From NCBI RefSeq assembly GCF_000516985.1, contig NW_006917106.1, positions 53,301-117,300 on the forward strand: 64,000 bases of DNA, in the 5' to 3' direction. The notes under the pieces were generated by a model that saw only the letters and a list, made by a program, of their open reading frames with translations, searched no databases and had not been told where the DNA came from. The translations under genes and the position numbers were made by a program. Shown here in pieces: positions 1 to 64,000 of the stretch (its first letter is position 1; each line of letters opens with the position of its first letter). This stretch comes from Pestalotiopsis fici W106-1 (lineage: Eukaryota; Ascomycota; Sordariomycetes; Amphisphaeriales; Sporocadaceae).

Positions 1-139
1 TATCTATGCCGAATCTTTGATTGTTCTCAGCCTGGGCTTACCGATACTATGGTTCTTTGGCAAGAGCATCAGGATCTGGACGGCGGGCCGCGTTGAAGCC
101 GTGGCCACGGAGAAGCTGAAGAGAGTTGATTCAGTATGA
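1..139 (+). CDS. C-terminal end of a membrane transporter (MFS-like), 5' truncated
   Basis: The reading frame starting at base 2 is open into the window and stops with TGA at 137-139, giving about 45 residues. It has one hydrophobic helix (ESLIVLSLGLPILWFFG) followed by a basic cytoplasmic tail rich in Lys, Arg and Glu. A last transmembrane helix with a short charged tail is the usual end of fungal MFS transporters, but the piece is too short for a firm family call. Any integral membrane protein with a cytosolic C-terminus is possible. Confidence 0.45.
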   Translation, partial: IYAESLIVLSLGLPILWFFGKSIRIWTAGRVEAVATEKLKRVDSV

Positions 140-604
140 CTGAAGAAATACTCACTATAATATACATATCATCATTGGAGCTAGCCAGTGGAGTTTCACA
201 ATCCAACAAGGATTTGTCATTTTCAAACCAATATAGCACGAACGAATCGCTTGTGACTAGATGCCCATTTTCGACATTAAGAAAGCTGCGCCGTCTACTC
301 AGGCCGTCATGGTTTCATTACTACCGAGTGAGCTCAAAACCATCTTCATCAGTACGGCCATCCCCATGCTGTGTACCGCAGGTGAATAATTGCTGTAATT
401 TCTTTCGTGTCTTAAAAAAAAAAAAAGCTTTGGACCATATATTCTCATATGCATTCATGTTATTTCCAAACAAACATCCTTCCGATCCCTGCTACCTCAG
501 CCTAGGAAATGAGCTAGAACCGAGTCCTCGTTGACTTCTGTGAGCTGTGTCACACGTGAATGTGCAGACATAGTCCAGATCTTGTTGCTGGCGCGGCATT
601 ACTC
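140..604. other. Intergenic, convergent 3' flanks
   Basis: Lies between the stop of the truncated transporter and the stop of the small gene on the other strand, so it should hold both 3' UTRs. The only feature noted is an A13 run at 414-426. No supported gene. Confidence 0.5.
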
Positions 605-787
605 CTACTTGGCACTGCTCTGTGTGCTCTGGCCTGCCTGTGATGATGTCTTGGCCTGGGTAGTAGTCTGCGCGCCAGCGTTTTGCTGCTTGGCGGCCGA
701 GGCAGCAGCAGCTTTCTCGGCTTCGCGCTTGCGGATGTAGGCGTCCTCGGCGGACTTCTCGCGAGTGTTGAAGGATGGGATGTTCAT
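605..787 (-). CDS. Small protein with mitochondrial ATPase-inhibitor (IATP)-like motif
   Basis: A 60-residue protein. Residues 6-24 (FNTREKSAEDAYIRKREAEK) look like the conserved charged helix of the fungal IATP/IF1 family, where an F-x-x-REK-x-x-ED-x-Y/F-x-R pattern is typical. IF1 proteins bind the mitochondrial F1 ATPase and stop ATP hydrolysis. The rest is low-complexity Ala/Gln/Thr/Ser. There is no obvious mitochondrial presequence before the motif, and the protein is shorter than usual IF1 (about 80-100 aa), so an upstream exon could be missing. The ATG at 787 was chosen because its context is purine-rich and the motif follows directly. Assignment rests on the motif only. Confidence 0.5.
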   Translation of the reverse strand: MNIPSFNTREKSAEDAYIRKREAEKAAAASAAKQQNAGAQTTTQAKTSSQAGQSTQSSAK

Positions 788-1865
788 TTTTCGAAACTTT
801 ACTTTGAGGGGGGTATAGTGTATGCGAAGGATGCCGGATCTTATGTGTCTGAGATGGAGGAGGTTGTAAGTGATGGGTTTTGGTGTTACAATACAAGACA
901 CTTGTGGGCTCTGGAAGAATACAAGAACTTAAATGCCTAGATTGGCAACTTTGATTCAATTACTGTCATGATCCTGTCCAATTATTCGCAGTTACTTGCG
1001 CGGGAAGTATTTGACGTCATAGCTCCCGGCTTGGCTTGGATCGTGAGCCGCAGCGATCAATCAACCAATTGTGAAGTGGCGGGGCACTTGGCACTTGGCA
1101 CTTGGCAGATTGTCTGTCTAGAAGTCGCCTAGCTGACCGTTGGAAGGACCACTGTAGATCTCCCTTCAGCAGGCGTACAAGGGCTGCGGTCCCTAGGTAG
1201 TTAGTTGGCTTGAGCGGCCCGACGCGCCCGCCTGAGTCTGCCCCTCCCCTCCCGCATACCGAAAACCAACCAACGGATAAAAGAAGGAATTTCTACCTGC
1301 ACGCTCTCGCAATAAACCCATATGTCATGCCTACCTAGTAGGTATTATGTCTGACTGATGACTAAAGATCCATGCGTATGGCACATGTTTCGAGTTTGAA
1401 TTGTTCCTACGTTCGGTACATTATAATTAATTCGATGTGATCCAAATGCAAACTCACATTACATGCCCACCTGCAGTCTTTACGAAATGTAAGCAAGATA
1501 CATATGTAAACACTGGCTCAGTAAGACTGCTTTTTGGCTATGGCACATGACAATTATGGACGGCGTTGCATACAGTCCGCTGTCATAGTTGTCATCTTTA
1601 TTAATTTTGTAGTTTGTTTGCTTCGTAATCATTCCCGGCTCTTCGCCTAACATACAATTCTACGGGTATTTCATCTCCTACCCGGAGACTCCAGCTGTCC
1701 TGCCACGGCTCGACCTAGGAAGCGATGGAGAGTATGGTCGAGTCACGTGGCGGTAGCCAGCTGTGACTCCCACCGCGGATACCGAGGCATTTATGGACTT
1801 TATACGCATCTATGTAGCGTGTACATACATATCAAGTTTCTGCTGCGACTGGTATCGCCACATAT
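788..1865. other. Intergenic
   Basis: Upstream of the IATP-like gene and downstream of the SDR on the same strand. It contains a short tandem repeat (1083-1107) and a TAGGTA-type word near 1330-1345. No open frame with recognisable protein features was found. Confidence 0.4.
1083..1107. repeat. 7-bp tandem repeat
   Basis: The unit GGCACTT occurs three times in a row followed by a partial fourth copy (GGCA). Confidence 0.9.
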
Positions 1866-2929
1866 CTACAAAGCCTGGACACGGGCCAAGACCTCGTCCT
1901 CGAGAGGGTAGCCCTCGCCGATAATAGACTTGGCGTGTGCCGGAATGAGCAAAGCCTCGTCAATTTCCTTGTACTTGCTGCGCTCAATGTAAATGACGTG
2001 GCCGTGTCTCGACTTGTCGACGATGAGGAGACCGGCACCACGCGCCACGGCCTCGGCGGGCTGAAGCTCCACCTTGATCGCGTCCATGAGGCCCTGAAGG
2101 TTGGGCAGAACCTGGCTGTCGGTCCAGGACGGTGCAAGCGTGTTGACCCGAATGGGGAGACCAGCAGCGCTAATGAGCGCGGTCATGCTTCGGCCCAGGC
2201 CCAAGGCACCGTGCTTAGCCGTTGCTGTTGGTGGTACCATAAGTCAGTCACATATATCTCGAATATATATATATATATATATATATATACAGGAAAAAAG
2301 ACCAAAGATATCTTCAAACTCGGGTGACTGGACAGTAAACATACAGTAGTCGACGGCACGCATGCGCTGAATACCAGTGGAGGAGGCCATGATGACGATG
2401 CTGCCCCCCTCTGGCTGCTGTCTCAGGTAGTAGATTGCCAACGTGGTTGTGTTGACAGCACCCTTCAGAGCCACGTCAAACACGGCATGCGAAGGCTCCT
2501 TGGGGTCACCATTTGCATCAACCTCGGTGCTCAGATAGTCGGCGCGAGGGCCAATACCGGCATTGACAAAGACTGAATCGATCCGGCCGTGAACCTCCTT
2601 GGCCTTCTTGAAGAGAGCGACAAGGTCTGACCAGACAGTCACGTTTGTCTGCACAAAGGTGAACGATCCAGTAGCTGCCTCCGGGTGTGGCTGGATGTCA
2701 CCGCTGACAACCAAAGCACCGTAAGACAATAGGAGCTTTACTGTCGCCAAACCAATACCGCTAGAGCCACCTGTAGCACGGAAGAATCGATGCATTTAGT
2801 ATGAGCACTCCTGGTGGACTTTCTTTGCCGGCGAGCTTCACCCCCCGAGCTTTGCTACTTACCAGTCACGATGACGACCTTGCCCTTGAGGCCGGTGAGG
2901 TCCTCGTCTTTGATCAGAATTTCGGCCAT
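1866..2929 (-). CDS. Short-chain dehydrogenase/reductase (classical SDR)
   Basis: Spliced model of three exons (2929-2863, 2770-2345, 2224-1866) gives 283 residues, normal for a classical SDR. Intron 1 interrupts the nucleotide-binding motif, which reads TGGSSGIG after splicing (TGxxxGxG). The active site is rebuilt across intron 2: ...ASS...Y-STAK (catalytic Ser, Tyr and Lys in YxxxK). An NAG motif lies in between (VFVNAGIG). An acidic residue after the second strand (SGDIQ) fits NAD rather than NADP preference. It resembles the 15-hydroxyprostaglandin dehydrogenase-like fungal SDRs. The substrate is unknown and no pathway partner lies next to it. Intron 2 (120 nt) carries an AT microsatellite. 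Confidence 0.88.
2263..2288. repeat. (AT)13 microsatellite inside an SDR intron
   Basis: Perfect dinucleotide run in intron 2 of the SDR gene, between the donor at 2344 and the acceptor at 2225. Confidence 0.95.
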
Positions 2930-5900
2930 GGCTGAAGTGTTGTAGGGTAACTATTACTGTACGAGGGATTGAGAAAAGAGAAGTTGGTTGGATTCGCTTG
3001 AAACAAGAACAGCTGGCAGTGTCGATAACGATCTTAGAAAGGTGCCATGTTTATATGTAGTTCCTACGTACCCAGTCCGGTAGGTATTCCATTCACAGAT
3101 AGGTAGTAGGTAGTAGCTTCACCTGCTCTGATGGTGTTATGGGTCGGTAACCACAATGGGGCAAGTTTCTGAGCGACAGACAGGGGGGTCTTCCATGTCA
3201 GGGAGTTGCACATCGTCTCGAATCTGTTATGCGAGACAATCCACCCCGCAGCACTGTCCAGGCCTACCTAGGGAATTTATGTACTATGCCATGAGGCGTC
3301 TGGCATCTCTACACTCATTGAACGAGTGCATTGGATTGTGATTGTGAGCCCTGTCTTCTGCGTACGTGCATGCACCTCTCTGTACGCTACTGTGTACTAC
3401 TGTCATGTAGGCTTCGAAAGCACGCCTCTGTGGGCCTCACTCGAGTGCCTCGACGACGCGACGATCACTCGATAGATCAGGGTCTACTGATGTACTATTC
3501 TGATGAATATGGATAGAGACCCAATGTCCTGTGCTTCCATGGGCTGTACTGTGCAGTGTGTATGCCGACTGTACTTCGCGTACTCCGTAAACCAGACAAG
3601 TGTGTGGATTACTGCAAGATCATTGGCATACAGCAAACACACACACACACTACGTACCTACGGGTAAAGGTCCCATGTTTTCCAGAACCATTGGTATTTA
3701 AAGAATGCTGGAGAACCGGTGTCGTGGACGGGAAACTCGGCCATACCCGTCGCTGATCGAGTCGACGGCAATTTCGACAGCGGGGAATGACCTCGGGAAT
3801 ACCCTCGATTGATTGCGCGAGTGGCCGTTGAGAGGTGGTTGTCATCTGGGATCCCATTCGTCGATCGATTTTCAGAGCGAGCAACGAGACTTTCCGTCAT
3901 GAAGATCAATTCAACGGTCACGCTGTGGCATGGCAGCCCCTGCCAGATAAGCGGGAGGAGTATTTGATGGTTGATGGTCTCGACTCTGCATAGTACATAC
4001 GTAGCACTCTGCTGCTGCTGCTGCTGCTGCCGCCCTGGCTGCTGCACACATCAAGGTCGTCCTGGCTAGTATCAATCTGGTATGGAAGAGGTAATGTACT
4101 GTGTAGCAAGCAGCTTGATCAATAATGAGTGCGCTAGGAAGTCAACACCTACCCGTGGACCAGTACATACCTAGGTGAGGTTGTTACTTGCACCTTATTC
4201 ACGTGCCACCAAGTCGAGGCTGGCGCTTCCAGCCCAGCACATTTGTGGCTTCAGGGGAGAAAGTTGAGGTTATCATTCGGTTGCAAGTAAGCGAACTTTT
4301 GACCTTTTTAAATTACCTCGGTACGTACTATTTTAGACAATGGCAGATGTCGACGGCTAAAGTTGCGTAGTAGTATTATCAATCGGCAGTTTCCCTGTGT
4401 TGATGCCCAGAAGCCCCAAAGTGAGTCCCAAAGGCATACATACATAGTACACTTCGCATGCCTATTACCGAATGTTATTAGCTGGGTGTGTAATCTGAGT
4501 ACTGGGGTCTTTCCTCCAGACCCTGTCCTAGATGCGTGCTCCATTATGTCCTTCTGCCTTAGTAAAAGGGGTTGGGCCCTAGTTAGCGGTGTCTAGCGTT
4601 ACAATGTTAGGATATTTGCACTAGAGTAGTACTGTGTACTAGAACGAAGGGGAAGTAAAGGAAAAAAAAAAAGGAAACGGGTTGCGATCTCGCTTGCCGA
4701 TTGCCAGGGATTAACAAATCTCGAAACTGGAAGCCTGCAAATGTTGTATCTATTATGTAAGCCCATGATACAACACATGAAGAAGCATCACCATAAAAAG
4801 ACAAGATAATTATATCAGCGCAATGCCGTCAACAGACGGAAAGTTTCAACTCTAGCGCTGTCTGATAGCTCAACTTTTTTCTTCCGGGAAATAACAAATA
4901 ACCCCATTGAGATCTTCTCGTTACGAGCAGTTTGGGACCAACTATCTAATGTGCCTACATACCTACCTACTCACCTGCCTACAATTTAGTGGAAAGCTAG
5001 ACATCTTGTCAGGGAATTGACTGGTCTCGACCTGTCGTCGTCAGGCACATTACTACGATATATGCAGAAGCGGCCCCGTCTGCCGCCTGGCGGTCGCTAT
5101 TCCCACCATTGCTCTCGGAGGGCTTAGTCACTAGCCTGGCCCTTAAGATGGTTGTAAAACTTCCCGTGTGCTAGCAGCCTGTATATCAAACGGCCTCTAA
5201 CTGCATTGATCATGATCAAGTACACGATCTACGGTCCTAGGCACTACACTACTACTCAGACATCCAATAAACTACCCATGGTTCCTCTCCGTTGAAGAGT
5301 TCTGCACCAATTGTGATGGTATCAGCCACTGTCTATCACGTCCATCAGTGGGAATGGGTTCTTCGTTAGCGGGGCTTCATTAGTGGCCAAGCCCTGGTGT
5401 CGTCCCACAAACAGAGAGGAGTCTTAAGCGAGATGGAGAATATTTACTGGCACCTGGCTCATTTACTCACCGTATCCCGCGTGGATGGATGGTGGAACAA
5501 AATCTTGTTTGTCACGAATTTTGCGAACGGCATACCGTTGCTGAGAGCGATCGACCGTCGCTCTCTTTGCGAGTCGCCGAGTGTGGTGAGCCGAGTAAGC
5601 GCGAGCTGCCGGCAAAAAAGACATCGACAACAATATGCCTCCCAGATTCTATGGATACCCGAGTAGAAATCTTCTACTCTTGGATAATGATTTTTTCGAC
5701 CGTATCATGGGCGTCACGTCCAATGCCACGCCTTCACCAACTCAAGACAAATGAACGTAGTATTAGTATGAGGTTGACCAGCTGATTTCTTCATCACAAC
5801 TGTCTGATCATCTTGATTCATGAAAGCCGAAATGATGCCACTGATGACTTATAGTCTACAGGCTACCGGTAATCGCTTCACGCAGCCCCCATTGCCCTGC

Positions 5901-6563
5901 ATCCTAGTCCAATTCGAAACTCTTTCCTCAAGGATCATTCCGTGCTGCTGCAGAAATGCTACCACGAAACCTTGAAAGGGCCTTATCACATGATATCTCT
6001 CAATTGTGTACATACACAGTAGAGCTGGCGAGGCTGGGTCAAGAACGTTCACAGCCGGCTGTCGCTGTAGCTATTCGGGATCAAAGATGCAATACCTGGT
6101 CTGATCCCAGCATCATCGTGGTTCTCGAAATATAACTGCCTACATATGTATAGTACATACACAGTAAATTTTTTCGGAATTGGGATCCTGTGCCAACCAA
6201 TAACGATAGATTACAAATGCAGAATGCCTAGAGTAGATACATATTACACGTAGCTGGCATTAGGCTTTGCAAGAAAGTCCAGGAGAGACAGGAGCTCCTC
6301 CTCCGGCCTTGTCGAAGGCGAGGTGTCCCGCGCCGGAGCGGAAATGCAGTCGAGGCTTCAGATGCATTTGGAACAGAGGCAATGGAAGTAAGCCGCGAAA
6401 TTGGGGCCGCGGGAGCCGGGCATCAAAGCAGGCCTGGGAAGTGGAATCACCAAGTATATTAACGGCATGTCAAAACATGGCGACGAGGGTGGCACGTTTC
6501 AAGTAATACTAGAGAACCCCCGTATGCCAAGACTGGACAGTATACTAGCTGGTTGGCGAGGGG
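2930..6563. other. Long intergenic stretch up to the scaffold gap
   Basis: About 3.6 kb without a supportable gene. It holds an (AC)7 run (3637-3650), a (CTG)7 run (4009-4029), an A-rich run near 4660, and several TAGGTA/TACCTA words (for example around 4960-4980). The last 300 bases before the gap are more GC-rich and open in two frames, but nothing was recognised. Confidence 0.4.
4009..4029. repeat. (CTG)7 trinucleotide repeat
   Basis: Seven perfect units in non-coding DNA. Confidence 0.9.
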
Positions 6564-6663
6564 NNNNNNNNNNNNNNNNNNNNNNNNNNNNNNNNNNNNN
6601 NNNNNNNNNNNNNNNNNNNNNNNNNNNNNNNNNNNNNNNNNNNNNNNNNNNNNNNNNNNNNNN
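6564..6663. other. Assembly gap (100 N)
   Basis: Exactly 100 undetermined bases, the usual scaffold placeholder, so the true distance is unknown. Confidence 0.99.
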
Positions 6664-7263
6664 CTAAGAAAAAAAAGGGAAACAAAAAAATAGACCCCTG
6701 TTTTGGCTCTACTGTGTACTACGTACTACTACCGTTCAACTGTCAGAGCCAGGCTACTGGGCTGCAACCCCAGACTTTTCTTTCTTCGACTGCCGCATAC
6801 AGACACGCTTTCTTGTACTGCCCAACCATACCTAGGCCGAGAAGAGTCTTCAGTCTGTCATCCCGACAATGCCTTTGTGGCGTATTGAACGTACTACCCA
6901 AGGTCCATCGGAATAGGGATTGTGTTACTTCCACCGACTGATCATCCGACACAACCACAACAACCGAAAAGAAAAAGTCGGGTTGCTGACGCGATAACAC
7001 CCCGTGCATTCTCGTCGCCGGGTGGACTGACTTCTGGGAAATCTTTCTCTTGCAACAACTCCCTCTCCCTCCCTCTCCCTCCCTCTTTCTATCCTCGTGT
7101 AAAGGCTGTGGCCATCTCGCCTACATACTCTTCGTCTCTACGGCACGAGAGCCTACACGCGCATACGAAAAGTGTATCTCTTGTCGCCGGCGAGCTCTCT
7201 GACAAACCAGCCGACCTCCACGCTCGTCCACTAATTGTTGTGATTCACATTCGATCGTTCAAT
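6664..7263. other. Upstream region of the rhodopsin-like gene
   Basis: Non-coding. It contains a pyrimidine tract at 7061-7090 made of a 10-bp unit (CCCTCTCCCT) repeated about three times. Such CT-rich tracts are common just upstream of start sites in filamentous ascomycetes. Confidence 0.5.
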
Positions 7264-8766
7264 ATGAAGCAGCCAGAGGGTGATGGTGTCATTCTTCTCT
7301 ACGTCACCAGTGTTATGCTGGTGTTGAGCTGGATCGTTTTGATCGCACGTTTCGGGGTTCGCAAGTGGATCAATGCCATCGGGACAGACGACATACTCAT
7401 GGCTGCCGGACTCGTACGTGCCAACCGCGACATATTTGAGAAACGAGCCCAAGCTGAAAGAGATAATAATTGCAGATGCTCTACTCCGTCACCGCCTCGC
7501 TTGTCATCGTGTGTTGCTTCTATGGGGCAGGGCAATACGCCAAATATATCGACGATAGTGATAGCAGTAAGCAAGCTCTCACATTTTATGATTTCCTGCT
7601 TCGTCGTTTGAAGTTGATTGATGGACACCTGTTTGCTTGTGCAAGAAGATGGAATTCGAAAACATCAACGCGTACATTGGAGCTGGTGGAATAAAAGAGG
7701 AAGACAGAGCCAAACTCGCTCCACATGCTTCATAACAAAGAGTCGCTGACCTTGGATGAATTTTGCAGTGCAAGGCACAAAGGTAAGTTTATCACGTCCG
7801 TTTCCTACCTATCTAGCTTGGCTGACTGTAAATGAAGTTGTTTTTTATTGCCGAGTTTTTCTACGCATCTTGCACAGTTCCCATTAAAAGCAGCATCTGC
7901 GTCTGTCTGCTTCGTATTGCAGATGCCCGCCGCCGCTTCGTCTGGACGCTTTACGCAATCATAGCCATGGCAGCAGTGGCGGCTGTAATCTTCATTGTGG
8001 CCATCGCCAATCTGTGCCATCCCATTACCAAGCTGTGGGGAGAAACGACGAATGGGACATGTAGTCCAACTCTCAACAGTAGAGTCAGTTTCTTCTTCTC
8101 AGCCGTGTCTATCGTTACGGACTTTTCTCTCGCCATCCTTCCAGGAATCTTGCTGTGGAGAATCCAGATGAAGAGGAGAGTAAAGTTCTCCGTAGCCGTC
8201 ATGCTTGGTCTCGCTGCATTGTAAGCAGGGAAATCTTTGGACCCTCATGTGCATTCCCATACACGGACTGACTGTTTCCTCTTAGTGCAAGCTGCGCCAC
8301 CATTGTCCGTCTGCGTTATTTGACTCTTTACAACGATCAGGCAGAGTTCATGTTCAGCACGGGGCAGATTGGTCTCTGGTCCATCATTGAGGAGGGCATC
8401 GGTATCATTGCTGGCTCTATGCCTGCTCTGCGACCTCTTCTCACCTTGCCTATTTTTGGCCGCAGCACCATACGGAGCAGCAACAACCAGCAATCGGCTC
8501 CGCATGAGCGGCTCACGCCAAACCCAGCGCAAGGCTTCAAGGACGAAACGACCGACGAAGTGAATATGAAGACATTTCGCACCTCATCATCCAACGATTC
8601 GCCAGGACTGCACAAGATCAGGACAAAGACCAGAGGTTCATCAGACGATGGGGATAGTCAGAGGAATATCTTGAAAGAAACACATTGGACTGTGACAGCA
8701 GAGCACACCAACCCTGCAGACGATTGGGCCAGGCAGCGTGTGCTTGGCTGGAGTAATCGATCGTAG
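7264..8766 (+). CDS. Fungal rhodopsin-like 7TM integral membrane protein (PTH11-related type)
   Basis: A five-exon model (7264-7413, 7476-7566, 7769-7782, 7838-8220, 8286-8766) gives 372 residues. The first helix is followed by RFGVRKWINAIGTDDILMAAG, the signature of the fungal rhodopsin-domain family (normally RxxVR...GxDDxxM). Later family landmarks are TKLFFIAEFFYA, the KSSICVCLLRI helix, LGLAAFASCATIVRLRYL, and the G-ALRPLL end of helix 7. The C-terminal tail of about 100 residues is polar. These proteins sit in the plasma membrane and are thought to sense surface or chemical cues; no ligand can be inferred. Exon 3 is only 14 nt. It was chosen because it restores the frame and the family motif, but it needs transcript support. 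No CFEM domain is seen at the N-terminus. Confidence 0.82.
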
Positions 8767-9123
8767 TATTGAAATGCCTCTGGAAGTTTCTGATCTCATA
8801 TGTTTTGGGTACAAGGAAAGCCCCCCAAAAAAAGAAAAGTTTGTCAAATTCAGCGAATGAGATTAATATGTTTGCATATATAGGCCATGAGATTCTACAA
8901 AGCTAAAGAAGATTCGAGAGCCGCGGTCCGCAATGGTCAGGAGAATAAAGATTTTCTACTCGATTGAGGCACTAGAACACTCTGCCATCTTACAGAGTAG
9001 CTTTTGAACAGATCCAAAATCCCCTCCCCAAATCCGAGATGAGTCTTTGTGGAAAAAGTCATGTTTACCCTACCAGTGCCGGTTTCTAGAACATTATGCC
9101 CCGTAGGTAGGTCTTCTTATTTT
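8767..9123. other. Intergenic, convergent 3' flanks
   Basis: Short AT-rich spacer between two convergent genes. Nothing else seen. Confidence 0.5.
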
Positions 9124-10357
9124 TCAGAACTCAACAACCAATTTCTTGCCACTGACACCCTTGCCAATGGCGTCAACGGCTACTTGTATCTTGTCCAAGC
9201 CTGTCCCAACGACTTCTGGATGTGGCCTACATTTCATGCTGCCATCTTCTAAGGCAACTGACAGCCAGTCTGCGAAAATAGCCTTGCCTAGTTCAGGCTG
9301 GTTCATTTGGCCCACCTTATCGACAATGGCCCTTACACCCCCTGGAAGATTCTGAGGGACGGGCATTCCCGGTGCCAGGACTGTCCCAACCTGTTTTGTG
9401 CCATCGACACGGCTTGCAACCTCTACTCAACAAAAAGAAGTCAGTCACTGCTCATTTCAGGTCGTAAAGATGTCAAATTCATGAGTAAAATGGCACGCAC
9501 TCGGAAATAGACAAAGTTATGTCTGTGTCATGAAACCCCCCCCCCCCCCCCCCCCAAAGACATGCCAATAGGGGAAGAACAAATGGGAGCGATTACTAAC
9601 CTGCACAAGCTCTGATTGTTTCATCCGTGATAATGGCATTATAAACTCCTGCCAGCCTGCCCGACCCCTTGATCGTGGCAACGATTTCATCCACCACTCC
9701 GTCGGCCTGGTGCTCAAAAATATGGTCGACGCCCATGTCTTGCAACAATGTATGATTCTTTTTACTCGCGGTCGCAGCGACAATGTAGCCGGCAGCCTTG
9801 ACGGCCTGAATAGCATTGCAGCCAATACTCGAGCTGCCACCCCAGATGAGGACGACCTCATCCTTTGGATTGACTTGAACTGCTGACCTTGGTAGGTCTA
9901 ATCCCATCAATTCCGAGGAGAAAAGCATGGCGGAAGAGGTACACAAGCACAGCGGCAGGACTGCTGCATCCCTGAACTCGATTCGATCCGGGATCCTGGC
10001 GATGAAAGGCTCAACGCCGAGCATATACTCCTGGAAAGCGCCATACTTTGTATCGCCAGATTTGAAAGCTGTGGCAAGAGCCACGACACGGTCGCCGGAT
10101 CTGAATCGGTACTGGGTTGGTCCAACCGCCACGACTTCGCCGGCCACATCGCAGCCATTCACGTAAGGGTGGAATTCTGGCTTTATTACCACGCCGAGGG
10201 TTTGAACAGCCCAGTCTGCAGGATTGATGGCGACCGCACGCACGCGTATGAGGACCTCACTGTCGGTTGGGGCAGGAATTGGAGAAGTTTCTATGACCAT
10301 TGGATAAGCCTTGGGGTGCGGCAATATCGCGGACCTGTTCTGAAGTTCGTCTGACAT
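9124..10357 (-). CDS. toxD-like medium-chain (zinc-type) dehydrogenase / quinone oxidoreductase
   Basis: Two exons (10357-9601 and 9422-9124) give 351 residues, the usual size for this MDR subgroup. The N-terminal GroES-like half has INPADW and GCDVAGEVVAVG. The C-terminal Rossmann half has IWGGSSSIGCNAIQ, a nucleotide-binding motif for NADPH. The Cys/His ligands of true zinc alcohol dehydrogenases are not evident, so it is more likely an enoyl or quinone reductase, like the ToxD-type and trans-acting enoyl reductase-like proteins seen near many fungal metabolite clusters. No polyketide synthase is near it here, so its substrate is open. The single intron contains a run of 20 C. Confidence 0.87.
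9536..9555. repeat. Homopolymer C20 in an intron
   Basis: Twenty C on the plus strand (G20 in the pre-mRNA sense) inside the toxD-like intron. Confidence 0.9.
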
Positions 10358-12273
10358 GTTGAAACTAGTGCTTAGGTAGTGAAAGCTACCAAGTAGAGAT
10401 GACCAAAGGACTTAGGATCGAATGAATAAATAGAATATACTACAGATTCTTGGCTGAACTTGGTGGCCTTCGAAATTTGGACATTACTATCAGTGAACCA
10501 AGCCCTGTCGACGCTTTTATACTCGAAGGGCGAGGACTTCCAAACGCTAATTGCAGCCGGCCCGGAGTTTGGACTATTTGACGCCTCCCAATGCATCACC
10601 ATGTATTTGCCGCTTTGAGAAGGGACAGTACCGGGCATGCGGTCCCGGCACCGATTTTATTTCCGGGACTTTCGAGCTGACCAGCGGATGCTAGCGGGTA
10701 TATCGGTGCCTCTGTGCTTCCCAATTTGGCAATGTTTTTCTCCGGATCCCGCCTAAACCCGATTCTATCTCCGCACATTCAGACCACGAAGTACTAATAG
10801 CTCATCGATGATTCGACGCATCAGAGTTAACATACTTCGTTGGTTGAATGAATACTTGCGGGTTTCATGATGATCTTACCACACATACAGGATTTGCACG
10901 GCGTCGACCGGAGCTCTTTTAGTGCAATTACACATCCTGAATTTGATTGGATTATGCCCATGGAAAGACCAACTAGATGCCGTTGTGATAGTCTACCTGT
11001 TGTGTGATTTTATCAGCAAGTCTTTCTTGGTCTGAGAGGTAGACAAGTCTATGCTCGGCATGTAGCAAGGGCAAATCTTTGTGAAAGAGGCCCGAGAAGT
11101 GAGCACATCTTAGGACGGCAGATTTCAGTTATTGAGAAACACTGGCTAAGCTGCTTATCTATACACAAGCAAAAGCGAGCTTGCGTTTGTTCTCGGATGC
11201 TTTGCTGTGATGAATTGACTTCACGTAATGGGTTTCATGGTACCAATCGGCTCATCTCGCCATTGCGTGTGCAAAGCAACATTTCTACATTGCTGGAGAA
11301 TACCAATTGAGCCTATGATAATTAATGACATAGTATAAATACAAAGTTGTACTTCCATCCGGCATATTTGTATACTTGTACCGAGAAACCACAAGCCTGC
11401 AAGTGTTAATACCATGTTGCACCTATGAGTGAACGAGAATTGTCTACTGCGATGGGCGAGCTGCTATCATGGTTGCAGTATCCCTGGGGCTACTTCCAAA
11501 TCTAGGGCACGTGTGAAAACTAAGAATATAAGATACGGAACATTTCGATAAGTCATTATTCATCATCATGTATTACAATGCCAGCAAGACCAACCATACA
11601 TGAGAGTGGCAATTTCTTGCTAGAAGATGTCTGTAATACATCAAAAGATATCCATGTCTGCTCTGCAGAGACAAACCTTCATCTTCCACTGGAATAGTAA
11701 CGTTACTTCGGAATGTACGGCAAGAAGGACTGGAATTCGATACCGTCTTAAGTAAGATGCGAAAGAGACTGACCATCCCCATTGTCGTACCAAAGTGTCG
11801 CAACCCGATTTTCACCTATGCATGCGATTCACGCTTGTTTAGGATTTAGAACGAGTGAGTGCTCCCTCATAATTGCAGGGAGGCTGTGCTGAGACCCGTG
11901 CTGCTAACGCTCAGGGTATAGAGTCTTGTATCGCCCCACATGAGATATCTTTCAGCTATGTCACCTGTTGATGTAACATGGGCAAGGCGATGTTTCTCTG
12001 ATGATATGATATAACCATGAGTGAGATAAAACGATGAGTCAGACTATCGATATGACGGGTGCGACAAATAGCCGTGACAGGATGGTCAACAAGGCCATAA
12101 TTGAGACATTGCGATTTGGTCCCATAAACCCTAGTCCTGTTCGTACTACAGGTGATGAAGACAAGACGTCGCGATGAAGTGAGGTTGATGATATTTAAAC
12201 CTCGTATCAGGGGCATGCAAAGAAAAAAAAAAGTGTGTTTCTCGGGTTTATCTCAATTTCTATAATTACGAAG
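10358..12273. other. Intergenic
   Basis: About 1.9 kb between divergent genes. Only short open frames with no recognisable protein features were seen. Confidence 0.4.
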
Positions 12274-13449
12274 ATGCGTTCCCCCGTGCTTGTACGCTGC
12301 TCAATGCTTTCCTTTGCCCTGGTAGAGGGGAAGAAATGCTCCGAGTCGCGTCTGCGTAAGTTACTGAATACTTGCGAATGGTCATGTATTGTACTCTATA
12401 GTATCTGACGCTAGATAGTCTCGCTCACGTTCGAGTCGACCACGTCTAGCAGCTCTGGCTGTACACGGCCCACCGATACCGCCATGGCTACCACAATTCC
12501 GACGTCTGTCGCAATAGACCCTACTGTCTTGGAGACAACGGTCCTAAGCTCTGTTGACACGGAGCCTAGATCATCAAAGTCCACTACCTCCACACTCATA
12601 GAGGTCGTCTTCCAAAGCACAAGCCAGGCCGGGCCGGTAGCCACAAACCAGGCCTACATTGACACTGTGCTTCGTCATCACAACGTCCACCGTGCTAATC
12701 ATTCCGGTAGGTATTTCTAGTGGCGTATATAGTACCATTTTTTCTGACATCCTGTTTATAAGCCCTCGATTTAACATGGAACCAAAGTCTTGCCGACAGT
12801 GCGCGAACCAGCGCTTCGAATTGCAACTACAGGCATAACAGCGGCGGCCAGAATATTGGAGCTGGGTATCGACCGGATGCAATGGGGTCCTTGATAACTG
12901 AAGGATTCTACAACCAAGAAGTGAACCACTATACAGCTTATGGTACGGAGCCAAATGATACTGACAGTGGATTTCGCACGTGGGGTCACTTTTCTCAAAT
13001 CGTCGTAGGTACCTTACTTCCGGTGTTGGTCTCGTTCAGCGCATGCATCAGCCATATTTGAAGACGGCTGCAAAAGGAATCGTGAAGCATATTCAAATTT
13101 TCTGCTCAGACCGCCCGCGCCCCTTTGCAGGCCATTGGAAATAAAACACTAATCTCCTCGATCTTGTAGTGGGACTCTACTACCTCTGTTGGCTGCCATA
13201 CACAGGACTGCTCCACTACTGGCCTCAACAACACCGATAGCAGAATTCCACCTTGGTTCTCGGTCTGCAACTACTATACCCCTGGTGAGCAGAATAAAGC
13301 TCTAGAACAGAATGAACGTGGCCGCTCAAAAGCCCATAGGAAATGTCAGGCCCTTATATGGGGCCAATGTCCATGCCGGATTAGGCCAGCCAACGGTATT
13401 TGCAAATTATATGTGCCCGAACTCAACCAACTGCGAAAATCAAACATAG
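12274..13449 (+). CDS. CAP/SCP (PR-1-like) domain protein, probably secreted
   Basis: A five-exon model (12274-12355, 12419-12706, 12763-13004, 13170-13284, 13340-13449) closes in frame at 278 residues. A Ser/Thr-rich stretch leads into the CAP domain, which shows HHNVHRANHS, LTWNQSLADSA, NIGAGY, GHFSQIVW (CAP1 motif) and VCNYYTPGN (CAP2 motif). The two His and the Glu/Gln cavity residues of CAP proteins are at the expected places. Yeast and fungal members (Pry-like) are secreted and bind sterols and lipids; plant-pathogen members act at the host interface. The exact 5' end is uncertain: exon 1 gives only a weak signal peptide, and another ATG inside it could be used. The CAP region itself is firm. 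Confidence 0.82.
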
Positions 13450-14321
13450 TAAATTACCGTCGTCGCGACATCTACGATGTACGAAATGCCAATTACATGC
13501 TCGGGCAAGATGAGTTTGCCTCTTTAGCAGCTCCCCACTTGTTATTCAACTAGCATTTGGCAAAGCTATTGATTTGAATGACTAGATTGGTTTTTTTTTT
13601 TTTTTAATGTGTTTCCCCCCTTCGATCGGCGATTTCCACTGTCTAGTTTTTGTGTTTGAAGGGCACTTGTTGGTTTGAATTAGAAATGTTTCTCGTATCT
13701 TCACATCTCACTCTTCTCAGTCATGTCGCGTATTCAAGAGGCTCAACTGTGTCCTGTAAACAAAATTTGGAATTGATCCCTTTGTTTATAATACCTTTGG
13801 ACTTTACACACAGGACTGTTCAACGTTGCTGCCACGATCTTAGTCATCGGTCAACATTCCAGTGAGAAAATCTGGCACCATGTAAAGGAAAAGAATGACG
13901 GAGTGTCGTTAAGAACCGTAATTCGTGATTGGAGTGCCTCAGGCCTATCGAATATATGTAAACCTGTCGCCTTGTTTGCATTCTAATTGTTCTGGAGATA
14001 AGTCTCCCCATCTGTAGCCCTCGTTGCTCTTACACATGTTATTATTGATGGCATGTAGAACAGTGCAACTTATAAGTGCATGTGATCCGCTTTATTCCTT
14101 TGAATCCATTGGATCAAGTACATGTAATTCTCCTTGGCCAGTCCAGTATCTCTTAATGAGCGACGAGTGAAGACACATCCATTTCCCAACAACAACGAAC
14201 CTACATATATGGCCCTAGAAGATCGGATGACTCGATCGAATTTTATCGTTCGCGAGAAAATGTTTTGGATAGAATGTAATGTATGAATTACTAGTGAATC
14301 GTTGTAGAGAATACTTGACGT
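13450..14321. other. Intergenic, convergent 3' flanks
   Basis: Contains a T15 run near 13590 and no supportable gene. Confidence 0.45.
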
Positions 14322-15532
14322 CTACCAAGGCTGTATTTCATTTCTTCGAATGACCTTGCCCATATACTCATCTCGTTTGCCTTGAACAACGTCCCTAACA
14401 AATTCGCCACCTACTGATGGTTCCAGTGCCCCCATCTGTGTGAGTGTCAGTCTTCGAGTAGATTTCCCCTTGGCTGAGTCCCGATGCTGCTCCGCCAGCA
14501 TCAAGGAATTGCTTCTTACCTGCTTCAACTTCTCTGCACCTGCGCCGGTTAGGCCGGTAGCCAGGAAGCCTGGGCTGATAGCCCAGACTTTGACACCGTC
14601 ATTCAAAAGCAGTCTCCTCCACTCACGCATGAGCATATTGAGCCCAGTCTTGCTATTTCACGCAGGAATGTCAATCATTACTCTTTTCCTATCGTGGATG
14701 AGCCACTTCAAGTGAAAGACGGCACGCATCGAATCACAGACAAAGGTATTTCTAATTCATAGCCCAACAGGACGTGCTAATAAGGGAGGAATCAAGTATT
14801 GATCACTAACCTGCTGCGATAAGCCATGTGGCTCATGATGGGCGGCTTAGGCCAGCCAGCAGGTGGCGAGGCACTAATGGTTGCTCGGGTTAGCCAGGCA
14901 GCCATGGGAGAAGAAGCCTCAATCGACAAAGAGAATGATGCTCATGCAAGGATGACTTACTTCAGCCGCTTGTGCATATCATTGTCCATCATTTCCGTCT
15001 CCGCGAGAGAGGACGTGCCACTCGTGATGAAGAGGAGACGTGGATCCATGGACTTCAATAATAGTGGGACAGACAGCGTGGTCAAGACATGAGTGCCGGA
15101 CACATTGGTATCCCAGCTGTTGTTGAAAGCATCTCTGATGCTTGAACGGCCGCTGGCAATATCTTGATCAAAGGCCGCGCCGCCATTGTTGATCAGCACA
15201 TCCAGTCGTCCATACTTGGATGTTATATGCTCGACTGCTTGCTCGAGCGAAGAGTCGGAGGACAAGTCGACTTGCAGGGTGCTGAAAGAAGACGTGGTCT
15301 TGGGTTGTGCTTGCTTGATAGTTGTGATGGCCTCTTCCCCCTTGGCGACCGTTCGACAGCCAATGATGATTTCATATGCAGTAGAAGTGCCAGCTAATGC
15401 GCGGACAATCTCCCAGCCTAGACCCGTGTTGCCTGCACAAGAGATCTGCATTTAGAAGCAGAAGCAGAAGAAGTAGGGAATGAACAAACACTCACCACCA
15501 GTTACGAGAACGATATCCTTTTCAGAAGACAT
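14322..15532 (-). CDS. Short-chain dehydrogenase/reductase (carbonyl-reductase-like)
   Basis: Five exons (15532-15496, 15432-14961, 14873-14811, 14652-14520, 14435-14322) give 272 residues. After splicing the protein has VLVTGGNTGLG at the nucleotide-binding site, LQVDLSS for the adenine-ring Asp, LINNGG where most SDRs have NNAG, a Ser-rich strand (FITSGTSS) and the active-site YRSSK rebuilt across the third intron. The end (ISPGFLATGLTG) is the classical PG motif. The pattern is that of fungal carbonyl reductase-like SDRs, which reduce small carbonyls with NADPH. There is no cluster context. The Ala to Gly change in NNAG is mild and does not suggest inactivation. Confidence 0.86.
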
Positions 15533-16347
15533 GTCGAAGACGATAGCGGACAAGTTTTCTTTGCTCGAGTATCTTGGATTAGTATGTGGTTTGCACTTGG
15601 ACAAAGGATTGACTAAAGCGATTGGCAGGATAAGACTGAACAACTGCAGGTTGAAAGAAGAAGGGAATATGAATTGCGCCAAAGAAACGGGTGGAATTTA
15701 CTCTCGATTTATGTTTTTTTTCTCTCTTTACAATTGATATATTCTGGTGTCAATTGCATGCCAAATACTCGACCTTGTTCACTTCTCGGCCGATAGAGAT
15801 CCATGTGTATTTCTTGACCCGTTATGGAGCTTGTAACAGCCCGGCGTTTGTTTTCTCTTAAGTCCGCTTGCAAATCTAGGTCGGCGGGTATGATAGTATG
15901 TGGTCGGACTCGGTACCATCGTCAGCGTGGCCCCATCATTTTTGTCACTATACAGTACCTATGTCAATATGGCGATATTGCGGATATAGAAAGTAGCGCG
16001 GGGTAATACTATTAGTTTTGGAGGGTACATAGGTAAGGTCCGCGAGGTGAATGTGAGGAGGGGTCAGCACAGATCGACGAGGGAACGGTGCGAACGAGTC
16101 ATGGGTTGGTGGCGTTACGTAGTGTTGATCTATCTACTCTGTATAAGATGTCTAGTGGTTGGTTTCAAATGTCTTTACTGCATTTGGCTTTGAAATCATA
16201 CGTGATTGGTGTTTTCGTTTGTATGCTGGAACATCTGCTCGGAAGAGCACACTGAATTGCGAGCAACTCAATTCAAGTTCCGACATTGACCGTCAGGATC
16301 AAATGCAGACCGGCCGCCAATTGCCAGCCAGTTTTCAATTTCAGGAG

Positions 16348-16410
16348 AAAAAAAAAAAAAAAAAAAAAAGAAGAGAAGCAGGAGGAGGAGGAGGAGGAGG
16401 AGGAGGAGGA
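16348..16410. repeat. A22 tract followed by (GGA)10
   Basis: A homopolymer run and a perfect trinucleotide run separated by 11 bases in non-coding DNA. Confidence 0.95.
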
Positions 16411-16790
16411 ATAACGGATGATTGGTAACTCTGTACGCTCGCGGTGGCCGAAGCACCAATATCAAGGTTTCGGGATGATGCCATGTTTAACCTCTAAAGC
16501 ACCCCTCGAATCCCGACATGGTTTGCAACGGAGGCAGTGCGCAAGCAATGTACATGATCTGTCTGTATCTGCTATCACAAACAAATTTCATGTTCCATGA
16601 TCTAATTTGGGCTCCAATTGATGCTCTGGTGGCATCATGGGCCCTCAATCATTATAGTCAACCTTGTCAAGACTCAACCATCGTGATGGAAGCAGACTAC
16701 AAGTGGAGGGGGGAAAAAAAGGCATTGTGTGCCTGGAGGTATTACAGTGGCTGAGGGACCTACCTTTCAAGTTAGGTACATGTGTAGGTA

Positions 16791-16807
16791 ATGTAGGTAA
16801 CCTACAT
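16791..16807. repeat. 17-bp palindrome built from TAGGT/ACCTA
   Basis: Eight-base arms ATGTAGGT and ACCTACAT flank one central base. It belongs to the TAGGTA-type words scattered through the spacers of this window. Confidence 0.7.
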
Positions 16808-18125
16808 GTAGGCATGCATGTAAAGAGCAGCCTGAGGCGGCTGGTACGGTGATTTAAGGTGTTTAAGATACGGCTGGGTGCAATTGGGCGGGCCCCGATA
16901 TGTCAAACTTTTGCATTTCGAATTAGCAATGCTTATAATTAATTTCAAAATTGCGGTGCAATACCGAAATGCCTTGAACGGTCGACACGGGTTTCCTCTC
17001 CCATGTGCCTGGTTACACGTATTTATCAAGACTTGCACTAGACTCTGGATGTACGAGGTGAAGTCTAGTGGGTTATAGCATGTCTGGATTGAAAATGTCA
17101 GTGCTCGTGTTGCTTGTTTTACACAAGGTGTTGAGTTCCTCTGCCTAGCTTGCCTTACTTATTATCACTTTGGGAGCTGGTGAGAGGAGGCTTTTAGATC
17201 CAAACGGGCATCGAACCCATGTTGACAGTATTGCAGTTTATGAAGCACCTCAGGCAACAGACGATCAAGAATATTACAAAGGTTACATTTGCAAGCAAGA
17301 CCTACCTTTCTTGCATCCAAGTGCAGTATAAATAAAGGGAAGAGAACAAAAAGCTTGCGGGCCTAGGTATTAACTCACATGGCCCATTGATCAATGGAAC
17401 ATGGATGAAAATAATGGACATTGATGGACACTTTAAGGGATTTCAGTGTTAACTGATCCATGGATGTATCAATCAGCCAGTAGTGATGCACTACAACTCA
17501 AGCTTACTGCGTAGCGCCTAAGTACTTCGTACCTCGAAACAAACACCAGATGCCCCACTCTTTAAACAAGGGAAGGAGCATGGGAAAAAAAAAATTGTAC
17601 GTAGATAGATAGATGGAAGACGGTCGGCTCAAAGCAAATCAAGCCGCCTTCTTGACCCCCAAGGGAGAAGTGATGATAATTAACATCGGACAAGAGAAAT
17701 AGAAGATCTATGCAACTTGAAAGACTGCTCGCATATTGATTGCCTGCGCATGTATGTATGCAGAACCTGAGCTGGCTTTCTCCCTCTTCGTCCCATCACT
17801 GAATTGCGCCGTCGCCTTCCTTGCCCTCGGGTGCGGCTGTCAAACGTCCCAAACGGTCGCCAACCAATTTTTTTTTTGGTCCCCCCCCCATCCTCCCTCC
17901 CCCCTCCAAGCCCATCCACCGCCCGCCCGCAAGGGATCGAAAGACGCTCGTGCCTCCCCAATCCCACTCCCCGGATTTCGGACTCCAAAAAATTAGCAGT
18001 CCCAGTGAGCTGTCTATTTGCAAACAGCTCTCAAGATCCAATCTCCCTTCCATCACCACCCAGAAACTTGCCAGCCTTGGACTGCCTGATTGACGGTCCC
18101 AACATCGTCGTTCCTCCCCCCGATC

Positions 18126-21014
18126 ATGGCGCCCTCAAAGGGTGGTCAGGCCGCCAAGCAGCAGCCGCAGAAGCAGCACCAGCGCCAGCAAACCACCACC
18201 GCTAGCTCTGGATCTGCTGCCTCTGTCCCTGCCTCTCAAGCTGCCTCTGCCATCGCGAAGAAGCCGCGTGCCGCCGCCGCCGCCGCCGCCGCCGGCCCAG
18301 CAGCAGCACCTGTCTCCCGTCCTGCTGTCGTGCCTGCCATTCCGTTGCCCATGATCAAGCGACAGACTTCGAGCACCAAGAAGATCATCGGCGGCAGCAG
18401 CAACAGCAGCAGCAATGGTAGCGGCAACGCCAACAACGCCGCCAGCAACCGCTTCAATGGTAGCCACAACGCTTCACGACATGTTGTTTCCCCTGCCACT
18501 TCGTCCTCCGGCCGCCCGCCTGTAGCCTCTCTCGAAGCCGCGCTCATTGACCACCAAACTGCCGCCGCTGTCGCCGACGAGACAGCCATACATCGCCAGA
18601 GACCGAGACGCAGCAAACAAAACGAGCTCAATGTCAATGCTAACGGCACTCCCGTGGAGAAGCCCGCCCTTGCTGCCGCCGCAACCACTGACCCTCACCA
18701 CAATGGCGACGATCACGACAACAGCAGCCACTATCGCAATCAACTGCCTTCAACTCCTAATGGTATTGTCGATACTACCATCTCGAGTGGGTATGGTTCT
18801 GTCCCCGAGAATGAACAAGCCATCCGTGCAGAGCATCTTACCAACGGCTTCGCCAACTTTGCCCTCAACCATAATTCGAACGACCCCACCTCAGCATCAT
18901 CATCGGCTTTCGTCCATGCCTCAAATGCCCCTTCCATTGTGGGTGATGTCGAGGTTCCCACCAGCCTGCCTCCCCGCGAGCTGTCCAATGGTAATGCTCA
19001 CATCCCTCGCGGAACTCAACTGGTTCTGTCTGCTTTGCCGCGATGCCCTTCAAAACAACAAACTAACTTGCTTTCATTAGGAGCTGCCAACGAAGCTGCT
19101 GCAATTGCTCCGTCTTACCATGCTGACAGCTCGGGGAACTCGACGGACCCTCACGCATCGAGTCATCCTATATTCAAGGCAAACGGGACCGACACTGCAG
19201 TTCATCACGTCCCTCATCCTACTACACTCTACGCTCATCATTACGCCCATGCCAATGGAAATGGTGTCCTGTTTGGTGGAGTTCCAACTCCGGATTCGCA
19301 TACTCCTTCTCCTGCCTCGGGAGCTTTCATGCCGCCGCCGCCTCTCCACCGACCTTTGCTTGGTGGAGTCGCCGTTGATGGACACAAGTACATGCCTCCC
19401 AATGGTCAACATATCCATACCAGTCATGTCGATAATAACGGCACAAACTATGCCGCTCCTATCACGCCACTCCGACCAGGTCCCGATAACATGACTAGCA
19501 TCGACTCGTATATACCCATTCCCGCTCCTCTGTCGGTTCACCGAGCCCCGCTGGACGGTTACCCCCCGAACGCCAGCCACTTTGAGCCTCCGACACCTCA
19601 TAGCTTTCACGGTTCCCACGCTTCAGGCGACTTCAGCGGTCCTGATAATATCGCCTCGTTTCGTCCTAATGGTCATGTGTTCGACCGTGACCCTAGAAAC
19701 AGCCGCCCACATGGTATTCACCCAATGCCACCATTCGCTGCGCCTCAGCACTTCCCGCGCCCGCCAAACATGGATGCGGAGCTCCTGGACAGTGTTATGT
19801 TCTTCCAGACTCAGTTCAACTCAGCCGAGTTGGCGGATTGCATATTAGAGCTCAGATTCCCAGATGCTACTCAGTCGCCGGCGAAGATCAATGCTCACAA
19901 ACTGATACTGGCCCGCAGCCCAGCTCTCAAGCAGTCTATCATGATCGCCAGAGCATCTGATGCTGGATCCCATATCATCACTTTCAATGCAACTGATCGA
20001 TACCTGACGTCAGATTCCTGGTTCATGGCTGTTCAACGACTCTATCTACATCCTCTGTTCACACCTCCTTTCAACGCCAATGGTACCGATTTTGGTGTGG
20101 TCAATATTGCACAGTTCAGGTTCTGTCTTGGCTATGCTGCCGCCGGCCATTCCTTGGAGATGAGTGATGTACTGCTGCGAGGACTACAGATTGCTGCCGA
20201 CATGGTCCAATGGCACACCATTGAGGAGGCACTCTCCTTTGCTCTCGAAGGTGCATCGCACCGCCACTTCATTGGAGAGGATGGCGTTGATTATACCGAC
20301 ATTGACTTCGCGTATGGCCGTGACGTCAGGATTCTCATGATGTCTATTACAAGCTTTCTCATCACCCAGTTTCCTCCCAATTTCAACCTCGATACTACTG
20401 TGACTGATACACATTACTTCTCTCGCATACCCGCCGCCGCCGCCGCCGCCATCCAGGCACCCGCAGAATCAGCACCTGCTATTGCCCGTGGCACTTCTGT
20501 CCGTAAACTTTCCAAGGGCAATCGCCTATCGGCCATCAAATTTGGCGACCTTCCGGCGGATGTTCCCGAAGAGGGTATTGGAGCAACCCCTCGCGAACCA
20601 GCCAAGTGCTCTGCTCTTTTGTCAAGGATTTTGCTGAATCTTCCTTTTGAAGACCTCCGCTACGTGCTGGCTTCCGAGAGTATCAATGCACAAGCTTGGA
20701 ACACCGCTCAGGATCGGCATAATGCCCTGACTTTTGTTGTCGCCGAACGAGAGGCTCGACGCCTACGTGCCGTGGAAGCTGTTCGCGCGCGCCTTGTTCC
20801 AGGTTCGGATGAGATCCAACAACGTCTCTCAGCTTCCCGGCGTCACGATGTAGCGGATCCATGGGACGTACTGAACTGGCAAGAGAAGGTTATCCAGCCC
20901 AATGGCGCAGGATTACCCAACCTGGCCCGCAAGTGGATCCCCCAATTTGGCACAACAGACGAGGCGCCACAGATGCCGGCTTACGAGCCAAGACTCCATG
21001 AGTCGATGGTCTAG
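18126..21014 (+). CDS. Large BTB/POZ-domain protein with low-complexity N-terminus
   Basis: An open frame of 962 residues from the ATG at 18126, which has a good context (ATCATGG); the frame upstream of it has no ATG. Residues 1-540 are low-complexity: Gln/Ala/Ser runs, a poly-Ala tract from GCC repeats near 18273, and Asn/His/Pro-rich parts. A BTB fold starts near residue 549 (MDAELLDSVMFF, LADCILELRFPD, INAHKLILARSPALKQSI), the normal BTB pattern of D-x-x-L...aHk-iLa-S. BTB domains mediate dimerisation or link to Cullin 3. The C-terminal 300 residues are folded-looking but unrecognised. An in-frame stretch (18991-19080) with GT start, CTAAC and TTAG end may be a spliced intron, so the mature protein could be 30 residues shorter. 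The leader is pyrimidine-rich. Confidence 0.85.
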   Translation: MAPSKGGQAAKQQPQKQHQRQQTTTASSGSAASVPASQAASAIAKKPRAAAAAAAAGPAAAPVSRPAVVPAIPLPMIKRQTSSTKKIIGGSSNSSSNGSGNANNAASNRFNGSHNASRHVVSPATSSSGRPPVASLEAALIDHQTAAAVADETAIHRQRPRRSKQNELNVNANGTPVEKPALAAAATTDPHHNGDDHDNSSHYRNQLPSTPNGIVDTTISSGYGSVPENEQAIRAEHLTNGFANFALNHNSNDPTSASSSAFVHASNAPSIVGDVEVPTSLPPRELSNGNAHIPRGTQLVLSALPRCPSKQQTNLLSLGAANEAAAIAPSYHADSSGNSTDPHASSHPIFKANGTDTAVHHVPHPTTLYAHHYAHANGNGVLFGGVPTPDSHTPSPASGAFMPPPPLHRPLLGGVAVDGHKYMPPNGQHIHTSHVDNNGTNYAAPITPLRPGPDNMTSIDSYIPIPAPLSVHRAPLDGYPPNASHFEPPTPHSFHGSHASGDFSGPDNIASFRPNGHVFDRDPRNSRPHGIHPMPPFAAPQHFPRPPNMDAELLDSVMFFQTQFNSAELADCILELRFPDATQSPAKINAHKLILARSPALKQSIMIARASDAGSHIITFNATDRYLTSDSWFMAVQRLYLHPLFTPPFNANGTDFGVVNIAQFRFCLGYAAAGHSLEMSDVLLRGLQIAADMVQWHTIEEALSFALEGASHRHFIGEDGVDYTDIDFAYGRDVRILMMSITSFLITQFPPNFNLDTTVTDTHYFSRIPAAAAAAIQAPAESAPAIARGTSVRKLSKGNRLSAIKFGDLPADVPEEGIGATPREPAKCSALLSRILLNLPFEDLRYVLASESINAQAWNTAQDRHNALTFVVAEREARRLRAVEAVRARLVPGSDEIQQRLSASRRHDVADPWDVLNWQEKVIQPNGAGLPNLARKWIPQFGTTDEAPQMPAYEPRLHESMV

Positions 21015-21982
21015 GCCCCAGGTTGGAGGTTTGCTCATACAGCCTGTTATGACGTGAGATAGCCATCATACCACGGAAGTCAACACTGAGGCGAGGGAAT
21101 GATTTGAGCTTGTTTTTCTTTTGTCTTTTGTCTTTTTTGCATTGCATGGCATGACGGCTCTTAGGCATAGTTTGTTTTCATCATCATCATGCTTCGGGCT
21201 CGATCTCACAGGCCCGAGCTCTGATTTTGTGGCGGCATTGCGTTTGGTGTTTCTAGGTGTTCTTGATATCCTTTCATACACATAAATCACCTCGGTTTCA
21301 AGGTGAATTCACAAAAACGAACGGTCCCATCGGTTGAGGTCCGCGGATGTCGAGATGCGAGAAAAGTTTCAGACGCGGTTATGATCAAGGTCCCCCTTCC
21401 CCCCCACCCCCCCAAAAAATTAGGCGGAAAAAGGCTACACATAATACCCCAATATTCACGAGTGTATTCTTGTTACAGTACATTGAACCATTCAGTTGGT
21501 ACGACTTGGATGAGCGCAGCAGCAGGTGATGAGCGCGGCAATGGGCCAGTGGCCTCGAAAAGGACGCAGTTAGTTGGTTAGGGCACCGGCACATGATTGC
21601 GCGATCCCTTAGTATACCAGCTGCATCTAGAGCGAGAGGACGAGTGCATGGAAGTGTGCTGTCTTCTGGCGAGGGATCACTCAGTCAGGGCAGACGACCA
21701 AGGAGAGCGAGTCGTCACAAATCGAGTAAATAGAAAAATAAACACAAAAATAAAAACACCTGGCGGAATCAGATATTTTGATTCGAGTTTCATAATCTAA
21801 TGTGTAGTTCTTGCTAACATGATGCTTGTATTTGACAGATGTCATGACTACATGTAGACTCATCTTTCGATGGTATGAAATTCGTTGATACGCCAGTAAA
21901 CTGAGCGTTTTGTGCGCAACGGAAGCAAAGTGGGAAGAAATGGCAAATACCATGGAAGCCCACGGCAATGCTCCCCGTCTGA
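21015..21982. other. Intergenic, convergent 3' flanks
   Basis: Holds the 3' region of the BTB gene. One isolated CGG-N7-CCG palindrome occurs here (21331-21343), useful as a background example for the motif discussed at 43-52 kb. No gene seen. Confidence 0.45.
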
Positions 21983-23726
21983 CTATAGCTTTGCTTTGAT
22001 ATTGTCTAGACCCAATTGATCCTCGGCCCTCTTCTTCTTTCTTGTCCAAGCGCCGATTCGGTGATTGACCATTCCACTCCACAGACCGAGCCATTCTTTC
22101 CCGAATGGTTCCAGCTTTCGTCCCGTTGTGCCTTCGACAGGATCGCCAGCAAAACCACGTAAGAAGTCAAAAAACTCCTTATAGTTAGGAGCAATGGAGT
22201 AGTAATCCTTACCGCCCTTCTTTTCTGCAACTCGAGCACGTTCCCACTCCAACTGCTCGGAAATGGGCGGCAGAGAATGTCGTGCCCGGCCAGCCAGATG
22301 TCTAGCAACAGCCACTGCCTGGTATTCATAGGCACGAAAGGTGAACCCCCCACCAAGCTGGCCACAGCCGTCAGCACATCCGAGGACAAAGTTGTGAACG
22401 TGACCGAAAGGCCGGGAGCGAGCGATTACATACCATGCCAATAAAAGCCAAAGATGGATCCTCGATATCCCATGTATGCTGCCAGACACCCGGAAGTCGT
22501 CGGTAGGCTTTGCTTATACGCTGCTGAACATGCGGCAGAAAGGGGAAGCTGAAAGTGTAGCCTGTCCCAAAGACAATATGGTCTATCTTGTCCAGATGGG
22601 ATCCATCGGCAAAGTGTACCCGTCCCGTCCCCGCGTCTAGGCGGCTTATCTGCTTCCTTACCTCTATACTCGGATGCTCAAAAGGGATCCAGCCAAAGGC
22701 GGGAATGGGATCGCCTCTGACCGCCGCGTATACTGGTGCTTGAGCTACATCGAGGATCTCGTGGATGATCTCATGAGACGAGACCGATCCCCCGACAACG
22801 AGGACCCTCTAGAATACCCAGCGTCAACCTAAGTGTCACATAACCCGGATCGATATGCGGATGAGTATGGTGGCTGTATGGCACTTCACTTACCTTGCCT
22901 TTGAAATTCTTTGGGCCCTTGAAATGTTTGCTGTGCACCAGGCTGCCAGGATATGTCTTATCCCACTCGAGCAAACCCTTGATTTCTGGAAACCATGGAA
23001 CGTTATAATGACCACTGGCCACAACAAGAGCGTCAAATTTCTCTCTCCACCAATAATTGCGCCCGCTGACTTCTTTCCGAAGAGTCAGGTTCCATTCTTC
23101 CGCCTGTTTAACGGCGCGCTCAATCGTAGTGTTGAGCTCCACCAGTTTATCATGTCCGTTGGATCTGAAGATATTCTCAACCCAGTCTCTGATAATTGTG
23201 TGGTGGCGAAAGGGTGCCTGAGGCCCGTATTCCTTTAGAGTGCGAGGAGATAGAGTATCAGGAAAGGGGTAGGTGGAAAACGACATGATCTCGGGCGTAA
23301 TGTTACTGTGCAAGTTTTCATGGATGGCCGTGTCCGAGAACCGGAGCTGGTGGCTGTTGACTTCCTCAGACACCGGAGTGACTGTCGGCAGAATCTCTGG
23401 AACGACAATCGTCTTGTCTGCAGTTCCATTCAGGATCTCCTCCAAGGAGGGAATCGAGGCCGGCAGATGCGGTGTATGGATCCACTATGGGGTTTGAGCT
23501 GGTCAGCGTAATACATTTAAATGTTAAACAGAAGAGTTGTGATATCCAAGTCCACTCTTCCAGTATCGTCTCTTGGAGATAATTCACATACAGTGCCCCC
23601 TATGCCGCTGCGGCGGTCGAAAACACGAATCGTGTCAAAAGCCTGCTCTTTTGCAAGAGCATCCGTGGCAATGGCGCCAGCAGGACCGGCTCCTATGACT
23701 GCAACACGACGATATTGGCGCGTCAT
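21983..23726 (-). CDS. Flavin-containing monooxygenase (FMO-type, FAD/NADPH)
   Basis: Four exons (23726-23592, 23484-22894, 22808-22434, 22357-21983), all phase 0, give 491 residues. The N-terminus has the FAD motif VIGAGPAG, then GIGGTW, which is rebuilt across intron 1 and is typical of FMO and related enzymes. A second dinucleotide region is VLVVGGSVSSHEI, where the third Gly of GxGxxG is replaced by Ser. The motif FGTGYTFSFPF (the ATG/TGY-type FMO signature) follows. FMOs oxygenate soft nucleophiles (N or S) with NADPH and O2. No BVMO fingerprint is seen. It is separate from the 40-53 kb cluster and is read towards the BTB gene. The substrate cannot be inferred. Confidence 0.87.
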
Positions 23727-24656
23727 ATTCTTTTGATATAGTGCTTAGAATCAGGGGAGGGTTATTCAGTGCTGAGCTTTTTGAAACTTTGGCTTGTCTA
23801 GGTCTGCCGACAGACGGAGAGACGATGAGTCTGGCCCCGACTCTTCTTCTGCTCGTTGTCTATATAGTCAACGTTTTTCACGCATATGCGCATCCGCCTC
23901 TCTATGTCTACCTATGGGAAGGAATTCCGAGGTCGCATATTGATAAGAATGGGGCTTGATGACGCCAGATGTAGTACAATCACGTATAGGGCTCCTCCGC
24001 TGCATACATGCGAGATACCGTGCGGCTTGCACGGGATAGGGCCGTAAGTTGACACACCTATCGAGGGTCTCATGTTGTAAAGCACCGGCTATATGACTTC
24101 CTATACTTACGCTCGCAACAATTTCGGGAAAAGGGGGGGGAAAAAAGTCACCTGGTACTCCGTGTACAGGTGCACGCAAAGCTAGGCTTGTTTACATTTA
24201 TTCCCTTGGACAAAATAGGAGCATGAGGAAAACACACTTAAATATATACTAGGTATATATGCACACTTAGAACGTATTTGTTTTTGAACAGATGCAGATG
24301 ACCGGGGCGATGATGACGCCATTGCACGCAACTGCGGCGATTATGGGGACCAGGCCGGACCGGACTGGAACCCATTGTCAAGGCCGACCTAGCTGCGTTG
24401 CTGGCTTGTGCGATACTGGATCGGTTCTCAAAGGCCTTCAACAGCGATCACTTGCAGTCACCAGGTCATGAGAAGGGTAGATAGAGGGCTGCTGCCATGG
24501 ATGAGATGACTTGTGCAAGTGGCACGGCTTGATCCCAACTAGGCGTGGTGTGCAGGAGATCCGAGGAGTATAGGCACACAGACTTAGTATATTAAATTGA
24601 TAGTATTGTATGGGTATCACTTATTACTATGATTCGTACGCTCGATAAAGAAGCAT
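23727..24656. other. Intergenic
   Basis: Upstream of the FMO and downstream of the next minus-strand gene. Nothing recognised besides a G9 run (24134-24142). Confidence 0.45.
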
Positions 24657-26994
24657 TTATGGTAGTAGCTTCGATGGAAGGTCTTCTGGCCCTCGGTATG
24701 GTTCCAGGGGAATCGGAATACCCCCGCTATAACCAACGTCACCTTGTGCCTTCTGCAGTGCGGCAGCCGTCTTACCGACGATTTTGGCGATCCAGCGATC
24801 GTTCACGAGCCCACCCACGACGGCCTTCTTCATACCGTCCTTGGTGTTCTGGTGCAGTTCCTTGGCGAACTCCTTGATTGAAGTGTTGTACGAACCGTCT
24901 TTTAGATTCTGTCTGATGTTATGCGCCATGACCTTGAATCCAGCCACCTCCTTGAAGCCGAGTTTGGGTTTTGTCGGACTTTCTGACAGAACACTCTCCG
25001 TGTCCGAGTCTGGCGAGTTTGGGAGGCTGTTATTGGTATTGCTCCGTCCGCGCCTCTGTTCGACTTCAGCAATCTCCTTTTCAATCTCTACAATCTTGGT
25101 TGCCTTGACAAGTGCGGCAATGAAGTTCAACAGAGTTTGGTCAAAAGTTGCCGGCAGGCTGGCGTGGACACTCATGGCAATGGACGATTCATCCTTTTGT
25201 GCCTTGTCGAGATCATTCTTTGCCTGGGTTGTTTTGGGTACTCCGTCTGCCTCGGCCACCTCGACCTTGAGCCTCTCTTCGTCGGATGGCGCAGGCTTTG
25301 GAGGTAGTAGATGTTCATGGTGGGGTAGCAGGAAGGAAGGGATGGTGAAAGTGGCGTCGGCGCCACCCAGACGAACCACCTGAGTTACAGCGCCAGATGG
25401 CTGTGTCGTTCGATAAGCCATGACGTCGTCAAACTTTAGGTATGCAACAATGTCAAATGCTGAGCTCAGGGGAACGGACCCTAGAGCATCAATGTCGGTC
25501 AGCTGCAGGCAGAATGTGGCATCGGCCAGCCAAGTCGAGACTCTTCGATGGAGCCTTCGGAGCTCAGAGCTTGTCTCCATGTATTGTTTGAAGATTTCCT
25601 GCTTCAGAAGCTCCGACAGCCACTGTCCAGAGCCAGCTGCGTTGATAGATGCAAAGCTGATCGGATGAAAGTAGCTGAGAGGTGCCAAGAGAAGCCTCAG
25701 AAGAAAAGGGAGACGATGCATGAATCGGCGCATGTATGGCGGGGATAGAGTCTGGAGCGTGGTGACCCGTACCGAGCGTAAAGGGGGGTGTGCAATGGAT
25801 GGGAAGCCGTGTAGTTCCGCCGACACGGCCGCTCGTATATCGTTGTCGTTGTTGAGCTTGACATCTGGATCCTCAAGAGCTCTCTTCAGGGCTTGCTGGC
25901 GGGATTGGTAGATGGTGCTAGAGGTGCGAATATCTGCAAGCCTTTTCCGGTACTCCTTGTCGGCAAGTTCATCGTCGGGGGATAGCTTGGTCATGCTCTG
26001 ATACCCATCCTGTGCCGATGTGTCACGCATGAAGCTAGCGCCGGTGAGAGATGATCTGAGTTTTGGACGGTCCTTGAAACTTCCAGACCCAGCGGTGGCT
26101 GCCCGTAGCAATGGCGTATCACCGAGAAAGATGCTGTCGACACTGACATTATCATCCACGGCGTCCTCGTCGACTTCGCCAAATGTCATCTCGAACTGGC
26201 CGCCCTTGACATTGGCGAACACGTCTCCGATTTCGATGCGGCGAAAAAGGCTCACGACGACTTGATCAACGCAAATGGCCAGTTCAATATCCTTGGTCAG
26301 CTTGATTCCTGTTCACAGAGAGTCAGATTTCAAGACAAGTGAAGGGAGGCACAACCAAAAGGGGGAAATGGGTTCGGACACGCATACCAACTTCTATGCC
26401 GTGGGCGATAATGGTGAGAGACGAGAAACTGATCGTGACACCCCTAATCACAAACAGGCCATTCACTTCCGTGTCAATCTCCAGGGCCGGCAGGTTGAAT
26501 AAGGCCAGCTGGTCTCTAATAAAGTGAGGATCTTGTCCCAGGGTTCTCCTTAAGACTTTACGACAGACAGTGCCGACAGTAGGGAACTGCGCCAGACTGG
26601 TGAGCAGGACAGCGACATAGCAAGTGACTGCAAACAAGGCATGAAGCAGCCATGAAGTAGAGCAGATTGCATAGATGAGATTAAGGGTAGAGAGCAGTGT
26701 CCACAAGGGTACCGTCGGCAGAATCCTATTGCGATGGCCGTTGGCATAGATGACGAGAAGCGACTCGATGGCTGCGCCTGACAATAGCCAGCGGCGTGCC
26801 CATGACAGGTTTGCGACGAGTATGATTACGAGTGAGGTGGCCAAGAGAGTGTTGACGTGGCCTGAGTTGTCGCCGTCACGCCTTGGTGATGACGACGGCG
26901 ACGACGACGACGACGATGATGATGAGTCGCGAGCATTTGGCTGTGCAGACCTGGGTACCGGTTTGCGGGAAATAATAATAGGGTTTGGCGCCAT
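24657..26994 (-). CDS. Conserved-looking multi-domain membrane protein of unknown function
   Basis: Two exons (26994-26388 and 26308-24657) give 752 residues. A Ser-rich stretch (residues about 24-37) is followed by three or four hydrophobic helices between residues 45 and 145. Then comes IRGVTISFSSLTIIAHGIEVGIKL and an amphipathic beta-like stretch ending in a Lys-Gly-Gly turn, and a long soluble part. A Glu/Lys/Arg-rich coiled-coil-like segment lies near residue 600, and a basic region with FKVMAHNIRQNLKDG near the end. The N-terminal helices followed by repeated amphipathic beta strands recall fungal bridge-like lipid-transfer proteins, but this is a weak analogy and no family was recognised. 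It stands alone between an FMO and an MFS gene. Confidence 0.8.
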
Positions 26995-27863
26995 GGCTAG
27001 ACGAGCCGCCGGCCACCTAGTTGTCGTAGTTGAGTGCGTCCGTCTTGCTGCTTCTTATGGTTTTCCTCCAAGTCATGGTCATATGAAGAATAAGAATGTT
27101 TACACTTGATGAGGGGAAAAAAAAAAGAAACATAAACAACCCTACAGTAGAAGAAGGAGCAAAGGCAATGTTAGTGTCCAGGCCGGCGGAGATGAAAATG
27201 AGGCGCAAAGTGATGCGGCGCGACCATGTTTCTCCAGATCACGATGTAGCCATCGTCTGTCTGTCTCTGTGCCAGCGCATTCATGTCTAACCTTGGGTAA
27301 CTTACCCAAGATTAGTGACGTAAGGGCACAAAAATGACGAGCCAGGTGAGATGTCGGTCATTATTTGTCAATATCTGTCGTGCTGTTAGCGTCATCGTAC
27401 CTGCATAGAGTCTAGCGTCGCCTGCGCCGGTGCCCCTCATACAAGGTGTAATCCAGAGCAGGTACGGTAGTTTTTTTCCTCTGTCTATCTCTTCCTTTTT
27501 TTTAAAGTTTGGCAGGTCCCGGCAGACGAGCTAAATATGTACCTAGGCCCTGTGTTTAGACCTGGGTACTAGGAAAGTGCTGGGGCATTGTTAGTGCAAA
27601 TCTCTGGTTAGTACTACTTATTTTGGCAACATGGTGCAAGGCAAAACTTTATGTAAATCACATCGGTACTGCACCAAAGCTTAATAAGAGTACGCCTGTA
27701 TTATTTGCTCTGTGTCACTGCATGTTATTTTCCATGTCGTGGTGACATGCAAATAAACCGCAGAAACTGCTGAAAAAGGTAGTAGGGAGGGAGGCTAGGT
27801 ACGCTGGCGAGTGCCTTTGAAAGACAAAAGGAGGCCGACTGATTGTGGCAAAAGTGTGAACGC
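26995..27863. other. Intergenic
   Basis: Between two minus-strand genes. Nothing beyond short runs (for example T9 near 27500) and TAGG-type words. Confidence 0.45.
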
Positions 27864-29270
27864 TCAAGACTTTCTCCTGAGATCCCCTCGGCACTGTACC
27901 GTCTTCGCAGCCAGAATGATTGCGCCGCCGGCTAAAATCGTCGCCCCGACCCAAGCCCAAGATGTGTTATATCCATATCTATCCTGTAGAGCACCACTGA
28001 TGGGCGAGCCGAATAGAAGGGCCACCGACATGACCGTGAAGGCCATGCCGAACCGCGTGCCAAGAACTTTCATGTCTCCCGTAAGGCGCACGAATATTGT
28101 TGGTTGCAAGGCAAAGAACAAGCCTGTGAAGAGGCCGTAGAGAATAGACACGGCAAAGACGCTCACCGTTGTGCGAGCGCCTAACAAACCGAGTCCGCAT
28201 GCTGCCAGGGCCACACTGGTGCCAACGATCATGTTCAACGGCCCGAGGCGTTGAGCCAGCAGTCCTGGAATGATACGCCCCGGAATCGAGGCTAAGTTCA
28301 TGGCCGTGACAATATAAAAGGCAACGTCGGAGGATGTACCCGTGCCTTCTATGGCATAGCTCTGAACATAGAAGAAAGGCGTGTACATGCCCAGGAAGAC
28401 TGTGAAGCAACCCAGGACGAACAAAACGTACGGCCAATCGCTCAGTGACGCGCGATCTATGAACCGCCGCCGCTGTTTGGAAGACTGCGGTATCCGAACC
28501 ACGCACATGGAAAACCCGAGCAAAACCAGGATAATGAGTGCAATGGCCCGTACGGTCCACCCAAAGCCCACCGAGGGGAGAAGATTACGGATCAGGACCG
28601 GATAGACCACCCTTGGCTGAGGTCAGTAAAGAAGAAAGACATGGCCCGTTTTGGAGACAAGGAAAAGAGAAAAAGAGTGCGCGCCTTCTTACCCTCCCAG
28701 TCCACTCCCTGCCGCTGCGATTCCGTTCGCCAGGGGCAGTCTTGTGTTAAACCATAGAGCCGGTATAGCGACACTCAACACTGCAAGACACCCACATCCA
28801 ATACCGATACATAGTCCCTGGGCAAGTAAAAGGTGCCACAGCTCGTAGCAAAAGCTCTGAGCAATGGTGCCGACAACGATTAGGAACGATCCTGCCGTAA
28901 GAAGATGTCGCGCATAGCCTGCATCGTAGACAGGACCGCTGAGGAACCCCAAAAAGACCAGTAGAAAGCTCTGCAGTGATCCGATAGTCGACACCTCGAA
29001 ATGAGTCCTGGATTTGAGCAGATCAGTTTCGTAAAAAGTCTGGAAGCTGCCGTAGCTGGATAAGAGTCCTGTAGAATCATGTTAGCCTTGACAACGCCTT
29101 CACTTGCTTGCCAGCATTGGTGCTAGGGAACAAGAAAACAACCGACCCCAAGTATTGAAGTAGATACAGAAGGCGCCTAGGACCTGGAGCCATGCCTGAG
29201 CCCCTCCGTTGGGGATTGTTCTTGGAGCTTGCAACGCCGACACGTCTGCCTCTGATTTGGCGTCGGCCAT
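27864..29270 (-). CDS. MFS transporter, monocarboxylate-transporter (MCT/SLC16)-like
   Basis: Three exons (29270-29147, 29068-28693, 28611-27864) give 415 residues with about 12 hydrophobic segments. Family landmarks are GAQAWLQVLGAFCIYFNTWG at the start, SYGSFQTFYE after helix 1, the loop SAIPALWFNTRLPLANGIAAAGSG-like region split into GSGLGG and VVYPVLIRN, and GTRFGMAF late in the protein. Fungal MCT-like permeases move small organic acids or riboflavin, and often sit in metabolite clusters as exporters or importers. It lies 1.4 kb downstream of the FAD monooxygenase and on the same strand, so it may belong to the isocyanide locus. Splice sites are slightly weak (GTCGGT donor in intron 1). 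A G-quadruplex tract sits 10 bases before the ATG. Confidence 0.86.
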
Positions 29271-30658
29271 GGTCTGTCTGGGGTTGGGGGTTGGGGGTTG
29301 GGGAGGATGTAGGTATTCTTCCTGGCTCTTCTCCTCGTGTCCAAGCTGCAGGTGATAGAGATAGGCAGTGTTTGACATGCAACCCTTTTCTGTCTCCTAT
29401 TTCCCCCTGTGGACACCGAATGCCCTGACTGACGTTTATGACGCACTATTAGCAATACCAGATTACTTGATATTGATGCTATGTGCCGAAGATAACAGCC
29501 TGCTCTCACTCCTATCAATCCCACGCGCGGCGACGATCAAAACACGAGACGAGTCACGGAGAGTCCGGAGACTTGAGCATCGTGACTCGTGTGTGCATGC
29601 GTGCGCCTCCCGGGATATACGTCCAGACTGGCGTGGTCTTTCTTCACAGCTGCTTGACAGGCGCAGGGAACTTGCTGGAATTCACTGACGTGGTCTGCAT
29701 TCGATTTTCTTGGTACAGTCGGCCGAATGCCGATAGCACCAGAGAGGAGAGAGAGCACTTGTTCAAGGGTTATCAATCATCTGTGGTCCAAGGGTCTACT
29801 GCTGTGTGCCGGCCGGCTGATACTAACTACTTCCTGCATGCTATTACAGAATACGGAATACTTTGTACAAGTCCCCCTCGCCCGCCAAGGGTCCAGGGGC
29901 ACACCTTAATTACCAGGGGTCTCATCCCTCCCCCCACCAGCCTGTCGGCGCAGACACCAGTAGCGGCATATCCAAGAGAAAGGTTATTTCCTACCCTGTC
30001 CCATTGTCAAAAAAAAAATTTAAAGATATACGCCTCCACACTCGGTTGCCGCAACCCCTGCAACCAAAAAAATTTTGAACATGCAATATTCCTTACAGGA
30101 GTTCGCATACGTGGAAGAGGAGGCGCCTTATTGCCCTTTGTCGGCCGGCATCTGGCCGCCATGTTCCGCTTTTGTTTGTCCGGCCAATGGCCACGGAACG
30201 GCACCTCGCGGAAGTGGTCGTGATACGATCTTCGGACGTTATTAATCAAGCTGGAAAACCCTCCCCCAGCCTCGGATACCCGCCCTAATCGAGTTCCGGA
30301 TCCAAGATGATAAACAAACGAAAAGGGTCCAGAACGCACATCTACGCTAACCTAGAGACGTAGGTACACATTTACACGACCTGAACCGTAGTATTCGCGC
30401 ATACATAGTAGTGTTGGTACATGTGCCCAGCCCCCATGTTGTGAATTCATGATATAAGATATTATTAATCGACAGCTACTCGCCGCATCCTCATACCACC
30501 CTGGTACATAATGTGGATTCGGACAAAATGAAAAAAAAGTAAAGTCAAAAATATCGTGTTATCATGGTGCCAGTATTACGTGAGTGGTGGTTCAATGTTC
30601 CGACTGCCTCCTGCCAGCCGCATCTATCAATCTCGCAACTAAGCACTTCGTAGACCGT
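29271..30658. other. Intergenic
   Basis: About 1.4 kb between two minus-strand genes. It holds the G-rich tract next to the transporter start. A 246-codon open frame on the plus strand lacks an ATG at its start and shows no protein features, so it is not annotated. Confidence 0.45.
29280..29303 (+). promoter_or_regulatory. G-quadruplex-forming tract (G4-TT-G5-TT-G5-TT-G4)
   Basis: Four G runs separated by TT on the plus strand, i.e. the template strand of the transporter leader, 10 bases 5' of its ATG. On the transcript side it is the C-rich complement. Confidence 0.75.
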
Positions 30659-32587
30659 TTACGCCAAGAAACCGGCAATATACTCCTCCGCCCCAGTCTC
30701 ATTGCCCACATAACCAATGTACATGTCCGGACGAACAACAACGACACAGGCGTCAGATTCACTGACATCGTCTGCTCTGAATTCCTGCCTCTCATCTATG
30801 CTGAGGCCACATGCCTGTCCGCTGTTGTCGTGATTGGGTGTGCGAATGGTGAGATATAGTGCCGCACCTTGGGACTGGTGTTGATCATCACCAACTTGGC
30901 TAGTTCCCACCTGGACAATCAAGAACTGCCCGTACCGGGGAATGGAGTAAAGCCTCTGGGGCTCGGACTGGGTCTGCTGCCCTGATCCCGGCTTGAGTAG
31001 GGCCAGATCAGGACAGCGCCTTCCAGCCTTCCAGATGCCGTGTTCGGACTCTGATATCAGTGCAGACCCTGTACCGTCGTATGACACCCCCATGCCTGGT
31101 TCGCGGGAGTCGAGTCAGTGACGCGCAGAAGGTTGCGGACGAAGCCGCGCGGCTTGGATGAAGGAGAAAAAAAAAGCTTACTTACCAGTGATGTAGCCGG
31201 CGTTCTTCTCGATTGTCGCAACATACTGCTTGGCAGTGTGCATGGTGTCGCGCACCAGCCTGGCTGCGACATTAATGACATCCTGGGCAACAGAGCGGCG
31301 CTCCGTATCGTAGCTCTTGATAAGGCGACTTGCCACTTCTGGGGCAGCCTTCTCAGCGCGCACAGCCATGGCGATGCGCCAGCCGAGGCCAAAAGCGTCA
31401 GCTACCCCAGTGTTCAGCCCTTGTCCACCGTTGACGCTGTGGACATGGGCTGCGTCCCCTGCCAGAATGATTCGGCCGGAGCCCTCCTTGGAGACGAAAG
31501 AGGAAGCTATCCTTTCCTTGACTGAGCGCTATAGTGTTAGCACTGGATGGATCGGGGCGATCAAAAGACGGACAACCATCATCTCTGTCCACCGTTGTTG
31601 CGCAAGACTGCTTGACTTACCCTCAAAGGTGCTGAACCATTCCGTTTTGACAAAGTCTATCCGATGTGGAGCCATGTGGTCTCTGATGGACTGTTCCGCT
31701 CTGGCCTGGTTGATGTCCCCGTCGAGAAGGATATAGAATCGAGCCATGCCACGTTCCCGGGGTATCCACGAGACCCGCGACTGTCCGTTCAATTGAAACG
31801 TGATGATTTCCGAGCATACAGGGAAGTCGGTATCAATGAAGGTATCCAGGACTGCCCACACCATCTCGGGCTTCGTGCCCGTAAATGAAATGCCGAGGCT
31901 GCTACGTACCATGGAACGGGCGCCATCGGCAGCAATGGCGTATTTTCCGTGGACAATTCGACCAAGGCTCGTGTTGACCGAGACACCTCGATCGTCCTCA
32001 GAGATCGAGACTACTTGCTCCTTGTAGCTCACTGGGTGATCGAAAAGGCCCAAGAGTGCCGATTCAACCTCGGGCTGCCCAATCATGAGAAAGTTCTTGT
32101 GCAGACAATGCTCGAGACTGGTCCACCATTGACTCTGTCTGGACTTGAAGACACCCTCTGAAAAGGTAGAACTGGCTTGAAGTCGTGAGCTTGAAGCCCG
32201 AGTGTAGATTCCTCCAGGAATAAGAACTTACTATTGCACTCTATGCCCTTGGAGCGCAGCTCTTTGAGAACACCAACCACTTCGAGATACTGCTGGGTTC
32301 GAGCATTTAGAGCATCTGCTCTGCCCAGCTTCAACGGTCCATCTTTGTCGTCTTCTGCTCGTTAGCTTGCCGTTGATTCTTGAACTTGATACTCGGACAT
32401 ACCAATAACGCAAACAGTGAGACCCTGTTGGCGTGCGAGCACAGCAGAAAGAAGACCCGTGGGGCCGCCTACAACAAATCAGCCAAAAATACAAGCAAGC
32501 CGTGTCTTGTTGATATGACCAACCTCCGATGACCACAAGATCAACATTATCATTCTGGAAAGAATTGGGGGAAGATAGACTGCCCAT
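30659..32587 (-). CDS. FAD-dependent aromatic monooxygenase, phenol-hydroxylase type
   Basis: Six exons (32587-32524, 32468-32403, 32342-32232, 32175-31621, 31521-31186, 31095-30659) give 522 residues. The FAD motif VVIGGGPTGLL is rebuilt across intron 1. Further landmarks are GRADALNARTQQYLE, the DG motif AADGARSMVRSSLG, the GD motif IILAGDAAH followed by NGGQGLNTG, and a C-terminal thioredoxin-like domain ending in VVVVRPDMYIGYVG as in phenol 2-monooxygenases. Such enzymes hydroxylate phenolic rings with NADPH and O2. Length is slightly below the usual 550-650. It is divergent from the isocyanide synthase fusion with a 1.4 kb shared promoter, which suggests co-regulation. Acceptors of introns 3 and 4 were chosen to keep frame and family motifs. 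Confidence 0.85.
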
Positions 32588-33986
32588 ATTGAATATGATC
32601 AAAGTAAAAAAATCAGGAGTCTCTCAATTCACAGCTTGGATTGTGGTGTATTCAAGGTCTGTGATCAGGCGATGAGTGTAGAGGTTTAGATAGGTGAAAA
32701 TCTAGACATGGAGCTGCGAATGTCAGTCTACACTCTGCGTCCTTTGCTTGAAGTTATGTCTACTTCATATTATGAACAAACAGCCTAATACGCATGCCAC
32801 GTGCTGCTCACCCTCCACACATTTCTTTATCGCTTCGCCCTCGCCGCACACTACTAACCAGCTCCGGATCATGATACTTGGCGCGGCATATTTTCGGTCG
32901 ATCCGATGCATTTAAACCGTACCTGCATTAGGTTTTCCGGGGGGTTTTCCAACTATCAAGCTAAGCTGGAGGCGACTATGGAGAAAAGCCAAGGATGGCA
33001 ACTCAAACCCGCGTCATATCTTCAAGTTCTTGTCAAGTGAGCGGAAGCCACAGAGGCACGATTATCGGATGTTCTTTTCCCCCCCAAAGGCCTGGAATCA
33101 TCCTAAAACTGTTCCAGATAGATGCAGGACCTGATAGCATGCGTTAATAACAGGCTTTATCGTACAAGCATCCATTGTTACCCACCAGGGCGCGGGACAT
33201 GTGGGCTCCCGAAGCTTGGCACATATCCTCAAATGTGACCATGTTACCGAATGTCAAGGCCATCATCGAATGAAAACGAGTCAGTGTGTAGGATCCGTCA
33301 CCCTGGCGATGTCTAGCGAAGCTTTGTTTTTGCGGCATCGAGATCCCGAATGGTGTCAACGTGCATGGCCGCAACCCTGGCAGACAACGGCATTCATGAT
33401 GGCTAGATGATAGTGACTTATCCCGAGAGCGGCTTTGTTTCCGCTCAACCATGCCGGATTCAACGTTGCTTCGGAAACATGTCACTCAATGGGACTCGCC
33501 GGTGTGCGTACGATGCATACTCTTGCCTCCAGACCCTGGCCGCGCCACCCATCCGATGCGATGAAGATAGGCATGCCCAGGGCTAGGTCGGCCGAGACAA
33601 CACAACCAGGGAATTCGGGACCCAAAGAAGGCAAATTTCCTGAAGTGGTCCCGGTAAGTGACAAAGGCACGGGATTGACAGTTGCGTATGAGTATATTAT
33701 TAACAAGAATTTCGATCCCGTCGACAAAGAACTCTAGAGAACTTGGAGCAATAACGTCACATCCATTCTAAACTCTACCAACCATCATATAACACATTGC
33801 TCGGCACTGCACCTCATCACAACCGGTACAGGCTAAAGTATTAGTCGTAGACTGGGCACGCCAACACCTTTCATTCGGAGACTGTCTTTGATAAATACAA
33901 CCAGAGATAGAGAGAGAGAGTGTGTGTGTGTGTGAAAGAGAGAGTGAAAGGAAACCACGCACAGCTCAGAACACGAAACAGCCATC
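32588..33986. promoter_or_regulatory. Divergent promoter region, FAD monooxygenase / isocyanide synthase
   Basis: A 1.4 kb spacer between two divergent genes. It ends with a compound microsatellite, (AG)6(TG)7, at 33909-33934, close to the synthase start. No CGG-N7-CCG palindrome was found here; one CGG-N8-CCG occurs near 33430. Confidence 0.5.
33909..33934. repeat. (AG)6(TG)7 compound microsatellite in 5' leader
   Basis: Perfect dinucleotide runs about 50 bases before the ATG of the isocyanide synthase fusion. Confidence 0.9.
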
Positions 33987-36162
33987 ATGTCTATCAGTAC
34001 ACTGACTACCACGGCGGCCGAATGTCTGGCCAGCCAGGATCCGAAAACGACACCACTGCATCTCGATTCCTCTCACGTCAAGACGGCTGCGCAAATTCTG
34101 GAAATAATAGATAGATATTCCCTGCCCAAGAGACGCAGCGATCCAGAGGAATCAGAGTCTGACCAAGACGCAAGTTTCCTCGACCAGATCTACTCAAAGG
34201 TTGTCGAAGGCCAAGCCATCCAGATGTGCTTGCCGGCCTTTCCCTTCAAATCTCCCAACACCAGCACAAAGGTCCTCGGTCGGTTGCCCGACAAGGCTGA
34301 AGAGTTTGCGTTGGCACATTTGAACGGGCTGTGCTCCGCCATCGAAGACGTGTACAGCCCTGGCGCCACGCTCATGATTATCTCCGACGGTCTCGTGTAT
34401 AATGGTAAGCTCCATACGACCCATCTTCCATCCTGTTCTTGCACTGACATGCGAAAAAAGACCTTTTGGGTGTGCGAGACAGTGACGTCTGGGCTTATGG
34501 CGAGGCGTTGAGGGCCATGAGCATTCGAAAGGGCTTCAAACACATTAACTTCTCACGGTTGCAGGATCTCGTCCACATCGGTGTGCCCAATGAGCTTGAT
34601 CAAATCACCTATGTGTCCAATGCCACCAACTTCAGACATGCACTTTTGTCAAAGTTTAGCAACCCCGACTTTGACGCATCCCTGAAGATCAAGGACGACG
34701 AGGACACCTGCCTGACGTATCGAGGATACATCAAGTTCTTGTCAACAGATCTTCAAGATGTTTACCCCGTCGGAAACTCGCGCACCAAGTCGCAATTCAA
34801 GAAGGGCATCGAGTATGTCGCCAAGCAAATGCTGTTCAGGGGTGACGTAAGTTAAGCTGAACACGTCCACATCCTCTTCCTCTTCCCACCTCCTTTTGTT
34901 TGACTCTTTCCACCACCAAACTGACACTCGGTACAACAGGCCTTTGCACGTGCCGTGAAGGCTACCTTTTCCGATCGGCTCAGGCTCTCCATTCACCCGT
35001 CTACTGGCAGGAACAAACTCTCAGTCAGCCCATTGCCAACAGACACCCCATTTACCACACCATGGCATTGCACTGTAGCATTCCGGTTGGACGGAACTGT
35101 GACGAGTGGCCACCACGCCGTATTTGATGCCGACGACAAGTTTGAACTCGTTTACCAGGATGGCAGGCCCAGTTTCTACAGAGAAAAGACCGACCTCTTG
35201 GCCTGGGCAGGCGAAGCAGGCGGCATCGAATGCGACCCGTTGTACCCGGCTGGTCTTCTCATTCGGCCAGCAAAGGGTGCTGGTGCCTTGTCCATTGAAG
35301 ACATTGATGGTGCCAAAGTCAGATCGCTTGCGCAACGCAACTCTCCAGTGATCCTGCGCGATTTTGCCAAGACAAGGGACCGCGAGCTTTTCATCAAGAA
35401 ATCGCACGACCTCGGTTCGCCAACTGGCTGGAAGTTTGGTCTCGTTCTGGAGGTGAAGGATAGAGGAGCCGAGACGCGCGGGCTGAACAATGTTCTCTCT
35501 GCTGAATGGATGCCATTTCACTATGATGGCCTCTTCAAGACGGAGAAGAGAACAAAAGAGGATGGTACCGAAGAAATCGTATCTACGCCACCTGGGTACG
35601 TCATTGTGGACTTTTCTTCTTCTTTTTCTTTTTTTTTTATACTTTTACCATGTTTCCACCCTGTACTGACTTAAATCACAGCTTCCAGTTTTTCACATCA
35701 GTCACGACTTCACCCAAGGACACTGGATTTACGCTCTTTTCTTCTTCAACTATGATGTTCAAGTATCTCCCTCAAGATTTGCAGGTCCAGGACTTGCGCA
35801 GGCTTACATGGTCCGTCTCGACATCATCCTTCAACGCCACTGTACTGCGTGGCTTGCCCGTGGTGGTTGACCACCCTGCCACTGGTAGCCCATGCCTGCG
35901 TTTCCACGAGCCATGGCCACAGTCCAAGACCAAGTTTGAAGCCACCAATGTCGAGATTGAGAATGCTAGCGAGGCTGGCAACAAGGACAGCACGACGATC
36001 TGTAATGTCTTGACGGATCTCTTGCACGACCGTCGAGTTGCTTACTATCACGCCTGGGAGAAGGGTGACTTGCTGGTGAGCGACAATGTCCTGGTGATGC
36101 ATACACGAAGCGACTTCACAGCAGGATGCGACAGGGAACTTTGGAGGATCAACTTTGACTAG
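33987..36162 (+). CDS. Isocyanide synthase fused to TauD-type Fe(II)/2-oxoglutarate dioxygenase
   Basis: Four exons (33987-34404, 34461-34846, 34940-35595, 35682-36162) give 646 residues. Residues about 20-300 are a DIT1/PvcA-type isocyanide synthase domain, with MCLPAFPFKSPNTSTKVLG and the motif MIISDGLVYNDLLGV followed by VWAYGEAL. Residues about 330-646 are a TauD/TfdA dioxygenase: iron ligands H462 and D464 (MPFHYDGLF) and H627 (LVMHTR), with R638/R642 (DRELWRINF) for 2-oxoglutarate. Isocyanide synthases turn an amino acid amine (often Tyr or Trp) into an isocyanide using ribulose-5-phosphate; the oxygenase then usually oxidises or decarboxylates the product. This domain order matches fungal XanB-type fusions of xanthocillin-like pathways. 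All key residues are present, so it should be active. Neighbours are an FAD monooxygenase, an epimerase-like reductase and a transporter. Confidence 0.9.
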
Positions 36163-36708
36163 GACCAAACAACATTCATTCCCCAACCAGGTATATGCCG
36201 CCCAATCCGACGGCCAGAAATGATCTAGATATTGTGGTGTTTCTTGTTTAGGTGTAATTCTATAGATGGTACATAACCGCCTGTCTTTCCCTTGCATCAA
36301 TCAGTTCATAAAAATATATACATGTATGAAGTAAATCAGGAGCATATTTTCACATCCTAGATTGCAGGCATACGTATGTCCGAGCGGCCGGGTCTAAGCC
36401 AGTAATGTAATCTGAAGCTTCGCGCGAAAGTGATACACCTGGCGGGATACTGTGTGGTTCCTGGTCTTTATTGTCATTCGTTCCTTGGACGTTCAGTCCA
36501 CGTAAGCTGTTGCAGATCAAAGAAAGTTTCTATACAAGAATATAGTCCATGTGTTGCTGACCTTAAAATCGGAGAAACGATAAATTGCATTGGGCATGAC
36601 TCTGACTGATGACAACTTCTAAATTTGGAATATTCGGAATATGGAATCATGAATAGATCTGCAGCCTAGAGACTTCGTTGGTCTAGTGTTATCCGTTAGC
36701 CTGTGGAA
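36163..36708. other. Intergenic, convergent 3' flanks
   Basis: Holds the 3' UTRs of the synthase and the epimerase-like gene. Nothing else seen. Confidence 0.5.
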
Positions 36709-37785
36709 TTATAGTATACCACTGTCCACTTTTCTAGCTTCACCGCCGATTGCGGCTAGGAGTGCCTTGATTCTCAAAACACCCTCATCGTTCCTTTGAA
36801 CTGCTACTTCATAGGACTCACGGTACACGTGAATGTTCTCCGAGAACAGCTTCCGCTTGTCCGTCCATCCTGTAAGCTTTCTAAGCTTGTCGCTCGCCAC
36901 CCACTGGCTGAGACCGAAAACAAAGCCTGATGCTATATCAGACTCGGCTGGGACTGACTTGACGCCACTCAGTCCGTATTCGTCCGCCAGTGCAGCTCCA
37001 ATTTCTGCGAGTGTCTCGTAACGGTGCGCAGATATATTGAAACACTCCCCAGCTACGGCGGGTCGGGCGTCATGTTCAGCTATGGATACGTATGCTTCAG
37101 CACAGTCGTCCACGTGGCATCCGTGGATGATGGTATCAAGGCTGGACGGGATGCAAAGCTGGTGAGCGGGTTCCGCTGCTGCGGCAAAATCCAGAACAGC
37201 TCCGTAGAAACTACCGCTGTATCCAAAGAGTGGGCTGGGCCTCAACAGCACGGCATCGAAAAGATCCGGATAGTTGAATACATCCAATGAAGCATAAGTC
37301 TTCGCTTTCAATATCTCGAGTGGTTGTAACAAAGACTCTTCTGTATGTGGTACAAGGTCTTTTGAACCATGCAGACCTGTAAATCCATAGTCCTTACTAC
37401 CTGAGGTCCAGATGACAAGTGGCTTCACCGAACTATCCTTTGAAACAGCTGCCAGCTTCTTCAAGACGTGTATAATGTCCTGGGATGGTGCGCCAGATCC
37501 AGGCATGATATCAGTGCATAAGATGATGACATCAAGGGCCTTGGTGTGCCTGTGCAAGTCTTCGATGAAAGAAGCAGCATGAGAGATGGAGCCGATGATG
37601 GGTATGACTTCTTCTGCAGCAAGACTCATGGTGGATTCGGGTCGACGGACCAGTCCATACGTGTGCCAACCCGCTCGAACGAAAGCACGGCACACCGCAA
37701 AGCCAATGAATCCATTTGCGCCAGCTACCAAGACCGACTTCGACAGGGTTGGGATGCGAGTCTGTGGGTGTTGCGAGTTTGCCAT
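36709..37785 (-). CDS. NAD-dependent epimerase/dehydratase-like extended SDR
   Basis: Intronless, 358 residues. The N-terminal Rossmann motif is VLVAGANGFIGFAVCRAF (GxxGFIG) with a basic residue after strand 2 (LVRRPE), which fits NADP use. WTSGSKDYG occupies the position of the catalytic Ser/Thr. No clean YxxxK was found, so it may act as a reductase or binding protein in the NmrA/epimerase superfamily rather than a sugar epimerase. LLRPSPLFGYSG and HGCHVDDCAEAYV are typical of the extended SDR fold. It converges with the isocyanide synthase fusion with 0.55 kb between the stops, and may reduce an intermediate in that pathway. This link is by position only. Confidence 0.83.
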   Translation of the reverse strand: MANSQHPQTRIPTLSKSVLVAGANGFIGFAVCRAFVRAGWHTYGLVRRPESTMSLAAEEVIPIIGSISHAASFIEDLHRHTKALDVIILCTDIMPGSGAPSQDIIHVLKKLAAVSKDSSVKPLVIWTSGSKDYGFTGLHGSKDLVPHTEESLLQPLEILKAKTYASLDVFNYPDLFDAVLLRPSPLFGYSGSFYGAVLDFAAAAEPAHQLCIPSSLDTIIHGCHVDDCAEAYVSIAEHDARPAVAGECFNISAHRYETLAEIGAALADEYGLSGVKSVPAESDIASGFVFGLSQWVASDKLRKLTGWTDKRKLFSENIHVYRESYEVAVQRNDEGVLRIKALLAAIGGEARKVDSGIL

Positions 37786-38026
37786 CGTGTGTCACAACTG
37801 CAGACTAGAGTTAACGTATGTGAAGCAGGTTGAGATAGTTATACATAACACGCTATATATATGTCGTCCATTTCGAATTTCGGCGTAATACATCAAGTTC
37901 TGTTTATCAAGTTACATAGTCAAGCTTGCCGATACGCCAATTGCATGGGGCAATGACACCGCTCCATCAGCTACATGTATGGATCTGCCTTGCGACACTT
38001 CACTATTGAGCCGATCCCGAGATATT

Positions 38027-38058
<32 letters not shown>

Positions 38059-39789
38059 CACATCACAGCAGAAAGTTAACATTTATCCGCCTTTGTAAGT
38101 CATAAGCTTGGCGACACGTCGTCGGGCCCGAGGGTTACCACCCTTGGCGGCACAGCCAATATGTCTCCGATGAGCCATACGCCGGGCAAACAAATACTCC
38201 GAATGAATAAGCATTAGCTGCAACGTAAGGTAGTCATGATCGACCGTTGCACGACCGTAGGATGGCGTCGTAGCTCCTGTCCACTGACACAACGAGTGTG
38301 TAAAATGTGACTAAGTAATGTGGGGAGAACCAAAATCACAATATACTCAGAGTAGAGTGAGACATGCTATGCGGCCCTTCAAAATTCTACAATTGTTCTT
38401 CTATTGACACTGGCTCCCATTTATTGGTCCCGGTCTTACTGCCTAGAGGCATGCCAGTCCTGCTCCCGCGACTAGGACAGCAGTGGCCGATGAGGGAGGT
38501 AGTGGTAGCCGTACTTCTGCTCCCACGCCACATTGAGCAAAATGGACACGAAGAAGCTATAGTGATGTGTTTGATTCTAACACTATGGCGCATTACTATG
38601 TTCCGCACGGCGTTTCTCCCCATATCTCTATAGCAGATCTTGATGATTTTGACCTCGCCGTCCATCTTGATTGCGGCGGTGCCGTTACTATGCTGGCATT
38701 GGCGACGCAAATAAAGTTGTCGTAGTTATCGTAAACATAATTGTGACAAGAAATACGGCTGTAGATCCACAGCAAGTACATAAGTGCAGCCTTCACCGCC
38801 CGAGTAGATAGAAGAAATAAGCATGTGATATATCACCATTCACCTGCTTATCGGTCAATCACTACTGCAATTCCTATTGAATACTAAGGATCACCAATAC
38901 TCTCCAAATTAAAAACGATTATAGACCATATAACACGCAGCCTTGAGGGTAATTATACATTGCGCTGGGCTGAGAATAAACACGAACGGGCGCGCAACGT
39001 GTCTGCCTGAATATCATGATACTCGACCCAATCATATATGGCATCTGCTGCGCGCACGATAGGTTCAATATCATTATTTGCCGTCTCTCCGTCGTCGACA
39101 TCTGCACCTACAATTTTCACGTCCTCGATGAAATAATTGATCGGTTGCTCCTTAGAAATGGGAAGATGAAATAACTTGAAACTGATGGTTATTGCTGGCT
39201 GACAACTATTACAATAGCACTAGAACAATCTTATGTAGTAGCAGAACAGATGCGTCATTTACGTCCCAAAAAAATGTTATTGCGCCGTATCTGCTATATC
39301 CACTCTGTTCGCCTGGCTACCAGTGTGGAGCTTCACAGTTTGGTCTGCTGGCGCAGTGGCCAGATACAACAAATATTCAACAATATAATTTTTCTGATGT
39401 TAGTTTTTGTAACGTTTCATGTCTCTATGTGACTACTTCCCATTGCTCTTGTGCTTAGACGAGCTGCTATTATGCTTGTGGTCCTTGTCGGCGACAATTC
39501 GCTTGTGAATACATAGTACAGAGCACGTTACTTTTTACGTAGGGCCTGCGAGACTAATTGGATTATCCGAGACCGCCGTAGAGAATTTCTGAATCGAACG
39601 CAGTCTCTTCAATAGGGTGGTTATCTCTGTATTTTAAGCGAACTTGTGGTATAGCAGAACGAAAGTGTTACGTACTTCTGTTTGCAGTAATAAGTCGCAC
39701 AAAGTATTTCCAGAAAGCAAGTATAGGATATCGCTGGAGCAATGCGTATAACAAATATATACTTCAATAAGCATCCTGAAATTTATACA
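37786..39789. other. AT-rich intergenic region
   Basis: Two kilobases between the isocyanide locus and the tRNA. It contains a T31 run (38028-38058). Only short frames occur. It could hold decayed sequence, but no terminal repeats or transposase remnants were recognised. Confidence 0.45.
38028..38058. repeat. T31 homopolymer
   Basis: Thirty-one T in a row, a likely assembly or length-variable site. Confidence 0.9.
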
Positions 39790-39860
39790 GCACTAGTGGT
39801 TTAGTGGTAAAATCCATCGTTGCCATCGATGGGCCCCGCGTTCGATTCGCGGCTAGTGCA
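39790..39860 (+). tRNA. tRNA-Gly (GCC)
   Basis: A 71-nt sequence folds as a perfect cloverleaf: 7-bp acceptor stem GCACTAG/CTAGTGC, D arm with TGGTTTAGTGG (A box), 5-bp anticodon stem CATCG/CGATG with loop TTGCCAT (anticodon GCC), and T arm CCGCG-TTCGATT-CGCGG (B box). No intron. CCA is not encoded, as expected for a eukaryote. It is the only tRNA gene found in the window. Confidence 0.97.
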
Positions 39861-40436
39861 ACAGAGTACTTGTCTGATTGGTCATTGATTTGATTTTTCG
39901 GGTAGCATAATTTTTGCTTTTATTTTCCATCTGCCTGTTCGCATCTTAATTATCCTTTAGCACTCCCAGTCGAGTGTATAGTCTATATATTTACCTAATA
40001 GTTTCCCGTGTTTTAGTTCCGTCCTGTCTTAATACATTTATTTTATACCGCATTTAAATCTTAAAACACGCAAGGGAATCTTTCAAAGCTTAGTCAATTA
40101 AGTACAGGAACAAACTTATTCCTTGGTAATAGTGCCCTCCGAGGTTAATATCTTTGCAGGTTGAATGAATTATTGGTCTCATTCTGCACTTTTGATTTGG
40201 GGCCAGTAATAAACCATTTAAGACCAGTAATGACGATTCTTTACTTGTCCTTGCATGATGAGCATGCATAATGGAAGTCTCTTGAGTGTCGATTGATAGA
40301 GGCGCTAGATCTCCAGGCCAAGTCTGGATGGATCTGCCTGGGCTCACTGTACAACTCCAGCCATGGATCCGGATTCCCCCCTCCCTTTAACAAGCCAAGT
40401 CGGCCTCAAGATGCTGCTTTCTTTATTTTCATTTGG
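39861..40436. other. AT-rich intergenic region
   Basis: Spacer between the tRNA and the 3' end of the Zn2Cys6 regulator gene. The T-rich stretch just after the tRNA is a plausible Pol III terminator. Nothing else seen. Confidence 0.45.
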
Positions 40437-43101
40437 TCATCCTGATATCAAAAAGTTCTCAGTACTGTCAAAGACGTCCAAGCATTGATTCCAGTCAAAT
40501 GCCATGTCTGACATCTCTGCATCGTTCATCATTTGAAACGGCAATGTTTCGACAAGCTCGCCAATTGTTGGTTCGAGAAATCGCGACGGGTTAGGATCGG
40601 CAGATGCTATGTCCGCATGCGCGGACGGGTTTGCGTTTCTGGATTCTATTGCCGTACCTAGCAGCCCGGATCAATACACAATCGAAGGGAGGGGGGAAAA
40701 AAAAAAAAGGAAAATGTGTTGCCGTACCAGTCACATTTGGCATGATTCGATCGTGGAGCCGCCTGAGCAGCTCCAGAGATCTCCGAACAGAGATACTGTT
40801 GCCTGACAAATGATCGAGGACTATTTCACAATACTTCCAATGCTCTTGAATGACAGAACAGTCAAAACAATCTCTCAACTCCGGATATAATTGGTTCAAG
40901 ACGAGGACGAGCCCAGAAGTACATGCATCTTGGACTGGCTTAGCTTGGCATCCACCGATGCTACCATGTAGACAAGGTTCGAGCACTTACAAAGGGAATC
41001 CCACCACCACTCAGTCGCAACATTGCGATGAGTCTGATGAACCACTCGGATAAGGTCAATGGACGACTGAACACAATTCTTGGCACATTGTAATGCAAAG
41101 GATTTATAGAGCGATGTGAGGACTGGGCCCTGCTTGTTACTGGGTTCCATGGTTAGCACAAGACACAGTCTTTTGCTTGACGGTGCTTCTCAAACCTGGA
41201 AGAGAACTGCGTAAACACGGGGCGCCACAACAATATTCGCAAATATAGAAACCTGGAAAGAGGTGAGTCAAGTTCTGTAGGCATGATGGGTCGAGGGATT
41301 CACCTTCTGTGCAGGACCAGTCGTTGCGTTTCAGTAGTCGCTTTCAAGGTAGGCGAGACTTGGTTCAGGTCCAAGGGCCGTTGCCATGACAAGATTGGAG
41401 GCAAGGACTCCTCGTACACAAGCAGTCTGCGTTCTAACTGGAGGATGGCAGTGAGATCGTCGGCATACTTACCTGGTGGCGCTGGATCAGCCATTGGGCC
41501 GTAATTACCGCCTTGATAGACCTGCCCCAAAATGTCTCTAAGAAGATGGCACAAGCGATAATACTCGACGAAAAATATCATTTTGAATTCCTCATGATCT
41601 TGAACAGACATGGACATTTCCGTGCTGGTTTCTGGGTAGCTCACGGAGGCTGGGTATTCTGGTAGGTGAGTCGTCATTGCAGGACGTCCAAGTGTCATGC
41701 TTACAGTCCTGTCCATACACGTTAGCACTCACGAGGAGTATACTCGTGTCTAGTATTAGTAGACATGGAGAAAAAGAAGTGGTATATAAGTATCCTTTGC
41801 AACATACATGTCGAGGATGACACAGCCCTGCCAAGTTCGTCGGCTGATTTCAATTTCAAGCTGGCTTTCGCCCCTTCGAGGCTTATACGTGTGCAGGCCC
41901 AACCCCTGGGCGACTCGGCATGCTATGCCGATTGCGTGCCAACAGCGACTTGGGAACGGCGTGCTCTGCAGGAAGATGGTCACTAGCAACATGACCTGGG
42001 CCAATCCAATATTGTTAATGTCCAACATATCCAGACCGATGAAGGATTTAGCCCTCAGGAAGAAGGTTCTCGCGGCAGCCTCTTTCTCGGCTGGCGGAAT
42101 ATCCGAGAATGAAACACCAATGGCAAATATGATATTCAAGGCACACTGGAACAGCATTGTATGAGCATTGCCATTTGGAGGGCTGCCGAGGCCAACGTTG
42201 GGAAAGCTTCCCGATGGGTTGCTTTCGTCTCTCTGCGGCTCCCAAAGATGTCGATAGGCGTCTTCAAAGGTTGGTTTATGAAAAACGGGATAAAGATAGT
42301 AGACCTTCTCCCAGAAGCGGCTGAGTAGGTGATCCGCGAGTGACCGCGGGGGAAGACTGTAGTTCTCAGAATACGCACGATCCATGAAGCCGAGGCTGCG
42401 CCCTCTTGTTTGCGTCTGGCTCTGGCGAGTCGAAGTATCCCCGGTTGAAGCATTTGCACCAATTGGTGAGAATTCCGGGCTGTTGGCAGACTCCACAGCT
42501 TGTCTCATGAATGAGGCGGCCGAAGAGCTACCGTAGAAATGCTCCGAATCTTCTACCACGCCTGAAATGTCTCCGTCGTGGTCGAGGGTGCCCATGGCAG
42601 TAACTCCATTTTCTACGCCAGTGGACCCTGATTCTAGAGAGTCTGGTGAAACGATTTCGGTGGCACGATGTTGAACTGGGCGGTAGCATTCCGTGACCGT
42701 CCCTACGATAGGGGTCGGTGGATCACGGAAGCTACCCGCCTCAGCTGCTCTGGAGGGCGCCGGATCTTCTACTGCTGCATTCGCCGCCGGCGAGCCACCG
42801 ATTCCGTTTCGCTCTATAGTCTGCTCCAGAGCACGAATACGGTCATGCAGGGATTGAATGTAACTATACGGGCCATTAGTTCTGTACGTCATGGTCTGAA
42901 CGGCAAGAGTGTCTCTTATTCTCACGAGTCCCTATTGGCGGTTCGCGCATTCTCGATCGTGTAGACACACTGCGAGATGTCAAGACCTCGTCGTTGACAG
43001 GCCTGACAGACAGGCATAGAACCATCGCATTTTGTTCTGCGATTTCGACAGGATTGACAAGCTAACGGCGTCTTGCGACGAGGCTGACGCTTCTCGGACA
43101 T
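40437..43101 (-). CDS. Zn2Cys6 transcription factor with fungal MHR domain (cluster regulator)
   Basis: Seven exons (43101-42926, 42863-41808, 41708-41304, 41252-41196, 41139-40991, 40934-40728, 40657-40437) give 756 residues. The N-terminus has a binuclear zinc cluster, C-x2-C-x6-C-x6-C-x2-C-x8-C (ACQSCRNRRTKC...VCQACQRRG). A short coiled-coil-like helix follows (SLHDRIRALEQTI), probably for dimerisation. An acidic/Ser-rich linker leads to the MHR (LADHLLSRFWEKVYYLYPVFHKPTF, GIACRVAQGLGLH, RRTWQGCVILDMTVSMTLGRP). Homodimeric Zn2Cys6 factors bind CGG triplets in inverted order. Eight CGG-N7-CCG palindromes lie in the spacers of this gene and its neighbours, two of them in its own promoter, which suggests it runs the cluster and itself. 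The last intron is flanked by a 10-bp direct repeat. Confidence 0.88.
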
Positions 43102-43367
43102 GGCTTTGTCACGAGATTCGATTGTCTGTCGCTATGAGCTCCAGGAAGGGGCCCGTGCTTTTGCTGCTGAAGCTTCAATGTTCAGTCTACGTTGGTACCT
43201 ACCCACCAACCTAGGCAATATAGTGTTTAGCAGTCCAGTGTTTCTACATAGCACTTGATTGACGATATGGCAACGAGATGGTCGAGTTTCCATCAAAGTC
43301 GCTCTAGCCCGTGAACACACTGCTTCTCACATCGTGTGGGCCTATCCTTGTGGGATTGACGGACCCA

Positions 43368-43380
43368 CGGAATGCTTCCG
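43368..43380. promoter_or_regulatory. CGG-N7-CCG palindrome, candidate Zn2Cys6 site
   Basis: Spacer AATGCTT. Lies 266 bases 5' of the regulator ATG and 428 bases 5' of the amidohydrolase ATG. Confidence 0.65.
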
Positions 43381-43429
43381 GGCTTCCCTTAGGCAGCCCG
43401 GCCTATTCCTAGGGGTCAATACAGTAGAC

Positions 43430-43442
43430 CGGAAACATCCCG
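43430..43442. promoter_or_regulatory. CGG-N7-CCG palindrome, candidate Zn2Cys6 site
   Basis: Spacer AAACATC. Second copy in the same divergent promoter. Confidence 0.65.
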
Positions 43443-43808
43443 AACGACCTAGACTTTACATGACTGAACTCTCTTTCATGGCACGGCCGCCGTTTGCCCG
43501 CTACGTAGTGTCTTATTGAAGCTAGCAGCAATCAGTGCTTCAAGCCCCGCTGTGTGAATTGCAATAGCGAATCTTTTGTTAGGTATCTGATCAACATTCT
43601 GGTGCAAACAAGTTTTATACGTCATCCACTTGCTGCTGATAAACTCCATATACGTACACACAAGTATGGCTATACTTAACACGGTGTTGAGCTTTATTGT
43701 GAATCTCCCTCCCCAAAGACATCCCTTGCATACACTCGCACGAAAACTCTTCTTGGCACACCCATTTCCTTGGCATTCGACTAACTATATCTCTTCTCAT
43801 CGCAGATC

Positions 43809-45081
43809 ATGATTCTCGAGCACGTTGCCGGGGGCGCTGCCCGCTTGCTTTCAAGGAACGCCAGTGCTTCTCGCATTGATACTCAGTAATAAAACGTGCC
43901 CTGGACCCCGAAGTGCCAGTGATGAGACTAATTCTTCATAATCATAGTATTCATGTTTTGACGCCGAGTTACCTCAAGGCTCTCGACGAGAGCGGTGGTG
44001 ACCCCTCGGGATGGGCAACCCCCAGCTGGACACTGGAGGAATGCGTGCGCTTCAGTGATACAATCGGTGCATCATTCTCTGTCCTCTCCGTTACAGCTCC
44101 AGGGCCTGCAATCTTGGGGCCTACCAAGGAAGGAAGGCATCTTGCAAGAACGCTGAACGACGAGGTTTCGGCCATTTGCGAACAGCGACCGGGAAGATTT
44201 GGATTCTTTGCCAGTCTTCCCGACTTCAACGACATTGAGGGGGCTCTCTTGGAGATCAAGCACGTATTTGAAACCGGACAGAAGGCCAATGGAGTGGTCA
44301 TCATGTCATCATACGGCGACAGATTGGCTGGCGACGATGCATTCAGGCCTATTTGGGATGAGCTGAACAGGCATTCGGCGCTCGTCTTCCTCCATCCCAG
44401 CCATTTGCAGATCAAACCGGAGAAGATTGGCAATTTTCTTCCTCAGCCAGCGATCGACTACCCTCTCGCAACCACACGGGCGGCTATGTCTCTACTCGTC
44501 TCAGGCATCATGACGGAATGTGCTAAAATCGATGTCATTCTGAGCCACGCCGGTGGTGCGTTTCCGATGCTCGCACAGCGTGGCATAGGTTGTCTCGTCA
44601 ATCCTACCATTGCGGCGCAATCCAAGGTCAACATGCTCCAGGCGTACGTGGGCCCCCGAAATATATACACATAATTGATGCTTTGTACTAATGAAGAAAA
44701 ATCAGCAATTCAGCAGCAAACCGCTTTTGGTACGATCTGGCATTGTCGACTGGGGAAGCACAACTCAAGGCTCTTCTGGCCACCGCCCCATCGTCAAACA
44801 TTGTCTACGGGAGCGACTTTCCGTACGCGCCCAAGCTCGGGATCTATGCCGGCTTATTACAGTATAGCAATTTCGTCAGAAGCACGGAGGGCGGAAAAAT
44901 TGGACCGCAGCAACTGAATGCCAATGCGACCCGCCTACTGCAAAAACATGCCTCTGAGCACACTTTCCTGCCTCAAGGACATGAAATTGGAGCACAGACT
45001 TATAAGCCAGAGTTCGGGCTAGAAGAGAACGATGATGCGAAAAAGGCTAGGGAGCAACTAGGGCACTACCTGGACCACTGA
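43809..45081 (+). CDS. Amidohydrolase-2 family decarboxylase/hydrolase (ACMSD-like)
   Basis: Three exons (43809-43885, 43948-44643, 44706-45081) give 382 residues. Metal-site residues of the ACMSD / 6-methylsalicylate decarboxylase group are all present: H26 and H28 (RIDTHIHVLTP, rebuilt across intron 1), H175 (LVFLHPSH), H226 (VILSHAGGAFP) and D295 (YGSDFPYAP). Members remove CO2 from aromatic or alpha,beta-unsaturated acids, or hydrolyse related rings, with one Zn or Mn. The protein is slightly longer than usual (about 330-350) because of a C-terminal tail. It is divergent from the regulator and followed by the P450 on the same strand, inside the predicted regulon. The exact substrate is unknown; a carboxylated phenol-like compound fits the family. 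Confidence 0.88.
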
Positions 45082-45123
45082 GGGGGGTCCGAAGTATGTA
45101 CATTGTAGAAGTGTGTCCATTCT

Positions 45124-45136
45124 CGGGTGTGTCCCG
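45124..45136. promoter_or_regulatory. CGG-N7-CCG palindrome, candidate Zn2Cys6 site
   Basis: Spacer GTGTGTC. Just after the amidohydrolase stop and 472 bases 5' of the P450 ATG. Confidence 0.6.
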
Positions 45137-45360
45137 AACACCTCTAGAGAGCCAGGCCTACGTAGGTACATAGTATGTAACCTAGTGAGTCCAGGGGCCA
45201 CACAGTTCAAATCGAGGCATTCAGTACCCAATTCGTTAGATCATCATCGCGCCTCTTTGGAAAAATGACCAGTCACTACATATGTAGTCTGGTGGCTCTC
45301 CTGCTTACGTACCTGTGTATTGCGCTGGAGGCTTTCCCCAAAATTGACTCGTGAGTGCAC

Positions 45361-45373
45361 CGGGATGATTCCG
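45361..45373. promoter_or_regulatory. CGG-N7-CCG palindrome, candidate Zn2Cys6 site
   Basis: Spacer GATGATT. 235 bases 5' of the P450 ATG. Confidence 0.65.
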
Positions 45374-45608
45374 GCTTCTCCATACGCTATAGCGGCTGGT
45401 CGCCAAGGATGCTATCTAGATCCCCGGCGGCCTAAGTACTGGTAATATGAATTCAAGCTCGTAAACTTCCCGTGACCCATTGATACTTTTGACATGGACC
45501 TGTTAAATTGTCGCCCTTTGAATATCGCGTTGCTGTTGCATTCTTATTCTTTGGCCTCTCCAATGTCTTCATTGTCCTGAACTCCCCTATTTTGTATCGA
45601 TTGACAAG

Positions 45609-47387
45609 ATGTTGGCGTTCCTGATAGATCACGCTGTTACCTTACACGAACAATGTCCCGTCCTTTCTTTCCTTGCGGGAGTAATCTTTCTACTTACCAT
45701 CATATTTTCTCTAATCCAACACATATTCAGACCTATTGGAACCCGGAGAGGGCGAAATGGCCAACAGCCACGTCTTCCGCCAGGCCCGAAGGGCATGCCA
45801 ATCCTGGGAAACTTGGGAGCCATGAGGGCCGGTCGCAATGACCCCAATCACAAATTGGTAAGCATAACCATCATACGAGACTTCTTGACAAGTGACATTG
45901 CGATGCTAATTCAATGTCACCAGCTGAGAGACATGCCAACACAGTACGGAGAGATGACAACTCTCCATCTAGGCCAAAAGACTTGGGTTTTTCTCAACAG
46001 CAATCGCGTGGTATCTGAAATTATTGCAAAGAAGAGCAGTATCACAAACACGAGATCTCCGATGCCCATATCCAGCGGTATTGTGAGCCATGATCGAAGG
46101 TCCCTCATCTTGCCCCAGGAGACTTGGACCGAGCGACGTCGTGTCATGCACAGTCTCTTGAGCGGGACAGCACTCAAACAATACGGTGCCTGGCAGGAAG
46201 AGGAGAGCGCACAGATGATGGCAGAATACGTTGTCAAGCCAGAGATGTGGTATAAGCACCACTATCGTTACGCCAACTCCGTCATCCACCGCATCGCCCT
46301 TGGCGACCGGCTAGTCAAGTCGACCAAGGAGCTCAGTGACCTACAAAACTGTGTCACATTTTTCGTTGGCAGCATCGGATCAAGCTTGGTTGACTGGTTT
46401 CCAGATGTCGTCAAATTGCCCAAATTCCTCCACTTTTGGGCACCTCAATGGGAGAAACTGGGCCAATGGAACTACAACGTCTATAATTCATGGTACGAGC
46501 CTGCCCGCAAGCAGGTCGAGGCTGGTACCGCGCCTCCATCCTTCCTGCGTGATACGCTGCTGCATCCCGACACCAAATACAAGGGCGACGACGAGGACTC
46601 CATGTATGTCGCAATGCAGCTGATAGAAGCTGGCAGCGATACCACCCGCGAGGCCCTCAAAATCATGGTTATGGCGTCGCTCGAGTACCCGGAGCCCTTT
46701 CGCAAGGCCCGGGCTGAGATCGATCAAGTTTGTGGCGTTGGTGCTGACGCCAGGCTGCCACGGTTAGAGGACATGGAGTCCTTGCGATACATCTGCGCCA
46801 TGGCCAAGGAGATTCTGCGGTGGCGACCCATTTTCATTCTTACTCCGGACCACACGTTGAGCAATGACCTTGAATTTGAGGGTTATTTCTTCCCTGCTGG
46901 CGTTGGATTCGTCATCAACGAGGTTGCTGTCTGCAATGAGTGCGAGGATCCCGACGTATTCAAACCCGAGCGATGGATGGACGGCCATGAGACTGATATC
47001 GCCCATGGTCTGTGGCAATTCGGTGGTGGTCGGCGAATCTGCGTCGGCTACCGCTTGGCACAGAGAAGCTTGTTTATCAACATTGCGCGCCTAGTGCAAT
47101 GCATTGATTTTGAGGCAGTAAGTCTTTTATCATGAACAGAAATACTGCCCCTATGAAGTCTGCTAACTTCTGAGCAGAGTGGGAAATATGATTCGCGCCT
47201 GCTCAACCATGATGCCATTCATGAGCCCTTTCCCGTCAAGCCTCAAATTCGAAGTGAGGAGTACAAAAAACTGATCATCGAGGAGGCTACCAAGCTGGGG
47301 GTTCTTGAAGATGCCAAAGCAGTCAGAGACAATGATGACTCGAAACAAAACGAAGATTTCACAGATCTTATTAAAGGAGTATTTTAG
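45609..47387 (+). CDS. Cytochrome P450 monooxygenase
   Basis: Three exons (45609-45857, 45924-47117, 47178-47387) give 550 residues. An N-terminal membrane anchor (residues about 18-36) is followed by the proline-rich hinge LPPGPKGMPILG. Core motifs are AGSDTTR in the I helix, KEILRWRP (ExxR), FKPERW, and the haem loop FGGGRRICVGYRLA with the axial Cys at residue 456. It is a complete class II microsomal enzyme that needs a P450 reductase encoded elsewhere. The pattern resembles fungal P450s of the O-methylsterigmatocystin oxidoreductase-like group that hydroxylate aromatic or polycyclic substrates. Intron 1 (66 nt) has no stop in frame, so an unspliced form would carry 22 extra residues. Its neighbours suggest it adds the first oxygen in the cluster pathway. 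Confidence 0.9.
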
Positions 47388-47786
47388 AGGTCGCGATTGA
47401 ATGGGACGAGATTTGTTTTGATGTTACAAGTCAATAGATTGTATATTATTCCAGTGTATACATGCCACACGAATTTGCAACCTCTGTGTTTACCGAAAAC
47501 AATAAGAATGACTTATTATCAATACTTTGTCATGGGACTAAACCTCTCGATTTTGGTTGGAAAGGAAAGGGGAAAGTGCAAGCTTGCAATATAAGCCAAT
47601 TTTAGATCAAAATACATCTTGTGATCTTTTACTAAATTCTTTGAAGATAGTATAAGTGATTTAACTAAAAGAGAATTCTTTGATCTGATGCAATAAAACT
47701 TTCTTTAGAATATCATTCCCAAACGATTGTTTCCTCTGGCCCGTATAACATTGCCATGCCTTGTATGACTTTCATGCACCAAAAGC
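47388..47786. other. Intergenic, convergent 3' flanks
   Basis: AT-rich spacer between the stops of the P450 and BVMO genes. Nothing else seen. Confidence 0.5.
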
Positions 47787-49594
47787 CTAAGAAATAAATG
47801 TTTGAAGATGTTTCGCAGCAACTTCATAGTCAAAGTTCTGGCCCCAAGACCACCAAGCCACTGCACCTATGACCACCCAAGCTACAAGATAACCATGTCC
47901 TAACCCTTCCTTTCGCAACTCCGCCTCACCCTGCATGAATGTTAGAAACAATAAAATTCCATCTCGGTCGCTCTATTGTCTTGTCACTTACAGTATACCG
48001 CCAATCAGACCACGTCGGGAACCGACTTCGGAACCAAAAGTAGCTTTGGGTCCAAGGATAGCTCATTGCGTTCCACGGTTTACCGCCATTGGCTCTGATA
48101 TACCAGCTCTGACACCCCGAGTTCCAGACAGTCTTCTCGAGGTCTTTTTGAAGTCTCTCTGTGTATTCAGCCTCGGCCTGCGGTTTGAGATCAGCCACGG
48201 TGGCTTGGCCTTCCAAGACGGGCTTGATCACGCGCAGAGCGAAGTTGATTGAGTTTTCGGCCGCCATGAGGGCAGAGGTATGACCTGTGGCGGCATTGGG
48301 ACCCAGAAGGATGAAGAAGTTGGGGAATCCACTCAGCACAGAAGAGTTGTAGGACGTGGGACCACCCATCTCGCGCCAATGCTCGCCTACCGTCTTTCCT
48401 CCACGTCCCTTGATGTCCATTTGGTCCAAAAAGTGGTTCGTGACAAACCCGTTAGCCAATACAATAACGTCAGCTTCAACCAGACCGTCCTTAGTCCGTA
48501 TGCCCTTAGAAACAATCTCCAGGGCAGGACTGTTGGTCAGAGTCAGGTTCTCTTCGTGGAGGCTGTCCAAATAGCCAGAGTCGAAGATACGTCGCTTGCA
48601 GCCATACTCAAAGTCGGGAATCAGAATACCGTGATACTTTGGAGGTGCTTTCCCACGCATGTATGCTTCGCTGAGAGCGCGCCTCTTCTGTCGGTATCGG
48701 GCAGCGGCCTTGGTCATTGGGAGACCTTGAAGTTCCTTTTCTGCGATGAGAAAAACCACAAAGCGAAACAATTGCATCGCACCCGGGACCCAACGCAGGA
48801 TGAAGCGAGTCCAATCCGGAATGGAAGCGTCAATAGGTGGCATGATCCAATGCTTGCTGCGGACAATCTGCGTCGTGTGTGCCGTCTTTTTGACAATGTT
48901 GGGTACAATCTGGGCGGCGGTGCAGCCATTGCCGATGACCACGACCTTCTTTCCCGTGAGGTCGACATCCGTCCGCCAACGTCCTGAGTGGAACAAAGGA
49001 CCGTCAAATCTGTCCTTTCCGGGAATGTCGATTTCACGGGGTGTGACCAGCTGTCCCGAGGCCGAGAACAAGAATTGGGATTCGTGGTAGAAGGTCTCCT
49101 TGGTGTTGTAGTCGAATACCCGCATCCTCCAGACGCTACGCTCTTCGATCCACTCACACGCTTCGACGTTGACACAAAATCTCATTTTCTGTACAAGCTC
49201 GTACTTGGTCGCGACATGTACCAGATAGGCCTTGAGCTCGGTGTTGCTGGGTAATATGCGTGTCCAGTTCGGGTTCGGTTCAAATGAGAAGCTGTACAAT
49301 ACACTAGGAACATCGCAAGCACAGCCTAAGAAAAACTGATTAGATCGTACGCTTAGCTTTTCCTTGCGAGATTTGTTTTTTCTTCCCCTTTCAACATTTG
49401 AGTAGTGCTCTCAACTTGCCTGGGTATTGATTGATATGCCATGTGCCTCCCAGTTCGCTATGACGCTCAAAGAAGTGAATGTCTGTGATTCCATACCAGC
49501 GCTTTAGTGTCGCACCCAAGCCAATGGCCGAGAATCCCGTGCCGACACATGCAAACTTGCTGCATGTTGTAATTTTTGATGACTCTGGAACCAT
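47787..49594 (-). CDS. Baeyer-Villiger monooxygenase with C-terminal membrane helix
   Basis: Three exons (49594-49420, 49325-47992, 47930-47787) give 550 residues. The first dinucleotide motif is VGTGFSAIG, followed by LGGTWHINQYPGCACD, which is rebuilt across intron 1. The type I BVMO fingerprint F-x-G-x3-H-x3-W is exact in FDGPLFHSGRW. The second Rossmann motif is VVVIGNGCTAAQIVP. Such enzymes use NADPH, FAD and O2 to insert oxygen next to a ketone, making an ester or lactone. The third exon encodes a hydrophobic helix (GYLVAWVVIGAVAWWSWG) near the C-terminus that could anchor it to the ER. Intron 1 begins with GC rather than GT (CAG|GCAAGT), a recognised minor class. The promoter carries two adjacent CGG-N7-CCG sites. 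Confidence 0.89.
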
Positions 49595-49792
49595 GTTGAC
49601 GGTCTCGTATTGACCTTGGTGCAGGAAGCTTGAGTACAGAAAACAGCAGGGTCCCCGATTGACGTCTATGTATTTATCCCAATGTCATAACTTTCGCTCA
49701 CGATACTCGCAGATCCCATTATCAACCGAGGCACTTGGCATGCGAGACCCATGGCTCTCAGGTACCTAGGTAGGTATTTGGCTCGTCGCGGT

Positions 49793-49805
49793 CGGATCGC
49801 AACCG
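49793..49805. promoter_or_regulatory. CGG-N7-CCG palindrome, candidate Zn2Cys6 site
   Basis: Spacer ATCGCAA. About 200 bases 5' of the BVMO ATG. Confidence 0.65.
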
Positions 49806-49810
49806 AGAGA

Positions 49811-49823
49811 CGGGTCGTTCCCG
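49811..49823. promoter_or_regulatory. CGG-N7-CCG palindrome, candidate Zn2Cys6 site
   Basis: Spacer GTCGTTC. Only five bases beyond the previous site, about 1.7 helical turns centre to centre. Confidence 0.65.
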
Positions 49824-50298
49824 CAAACGTCGATCGTTTACTTAGCCGTCCAAGATAACTCCCACTGCTTCCACAAAGACGCCCATGTACACAGAAGTGG
49901 CGTTATTTCAATTTCCGCGGACACATGTGATCAACAGTTGTATCTCGACTTTGAAGACGACCGACAGCGAAGCATTCGCCAATGGACTGTTCTCCGCTCC
50001 TTCAAGTACCTGAATAACACTAGAGCCCATGTTTTTCCCGGATGGATTTGGTCACACAATTATTTATCTGAGCTGAAAAAAAGGAAAAAGAAAAGAAAAG
50101 TCACTTAATCAAGCTTATCTCAGATCTTTTGGTGTCTGCTACGACATTGGTCACAATGAAGGAAATGGAGGAGTGATCAATGGCAACGGTTGCAGCGTCC
50201 TATAGCCGTTAGAAATCAATAAAGACATGCTAAATAGGCATGCTAGGAAACGCCAACGGTAGGACTATTGGCTATATGTAAATTTGTGACCGAGAATA

Positions 50299-51532
50299 TC
50301 AGTTTGCAACTAGTCCACCAGTTCCCGGATCAATCTTTTGTCGGCCCTTGAAATCAACGCGTAGATCATGGGACGACTCTCTCAGGACTCTGAATAGCCA
50401 TTCAGGTAGGGATCCCTCCAAGAACAATCAGTCAGTCTGACGATACAGATTTGATGACACAGGTATAATTATACGCACCAGCAAATGGAGGTATCGCATC
50501 ATGCCAGGCATGTATAGAGTCTTTCCGCGGCCACTTAATAGTATATCTACAAGGGTCTCACCAACAGAGTCCACATGCAATACCGGGTACATGAAGTTGG
50601 AGAGCCCTGTTTCCCCTTTGAACAACGGGGTGCGAATGAAGCTGAAGATGCCTAAGCTAAGGCGTACTCTAGGCGCGTGATGAATGTTTTTGAGTTCTAG
50701 TTGCAAAGCCTTTGTTGGGTAAAGAAAGACATTAATTCCACCTCAACTCGGAGGATTCAAACCAACGTACCTGGTGAAGTGCATTGATTCCGGACTTGGT
50801 CGCGGCATAGTCGGCGATTCCAGCCGGTGGCATGATGGAGCTCATGGAACTAATGTTCATGATATGGCCATGGTTATGCTGCACAAGGTAAGGTAGGAAC
50901 TCCTTGGTCAAGAGAAATGGTGCGAGAAGATTTGTTCGTATGGTGACGTCGACATCTGCATAAGAGCCATCCATGACAGTAAAGCCGCGAGATAGGCCGG
51001 CATTGTTGACCAAGACTGTTGGATGACCGACTTCCTGGCGAATCTTTTCACTGATAGCCTTGATCACAGAGGAATGGCTGAGGTCGCACTGGTAAAAATG
51101 TATTTTAGACACTGGCGGAGGCGTCCAGCTCATGGGTGAATAGTCAAGAATGACAATGGTCGCCCGAGGGTTGCGCTGGATTAGATGTTGGACGATACTC
51201 GCTCCAATACCGCTGCTTGCACCAGTTATCAAGACAATTTCCTTGCTCCAGTCCCATAAAGGATCAGCTGCCCAATTGTTTGCGTAACCATCGTTCAAAT
51301 AATCATTGGCCCAGAGTAAAATACTGAGGAGTACCCAGAGACTAACCGACGAAGCCAATGGCCAAGTAAACTTGGGAGTCTGCTGGAGAAAATCATCATT
51401 ATATGATACCTGTATAAAATGTATCATAGTTTGGGCGACAGCTGCAGTCACGGCGAGTGCAGGGTTGAACACAATTCGCCTCACGAATGCAGCGGCGACA
51501 TCGATCGTGAATCCTTCGCGTGATAGTTTCAT
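50299..51532 (-). CDS. Membrane-associated SDR (retinol-dehydrogenase / 17-beta-HSD-like)
   Basis: Three exons (51532-50771, 50709-50479, 50415-50299), all phase 0, give 369 residues. An N-terminal part of about 95 residues with two hydrophobic stretches precedes the SDR domain, as in RDH10/DHRS-like microsomal enzymes. Motifs are VLITGASSGIG, an acidic residue after strand 2 (ILDYS), LVNNAG, ISSMSS and YAATK. The acidic residue suggests NAD(H), hence alcohol to ketone oxidation. That would feed a ketone to the neighbouring BVMO. The ATG at 51532 was preferred, but an in-frame ATG at 51613 would add 27 residues. It is divergent from the esterase-like gene, with two CGG-N7-CCG palindromes in the shared promoter. 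Confidence 0.86.
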
Positions 51533-51666
51533 GTTGGCGTGGTCAGAAGTATCAGCAAATCGATTTGCGTGAACAACATCGCAAGTGAGTGGCCAGGCCA
51601 AGCCAGATATCATCCAGGTCACCTATAGATCAGCTACTGAATGATAACTAATGGGATGTCTTCTCG

Positions 51667-51679
51667 CGGAATGAACCCG
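51667..51679. promoter_or_regulatory. CGG-N7-CCG palindrome, candidate Zn2Cys6 site
   Basis: Spacer AATGAAC. 134 bases 5' of the SDR ATG. Confidence 0.65.
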
Positions 51680-51718
51680 ACTCAAATTTTGGACGCAACT
51701 AGTGTCATAGTGCCAGGT

Positions 51719-51731
51719 CGGGTAAGTCCCG
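51719..51731. promoter_or_regulatory. CGG-N7-CCG palindrome, candidate Zn2Cys6 site
   Basis: Spacer GTAAGTC. Second copy in the same divergent promoter. Confidence 0.65.
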
Positions 51732-52000
51732 TGGAGCAGTTATACACAGTAGTTGCATGCGGGTCCAAGTTGGAGAGCTCCAAGTCATCCATCGGCAAAT
51801 CCCATAATTGGGGGTTCATCTCAAAGCTTCCGCGGCATGTTCGGCATCTGGATTAAGCTTCATCACTTAACTCGAAGCTTTTAAATGGAATGTTTTCATC
51901 AAGATAAACACTATCCCATATTGCCGAAAGAAAAATGCATTTGAGCAGACGCCATGAAGCCCTCTTTGAATATATTTGAAAAGGCTGGTCTAATCTTTAG

Positions 52001-53212
52001 ATGGCCCCTCGTATGTGAGTGAAGGCAAAATAAACAAAGATAGCAGGAACAACCAGCAACGGAAAATGTGGCTTGGAGCGTTTGGTCCGTCTTCACGATG
52101 ACTGACGACTTCTAGTTCTTCCCTGTGCATTGTTGAATTGCATTCGATGCGCCTTTCTTGCCTGGCGCCGAAAGTTGCCCGTAAAGCTGTACATCATAAC
52201 AGGCCTTCTTCGCACCTGGCTCAGTGCTTTCTCGCCGAGGCAGATCCAAGCCATGAGCCCCCTGCCTCTTGACACCTACAGCGCCTGGATTGACAAGAAG
52301 AGGGCGGCAGCCATCAAGGAAGGCGATCGACTGGCTCTAGATCGGCTCAGTCATATGGCAGAACATCTGCCAGATGGCAACTCATGGCTCCTTTGGGTCG
52401 GCAACCGCAAAAAGGCTTCCAGATACGTCTTGTTCTTTCCAGGAGGCGGATATATCGCCCCAGTCACACCGGGACACTTTGAATGGTGCTTTCGTGCATA
52501 TGTAGAAAGAGAAAGCGGCCACGAAGTCGCTGTGGCTGTTCTGCAGTATACACTGTGCCCAGCTGCACGATACCCAACACAACTCATGCAAGCTACATCG
52601 GCACTTAGGCACTTGATGGACTCGGGTATTCCTGCCAGCAGTATTGTCATTGGCGGAGACTCTGCTGGAGGTAATTTAACGGCGCAGCTGCTGATACATC
52701 TTGCACACTCGGCAGCCCCCAATCGCCTTCCGGAGCCTTTGGCTGGTGCATTCCTGGTGTCGCCCTGGTTGTCGGGCAATACCAACGGGCGTTCCTTCTC
52801 AGAGAACCAATTCATTGATATGCTTTCTAGAGAACATATTGAGACTTCATCACGGGAACTTTTGCATACACAGCCAACACAAGACGACTTGAAAGGTGGC
52901 CATGGCGAGTGGGCTTTGCCACTGGACACGGATCGAAAATGGCTGAATGGCTTGGCCCAAACTACCCGAGCACTTTATGTTACAGTGGGCGCGAACGAGG
53001 TGTTGAGAGATCAGGGCATCCTGTTCGCCGAGACGATTCGCAAGAGAAATGAGACAATCAATGTCCAGTTAGAGATTTTGGAGGCTGATGCCCATGATTC
53101 TGTGCTTCTCGAGGGGTTCGGCGCTTTGCTCGCTATAGGAAAGAAGGAGTATGACCTACCACCACAGCTCGCCCGCCACCGAGCGGAGATCGCGTCATAC
53201 TTTAGCTCTTGA
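52001..53212 (+). CDS. Alpha/beta-hydrolase, esterase/lipase of the Abhydrolase_3 type
   Basis: The main exon (52116-53212) encodes an alpha/beta-hydrolase: oxyanion-hole motif LFFPGGGY (HGGG-like with Pro for His), nucleophile GGDSAGGN, and a late Asp/His pair in the region VTVGANEVLRDQ and ADAHDSVLL. A hydrophobic N-terminal segment (PVKLYIITGLLRTWL) could bind the membrane, as in steryl acetyl hydrolase-like proteins. A short first exon 52001-52010 with a GTATGT donor brings the frame to an ATG and a total of 368 residues; this exon is uncertain, and the first in-frame ATG in the main exon is at 52253. The role in the cluster is probably to cut the ester or lactone made by the BVMO. It is the last gene on this side of the cluster. 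Confidence 0.82.
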
Positions 53213-55351
53213 TAACTGTGCTTATGAATAATGGTCTTTTCCGGCCAAGGGTAACGAGAATAAAGTCTATTGGCAATAGGTTTTTGAGAATTGCATTCAC
53301 TCCGCACGATATCGTGGAAACCCGCCCAATGCTACGTAGACATGTTTACCGACTGATGATACTATGGACTTATGACAGCATGCTCATTTTTGACATCAAT
53401 TTAACCGGCTTCAGCTGCAAAAAGAGGCTGGGTTGGATTGAGCAGCAACACAGTACAGGCCGCGTTATGACGAGAAGGAACTTGGAGCAGATTACCTGTA
53501 GGATGCAACAATTTCAGCACCGCTGATGTCCCTGTCAGTGGTACTCGTGGTAGCCACAAACCCTTGGCGGACCAGTGAAGCATGATTGCAACACTGTAGT
53601 ACTTTTTGAATATCCCAAGTTCGACTAATCATCCGTCCTAGTTACCACTTTTTATGTGCTCATGTGGTGGCAGCTCATGGTAGAGATGGAAGCCTCTTTG
53701 TGTTGTGATTCTTGAATGCAAGTGTGAGGACTTAAAACGAGTTGGCATGCTGCGGCCTGGTACACATGTAGGTTATGTGGCTAACGTAGGTAGGTAGCCA
53801 ACAAAGAATAGTATGGGGCCAAAATGTGGTTCGGACAAGCGATTTGAGTAACGAAAGCGCAATAGGAAGCTTGACAGATCAGAAGGAACACAATCTCATC
53901 AACCGAGATTTCGTAAGAAAAGTAAGTGAAGATTGCATTCTCATCGCCTCAACAAACTCCATGGCAGTTCGAATCGATGACAGGGGTCAGGATGAGTAAG
54001 GGTTCGGTCCTAGGTCTTCTGTTCTCTTTGTTCCAATTTCCCCCCCTCTTTCGGCCGCATTTTCATGAAACAAGGTTGTGTCACCCAGGTTCTAACCTAG
54101 GACATTGTAGATAAGTCGGGATCCCGGTCCTATAATGTGAGGCTGCGATTCGCTGATTCAGATATTACCACGCTATTTCCTGTAGGTACCGTGTGCTTTC
54201 ATGCTTATGTCCCTTGAAAAAAAAAATAAGAAAAGAAAAAAGAATTGATTCGCTTTCGGCACCTAGCGTGATGCGATCGCGTTGAATAACGAATGTACCA
54301 CAGGGCGTGCAACTCGATATATGTCAGTACAAGACCGCCGCGACAGAAAATAGCGACAAGTCAGTACGGATGGATAACTAGTATCATGCGAAAATGATGG
54401 GAAAATATGAGATATTATGATTTCTTTGTTGATTTTTGCCGCCCTCATGATATGCAGATGGCCTACCTACTAACCTTAGGTACCTAGGTACCCAAAGTGA
54501 TAGGACAATAAGAATACCTACCTAGTAGTAGTACCCAGGTAGGTCCATTGCTCTCTGTCCTGCAGTAAGCATTGCCAAGAACGCATTGCTGCCCTGTTGA
54601 GCGTGGCGGCTCTCTACTGTGCATCATAGGCCGGGGCGTTTAAAAAAGAAGCATAACTGTGTTTCCCATTAAACGATTGCCGCCCTGCAAAAACATCCCC
54701 TGGCCCGATCTGGGCCATCAGCGGCAGCGTCCTTTCATCAAAGTCGGAAGCCGTTCCAGCGACTTGACTGGCTGCTGGGGGGACGCTAAGGCGGGCGCTG
54801 GGGGTTGATCGGCCGGCATTTGGGTGTTGACTCCATTACGATGAAACCTCCGTTGGACGTCCTCCGAATCCTGAATGACAGGTCTTTTGCTCCTTTGCCT
54901 GGGGTTTTGAGCGTCGGTCATCCGTCCGGGCTCGGTTCCGTCGGTCTGGTTGCATAGGGGCTTGCATAGGGGACGAGGATCATTAAGGGCAAACGCCAAC
55001 ACAATTCGGTACCATGTAGGTAGTACAATAGCTGAGCGATACAATTCATATAACAGGTACCTGCCTACTTATACTAATGTTTCCTGGACAGCCTTTCTTT
55101 CGTTTCATTGTCTGGAAGTGCACGCCACTTGGTCTCGTTCGTGTTGTCCTTTTTTGTTCTCTTCTTCTCGCTCACCAACCAACCTGCCCTCGCGGCTACT
55201 GGTATCATCATTCTTTTCATTCGATACCAAAACGTCATTCCTTTGATTTTTGTATTCAATTCTTGAATTGACCCAGCGTCATTCCTTCACTTCGTCGTTC
55301 TTTTTTTTTTATAGGGACATTTTCCCCTACCACGCGGAAGAACATACAGAC
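53213..55351. other. Long intergenic region
   Basis: About 2.1 kb without a supported gene. Rich in TAGGTA-type words around 53770-53795 and 54465-54545, including a perfect 14-bp palindrome (54479-54492). A pyrimidine-rich leader precedes the GH12 start. Confidence 0.45.
54479..54492. repeat. Perfect palindrome GGTACCTAGGTACC
   Basis: Fourteen-base perfect inverted repeat in a cluster of related TAGGTA words. Confidence 0.85.
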
Positions 55352-56568
55352 ATGAAGTTCCAACTTTTGACCTTGGGGGCTATAGGTCCTTTGGCTGCTT
55401 ACGCTTTGCCCAAATGCGGTGGTGGTCGCCCGCCGCCGCAAAGTGCAGCAGGAAACGGCACTTACACAGCCGTGCCTGCATATCCTTCCTCTGCTGAGGC
55501 CACCAGCTATACGTCCTTGACGTCCTCCTCTTTGAGCCAGGAGGTCGACTCAACCTCGGTCTTGCCCGCCACCACCACCATAATTGAGTCATCTTCGTCG
55601 TCAGTGGCTGTCCCGACTACCAGCTCATTGATCACCAGCGCCTCAGAAAACGCGCCAACTACAACCCCAACTACCGCTGCAGCACCGACAACCTCCGAGA
55701 CGGCCCAAGCCGCGTCTTCCACCGATACCTCGCCCAGCCAGGTCATCAGCGCGTCCTATACTGAGGCCACACCAATCTCTTTCAAGGTTTCCGCAACTGA
55801 ACAATGCGGCGACAATGATGTTCTGAGCCTGCCCGGCATGCCGTGGACTGTTGCCAACTCCATGTACAATGCCGACCAAATGGTAGGCTCACAGTGCACC
55901 AACTTTGAGGGAATCCTCGAAGCCGCCGATGGCACTCAAGAAGTATCCTGGACTAGCATCACCGACATTGATTTTGTCGAGTCTACCAAGGATCTTTGCA
56001 AGGGCTACACAAACATTGGTATTGGCGTCAACCTGAACCAGCGATTCAGCGATATCTCCTCCATACCTGCCTACTTTCAGTGGGATCGCACCAATACCAC
56101 CGAGTTCAGAGGTAAGCTTCAGTATTCATGACTCATTCTTCTGCTTGTGTAGCACCACTGACCAAGACTCCCGTAGGGTCCAACCTGTTCGACTTCATTA
56201 CTGCCCCTACCAAAGGGGATCATGACTCGACGGCCACGTCCGAGTTCATGCTTTGGATCCGAATCTGGGGTGGTCAGGTTCCTATCGGCTACGTGGACGG
56301 ACCCGTTGCCACGTTTGACCTCTTTGGAGCCAGCTGGAAGTTGTACGAGGGACAGAACCCCAACAATGGAGTCACAGTCCGCAGTCTGCTGGTCGATGAC
56401 AACTTTGAGGGCGAGTTTCAAGGTGACCTCAAGGAGTGGCTGGATGCCATGGCGCAGCGCGGTTACATTGCAGACAGCGACTATGTCACTGTGGGCAATG
56501 CGGGCACCGAAGTCTTCTATGGAAGCGCCACCATGAGTGCAAAGGTGGCTCTCAATATCGAGGTTTAA
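55352..56568 (+). CDS. GH12 family glycoside hydrolase, secreted, with long Ser/Thr-rich N-terminal region
   Basis: Two exons (55352-56111 and 56177-56568) give 383 residues. A signal peptide (MKFQLLTLGAIGPLAAYA) is followed by about 130 residues rich in Ser, Thr, Ala and Pro that should be O-glycosylated. The GH12 jelly roll starts near residue 155. It shows SQCTNFE, ISSIPAYFQWDR, SEFMLWIRIWGG (nucleophile Glu276; family pattern E-x-M-I-W), SWKLYEG-N, and NAGTEVFYGSA (acid/base Glu365). GH12 enzymes cut beta-1,4-glucan or xyloglucan. The family usually has 220-250 residues and no N-terminal linker, so the extension is unusual; it is not a CBM1, which would show four or six Cys. Both catalytic Glu are present, so activity is likely. 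Confidence 0.88.
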
Positions 56569-58149
56569 AGGGTGCAAGAGGATGGATACAGGACCATGTT
56601 TCCATGCTTATCTCTCATGAAAAATGCAGAGGATTGCGATGAGACCCGAGCGAATGCCCTGAGATGGGCCAATGCACGAGATATCATATTAGATCCTGCC
56701 CATCAATTCAATGTCTTGCAGTGGTGATTGAAAATAAAGTGAATGTGTTCATCTGCGCTATTTGCCTCGGGCCGACCTGAAATTTGTCACCTGTATAGAT
56801 GCGGAGATGCAAAGAATCGGTTGAAAAGCTCTGTCATCATGATGGTCTACATTGACAGACATTCTTAACAGAAGATCAGTAAGCCGCAACAGAGGAACAT
56901 CCACAGCGCACCAAATCAGCTCTCATTTTTTTTTGTCATGGCTTATAGCGTGCCACTGGGCCTTGATGAAAACATATGCAGAACAGAGATTCACTTCTTT
57001 TGGAGAGAATCAAATTAATAAGGCGAAATCGAGTAGTCAGGATGAAGTACCCCAACCTTACGGAATTCATTGCGTGGTCTGCCGAACACAATCCTAACGA
57101 GCAGAAGACCTCCACCTGCTGAGGCAAGACAATCAACGGAAGCCAATATTGCTTCAAGTTTCTTTCTTATCTTTTGGTTTTATAGCCAACCAAGCCTTGC
57201 ACTTTTATGAGCCACCATTCTACTTGAAGTGAACTTTTTTTTTTCTTCTATTCTTGTATGGTTTTAGTTTAGTTGAGTTGCATCACGCAACCTCGAGGAG
57301 GGAATCGCAAATGTCAAGACTTTCACGACCTGGAATAGATGAACCCATCGTCGATCTACCACAATTTGAATATCATTCCGCAAAGGTACGCTCGGACACG
57401 GCCTCTGTGGTACATGATGGATTTTGGCATGCAAGCGTGGTCTCTTGGACAAGGGGGTCAAGCATGCAATTGGAAAACTCCAGTCCTGAATGTGGGGGAG
57501 TGACTCGATTGCCCGAATCGGCATCTCTGATCCGCGCCAAGCGCATCTCGAAGCCACGCATTGCTGAATTCGGCGGCCTACAGGTATGTGGCGGCGGTTG
57601 CTACCACGGGGCCCAACAGACTTATTTTACCGCAATGCCTCGAGTATGGCAACCGTGAAGATGCCAAAGCTCGGATCCTACAAGCAAGAATGGGAAGATT
57701 TGCTGAGTTTCGATAAGCGACATTCACAAGCGAACAAGCTCATGTATCAAGATGTACTGGAGGCAATCAAACTTATTTGCCCAGGCCAAGTCTCGGTTCC
57801 TGGTCTGTCTGATGCAATTATAGATTGGTATCTGGGTATCACATTCAATCGTCTCTGCCCAATCCAACGCCATGTCAACTCTAGTCCTTTGTGTGCGAGC
57901 CTGCTTAATGCGTCCCGCGACAGTATACAAGCGGAGGATACTGCTCGACGCTATCTGTCCCGTCCAGGAGATCCCATGCCATCTTCCTCATGGCCATTTT
58001 ACGCGCTCTCAGGAGCCATCGTGCTGCATCGCCCGAGTGAGGCCACATGAAACCACGTGGCGATTTCCAGAACCCACCTACATGGGTAAATATTGCTGGG
58101 TAGGTATTCATATCATCATAAACCTCGTGAAATTATCGTCGTCGGCATC
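56569..58149. other. Intergenic with unrecognised open frames
   Basis: Two overlapping plus-strand frames (57254-57658 and 57586-58050) of 134 and 154 codons occur. They cannot be joined by a normal-size intron in frame, and no family was recognised. They could be a decayed gene or chance. Confidence 0.35.
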
Positions 58150-59855
58150 TTACTCATTCTCTCTCTCGTCGTCGGTTGACTGTCTCATGATAATCAACGA
58201 TGGCGTCGAGTCCTTGGTCGAGTCTGTCGGCATTCTTTGATCAATGTATCTGCTCGATCTCTGGACCGATAGCTCTCGCATGACAAAAATCGTGTTTCCC
58301 TCGTGTACGATGGCCTTCTCAGCCTCTTTAAGCTGCACGTCGGCGTCGAGGTCGTCATTACTCGAGTCTGGACGGTGTGGCAACGTCTTCATAAGGTCGG
58401 GCCTTTCCGCATAGATGCGCGGCTGGTAGCCCATGCGTGGCGTGGGTAGTTCCGGAGGATAGACTTGCGTCTTCTTCTTTGGCTGGCGAATGGTCTTGAT
58501 CCAACTGATCAAGGCGAAATACCTTTCACGCATGTATCTGCGGAAGGCGGTAGTTGTGCCAAAAACCAAGAAAAGCGCAATGCCCGGGAGGTTGCCCGGG
58601 ATGAATAGTAGTAGCGACTTGCGTGCTTTCTCTACACTAAAGTCGGGCTCGGGGATTGCTAGGCGATCCTCAAAGTTGCCAATGGACAGTTGTTGGAATA
58701 GGGTTGCGGTCGCCTGGAATATACTGCATTGCACCAAGTTAGAGTGAACATTGGCCTCCTCCAAAACAAAAGTAATCAAGCAAGCAACGTACCATAAGAA
58801 AAAGAAAGCGGCAGTGAAGCGTGTCATGATCCATCTATCGTAAATGACCCTGTTTCTCTTGGGCTTTGTGGCTCTCGAAAATCTGCTGTATCTGCTGCCG
58901 GCCTGCGAGCTGCTGGTTTGCGACTCTGGGTCTGTCGAGGCTCCTTGACCAGCATCAAAGCGCAGCAACTTCCTGCGGCTGTAGATGTAGCGACCGAGGA
59001 TCACTAGCATGAGTATCGAGCCAAGGCCCATAGCAAGACCCACTGTAGAGATATCAGCAAATGCCAGGGAAACCCTTTGATCCATATAAAGATAGTCCAA
59101 AGCTTACAAGGTATGTCAGTGATAACCGTAAAGACGAGTGGGTCTTTTTGTACTGGAGGTGCCCGCAGCAGCAGAATGATGATCAGTGGGATAATTACGG
59201 CAGTTATCTTTCCTGCAGCATTGACCCTCCGCAGTATTCTTCGGGTTGTGCCTTTGTGGAGAAGCCCGTAGACGGATTGAGCAAGCTCAGACGCCCTGTT
59301 GCTTTATTAGAACCGATGCGTTACTTCCGGGCCACTGCGGCGACAAGAAAGAACAAATGAGATCACATACCACCACAATATTAGAAGTGACATTGTCTGA
59401 TAGCAGTAAAACTCTGGGTTGTATTAGCATAAACTCATAGTCCTCTCGCGTTTGACCTACGTATGTAGTACAGGATGAGATCCATGCCTGTAGACCCATT
59501 GGCCACGCGTGCATCTGGACTGAACGGATCCTTTACTCTTGCTTCATATTGTTGGATTTCGACGTCTCGATAGAATGCAATGACGTGTATTTGCTGAATT
59601 ATCGAAGCCGCCGTGCTCAGCAGAGTAAAGTATGCCAGCAGGGCAACATCTAGCAGAAATGAGTAAGTGAGATCCAATCAATGTCATGACACATCTGGGC
59701 TAGCAGGAAGAGTGCGAGTGGACCTTACATGATCGACTTTCATTATGGACAAAGGTTAGCCAAATAACCATGGAGGAGCTCACGATGCTGGCGCAAGCAA
59801 AGATGACCGACGCCGCGGCGACTCCCTCCGCCCCCTCCGGTAATTGAGTTCCCAT
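58150..59855 (-). CDS. Seven-transmembrane, GPCR-like membrane protein
   Basis: A six-exon model (59855-59729, 59649-59461, 59413-59371, 59301-59108, 59042-58793, 58723-58150) closes in frame at 458 residues. Hydrophobic helices: VAAASVIFACASIVSSSMVIW, YVALLAYFTLLSTAASII, MSLLILW, ITAVIIPLIIILLL, LGLAMGLGSILMLVILG, FTAAFFFLCIFQATATLF, and SLLLFIPGNLPGIALFLVF, i.e. seven. After helix 5 there is a long Ser/Gln/Arg-rich loop, and after helix 7 a 130-residue polar tail, the usual shape of fungal receptor-like proteins. No known receptor class was recognised. Exon borders were chosen by consensus and frame. The last intron (69 nt) is open in frame, so its removal is a judgement. Confidence 0.7.
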
Positions 59856-62738
59856 GTTATCGGTCGAGCATATTATACGTGGCTGGTAAGTTCTCCTTAA
59901 ACGCACTCTCGCTGGTATAGCACGATTAATGAGAGCCGGTACAAGAAGACCCAAAACTGCTTGATTGGGGGGCCAGCGCAGCAGATGCGAGGGAGATATA
60001 TATGCCCATGAGCTCTCAAGGGACACAAGGATTCTTCATATCGGCCTGCCCATTCAGACGAGGCGTTGGGATGCACCCGCACTTGCATGGCCACGAGGGA
60101 TGGCTGTTATCTGCGTGGCCATTGCGGACGGAAGAGTCGATTTCTTGCATGGAGGGCTCAGACAAAAAGCCCGACCACCTCAAACAGTTGTATGATGTGT
60201 CAGAGCACATGTCGGTCTATGTACGAGCATCGCTTGCCTCGCTCAAGAATGAAATTATTGCCACACTGTTGGTGCATATCAAGGTCGATGCTACGGACGC
60301 AAGTGCTGCATCTGGACTTACACGAGCGGCCTTTTTCATGCGCGCGCCGAGCGTCTTGACATTGATTTGAGAGAGCAAAGCTGCACGTGCATCGGACGAA
60401 AGCTTGGCTCCGCACGACTATTTGACCAATCGATTGAGCTGCTGGCGGTGGGCTGGGTACGACCCGAGCTCAGAGGCCCTTGCGTATCTTGACTGCTTAG
60501 GTATGGAACATTCATATATTCTCGGTTGATGAACCGAGGCGCGGAGAGCTTAGTAGATATCGAGCGACCAGTGCATCCTACCTAATCCAGGGCTGGCGAT
60601 GCCTTGGATTCTTGAGTAATGTCATCCCCTCGTGCGCATTGCCCAGCATACAGATCAGACTGGACACGGATTGATAAGAATGGATCGATGAATTGATCAA
60701 GACTGGGGAAACCCTCAGACTCCAAAAAGCAGCTGGGGCTCTTTGGAGAAACCACCTCCCTCTGGGCTTCTCCGACCTTGCCCGAAATAGTGGTCGGAGT
60801 CGGATGGATTCTATTTTGAGGCTCGCTGCTTTGAAACGCCATCCATCTCTTGTCCTAGGACTTGTAAACTAAGAAGAAACAACAATAAAGAAACGACATC
60901 GGCGTAATCTCGTAGCTGGAAATCCCCATGGCCAATTCGAGTCTGTGGAAAACGCCATGGGAGAAAGATCCCCGCCGCACAGACCGCGAATCCGTCATGA
61001 AGGTGGGATGACAGGCAGGTTTATTGGCGCAAGCGCCTGTGGCAGTTGCCGAGTGGGAGGCATACTTGTTCGGTCCCTTATCTGATTCTAGCAAGGCGTC
61101 CTGTTGTGGCCGCGAGCCATGAGGCATCTGTTGCCTCGAATTTCCAACTTTCAAACAACAAAGAGGCGCTGGAGCACGAGGAATAGAGAATCTTGTATGC
61201 GCTATGATGCTCTTTGGCTGAGCAGCGCCGCCCCTCCCCCTCTTGTCCTTGGTTCTCTGCTTCCTAAACCCTAAAACTCCCCCTCTCTGCGGCGGCCGTT
61301 GGCAACGGTTGCGGGGGGGGAAATAAAAAAAAGGCTCAGCGCTCCACCGCGTGGGGGGACAGAGGGGGGATGAACGGACGATGCCGTACCCAAGTATGTC
61401 TGTACTTTGCAGATACTATGTAAGGACTACCAGGAAGGTAGAAAGTAGTAGGTAGTAAGTTGTCAACACACTCAAAACAAGAAGTTTTCCAATATGAGAA
61501 AGCTCAACAGCCCATACCTAGAGTCAATGCAACATCATGCTTTTAAAGTGCGTCGTATTAATCCCTTGGGTGGTGGGATTGATCCAATTGAATGATGCGT
61601 TGCCCTGATCGATACCCACCATATTATAGCAACATCATGGTCAAGAGCACATAAAAACAATATAGTAATTTCGGACTGGCGGACTGGTGTGGTGATTTTT
61701 CCAGGCGTTCATGCCACGTAATCTCTGCGCCCGTGTACCTAGGCACAAACAGGAATCGCGCCGTCGAAATGAAGACAATTCGAACCGTCAATGTATTCTT
61801 GTTGTAGACTCGGTGCAGGTATCTCGGATGCGCAGGCGATTGGGCGTAAACGAAGAGCTACTGTAGAACCAGCAAGCTCACAGTCGCAATACTGGTACAC
61901 AACTTTACTGATCAACTTTAACACAAAAGAAGGCTCTTTCCGGCCTTGAAAAAGCCGCTTTCTTGCGAGGAAATGTCATGACATGGCTATCATGATTGCC
62001 ACAGAGGTGGACCTGCAGCAATACACGGTATTGCTTGCAGGTGGTGACCCCAGTGCGACTGCCGGCGTAGATGTAGACGTGCGTGCTGAGCCTCGTCATG
62101 CCTGCACAATATACCTACATACCTACCAACCTATTGTGGATTGAATCTCTCAAAGCCTTAAATATCTGCAGAGATCTATTTCCAAGCCTGATCAAACATG
62201 GCCCAGATCTTCATGGTCGACTTTTGACCAAGCCAAGCTTTGACTTATGGAGAAAACTACAGATTACTACCTACATACCGACCTGGTAAGTACCCACCGT
62301 CCGGCACGAGGATCGAGAGCCGCCAATCCCTGGAGAAACTTACACAGTACTCGATGCTCTGATAGAGTCAAAGCGCTATTAATATTTAACGGATATACCG
62401 ATGGTATATTTCGATGCGGAGACGGAGCTCATGATAAAGTGCGACAAACGTGCAATTGTATTTCCCGAGCATTCCACCCCAACGCACGTGGAGCATACAT
62501 AGTATGTGACGAATATCAAGCTCACGAAGAGTGCTTGTGCCATATCCTTGATGCATGCAGAGATTACAAGTCGCCTGCTGGGGGATAGTTTGGAAATTAT
62601 AAATGGCCACCCAGTCAACATTATTGATGATGATGGCTGCGCAACCATCTCTCCATCATGTTGGCTGTAGTATGCTCCATCACATGACGGGCATCGACGT
62701 GTTGATTTCGAGGTTGAAGCCCGTAACATTGGACATGC
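59856..62738. other. Long intergenic region
   Basis: Nearly 2.9 kb without a supported gene. It holds several short frames, a G-rich/C-rich stretch near 61230-61370, and TAGG-type words near 61430-61460 and 62100. Confidence 0.4.
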
Positions 62739-64000
62739 CTACGGTCCAAAAGAAAACTCCTCGGGAATCTCTAGGCTAAGTACGATGGCCAAGTCGGATG
62801 GACGCGAACTAGTCCCAACTGCGATCTCGTGTACTCCCTTCTCAACTCTCCAGCAGTAACCTCCCTCATCCTTTGACCGATCGTCCCAATACGCTGCTGC
62901 ATCTCTACCGAACCCCATCTCAACAGCTTTTTCCTCACCGGGGTGTAACTTTACCTTCTCGAAAGCGACCAAGGCTTTACGTGGCCGGCTGTTGTCTTTG
63001 CTCGCATGCGGCGGCGAAAGATAGACTTGAATCACCTGTGATCCAATCCTTGAACCTGTGTTTCTGATCGTGACAAGAACAACTATTGTGTCGATTGGGC
63101 AGTTTACTAATTGTCCCGCGACTTTGACGTCCAAGATATCGAAGGATGTATAGCCAAGCCCAAACCCAAATGGAAATCGCACTTCCTTCTCGGTATCGTA
63201 GTGGTGGTCAAAATGTCGATATCCGACGTTGACACCCTCGACATACTCGACTTGGCGCGACTCGTAGCTGTCGAGACCAAAATTCCCGTAGCAAGCTGTG
63301 TGCTCGTATTTTTTGGGCCATGACACAGGCAGTTTGCCGCTTGGGTTAACGTCTCCGAGTATGACATCAAGAATAGAATTGCCAGTCTCCTGACCCGCAT
63401 ACCAACCCTGCATCAATGCGGCAACATCGTCAATCCAGGGAAGTTCCACAGGTACACCGGTGGTGATCACGACAATGGTATTGGGGTTTGCCCTAGCCAC
63501 TCCTGCAACAAGGCGATCCTGTGACCCATTGGCCGGAAGACACATGGACTGGAGGTCTTGGCCCTCTGTCTCCCACTGCACTGTATTGCCGACGAAACAT
63601 ATCGCAAGGTCAGCCTCCTTGGCCAGGGATATCGCTTCATCATACAGACTCGCCTCCATCTCTTCCTGATACACTAGGCCCAAGTGGGCAGAGATCTGAC
63701 CTTGCAGAAGGGAGAGCTCAGAATTGTTCACTTGGGATGGGACCGTTTCTACGACAATCTCGTATGACTTTTCGGAACAAAACTCATACTGAAATCGGTG
63801 CTCCTCGTGCACTCCCACTATTGAGCCGAAAAGTGTTAGCTTTTTAATCTTTTTTTGGATTGTGTCCAATTTACATCAAGTGCTAGAGCTGCGGGGAACG
63901 AGTAGGAATCTATTTCCCGAGGCAACATATGGGACTGGGAGACCAGCTCTTCAAGGTTGACTCTTCCAGGAGAGCATGTGACGACAAAAGGGGGGGGGGG
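62739..64000 (-). CDS. GH3 beta-glucosidase, 3' part, truncated by window end
   Basis: The last exon reads from about 63839 to the stop at 62739 and encodes the C-terminal part of a GH3 enzyme: the end of a PA14-like insert (LFGSIVGVHEEHRFQYEF), then DLAICFVGNT-WETEGQD, where the C-terminal acid/base Glu usually lies, VVITTGVPVELPW, GWYAGQETGNSILDVILGD, PSGKLPVSWP, and FPFGFGLGYTSF. A fibronectin-III-like domain closes the protein. The catalytic Asp nucleophile domain is outside the window. The structure of the upstream 160 bases is unclear: a frame with NLEELVSQS is open, but its junction to the last exon is not settled. The window ends in a run of G. It may act intracellularly on oligosaccharides, since many PA14-type GH3 enzymes lack a signal peptide. 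Confidence 0.85.

What the first reader, a model, noticed from the sequence alone, without database searches (positions are those of the whole stretch)
43102..52000. Paired CGG-N7-CCG palindromes in every promoter of a six-gene cluster
Reading the spacers by eye gives CGG-N7-CCG at 43368, 43430, 45124, 45361, 49793, 49811, 51667 and 51719: two in each of the four upstream regions (regulator/amidohydrolase, P450, BVMO, SDR/hydrolase). The four spacers total about 2.4 kb. A six-base fixed pattern is expected about once per 4.1 kb at even base composition, so about 0.6 is expected and 8 are seen. Homodimeric Zn2Cys6 factors bind inverted CGG triplets with fixed spacing, and such a factor is encoded in the cluster. 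This predicts a self-regulated regulon with defined edges (regulator to alpha/beta hydrolase). One isolated copy was noticed elsewhere (21331); the isocyanide-locus promoter has none.
Basis: partly seen in the sequence, partly recalled or inferred. Interest (0 to 1): 0.88.

Follow-up and report, generated by a model that had tools for sequence, protein, structure and literature searches.

The report
Paired regulator sites across gene cluster
In a plant-associated fungus, each of the four promoter regions of a six-gene cluster carries two copies of the same short mirror-image DNA signal, very probably the docking site of the cluster's own switch protein, and a related switch elsewhere in the genome shows the same signal beside a different set of genes.

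Summary
All eight CGG-N7-CCG sites are at the stated positions, two in each of four promoter regions. Genome density predicts 0.47 (P about 4e-8); the motif ranks first of 31,085 gapped triplet pairs in these spacers. All eight carry A/T at positions 5 and 9, against 23.6% of sites genome-wide. Correction: the window holds 21 sites; three lie in the regulator's own exon 2.

The interpretation gained an out-of-sample test. The regulator's closest full-length relative in this genome sits beside other enzymes (nitrilase, amidase, another hydrolase). Its neighbourhood also holds eight CGG-N7-CCG sites, all intergenic by my reading and all with A/T at 5 and 9 (0.80 expected in the 20 kb first read, P 2e-6). 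So the motif tracks the regulator, not the enzymes. A second relative lacks it.

The organism is Pestalotiopsis fici. Regulator, BVMO and hydrolase homologues share contigs in many ascomycetes. Binding, dimerisation and co-expression are inferred. This is an ordinary kind of system, a pathway-specific Zn2Cys6 regulon, with a spacing that four exact-string paper searches (nine spellings) did not find.

The parts
43368..43380 (.). CGG-N7-CCG site 1 (CGGAATGCTTCCG), shared regulator/amidohydrolase upstream region; 267 bp from the regulator ATG
   Evidence: gene starts
43430..43442 (.). CGG-N7-CCG site 2 (CGGAAACATCCCG), same region; 329 bp from the regulator ATG
45124..45136 (.). CGG-N7-CCG site 3 (CGGGTGTGTCCCG), upstream of P450
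45361..45373 (.). CGG-N7-CCG site 4 (CGGGATGATTCCG), upstream of P450
49793..49805 (.). CGG-N7-CCG site 5 (CGGATCGCAACCG), 199 bp upstream of the BVMO ATG; the one site that misses the purine at position 4 of a half-site
49811..49823 (.). CGG-N7-CCG site 6 (CGGGTCGTTCCCG), 217 bp upstream of the BVMO ATG
51667..51679 (.). CGG-N7-CCG site 7 (CGGAATGAACCCG), shared SDR/hydrolase upstream region; 135 bp from the SDR ATG of my model
51719..51731 (.). CGG-N7-CCG site 8 (CGGGTAAGTCCCG), same region; 187 bp from the SDR ATG of my model
42681..42738 (.). extra pair of CGG-N7-CCG sites with A/T at positions 5 and 9, inside regulator exon 2 (42681 and 42726); role unknown
40437..43101 (-). Zn2Cys6 regulator, 7 exons, 756 aa (PFICI_15199): zinc cluster residues 14-50, Fungal_trans 239-476
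43922..45081 (+). amidohydrolase-2 / ACMSD-like decarboxylase-type enzyme, 365 aa
45609..47387 (+). cytochrome P450, 550 aa
47787..49594 (-). Baeyer-Villiger-type flavin monooxygenase, 550 aa, with a GC-AG intron in the model (PFICI_15202)
50299..51532 (-). short-chain dehydrogenase/reductase, 369 aa; start codon chosen by recalled resemblance, an in-frame ATG lies further upstream
52253..53212 (+). alpha/beta hydrolase (Abhydrolase_3 / esterase type), at least 319 aa; an upstream exon is likely, so the start is uncertain

Best explanation
The eight palindromes are the binding sites of the cluster's own Zn2Cys6 regulator. A homodimer is expected to place one zinc cluster on each inverted CGG; the linker and coiled coil would fix the gap at seven bases, with A/T required at the second base inside each triplet (CGG-N-W-NNN-W-N-CCG). 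Two sites per promoter region allow two dimers to bind, giving a shared on/off switch for the regulator itself and five enzymes. Shown: the sites, their excess, the extra base constraint, the regulator gene, and the same motif at the paralogous regulator's cluster. Inferred: binding, homodimerisation, activation rather than repression, autoregulation. The enzymes form an oxidative breakdown or tailoring module. A plausible order is P450 hydroxylation, SDR oxidation to a ketone, BVMO oxygen insertion to an ester or lactone, hydrolase cleavage, with a decarboxylase-type amidohydrolase; the substrate is unknown.
For: 8 sites against 0.47 expected, P 4e-8. Rank 1 of 31,085 dyads (P 1.1e-8; 3e-4 after correction for all dyads) and one of three dyads present at least twice in every spacer (one of the other two, CGG-N6-CCC, fits the same sites shifted by a base). 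Gap specific to 7 among inverted pairs. A/T at positions 5 and 9 in 8 of 8 sites against 2,080 of 8,811 genome-wide. Out-of-sample: around the closest full-length paralog (C5:3126886-3128387), 8 sites, 8 of 8 with A/T at 5 and 9 (0.42 expected in the 10.5 kb that they span, P 1.7e-8; 0.80 in the 20 kb first fetched, P 2.1e-6), in the spacers beside hydrolase, nitrilase, amidase and regulator; rank 1 of 40,228 dyads there, P 2.5e-6. Six control stretches round other Zn2Cys6 hits: 1-3 sites each, no A/T-type pair. Regulator homologues share contigs with BVMO (15) and hydrolase (15) homologues. The linker sets the triplet spacing in Gal4 and Ppr1 (stated in PMC4245848, passages). Of 120 listed regulator homologues, 114 match the cysteine pattern; all 114 have a C-x9-C last loop and 106 a 14-residue linker.
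Against: No binding or expression data. The second paralog (C9:839608-841106) has one CGG-N7-CCG and none of the A/T type in the 11 kb around it; in 40 kb it has ten sites, three of the A/T type, with no A/T pair within 250 bp, though its cysteine loop and linker are shorter (read by eye). The purine at position 4 seen in 15 of 16 window half-sites is not kept at the C5 locus (8 of 16; 2 of 8 sites fit the full consensus). The C5 dyad result alone would not survive correction for all 40,228 dyads (0.10). A second dyad in the window spacers, CTA-N1-GTA, scores almost as high (P 2.2e-8, 11 copies in three of four spacers), so another signal or sequence bias may be present. Two A/T-type sites lie inside the regulator's coding exon. 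Genome-wide listing of double sites with the A/T constraint did not complete. Site conservation in other species was not tested.
Confidence: 0.85

Rival explanations
1. The sites are real but are bound by another factor encoded elsewhere (for example the C5 paralog or a broad xenobiotic regulator), and the resident regulator works through something else.
For: Zn2Cys6 factors can act in trans; the C5 paralog's sites have the same spacing, so cross-binding is possible. The regulator search gave 51 exon-level matches in the genome, so many related factors exist.
Against: The motif occurs at both related regulators and their neighbours, and not as pairs at six control stretches or around the C9 paralog. 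The two loci prefer different bases at position 4 (15 of 16 A/G in the window, 12 of 16 C/G at C5) and position 6 (12 of 16 A at C5), as expected for two separate cognate factors.
Confidence: 0.1
2. Chance: a GC-rich six-base pattern picked out by eye after the fact.
For: One other dyad scores nearly as high in the same spacers.
Against: Survives correction for 100 patterns (4e-6) and for all 31,085 dyads (3e-4); extra base constraint not used to define the sites; replicated at a locus chosen by homology alone.
Confidence: 0.02
3. The sites act through a heterodimer, or as repressor elements, rather than through a homodimeric activator.
For: Nothing in the sequence shows the sign of regulation or the dimer partner. 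Some zinc cluster factors repress or pair with others (recalled).
Against: Half-sites share the A/T constraint on both sides (16 of 16 half-sites in the window, 16 of 16 at C5), as a homodimer would require.
Confidence: 0.08

Closest known systems
TerR and the terrein cluster of Aspergillus terreus (PMC4360782; passages read)
   Same: Cluster-encoded Zn2Cys6 factor with one fixed CGG-pair motif in the promoters of the pathway genes; found by motif search of the intergenic regions, then confirmed there by binding and reporter assays.
   Different: TerR sites are direct CGG repeats with a 5-bp gap, and inverted half-sites were not recognised; here inverted CGG with a 7-bp gap, two per promoter region, and no binding data.
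RhaR of A. nidulans / Gal4 / Ppr1 (PMC4245848; passages read)
   Same: Zinc cluster + linker + coiled coil; inverted CGG triplets with a spacing set by the linker.
   Different: CGG-X11-CCG for RhaR and Gal4; Ppr1 N6 (recalled); here N7.
Hap1 (PDB 1hwt and relatives), best solved-structure match of the DNA-binding region
   Same: Zinc cluster and dimerisation region align over residues 8-77.
   Different: Hap1 binds direct CGG repeats asymmetrically (recalled); the sites here are inverted repeats.
AcuK/AcuM CCG-N7-CCG elements of Aspergillus (recalled, no call)
   Same: Seven-base gap between triplets.
   Different: Direct repeats bound by two factors; here inverted repeats.

Membership tests
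fungal Zn2Cys6 (Gal4-type) pathway-specific regulators | C-x2-C-x6-C-x5-12-C-x2-C-x6-10-C zinc cluster near the N terminus | tested here: met
   Zn_clus 35.9 bits, residues 14-50; the cysteine pattern is found in 114 of the 120 listed homologues, the P. fici record included
fungal Zn2Cys6 (Gal4-type) pathway-specific regulators | Fungal_trans middle homology region | tested here: met
   Fungal_trans 105.3 bits, residues 239-476
fungal Zn2Cys6 (Gal4-type) pathway-specific regulators | linker and coiled coil after the zinc cluster, allowing a homodimer | tested here: inconclusive
   Alignment to Hap1 chains runs through the coiled-coil region, residues 8-77; 14-residue linker in 106 of 114 homologues with the cysteine pattern; dimerisation itself not testable
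fungal Zn2Cys6 (Gal4-type) pathway-specific regulators | paired CGG triplets of fixed spacing in target promoters | tested here: met
   8 inverted CGG with a gap of exactly 7 in four promoter regions; repeated at the C5 paralog, not at the C9 paralog
fungal Zn2Cys6 (Gal4-type) pathway-specific regulators | physical linkage to the regulated genes | tested here: met
   Gene models; regulator and BVMO homologues share a contig in 15 cases, regulator and hydrolase in 15, with the caveat that very long contigs do not prove adjacency
fungal Zn2Cys6 (Gal4-type) pathway-specific regulators | sequence-specific binding to the sites and control of the genes | not testable with these tools
   no binding or expression data held
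Type I Baeyer-Villiger monooxygenase (cluster enzyme) | FxGxxxHxxxW fingerprint (recalled) and homology to known BVMOs | tested here: met
   FDGPLFHSGRW in the translation; best solved relative steroid monooxygenase 4ap3, E 4.1e-54

The most novel reading that the evidence does not exclude
A whole subfamily of zinc-cluster regulators, found across filamentous ascomycetes, carries an inherited CGG-N7-CCG spacing and a paired-site promoter layout. The spacing stays fixed while the enzymes beside the regulator are swapped and the bases at positions 4 and 6 drift, so that sister regulators in one genome keep separate regulons. The spacing would then be readable from the protein (C-x9-C loop plus a 14-16 residue linker) and could be used to predict regulons directly from genomes.
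Probability: 0.3. Interest if true: 0.6.

Novelty: new member of a known kind. Interest (0 to 1): 0.45.

Why it matters
It assigns, from sequence alone, a likely binding code and a six-gene regulon to a regulator for which I found no characterisation, and whose linkage to a Baeyer-Villiger monooxygenase and a hydrolase recurs in many fungi. Two paralogous regulators with different enzymes and the same motif in one genome give a natural test of which feature of the protein sets the spacing and which sets the flanking bases. If confirmed, the code would let one draw cluster edges and switch such clusters on.

Tried and rejected
Refined consensus CGGRW: it fits 7 of 8 window sites against 548 of 8,811 genome-wide, but at the C5 locus only 2 of 8 sites fit, so I keep only the A/T part as shared.

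Second paralog C9:839608-841106 as another replicate: it failed; one CGG-N7-CCG in 11 kb and none of the A/T type.

Coding-sequence sites at 42,681-42,800: not counted as promoter sites; left unexplained.

Other spacings: six CGG-N9-CCG lie in 11 kb at each of the C5 and C9 loci, but only two in the C5 spacers, so I did not pursue them.

Conservation of the sites in other species: no fungal collection is offered, so only protein tables were used. Contig sharing is weak evidence on chromosome-sized contigs: in Fusarium solani-melongenae the regulator and hydrolase hits share a contig but their locus tags are about 850 apart; that pair is still inside the count of 15.

Literature on the spacing: exact strings (one each; six) returned 0 papers. 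Forms with brackets, such as CGG(N7)CCG, cannot be searched, so this does not show the spacing is unreported. A search for the P. fici locus tags found only the genome paper, which in the passages seen mentions PFICI_15221, a PKS, not these genes. A search for the enzyme combination gave no matching cluster paper among the 12 listed of 28 (titles and abstract starts only). Passages of PMC3334620, PMC5559640, PMC9335490 and PMC8939176 gave no N7 inverted site.
Full report
WHAT IS THERE. The window belongs to Pestalotiopsis fici W106-1: the regulator model matches PFICI_15199 at 100% over 72% and the BVMO matches PFICI_15202 at 99%; the genome copy has 51.74 Mb in 20 contigs. Spliced gene models place them upstream of genes: 267 and 329 bp before the regulator ATG (shared with the divergent amidohydrolase), two before the P450, 199 and 217 bp before the BVMO, and 135 and 187 bp before the SDR (shared with the hydrolase, whose first exon I could not fix).

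IS IT MORE THAN CHANCE. The four spacers total 2,771 bp. Genome density predicts 0.47 sites (8,811 in 51.74 Mb); 8 are seen, Poisson P 4.0e-8, or 4e-6 after allowing for 100 patterns. Dinucleotide shuffles of the spacers give a mean of 0.39 and a maximum of 3 in 2,000. Over gaps 0-24, no other inverted or everted CGG pair exceeds 2; direct CGG-N8-CGG reaches 6 on both strands together, of which four overlap the same palindromes. In a scan of triplet-gap-triplet dyads (31,085 seen, gaps 0-20), CGG-N7-CCG ranks first (P 1.1e-8; 3e-4 corrected). The runner-up, CTA-N1-GTA (P 2.2e-8), is absent from one spacer; the third, CGG-N6-CCC, fits the same sites one base over. By coordinates, three doublets with an inner gap of at most 60 bp fall in the spacers (0.01 expected from 188 in the genome); two more such doublets fall in the regulator's exon 2.

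A CONSTRAINT THAT WAS NOT USED TO FIND THEM. All 16 half-sites have A or T at position 5, and 15 of 16 have a purine at position 4. Genome-wide, 2,080 of 8,811 CGG-N7-CCG sites have A/T at both positions 5 and 9 and 548 fit the full CGGRW-N3-WYCCG form; 8 of 8 and 7 of 8 window sites do.

The window has 21 sites, above its own shuffle mean of 9.8. Ten lie at 16.9-30.1 kb, of which one is of the A/T type, and three lie in the regulator's second exon, of which two (42,681 and 42,726) are of the A/T type. No site lies between 30,158 and 42,681 (which includes the isocyanide synthase genes) or from 53,213 to the window end, so the right-hand edge fits the claim.

AN OUT-OF-SAMPLE TEST. Searching the genome with the regulator gives two relatives matching both zinc cluster and body, on contigs C5 and C9. 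The C5 regulator is 52% identical over 42 residues of the zinc cluster and 27% over the body. Its neighbours are an Abhydrolase_6 hydrolase, a nitrilase, an amidase and an FAD monooxygenase; of the window's five enzymes only the BVMO has a match in the 50 kb read, about 15 kb from the regulator. Yet C5:3118192-3128666 holds eight CGG-N7-CCG sites: two before the hydrolase, three before the nitrilase, one before the amidase, two before the regulator (gene starts by my reading of the frames). All eight have A/T at 5 and 9. Expected: 0.42 in the 10.5 kb they span, P 1.7e-8; 0.80 in the 20 kb first fetched there, P 2.1e-6. In those spacers the dyad again ranks first, of 40,228 (P 2.5e-6; 0.10 if corrected for all dyads, but it was named beforehand). 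The A/T requirement was part of the pattern fixed, before this locus was read; the purine at position 4 did not carry over (2 of 8 sites fit). Results against: the C9 relative shows one site in 11 kb and none of the A/T type, and ten sites, three of the A/T type but no A/T pair within 250 bp, in 40 kb. Controls: six 10-kb stretches round other Zn2Cys6 hits show 1-3 sites and no A/T-type pair; seven further flank stretches show 0-4 sites and no A/T-type pair. In the C9 protein the last cysteine loop (x6 rather than x9) and the linker are shorter (read by eye). Among 120 listed homologues of the window regulator, 114 match the cysteine pattern, all with a loop of 9, and 106 with a linker of 14.

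THE CLUSTER IS AN OLD UNIT. Among 120 regulator, 119 BVMO and 120 hydrolase hits with contig lengths (the best listed rows), 15 contigs hold regulator and BVMO, 15 regulator and hydrolase, 17 BVMO and hydrolase, and 7 all three, P. fici included. Near-consecutive locus tags support adjacency, for example Fusarium nematophilum 003609, 003610 and 003612, Humicola 8563 and 8564, Trichoderma asperellum 10007099 and 10007102. Long contigs alone do not, as the F. solani-melongenae pair with tags about 850 apart shows.

HOW IT MOST LIKELY WORKS. The regulator has Zn_clus and Fungal_trans domains and its DNA-binding region aligns to Hap1 through the coiled coil. In Gal4 and Ppr1 the linker between zinc cluster and coil sets the gap between CGG triplets (PMC4245848, passages). 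The simplest reading is a homodimer on each palindrome, two per promoter region, switching the regulator and five enzymes together. Binding, dimerisation and the sign of regulation are inferred. The enzymes (decarboxylase-type amidohydrolase, nearest solved relatives 2f6k and uracil-5-carboxylate decarboxylases; P450; BVMO; SDR; esterase-type hydrolase) suggest hydroxylation, ketone formation, oxygen insertion and ester or lactone cleavage; the substrate is unknown.

WHAT IS KNOWN. TerR of the terrein cluster is the closest worked example: a cluster-encoded Zn2Cys6 factor whose motif, direct CGG with a gap of 5, was found in all cluster promoter regions but three and confirmed by binding; inverted half-sites were not bound (PMC4360782, passages). 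The present case is the same kind of system with another geometry. Exact-string paper searches for the N7 form returned nothing, but bracketed spellings cannot be searched.

VERDICT. Observation confirmed with a corrected background count; interpretation well supported by sequence, untested at the bench. New member of a known kind; the most interesting part is that the motif follows the regulator lineage while the enzymes differ.

Noticed in passing
window 42681-42738: A further pair of A/T-type CGG-N7-CCG sites 45 bp apart inside the regulator's second exon; could be chance, coding constraint or an internal autoregulatory element.
   Followed up: partly
window 43245-43508, 45158-45438, 49666-49845: CTA-N1-GTA (either strand) occurs 11 times in three of the four spacers and is the second-ranked dyad; several copies overlap and lie near the palindromes; unexplained.
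   Followed up: no
L023 (C11:526001-536000): Around another Zn2Cys6 hit, seven CGG-N11-CCG (Gal4-like gap), including pairs at 529692/529736 and 534333/534387; may be that regulator's own code.
   Followed up: no
L019 (C13:217001-227000): Around another Zn2Cys6 hit, eight CGG-N8-CCG, three of them within 190 bp at 219346-219534.
   Followed up: no
window 49326-49419: The BVMO gene model uses a GC-AG intron to keep the frame.
   Followed up: partly
window 45266-45353: A small open frame with a signal-peptide-like start (MTSHYICSLVALLLTYLCIALEAFPKIDS, read by eye) ends at a GTGAGT donor-like site between the two P450-promoter sites (sequence).
   Followed up: no
window 33948-36162: DIT1/PvcA isocyanide synthase followed by a TauD-type dioxygenase domain; no CGG-N7-CCG there.
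   Followed up: no
L012 (C16:117301-127300): G+C drops to 0.30 just past the window's right end, against 0.43-0.57 in 2-kb steps inside it.
   Followed up: no
P0157 and P0215 (Fusarium verticillioides, Colletotrichum karsti): BVMO homologues annotated as one long protein with an SDR domain (728 and 944 aa), either real fusions or mis-joined neighbours.
   Followed up: no
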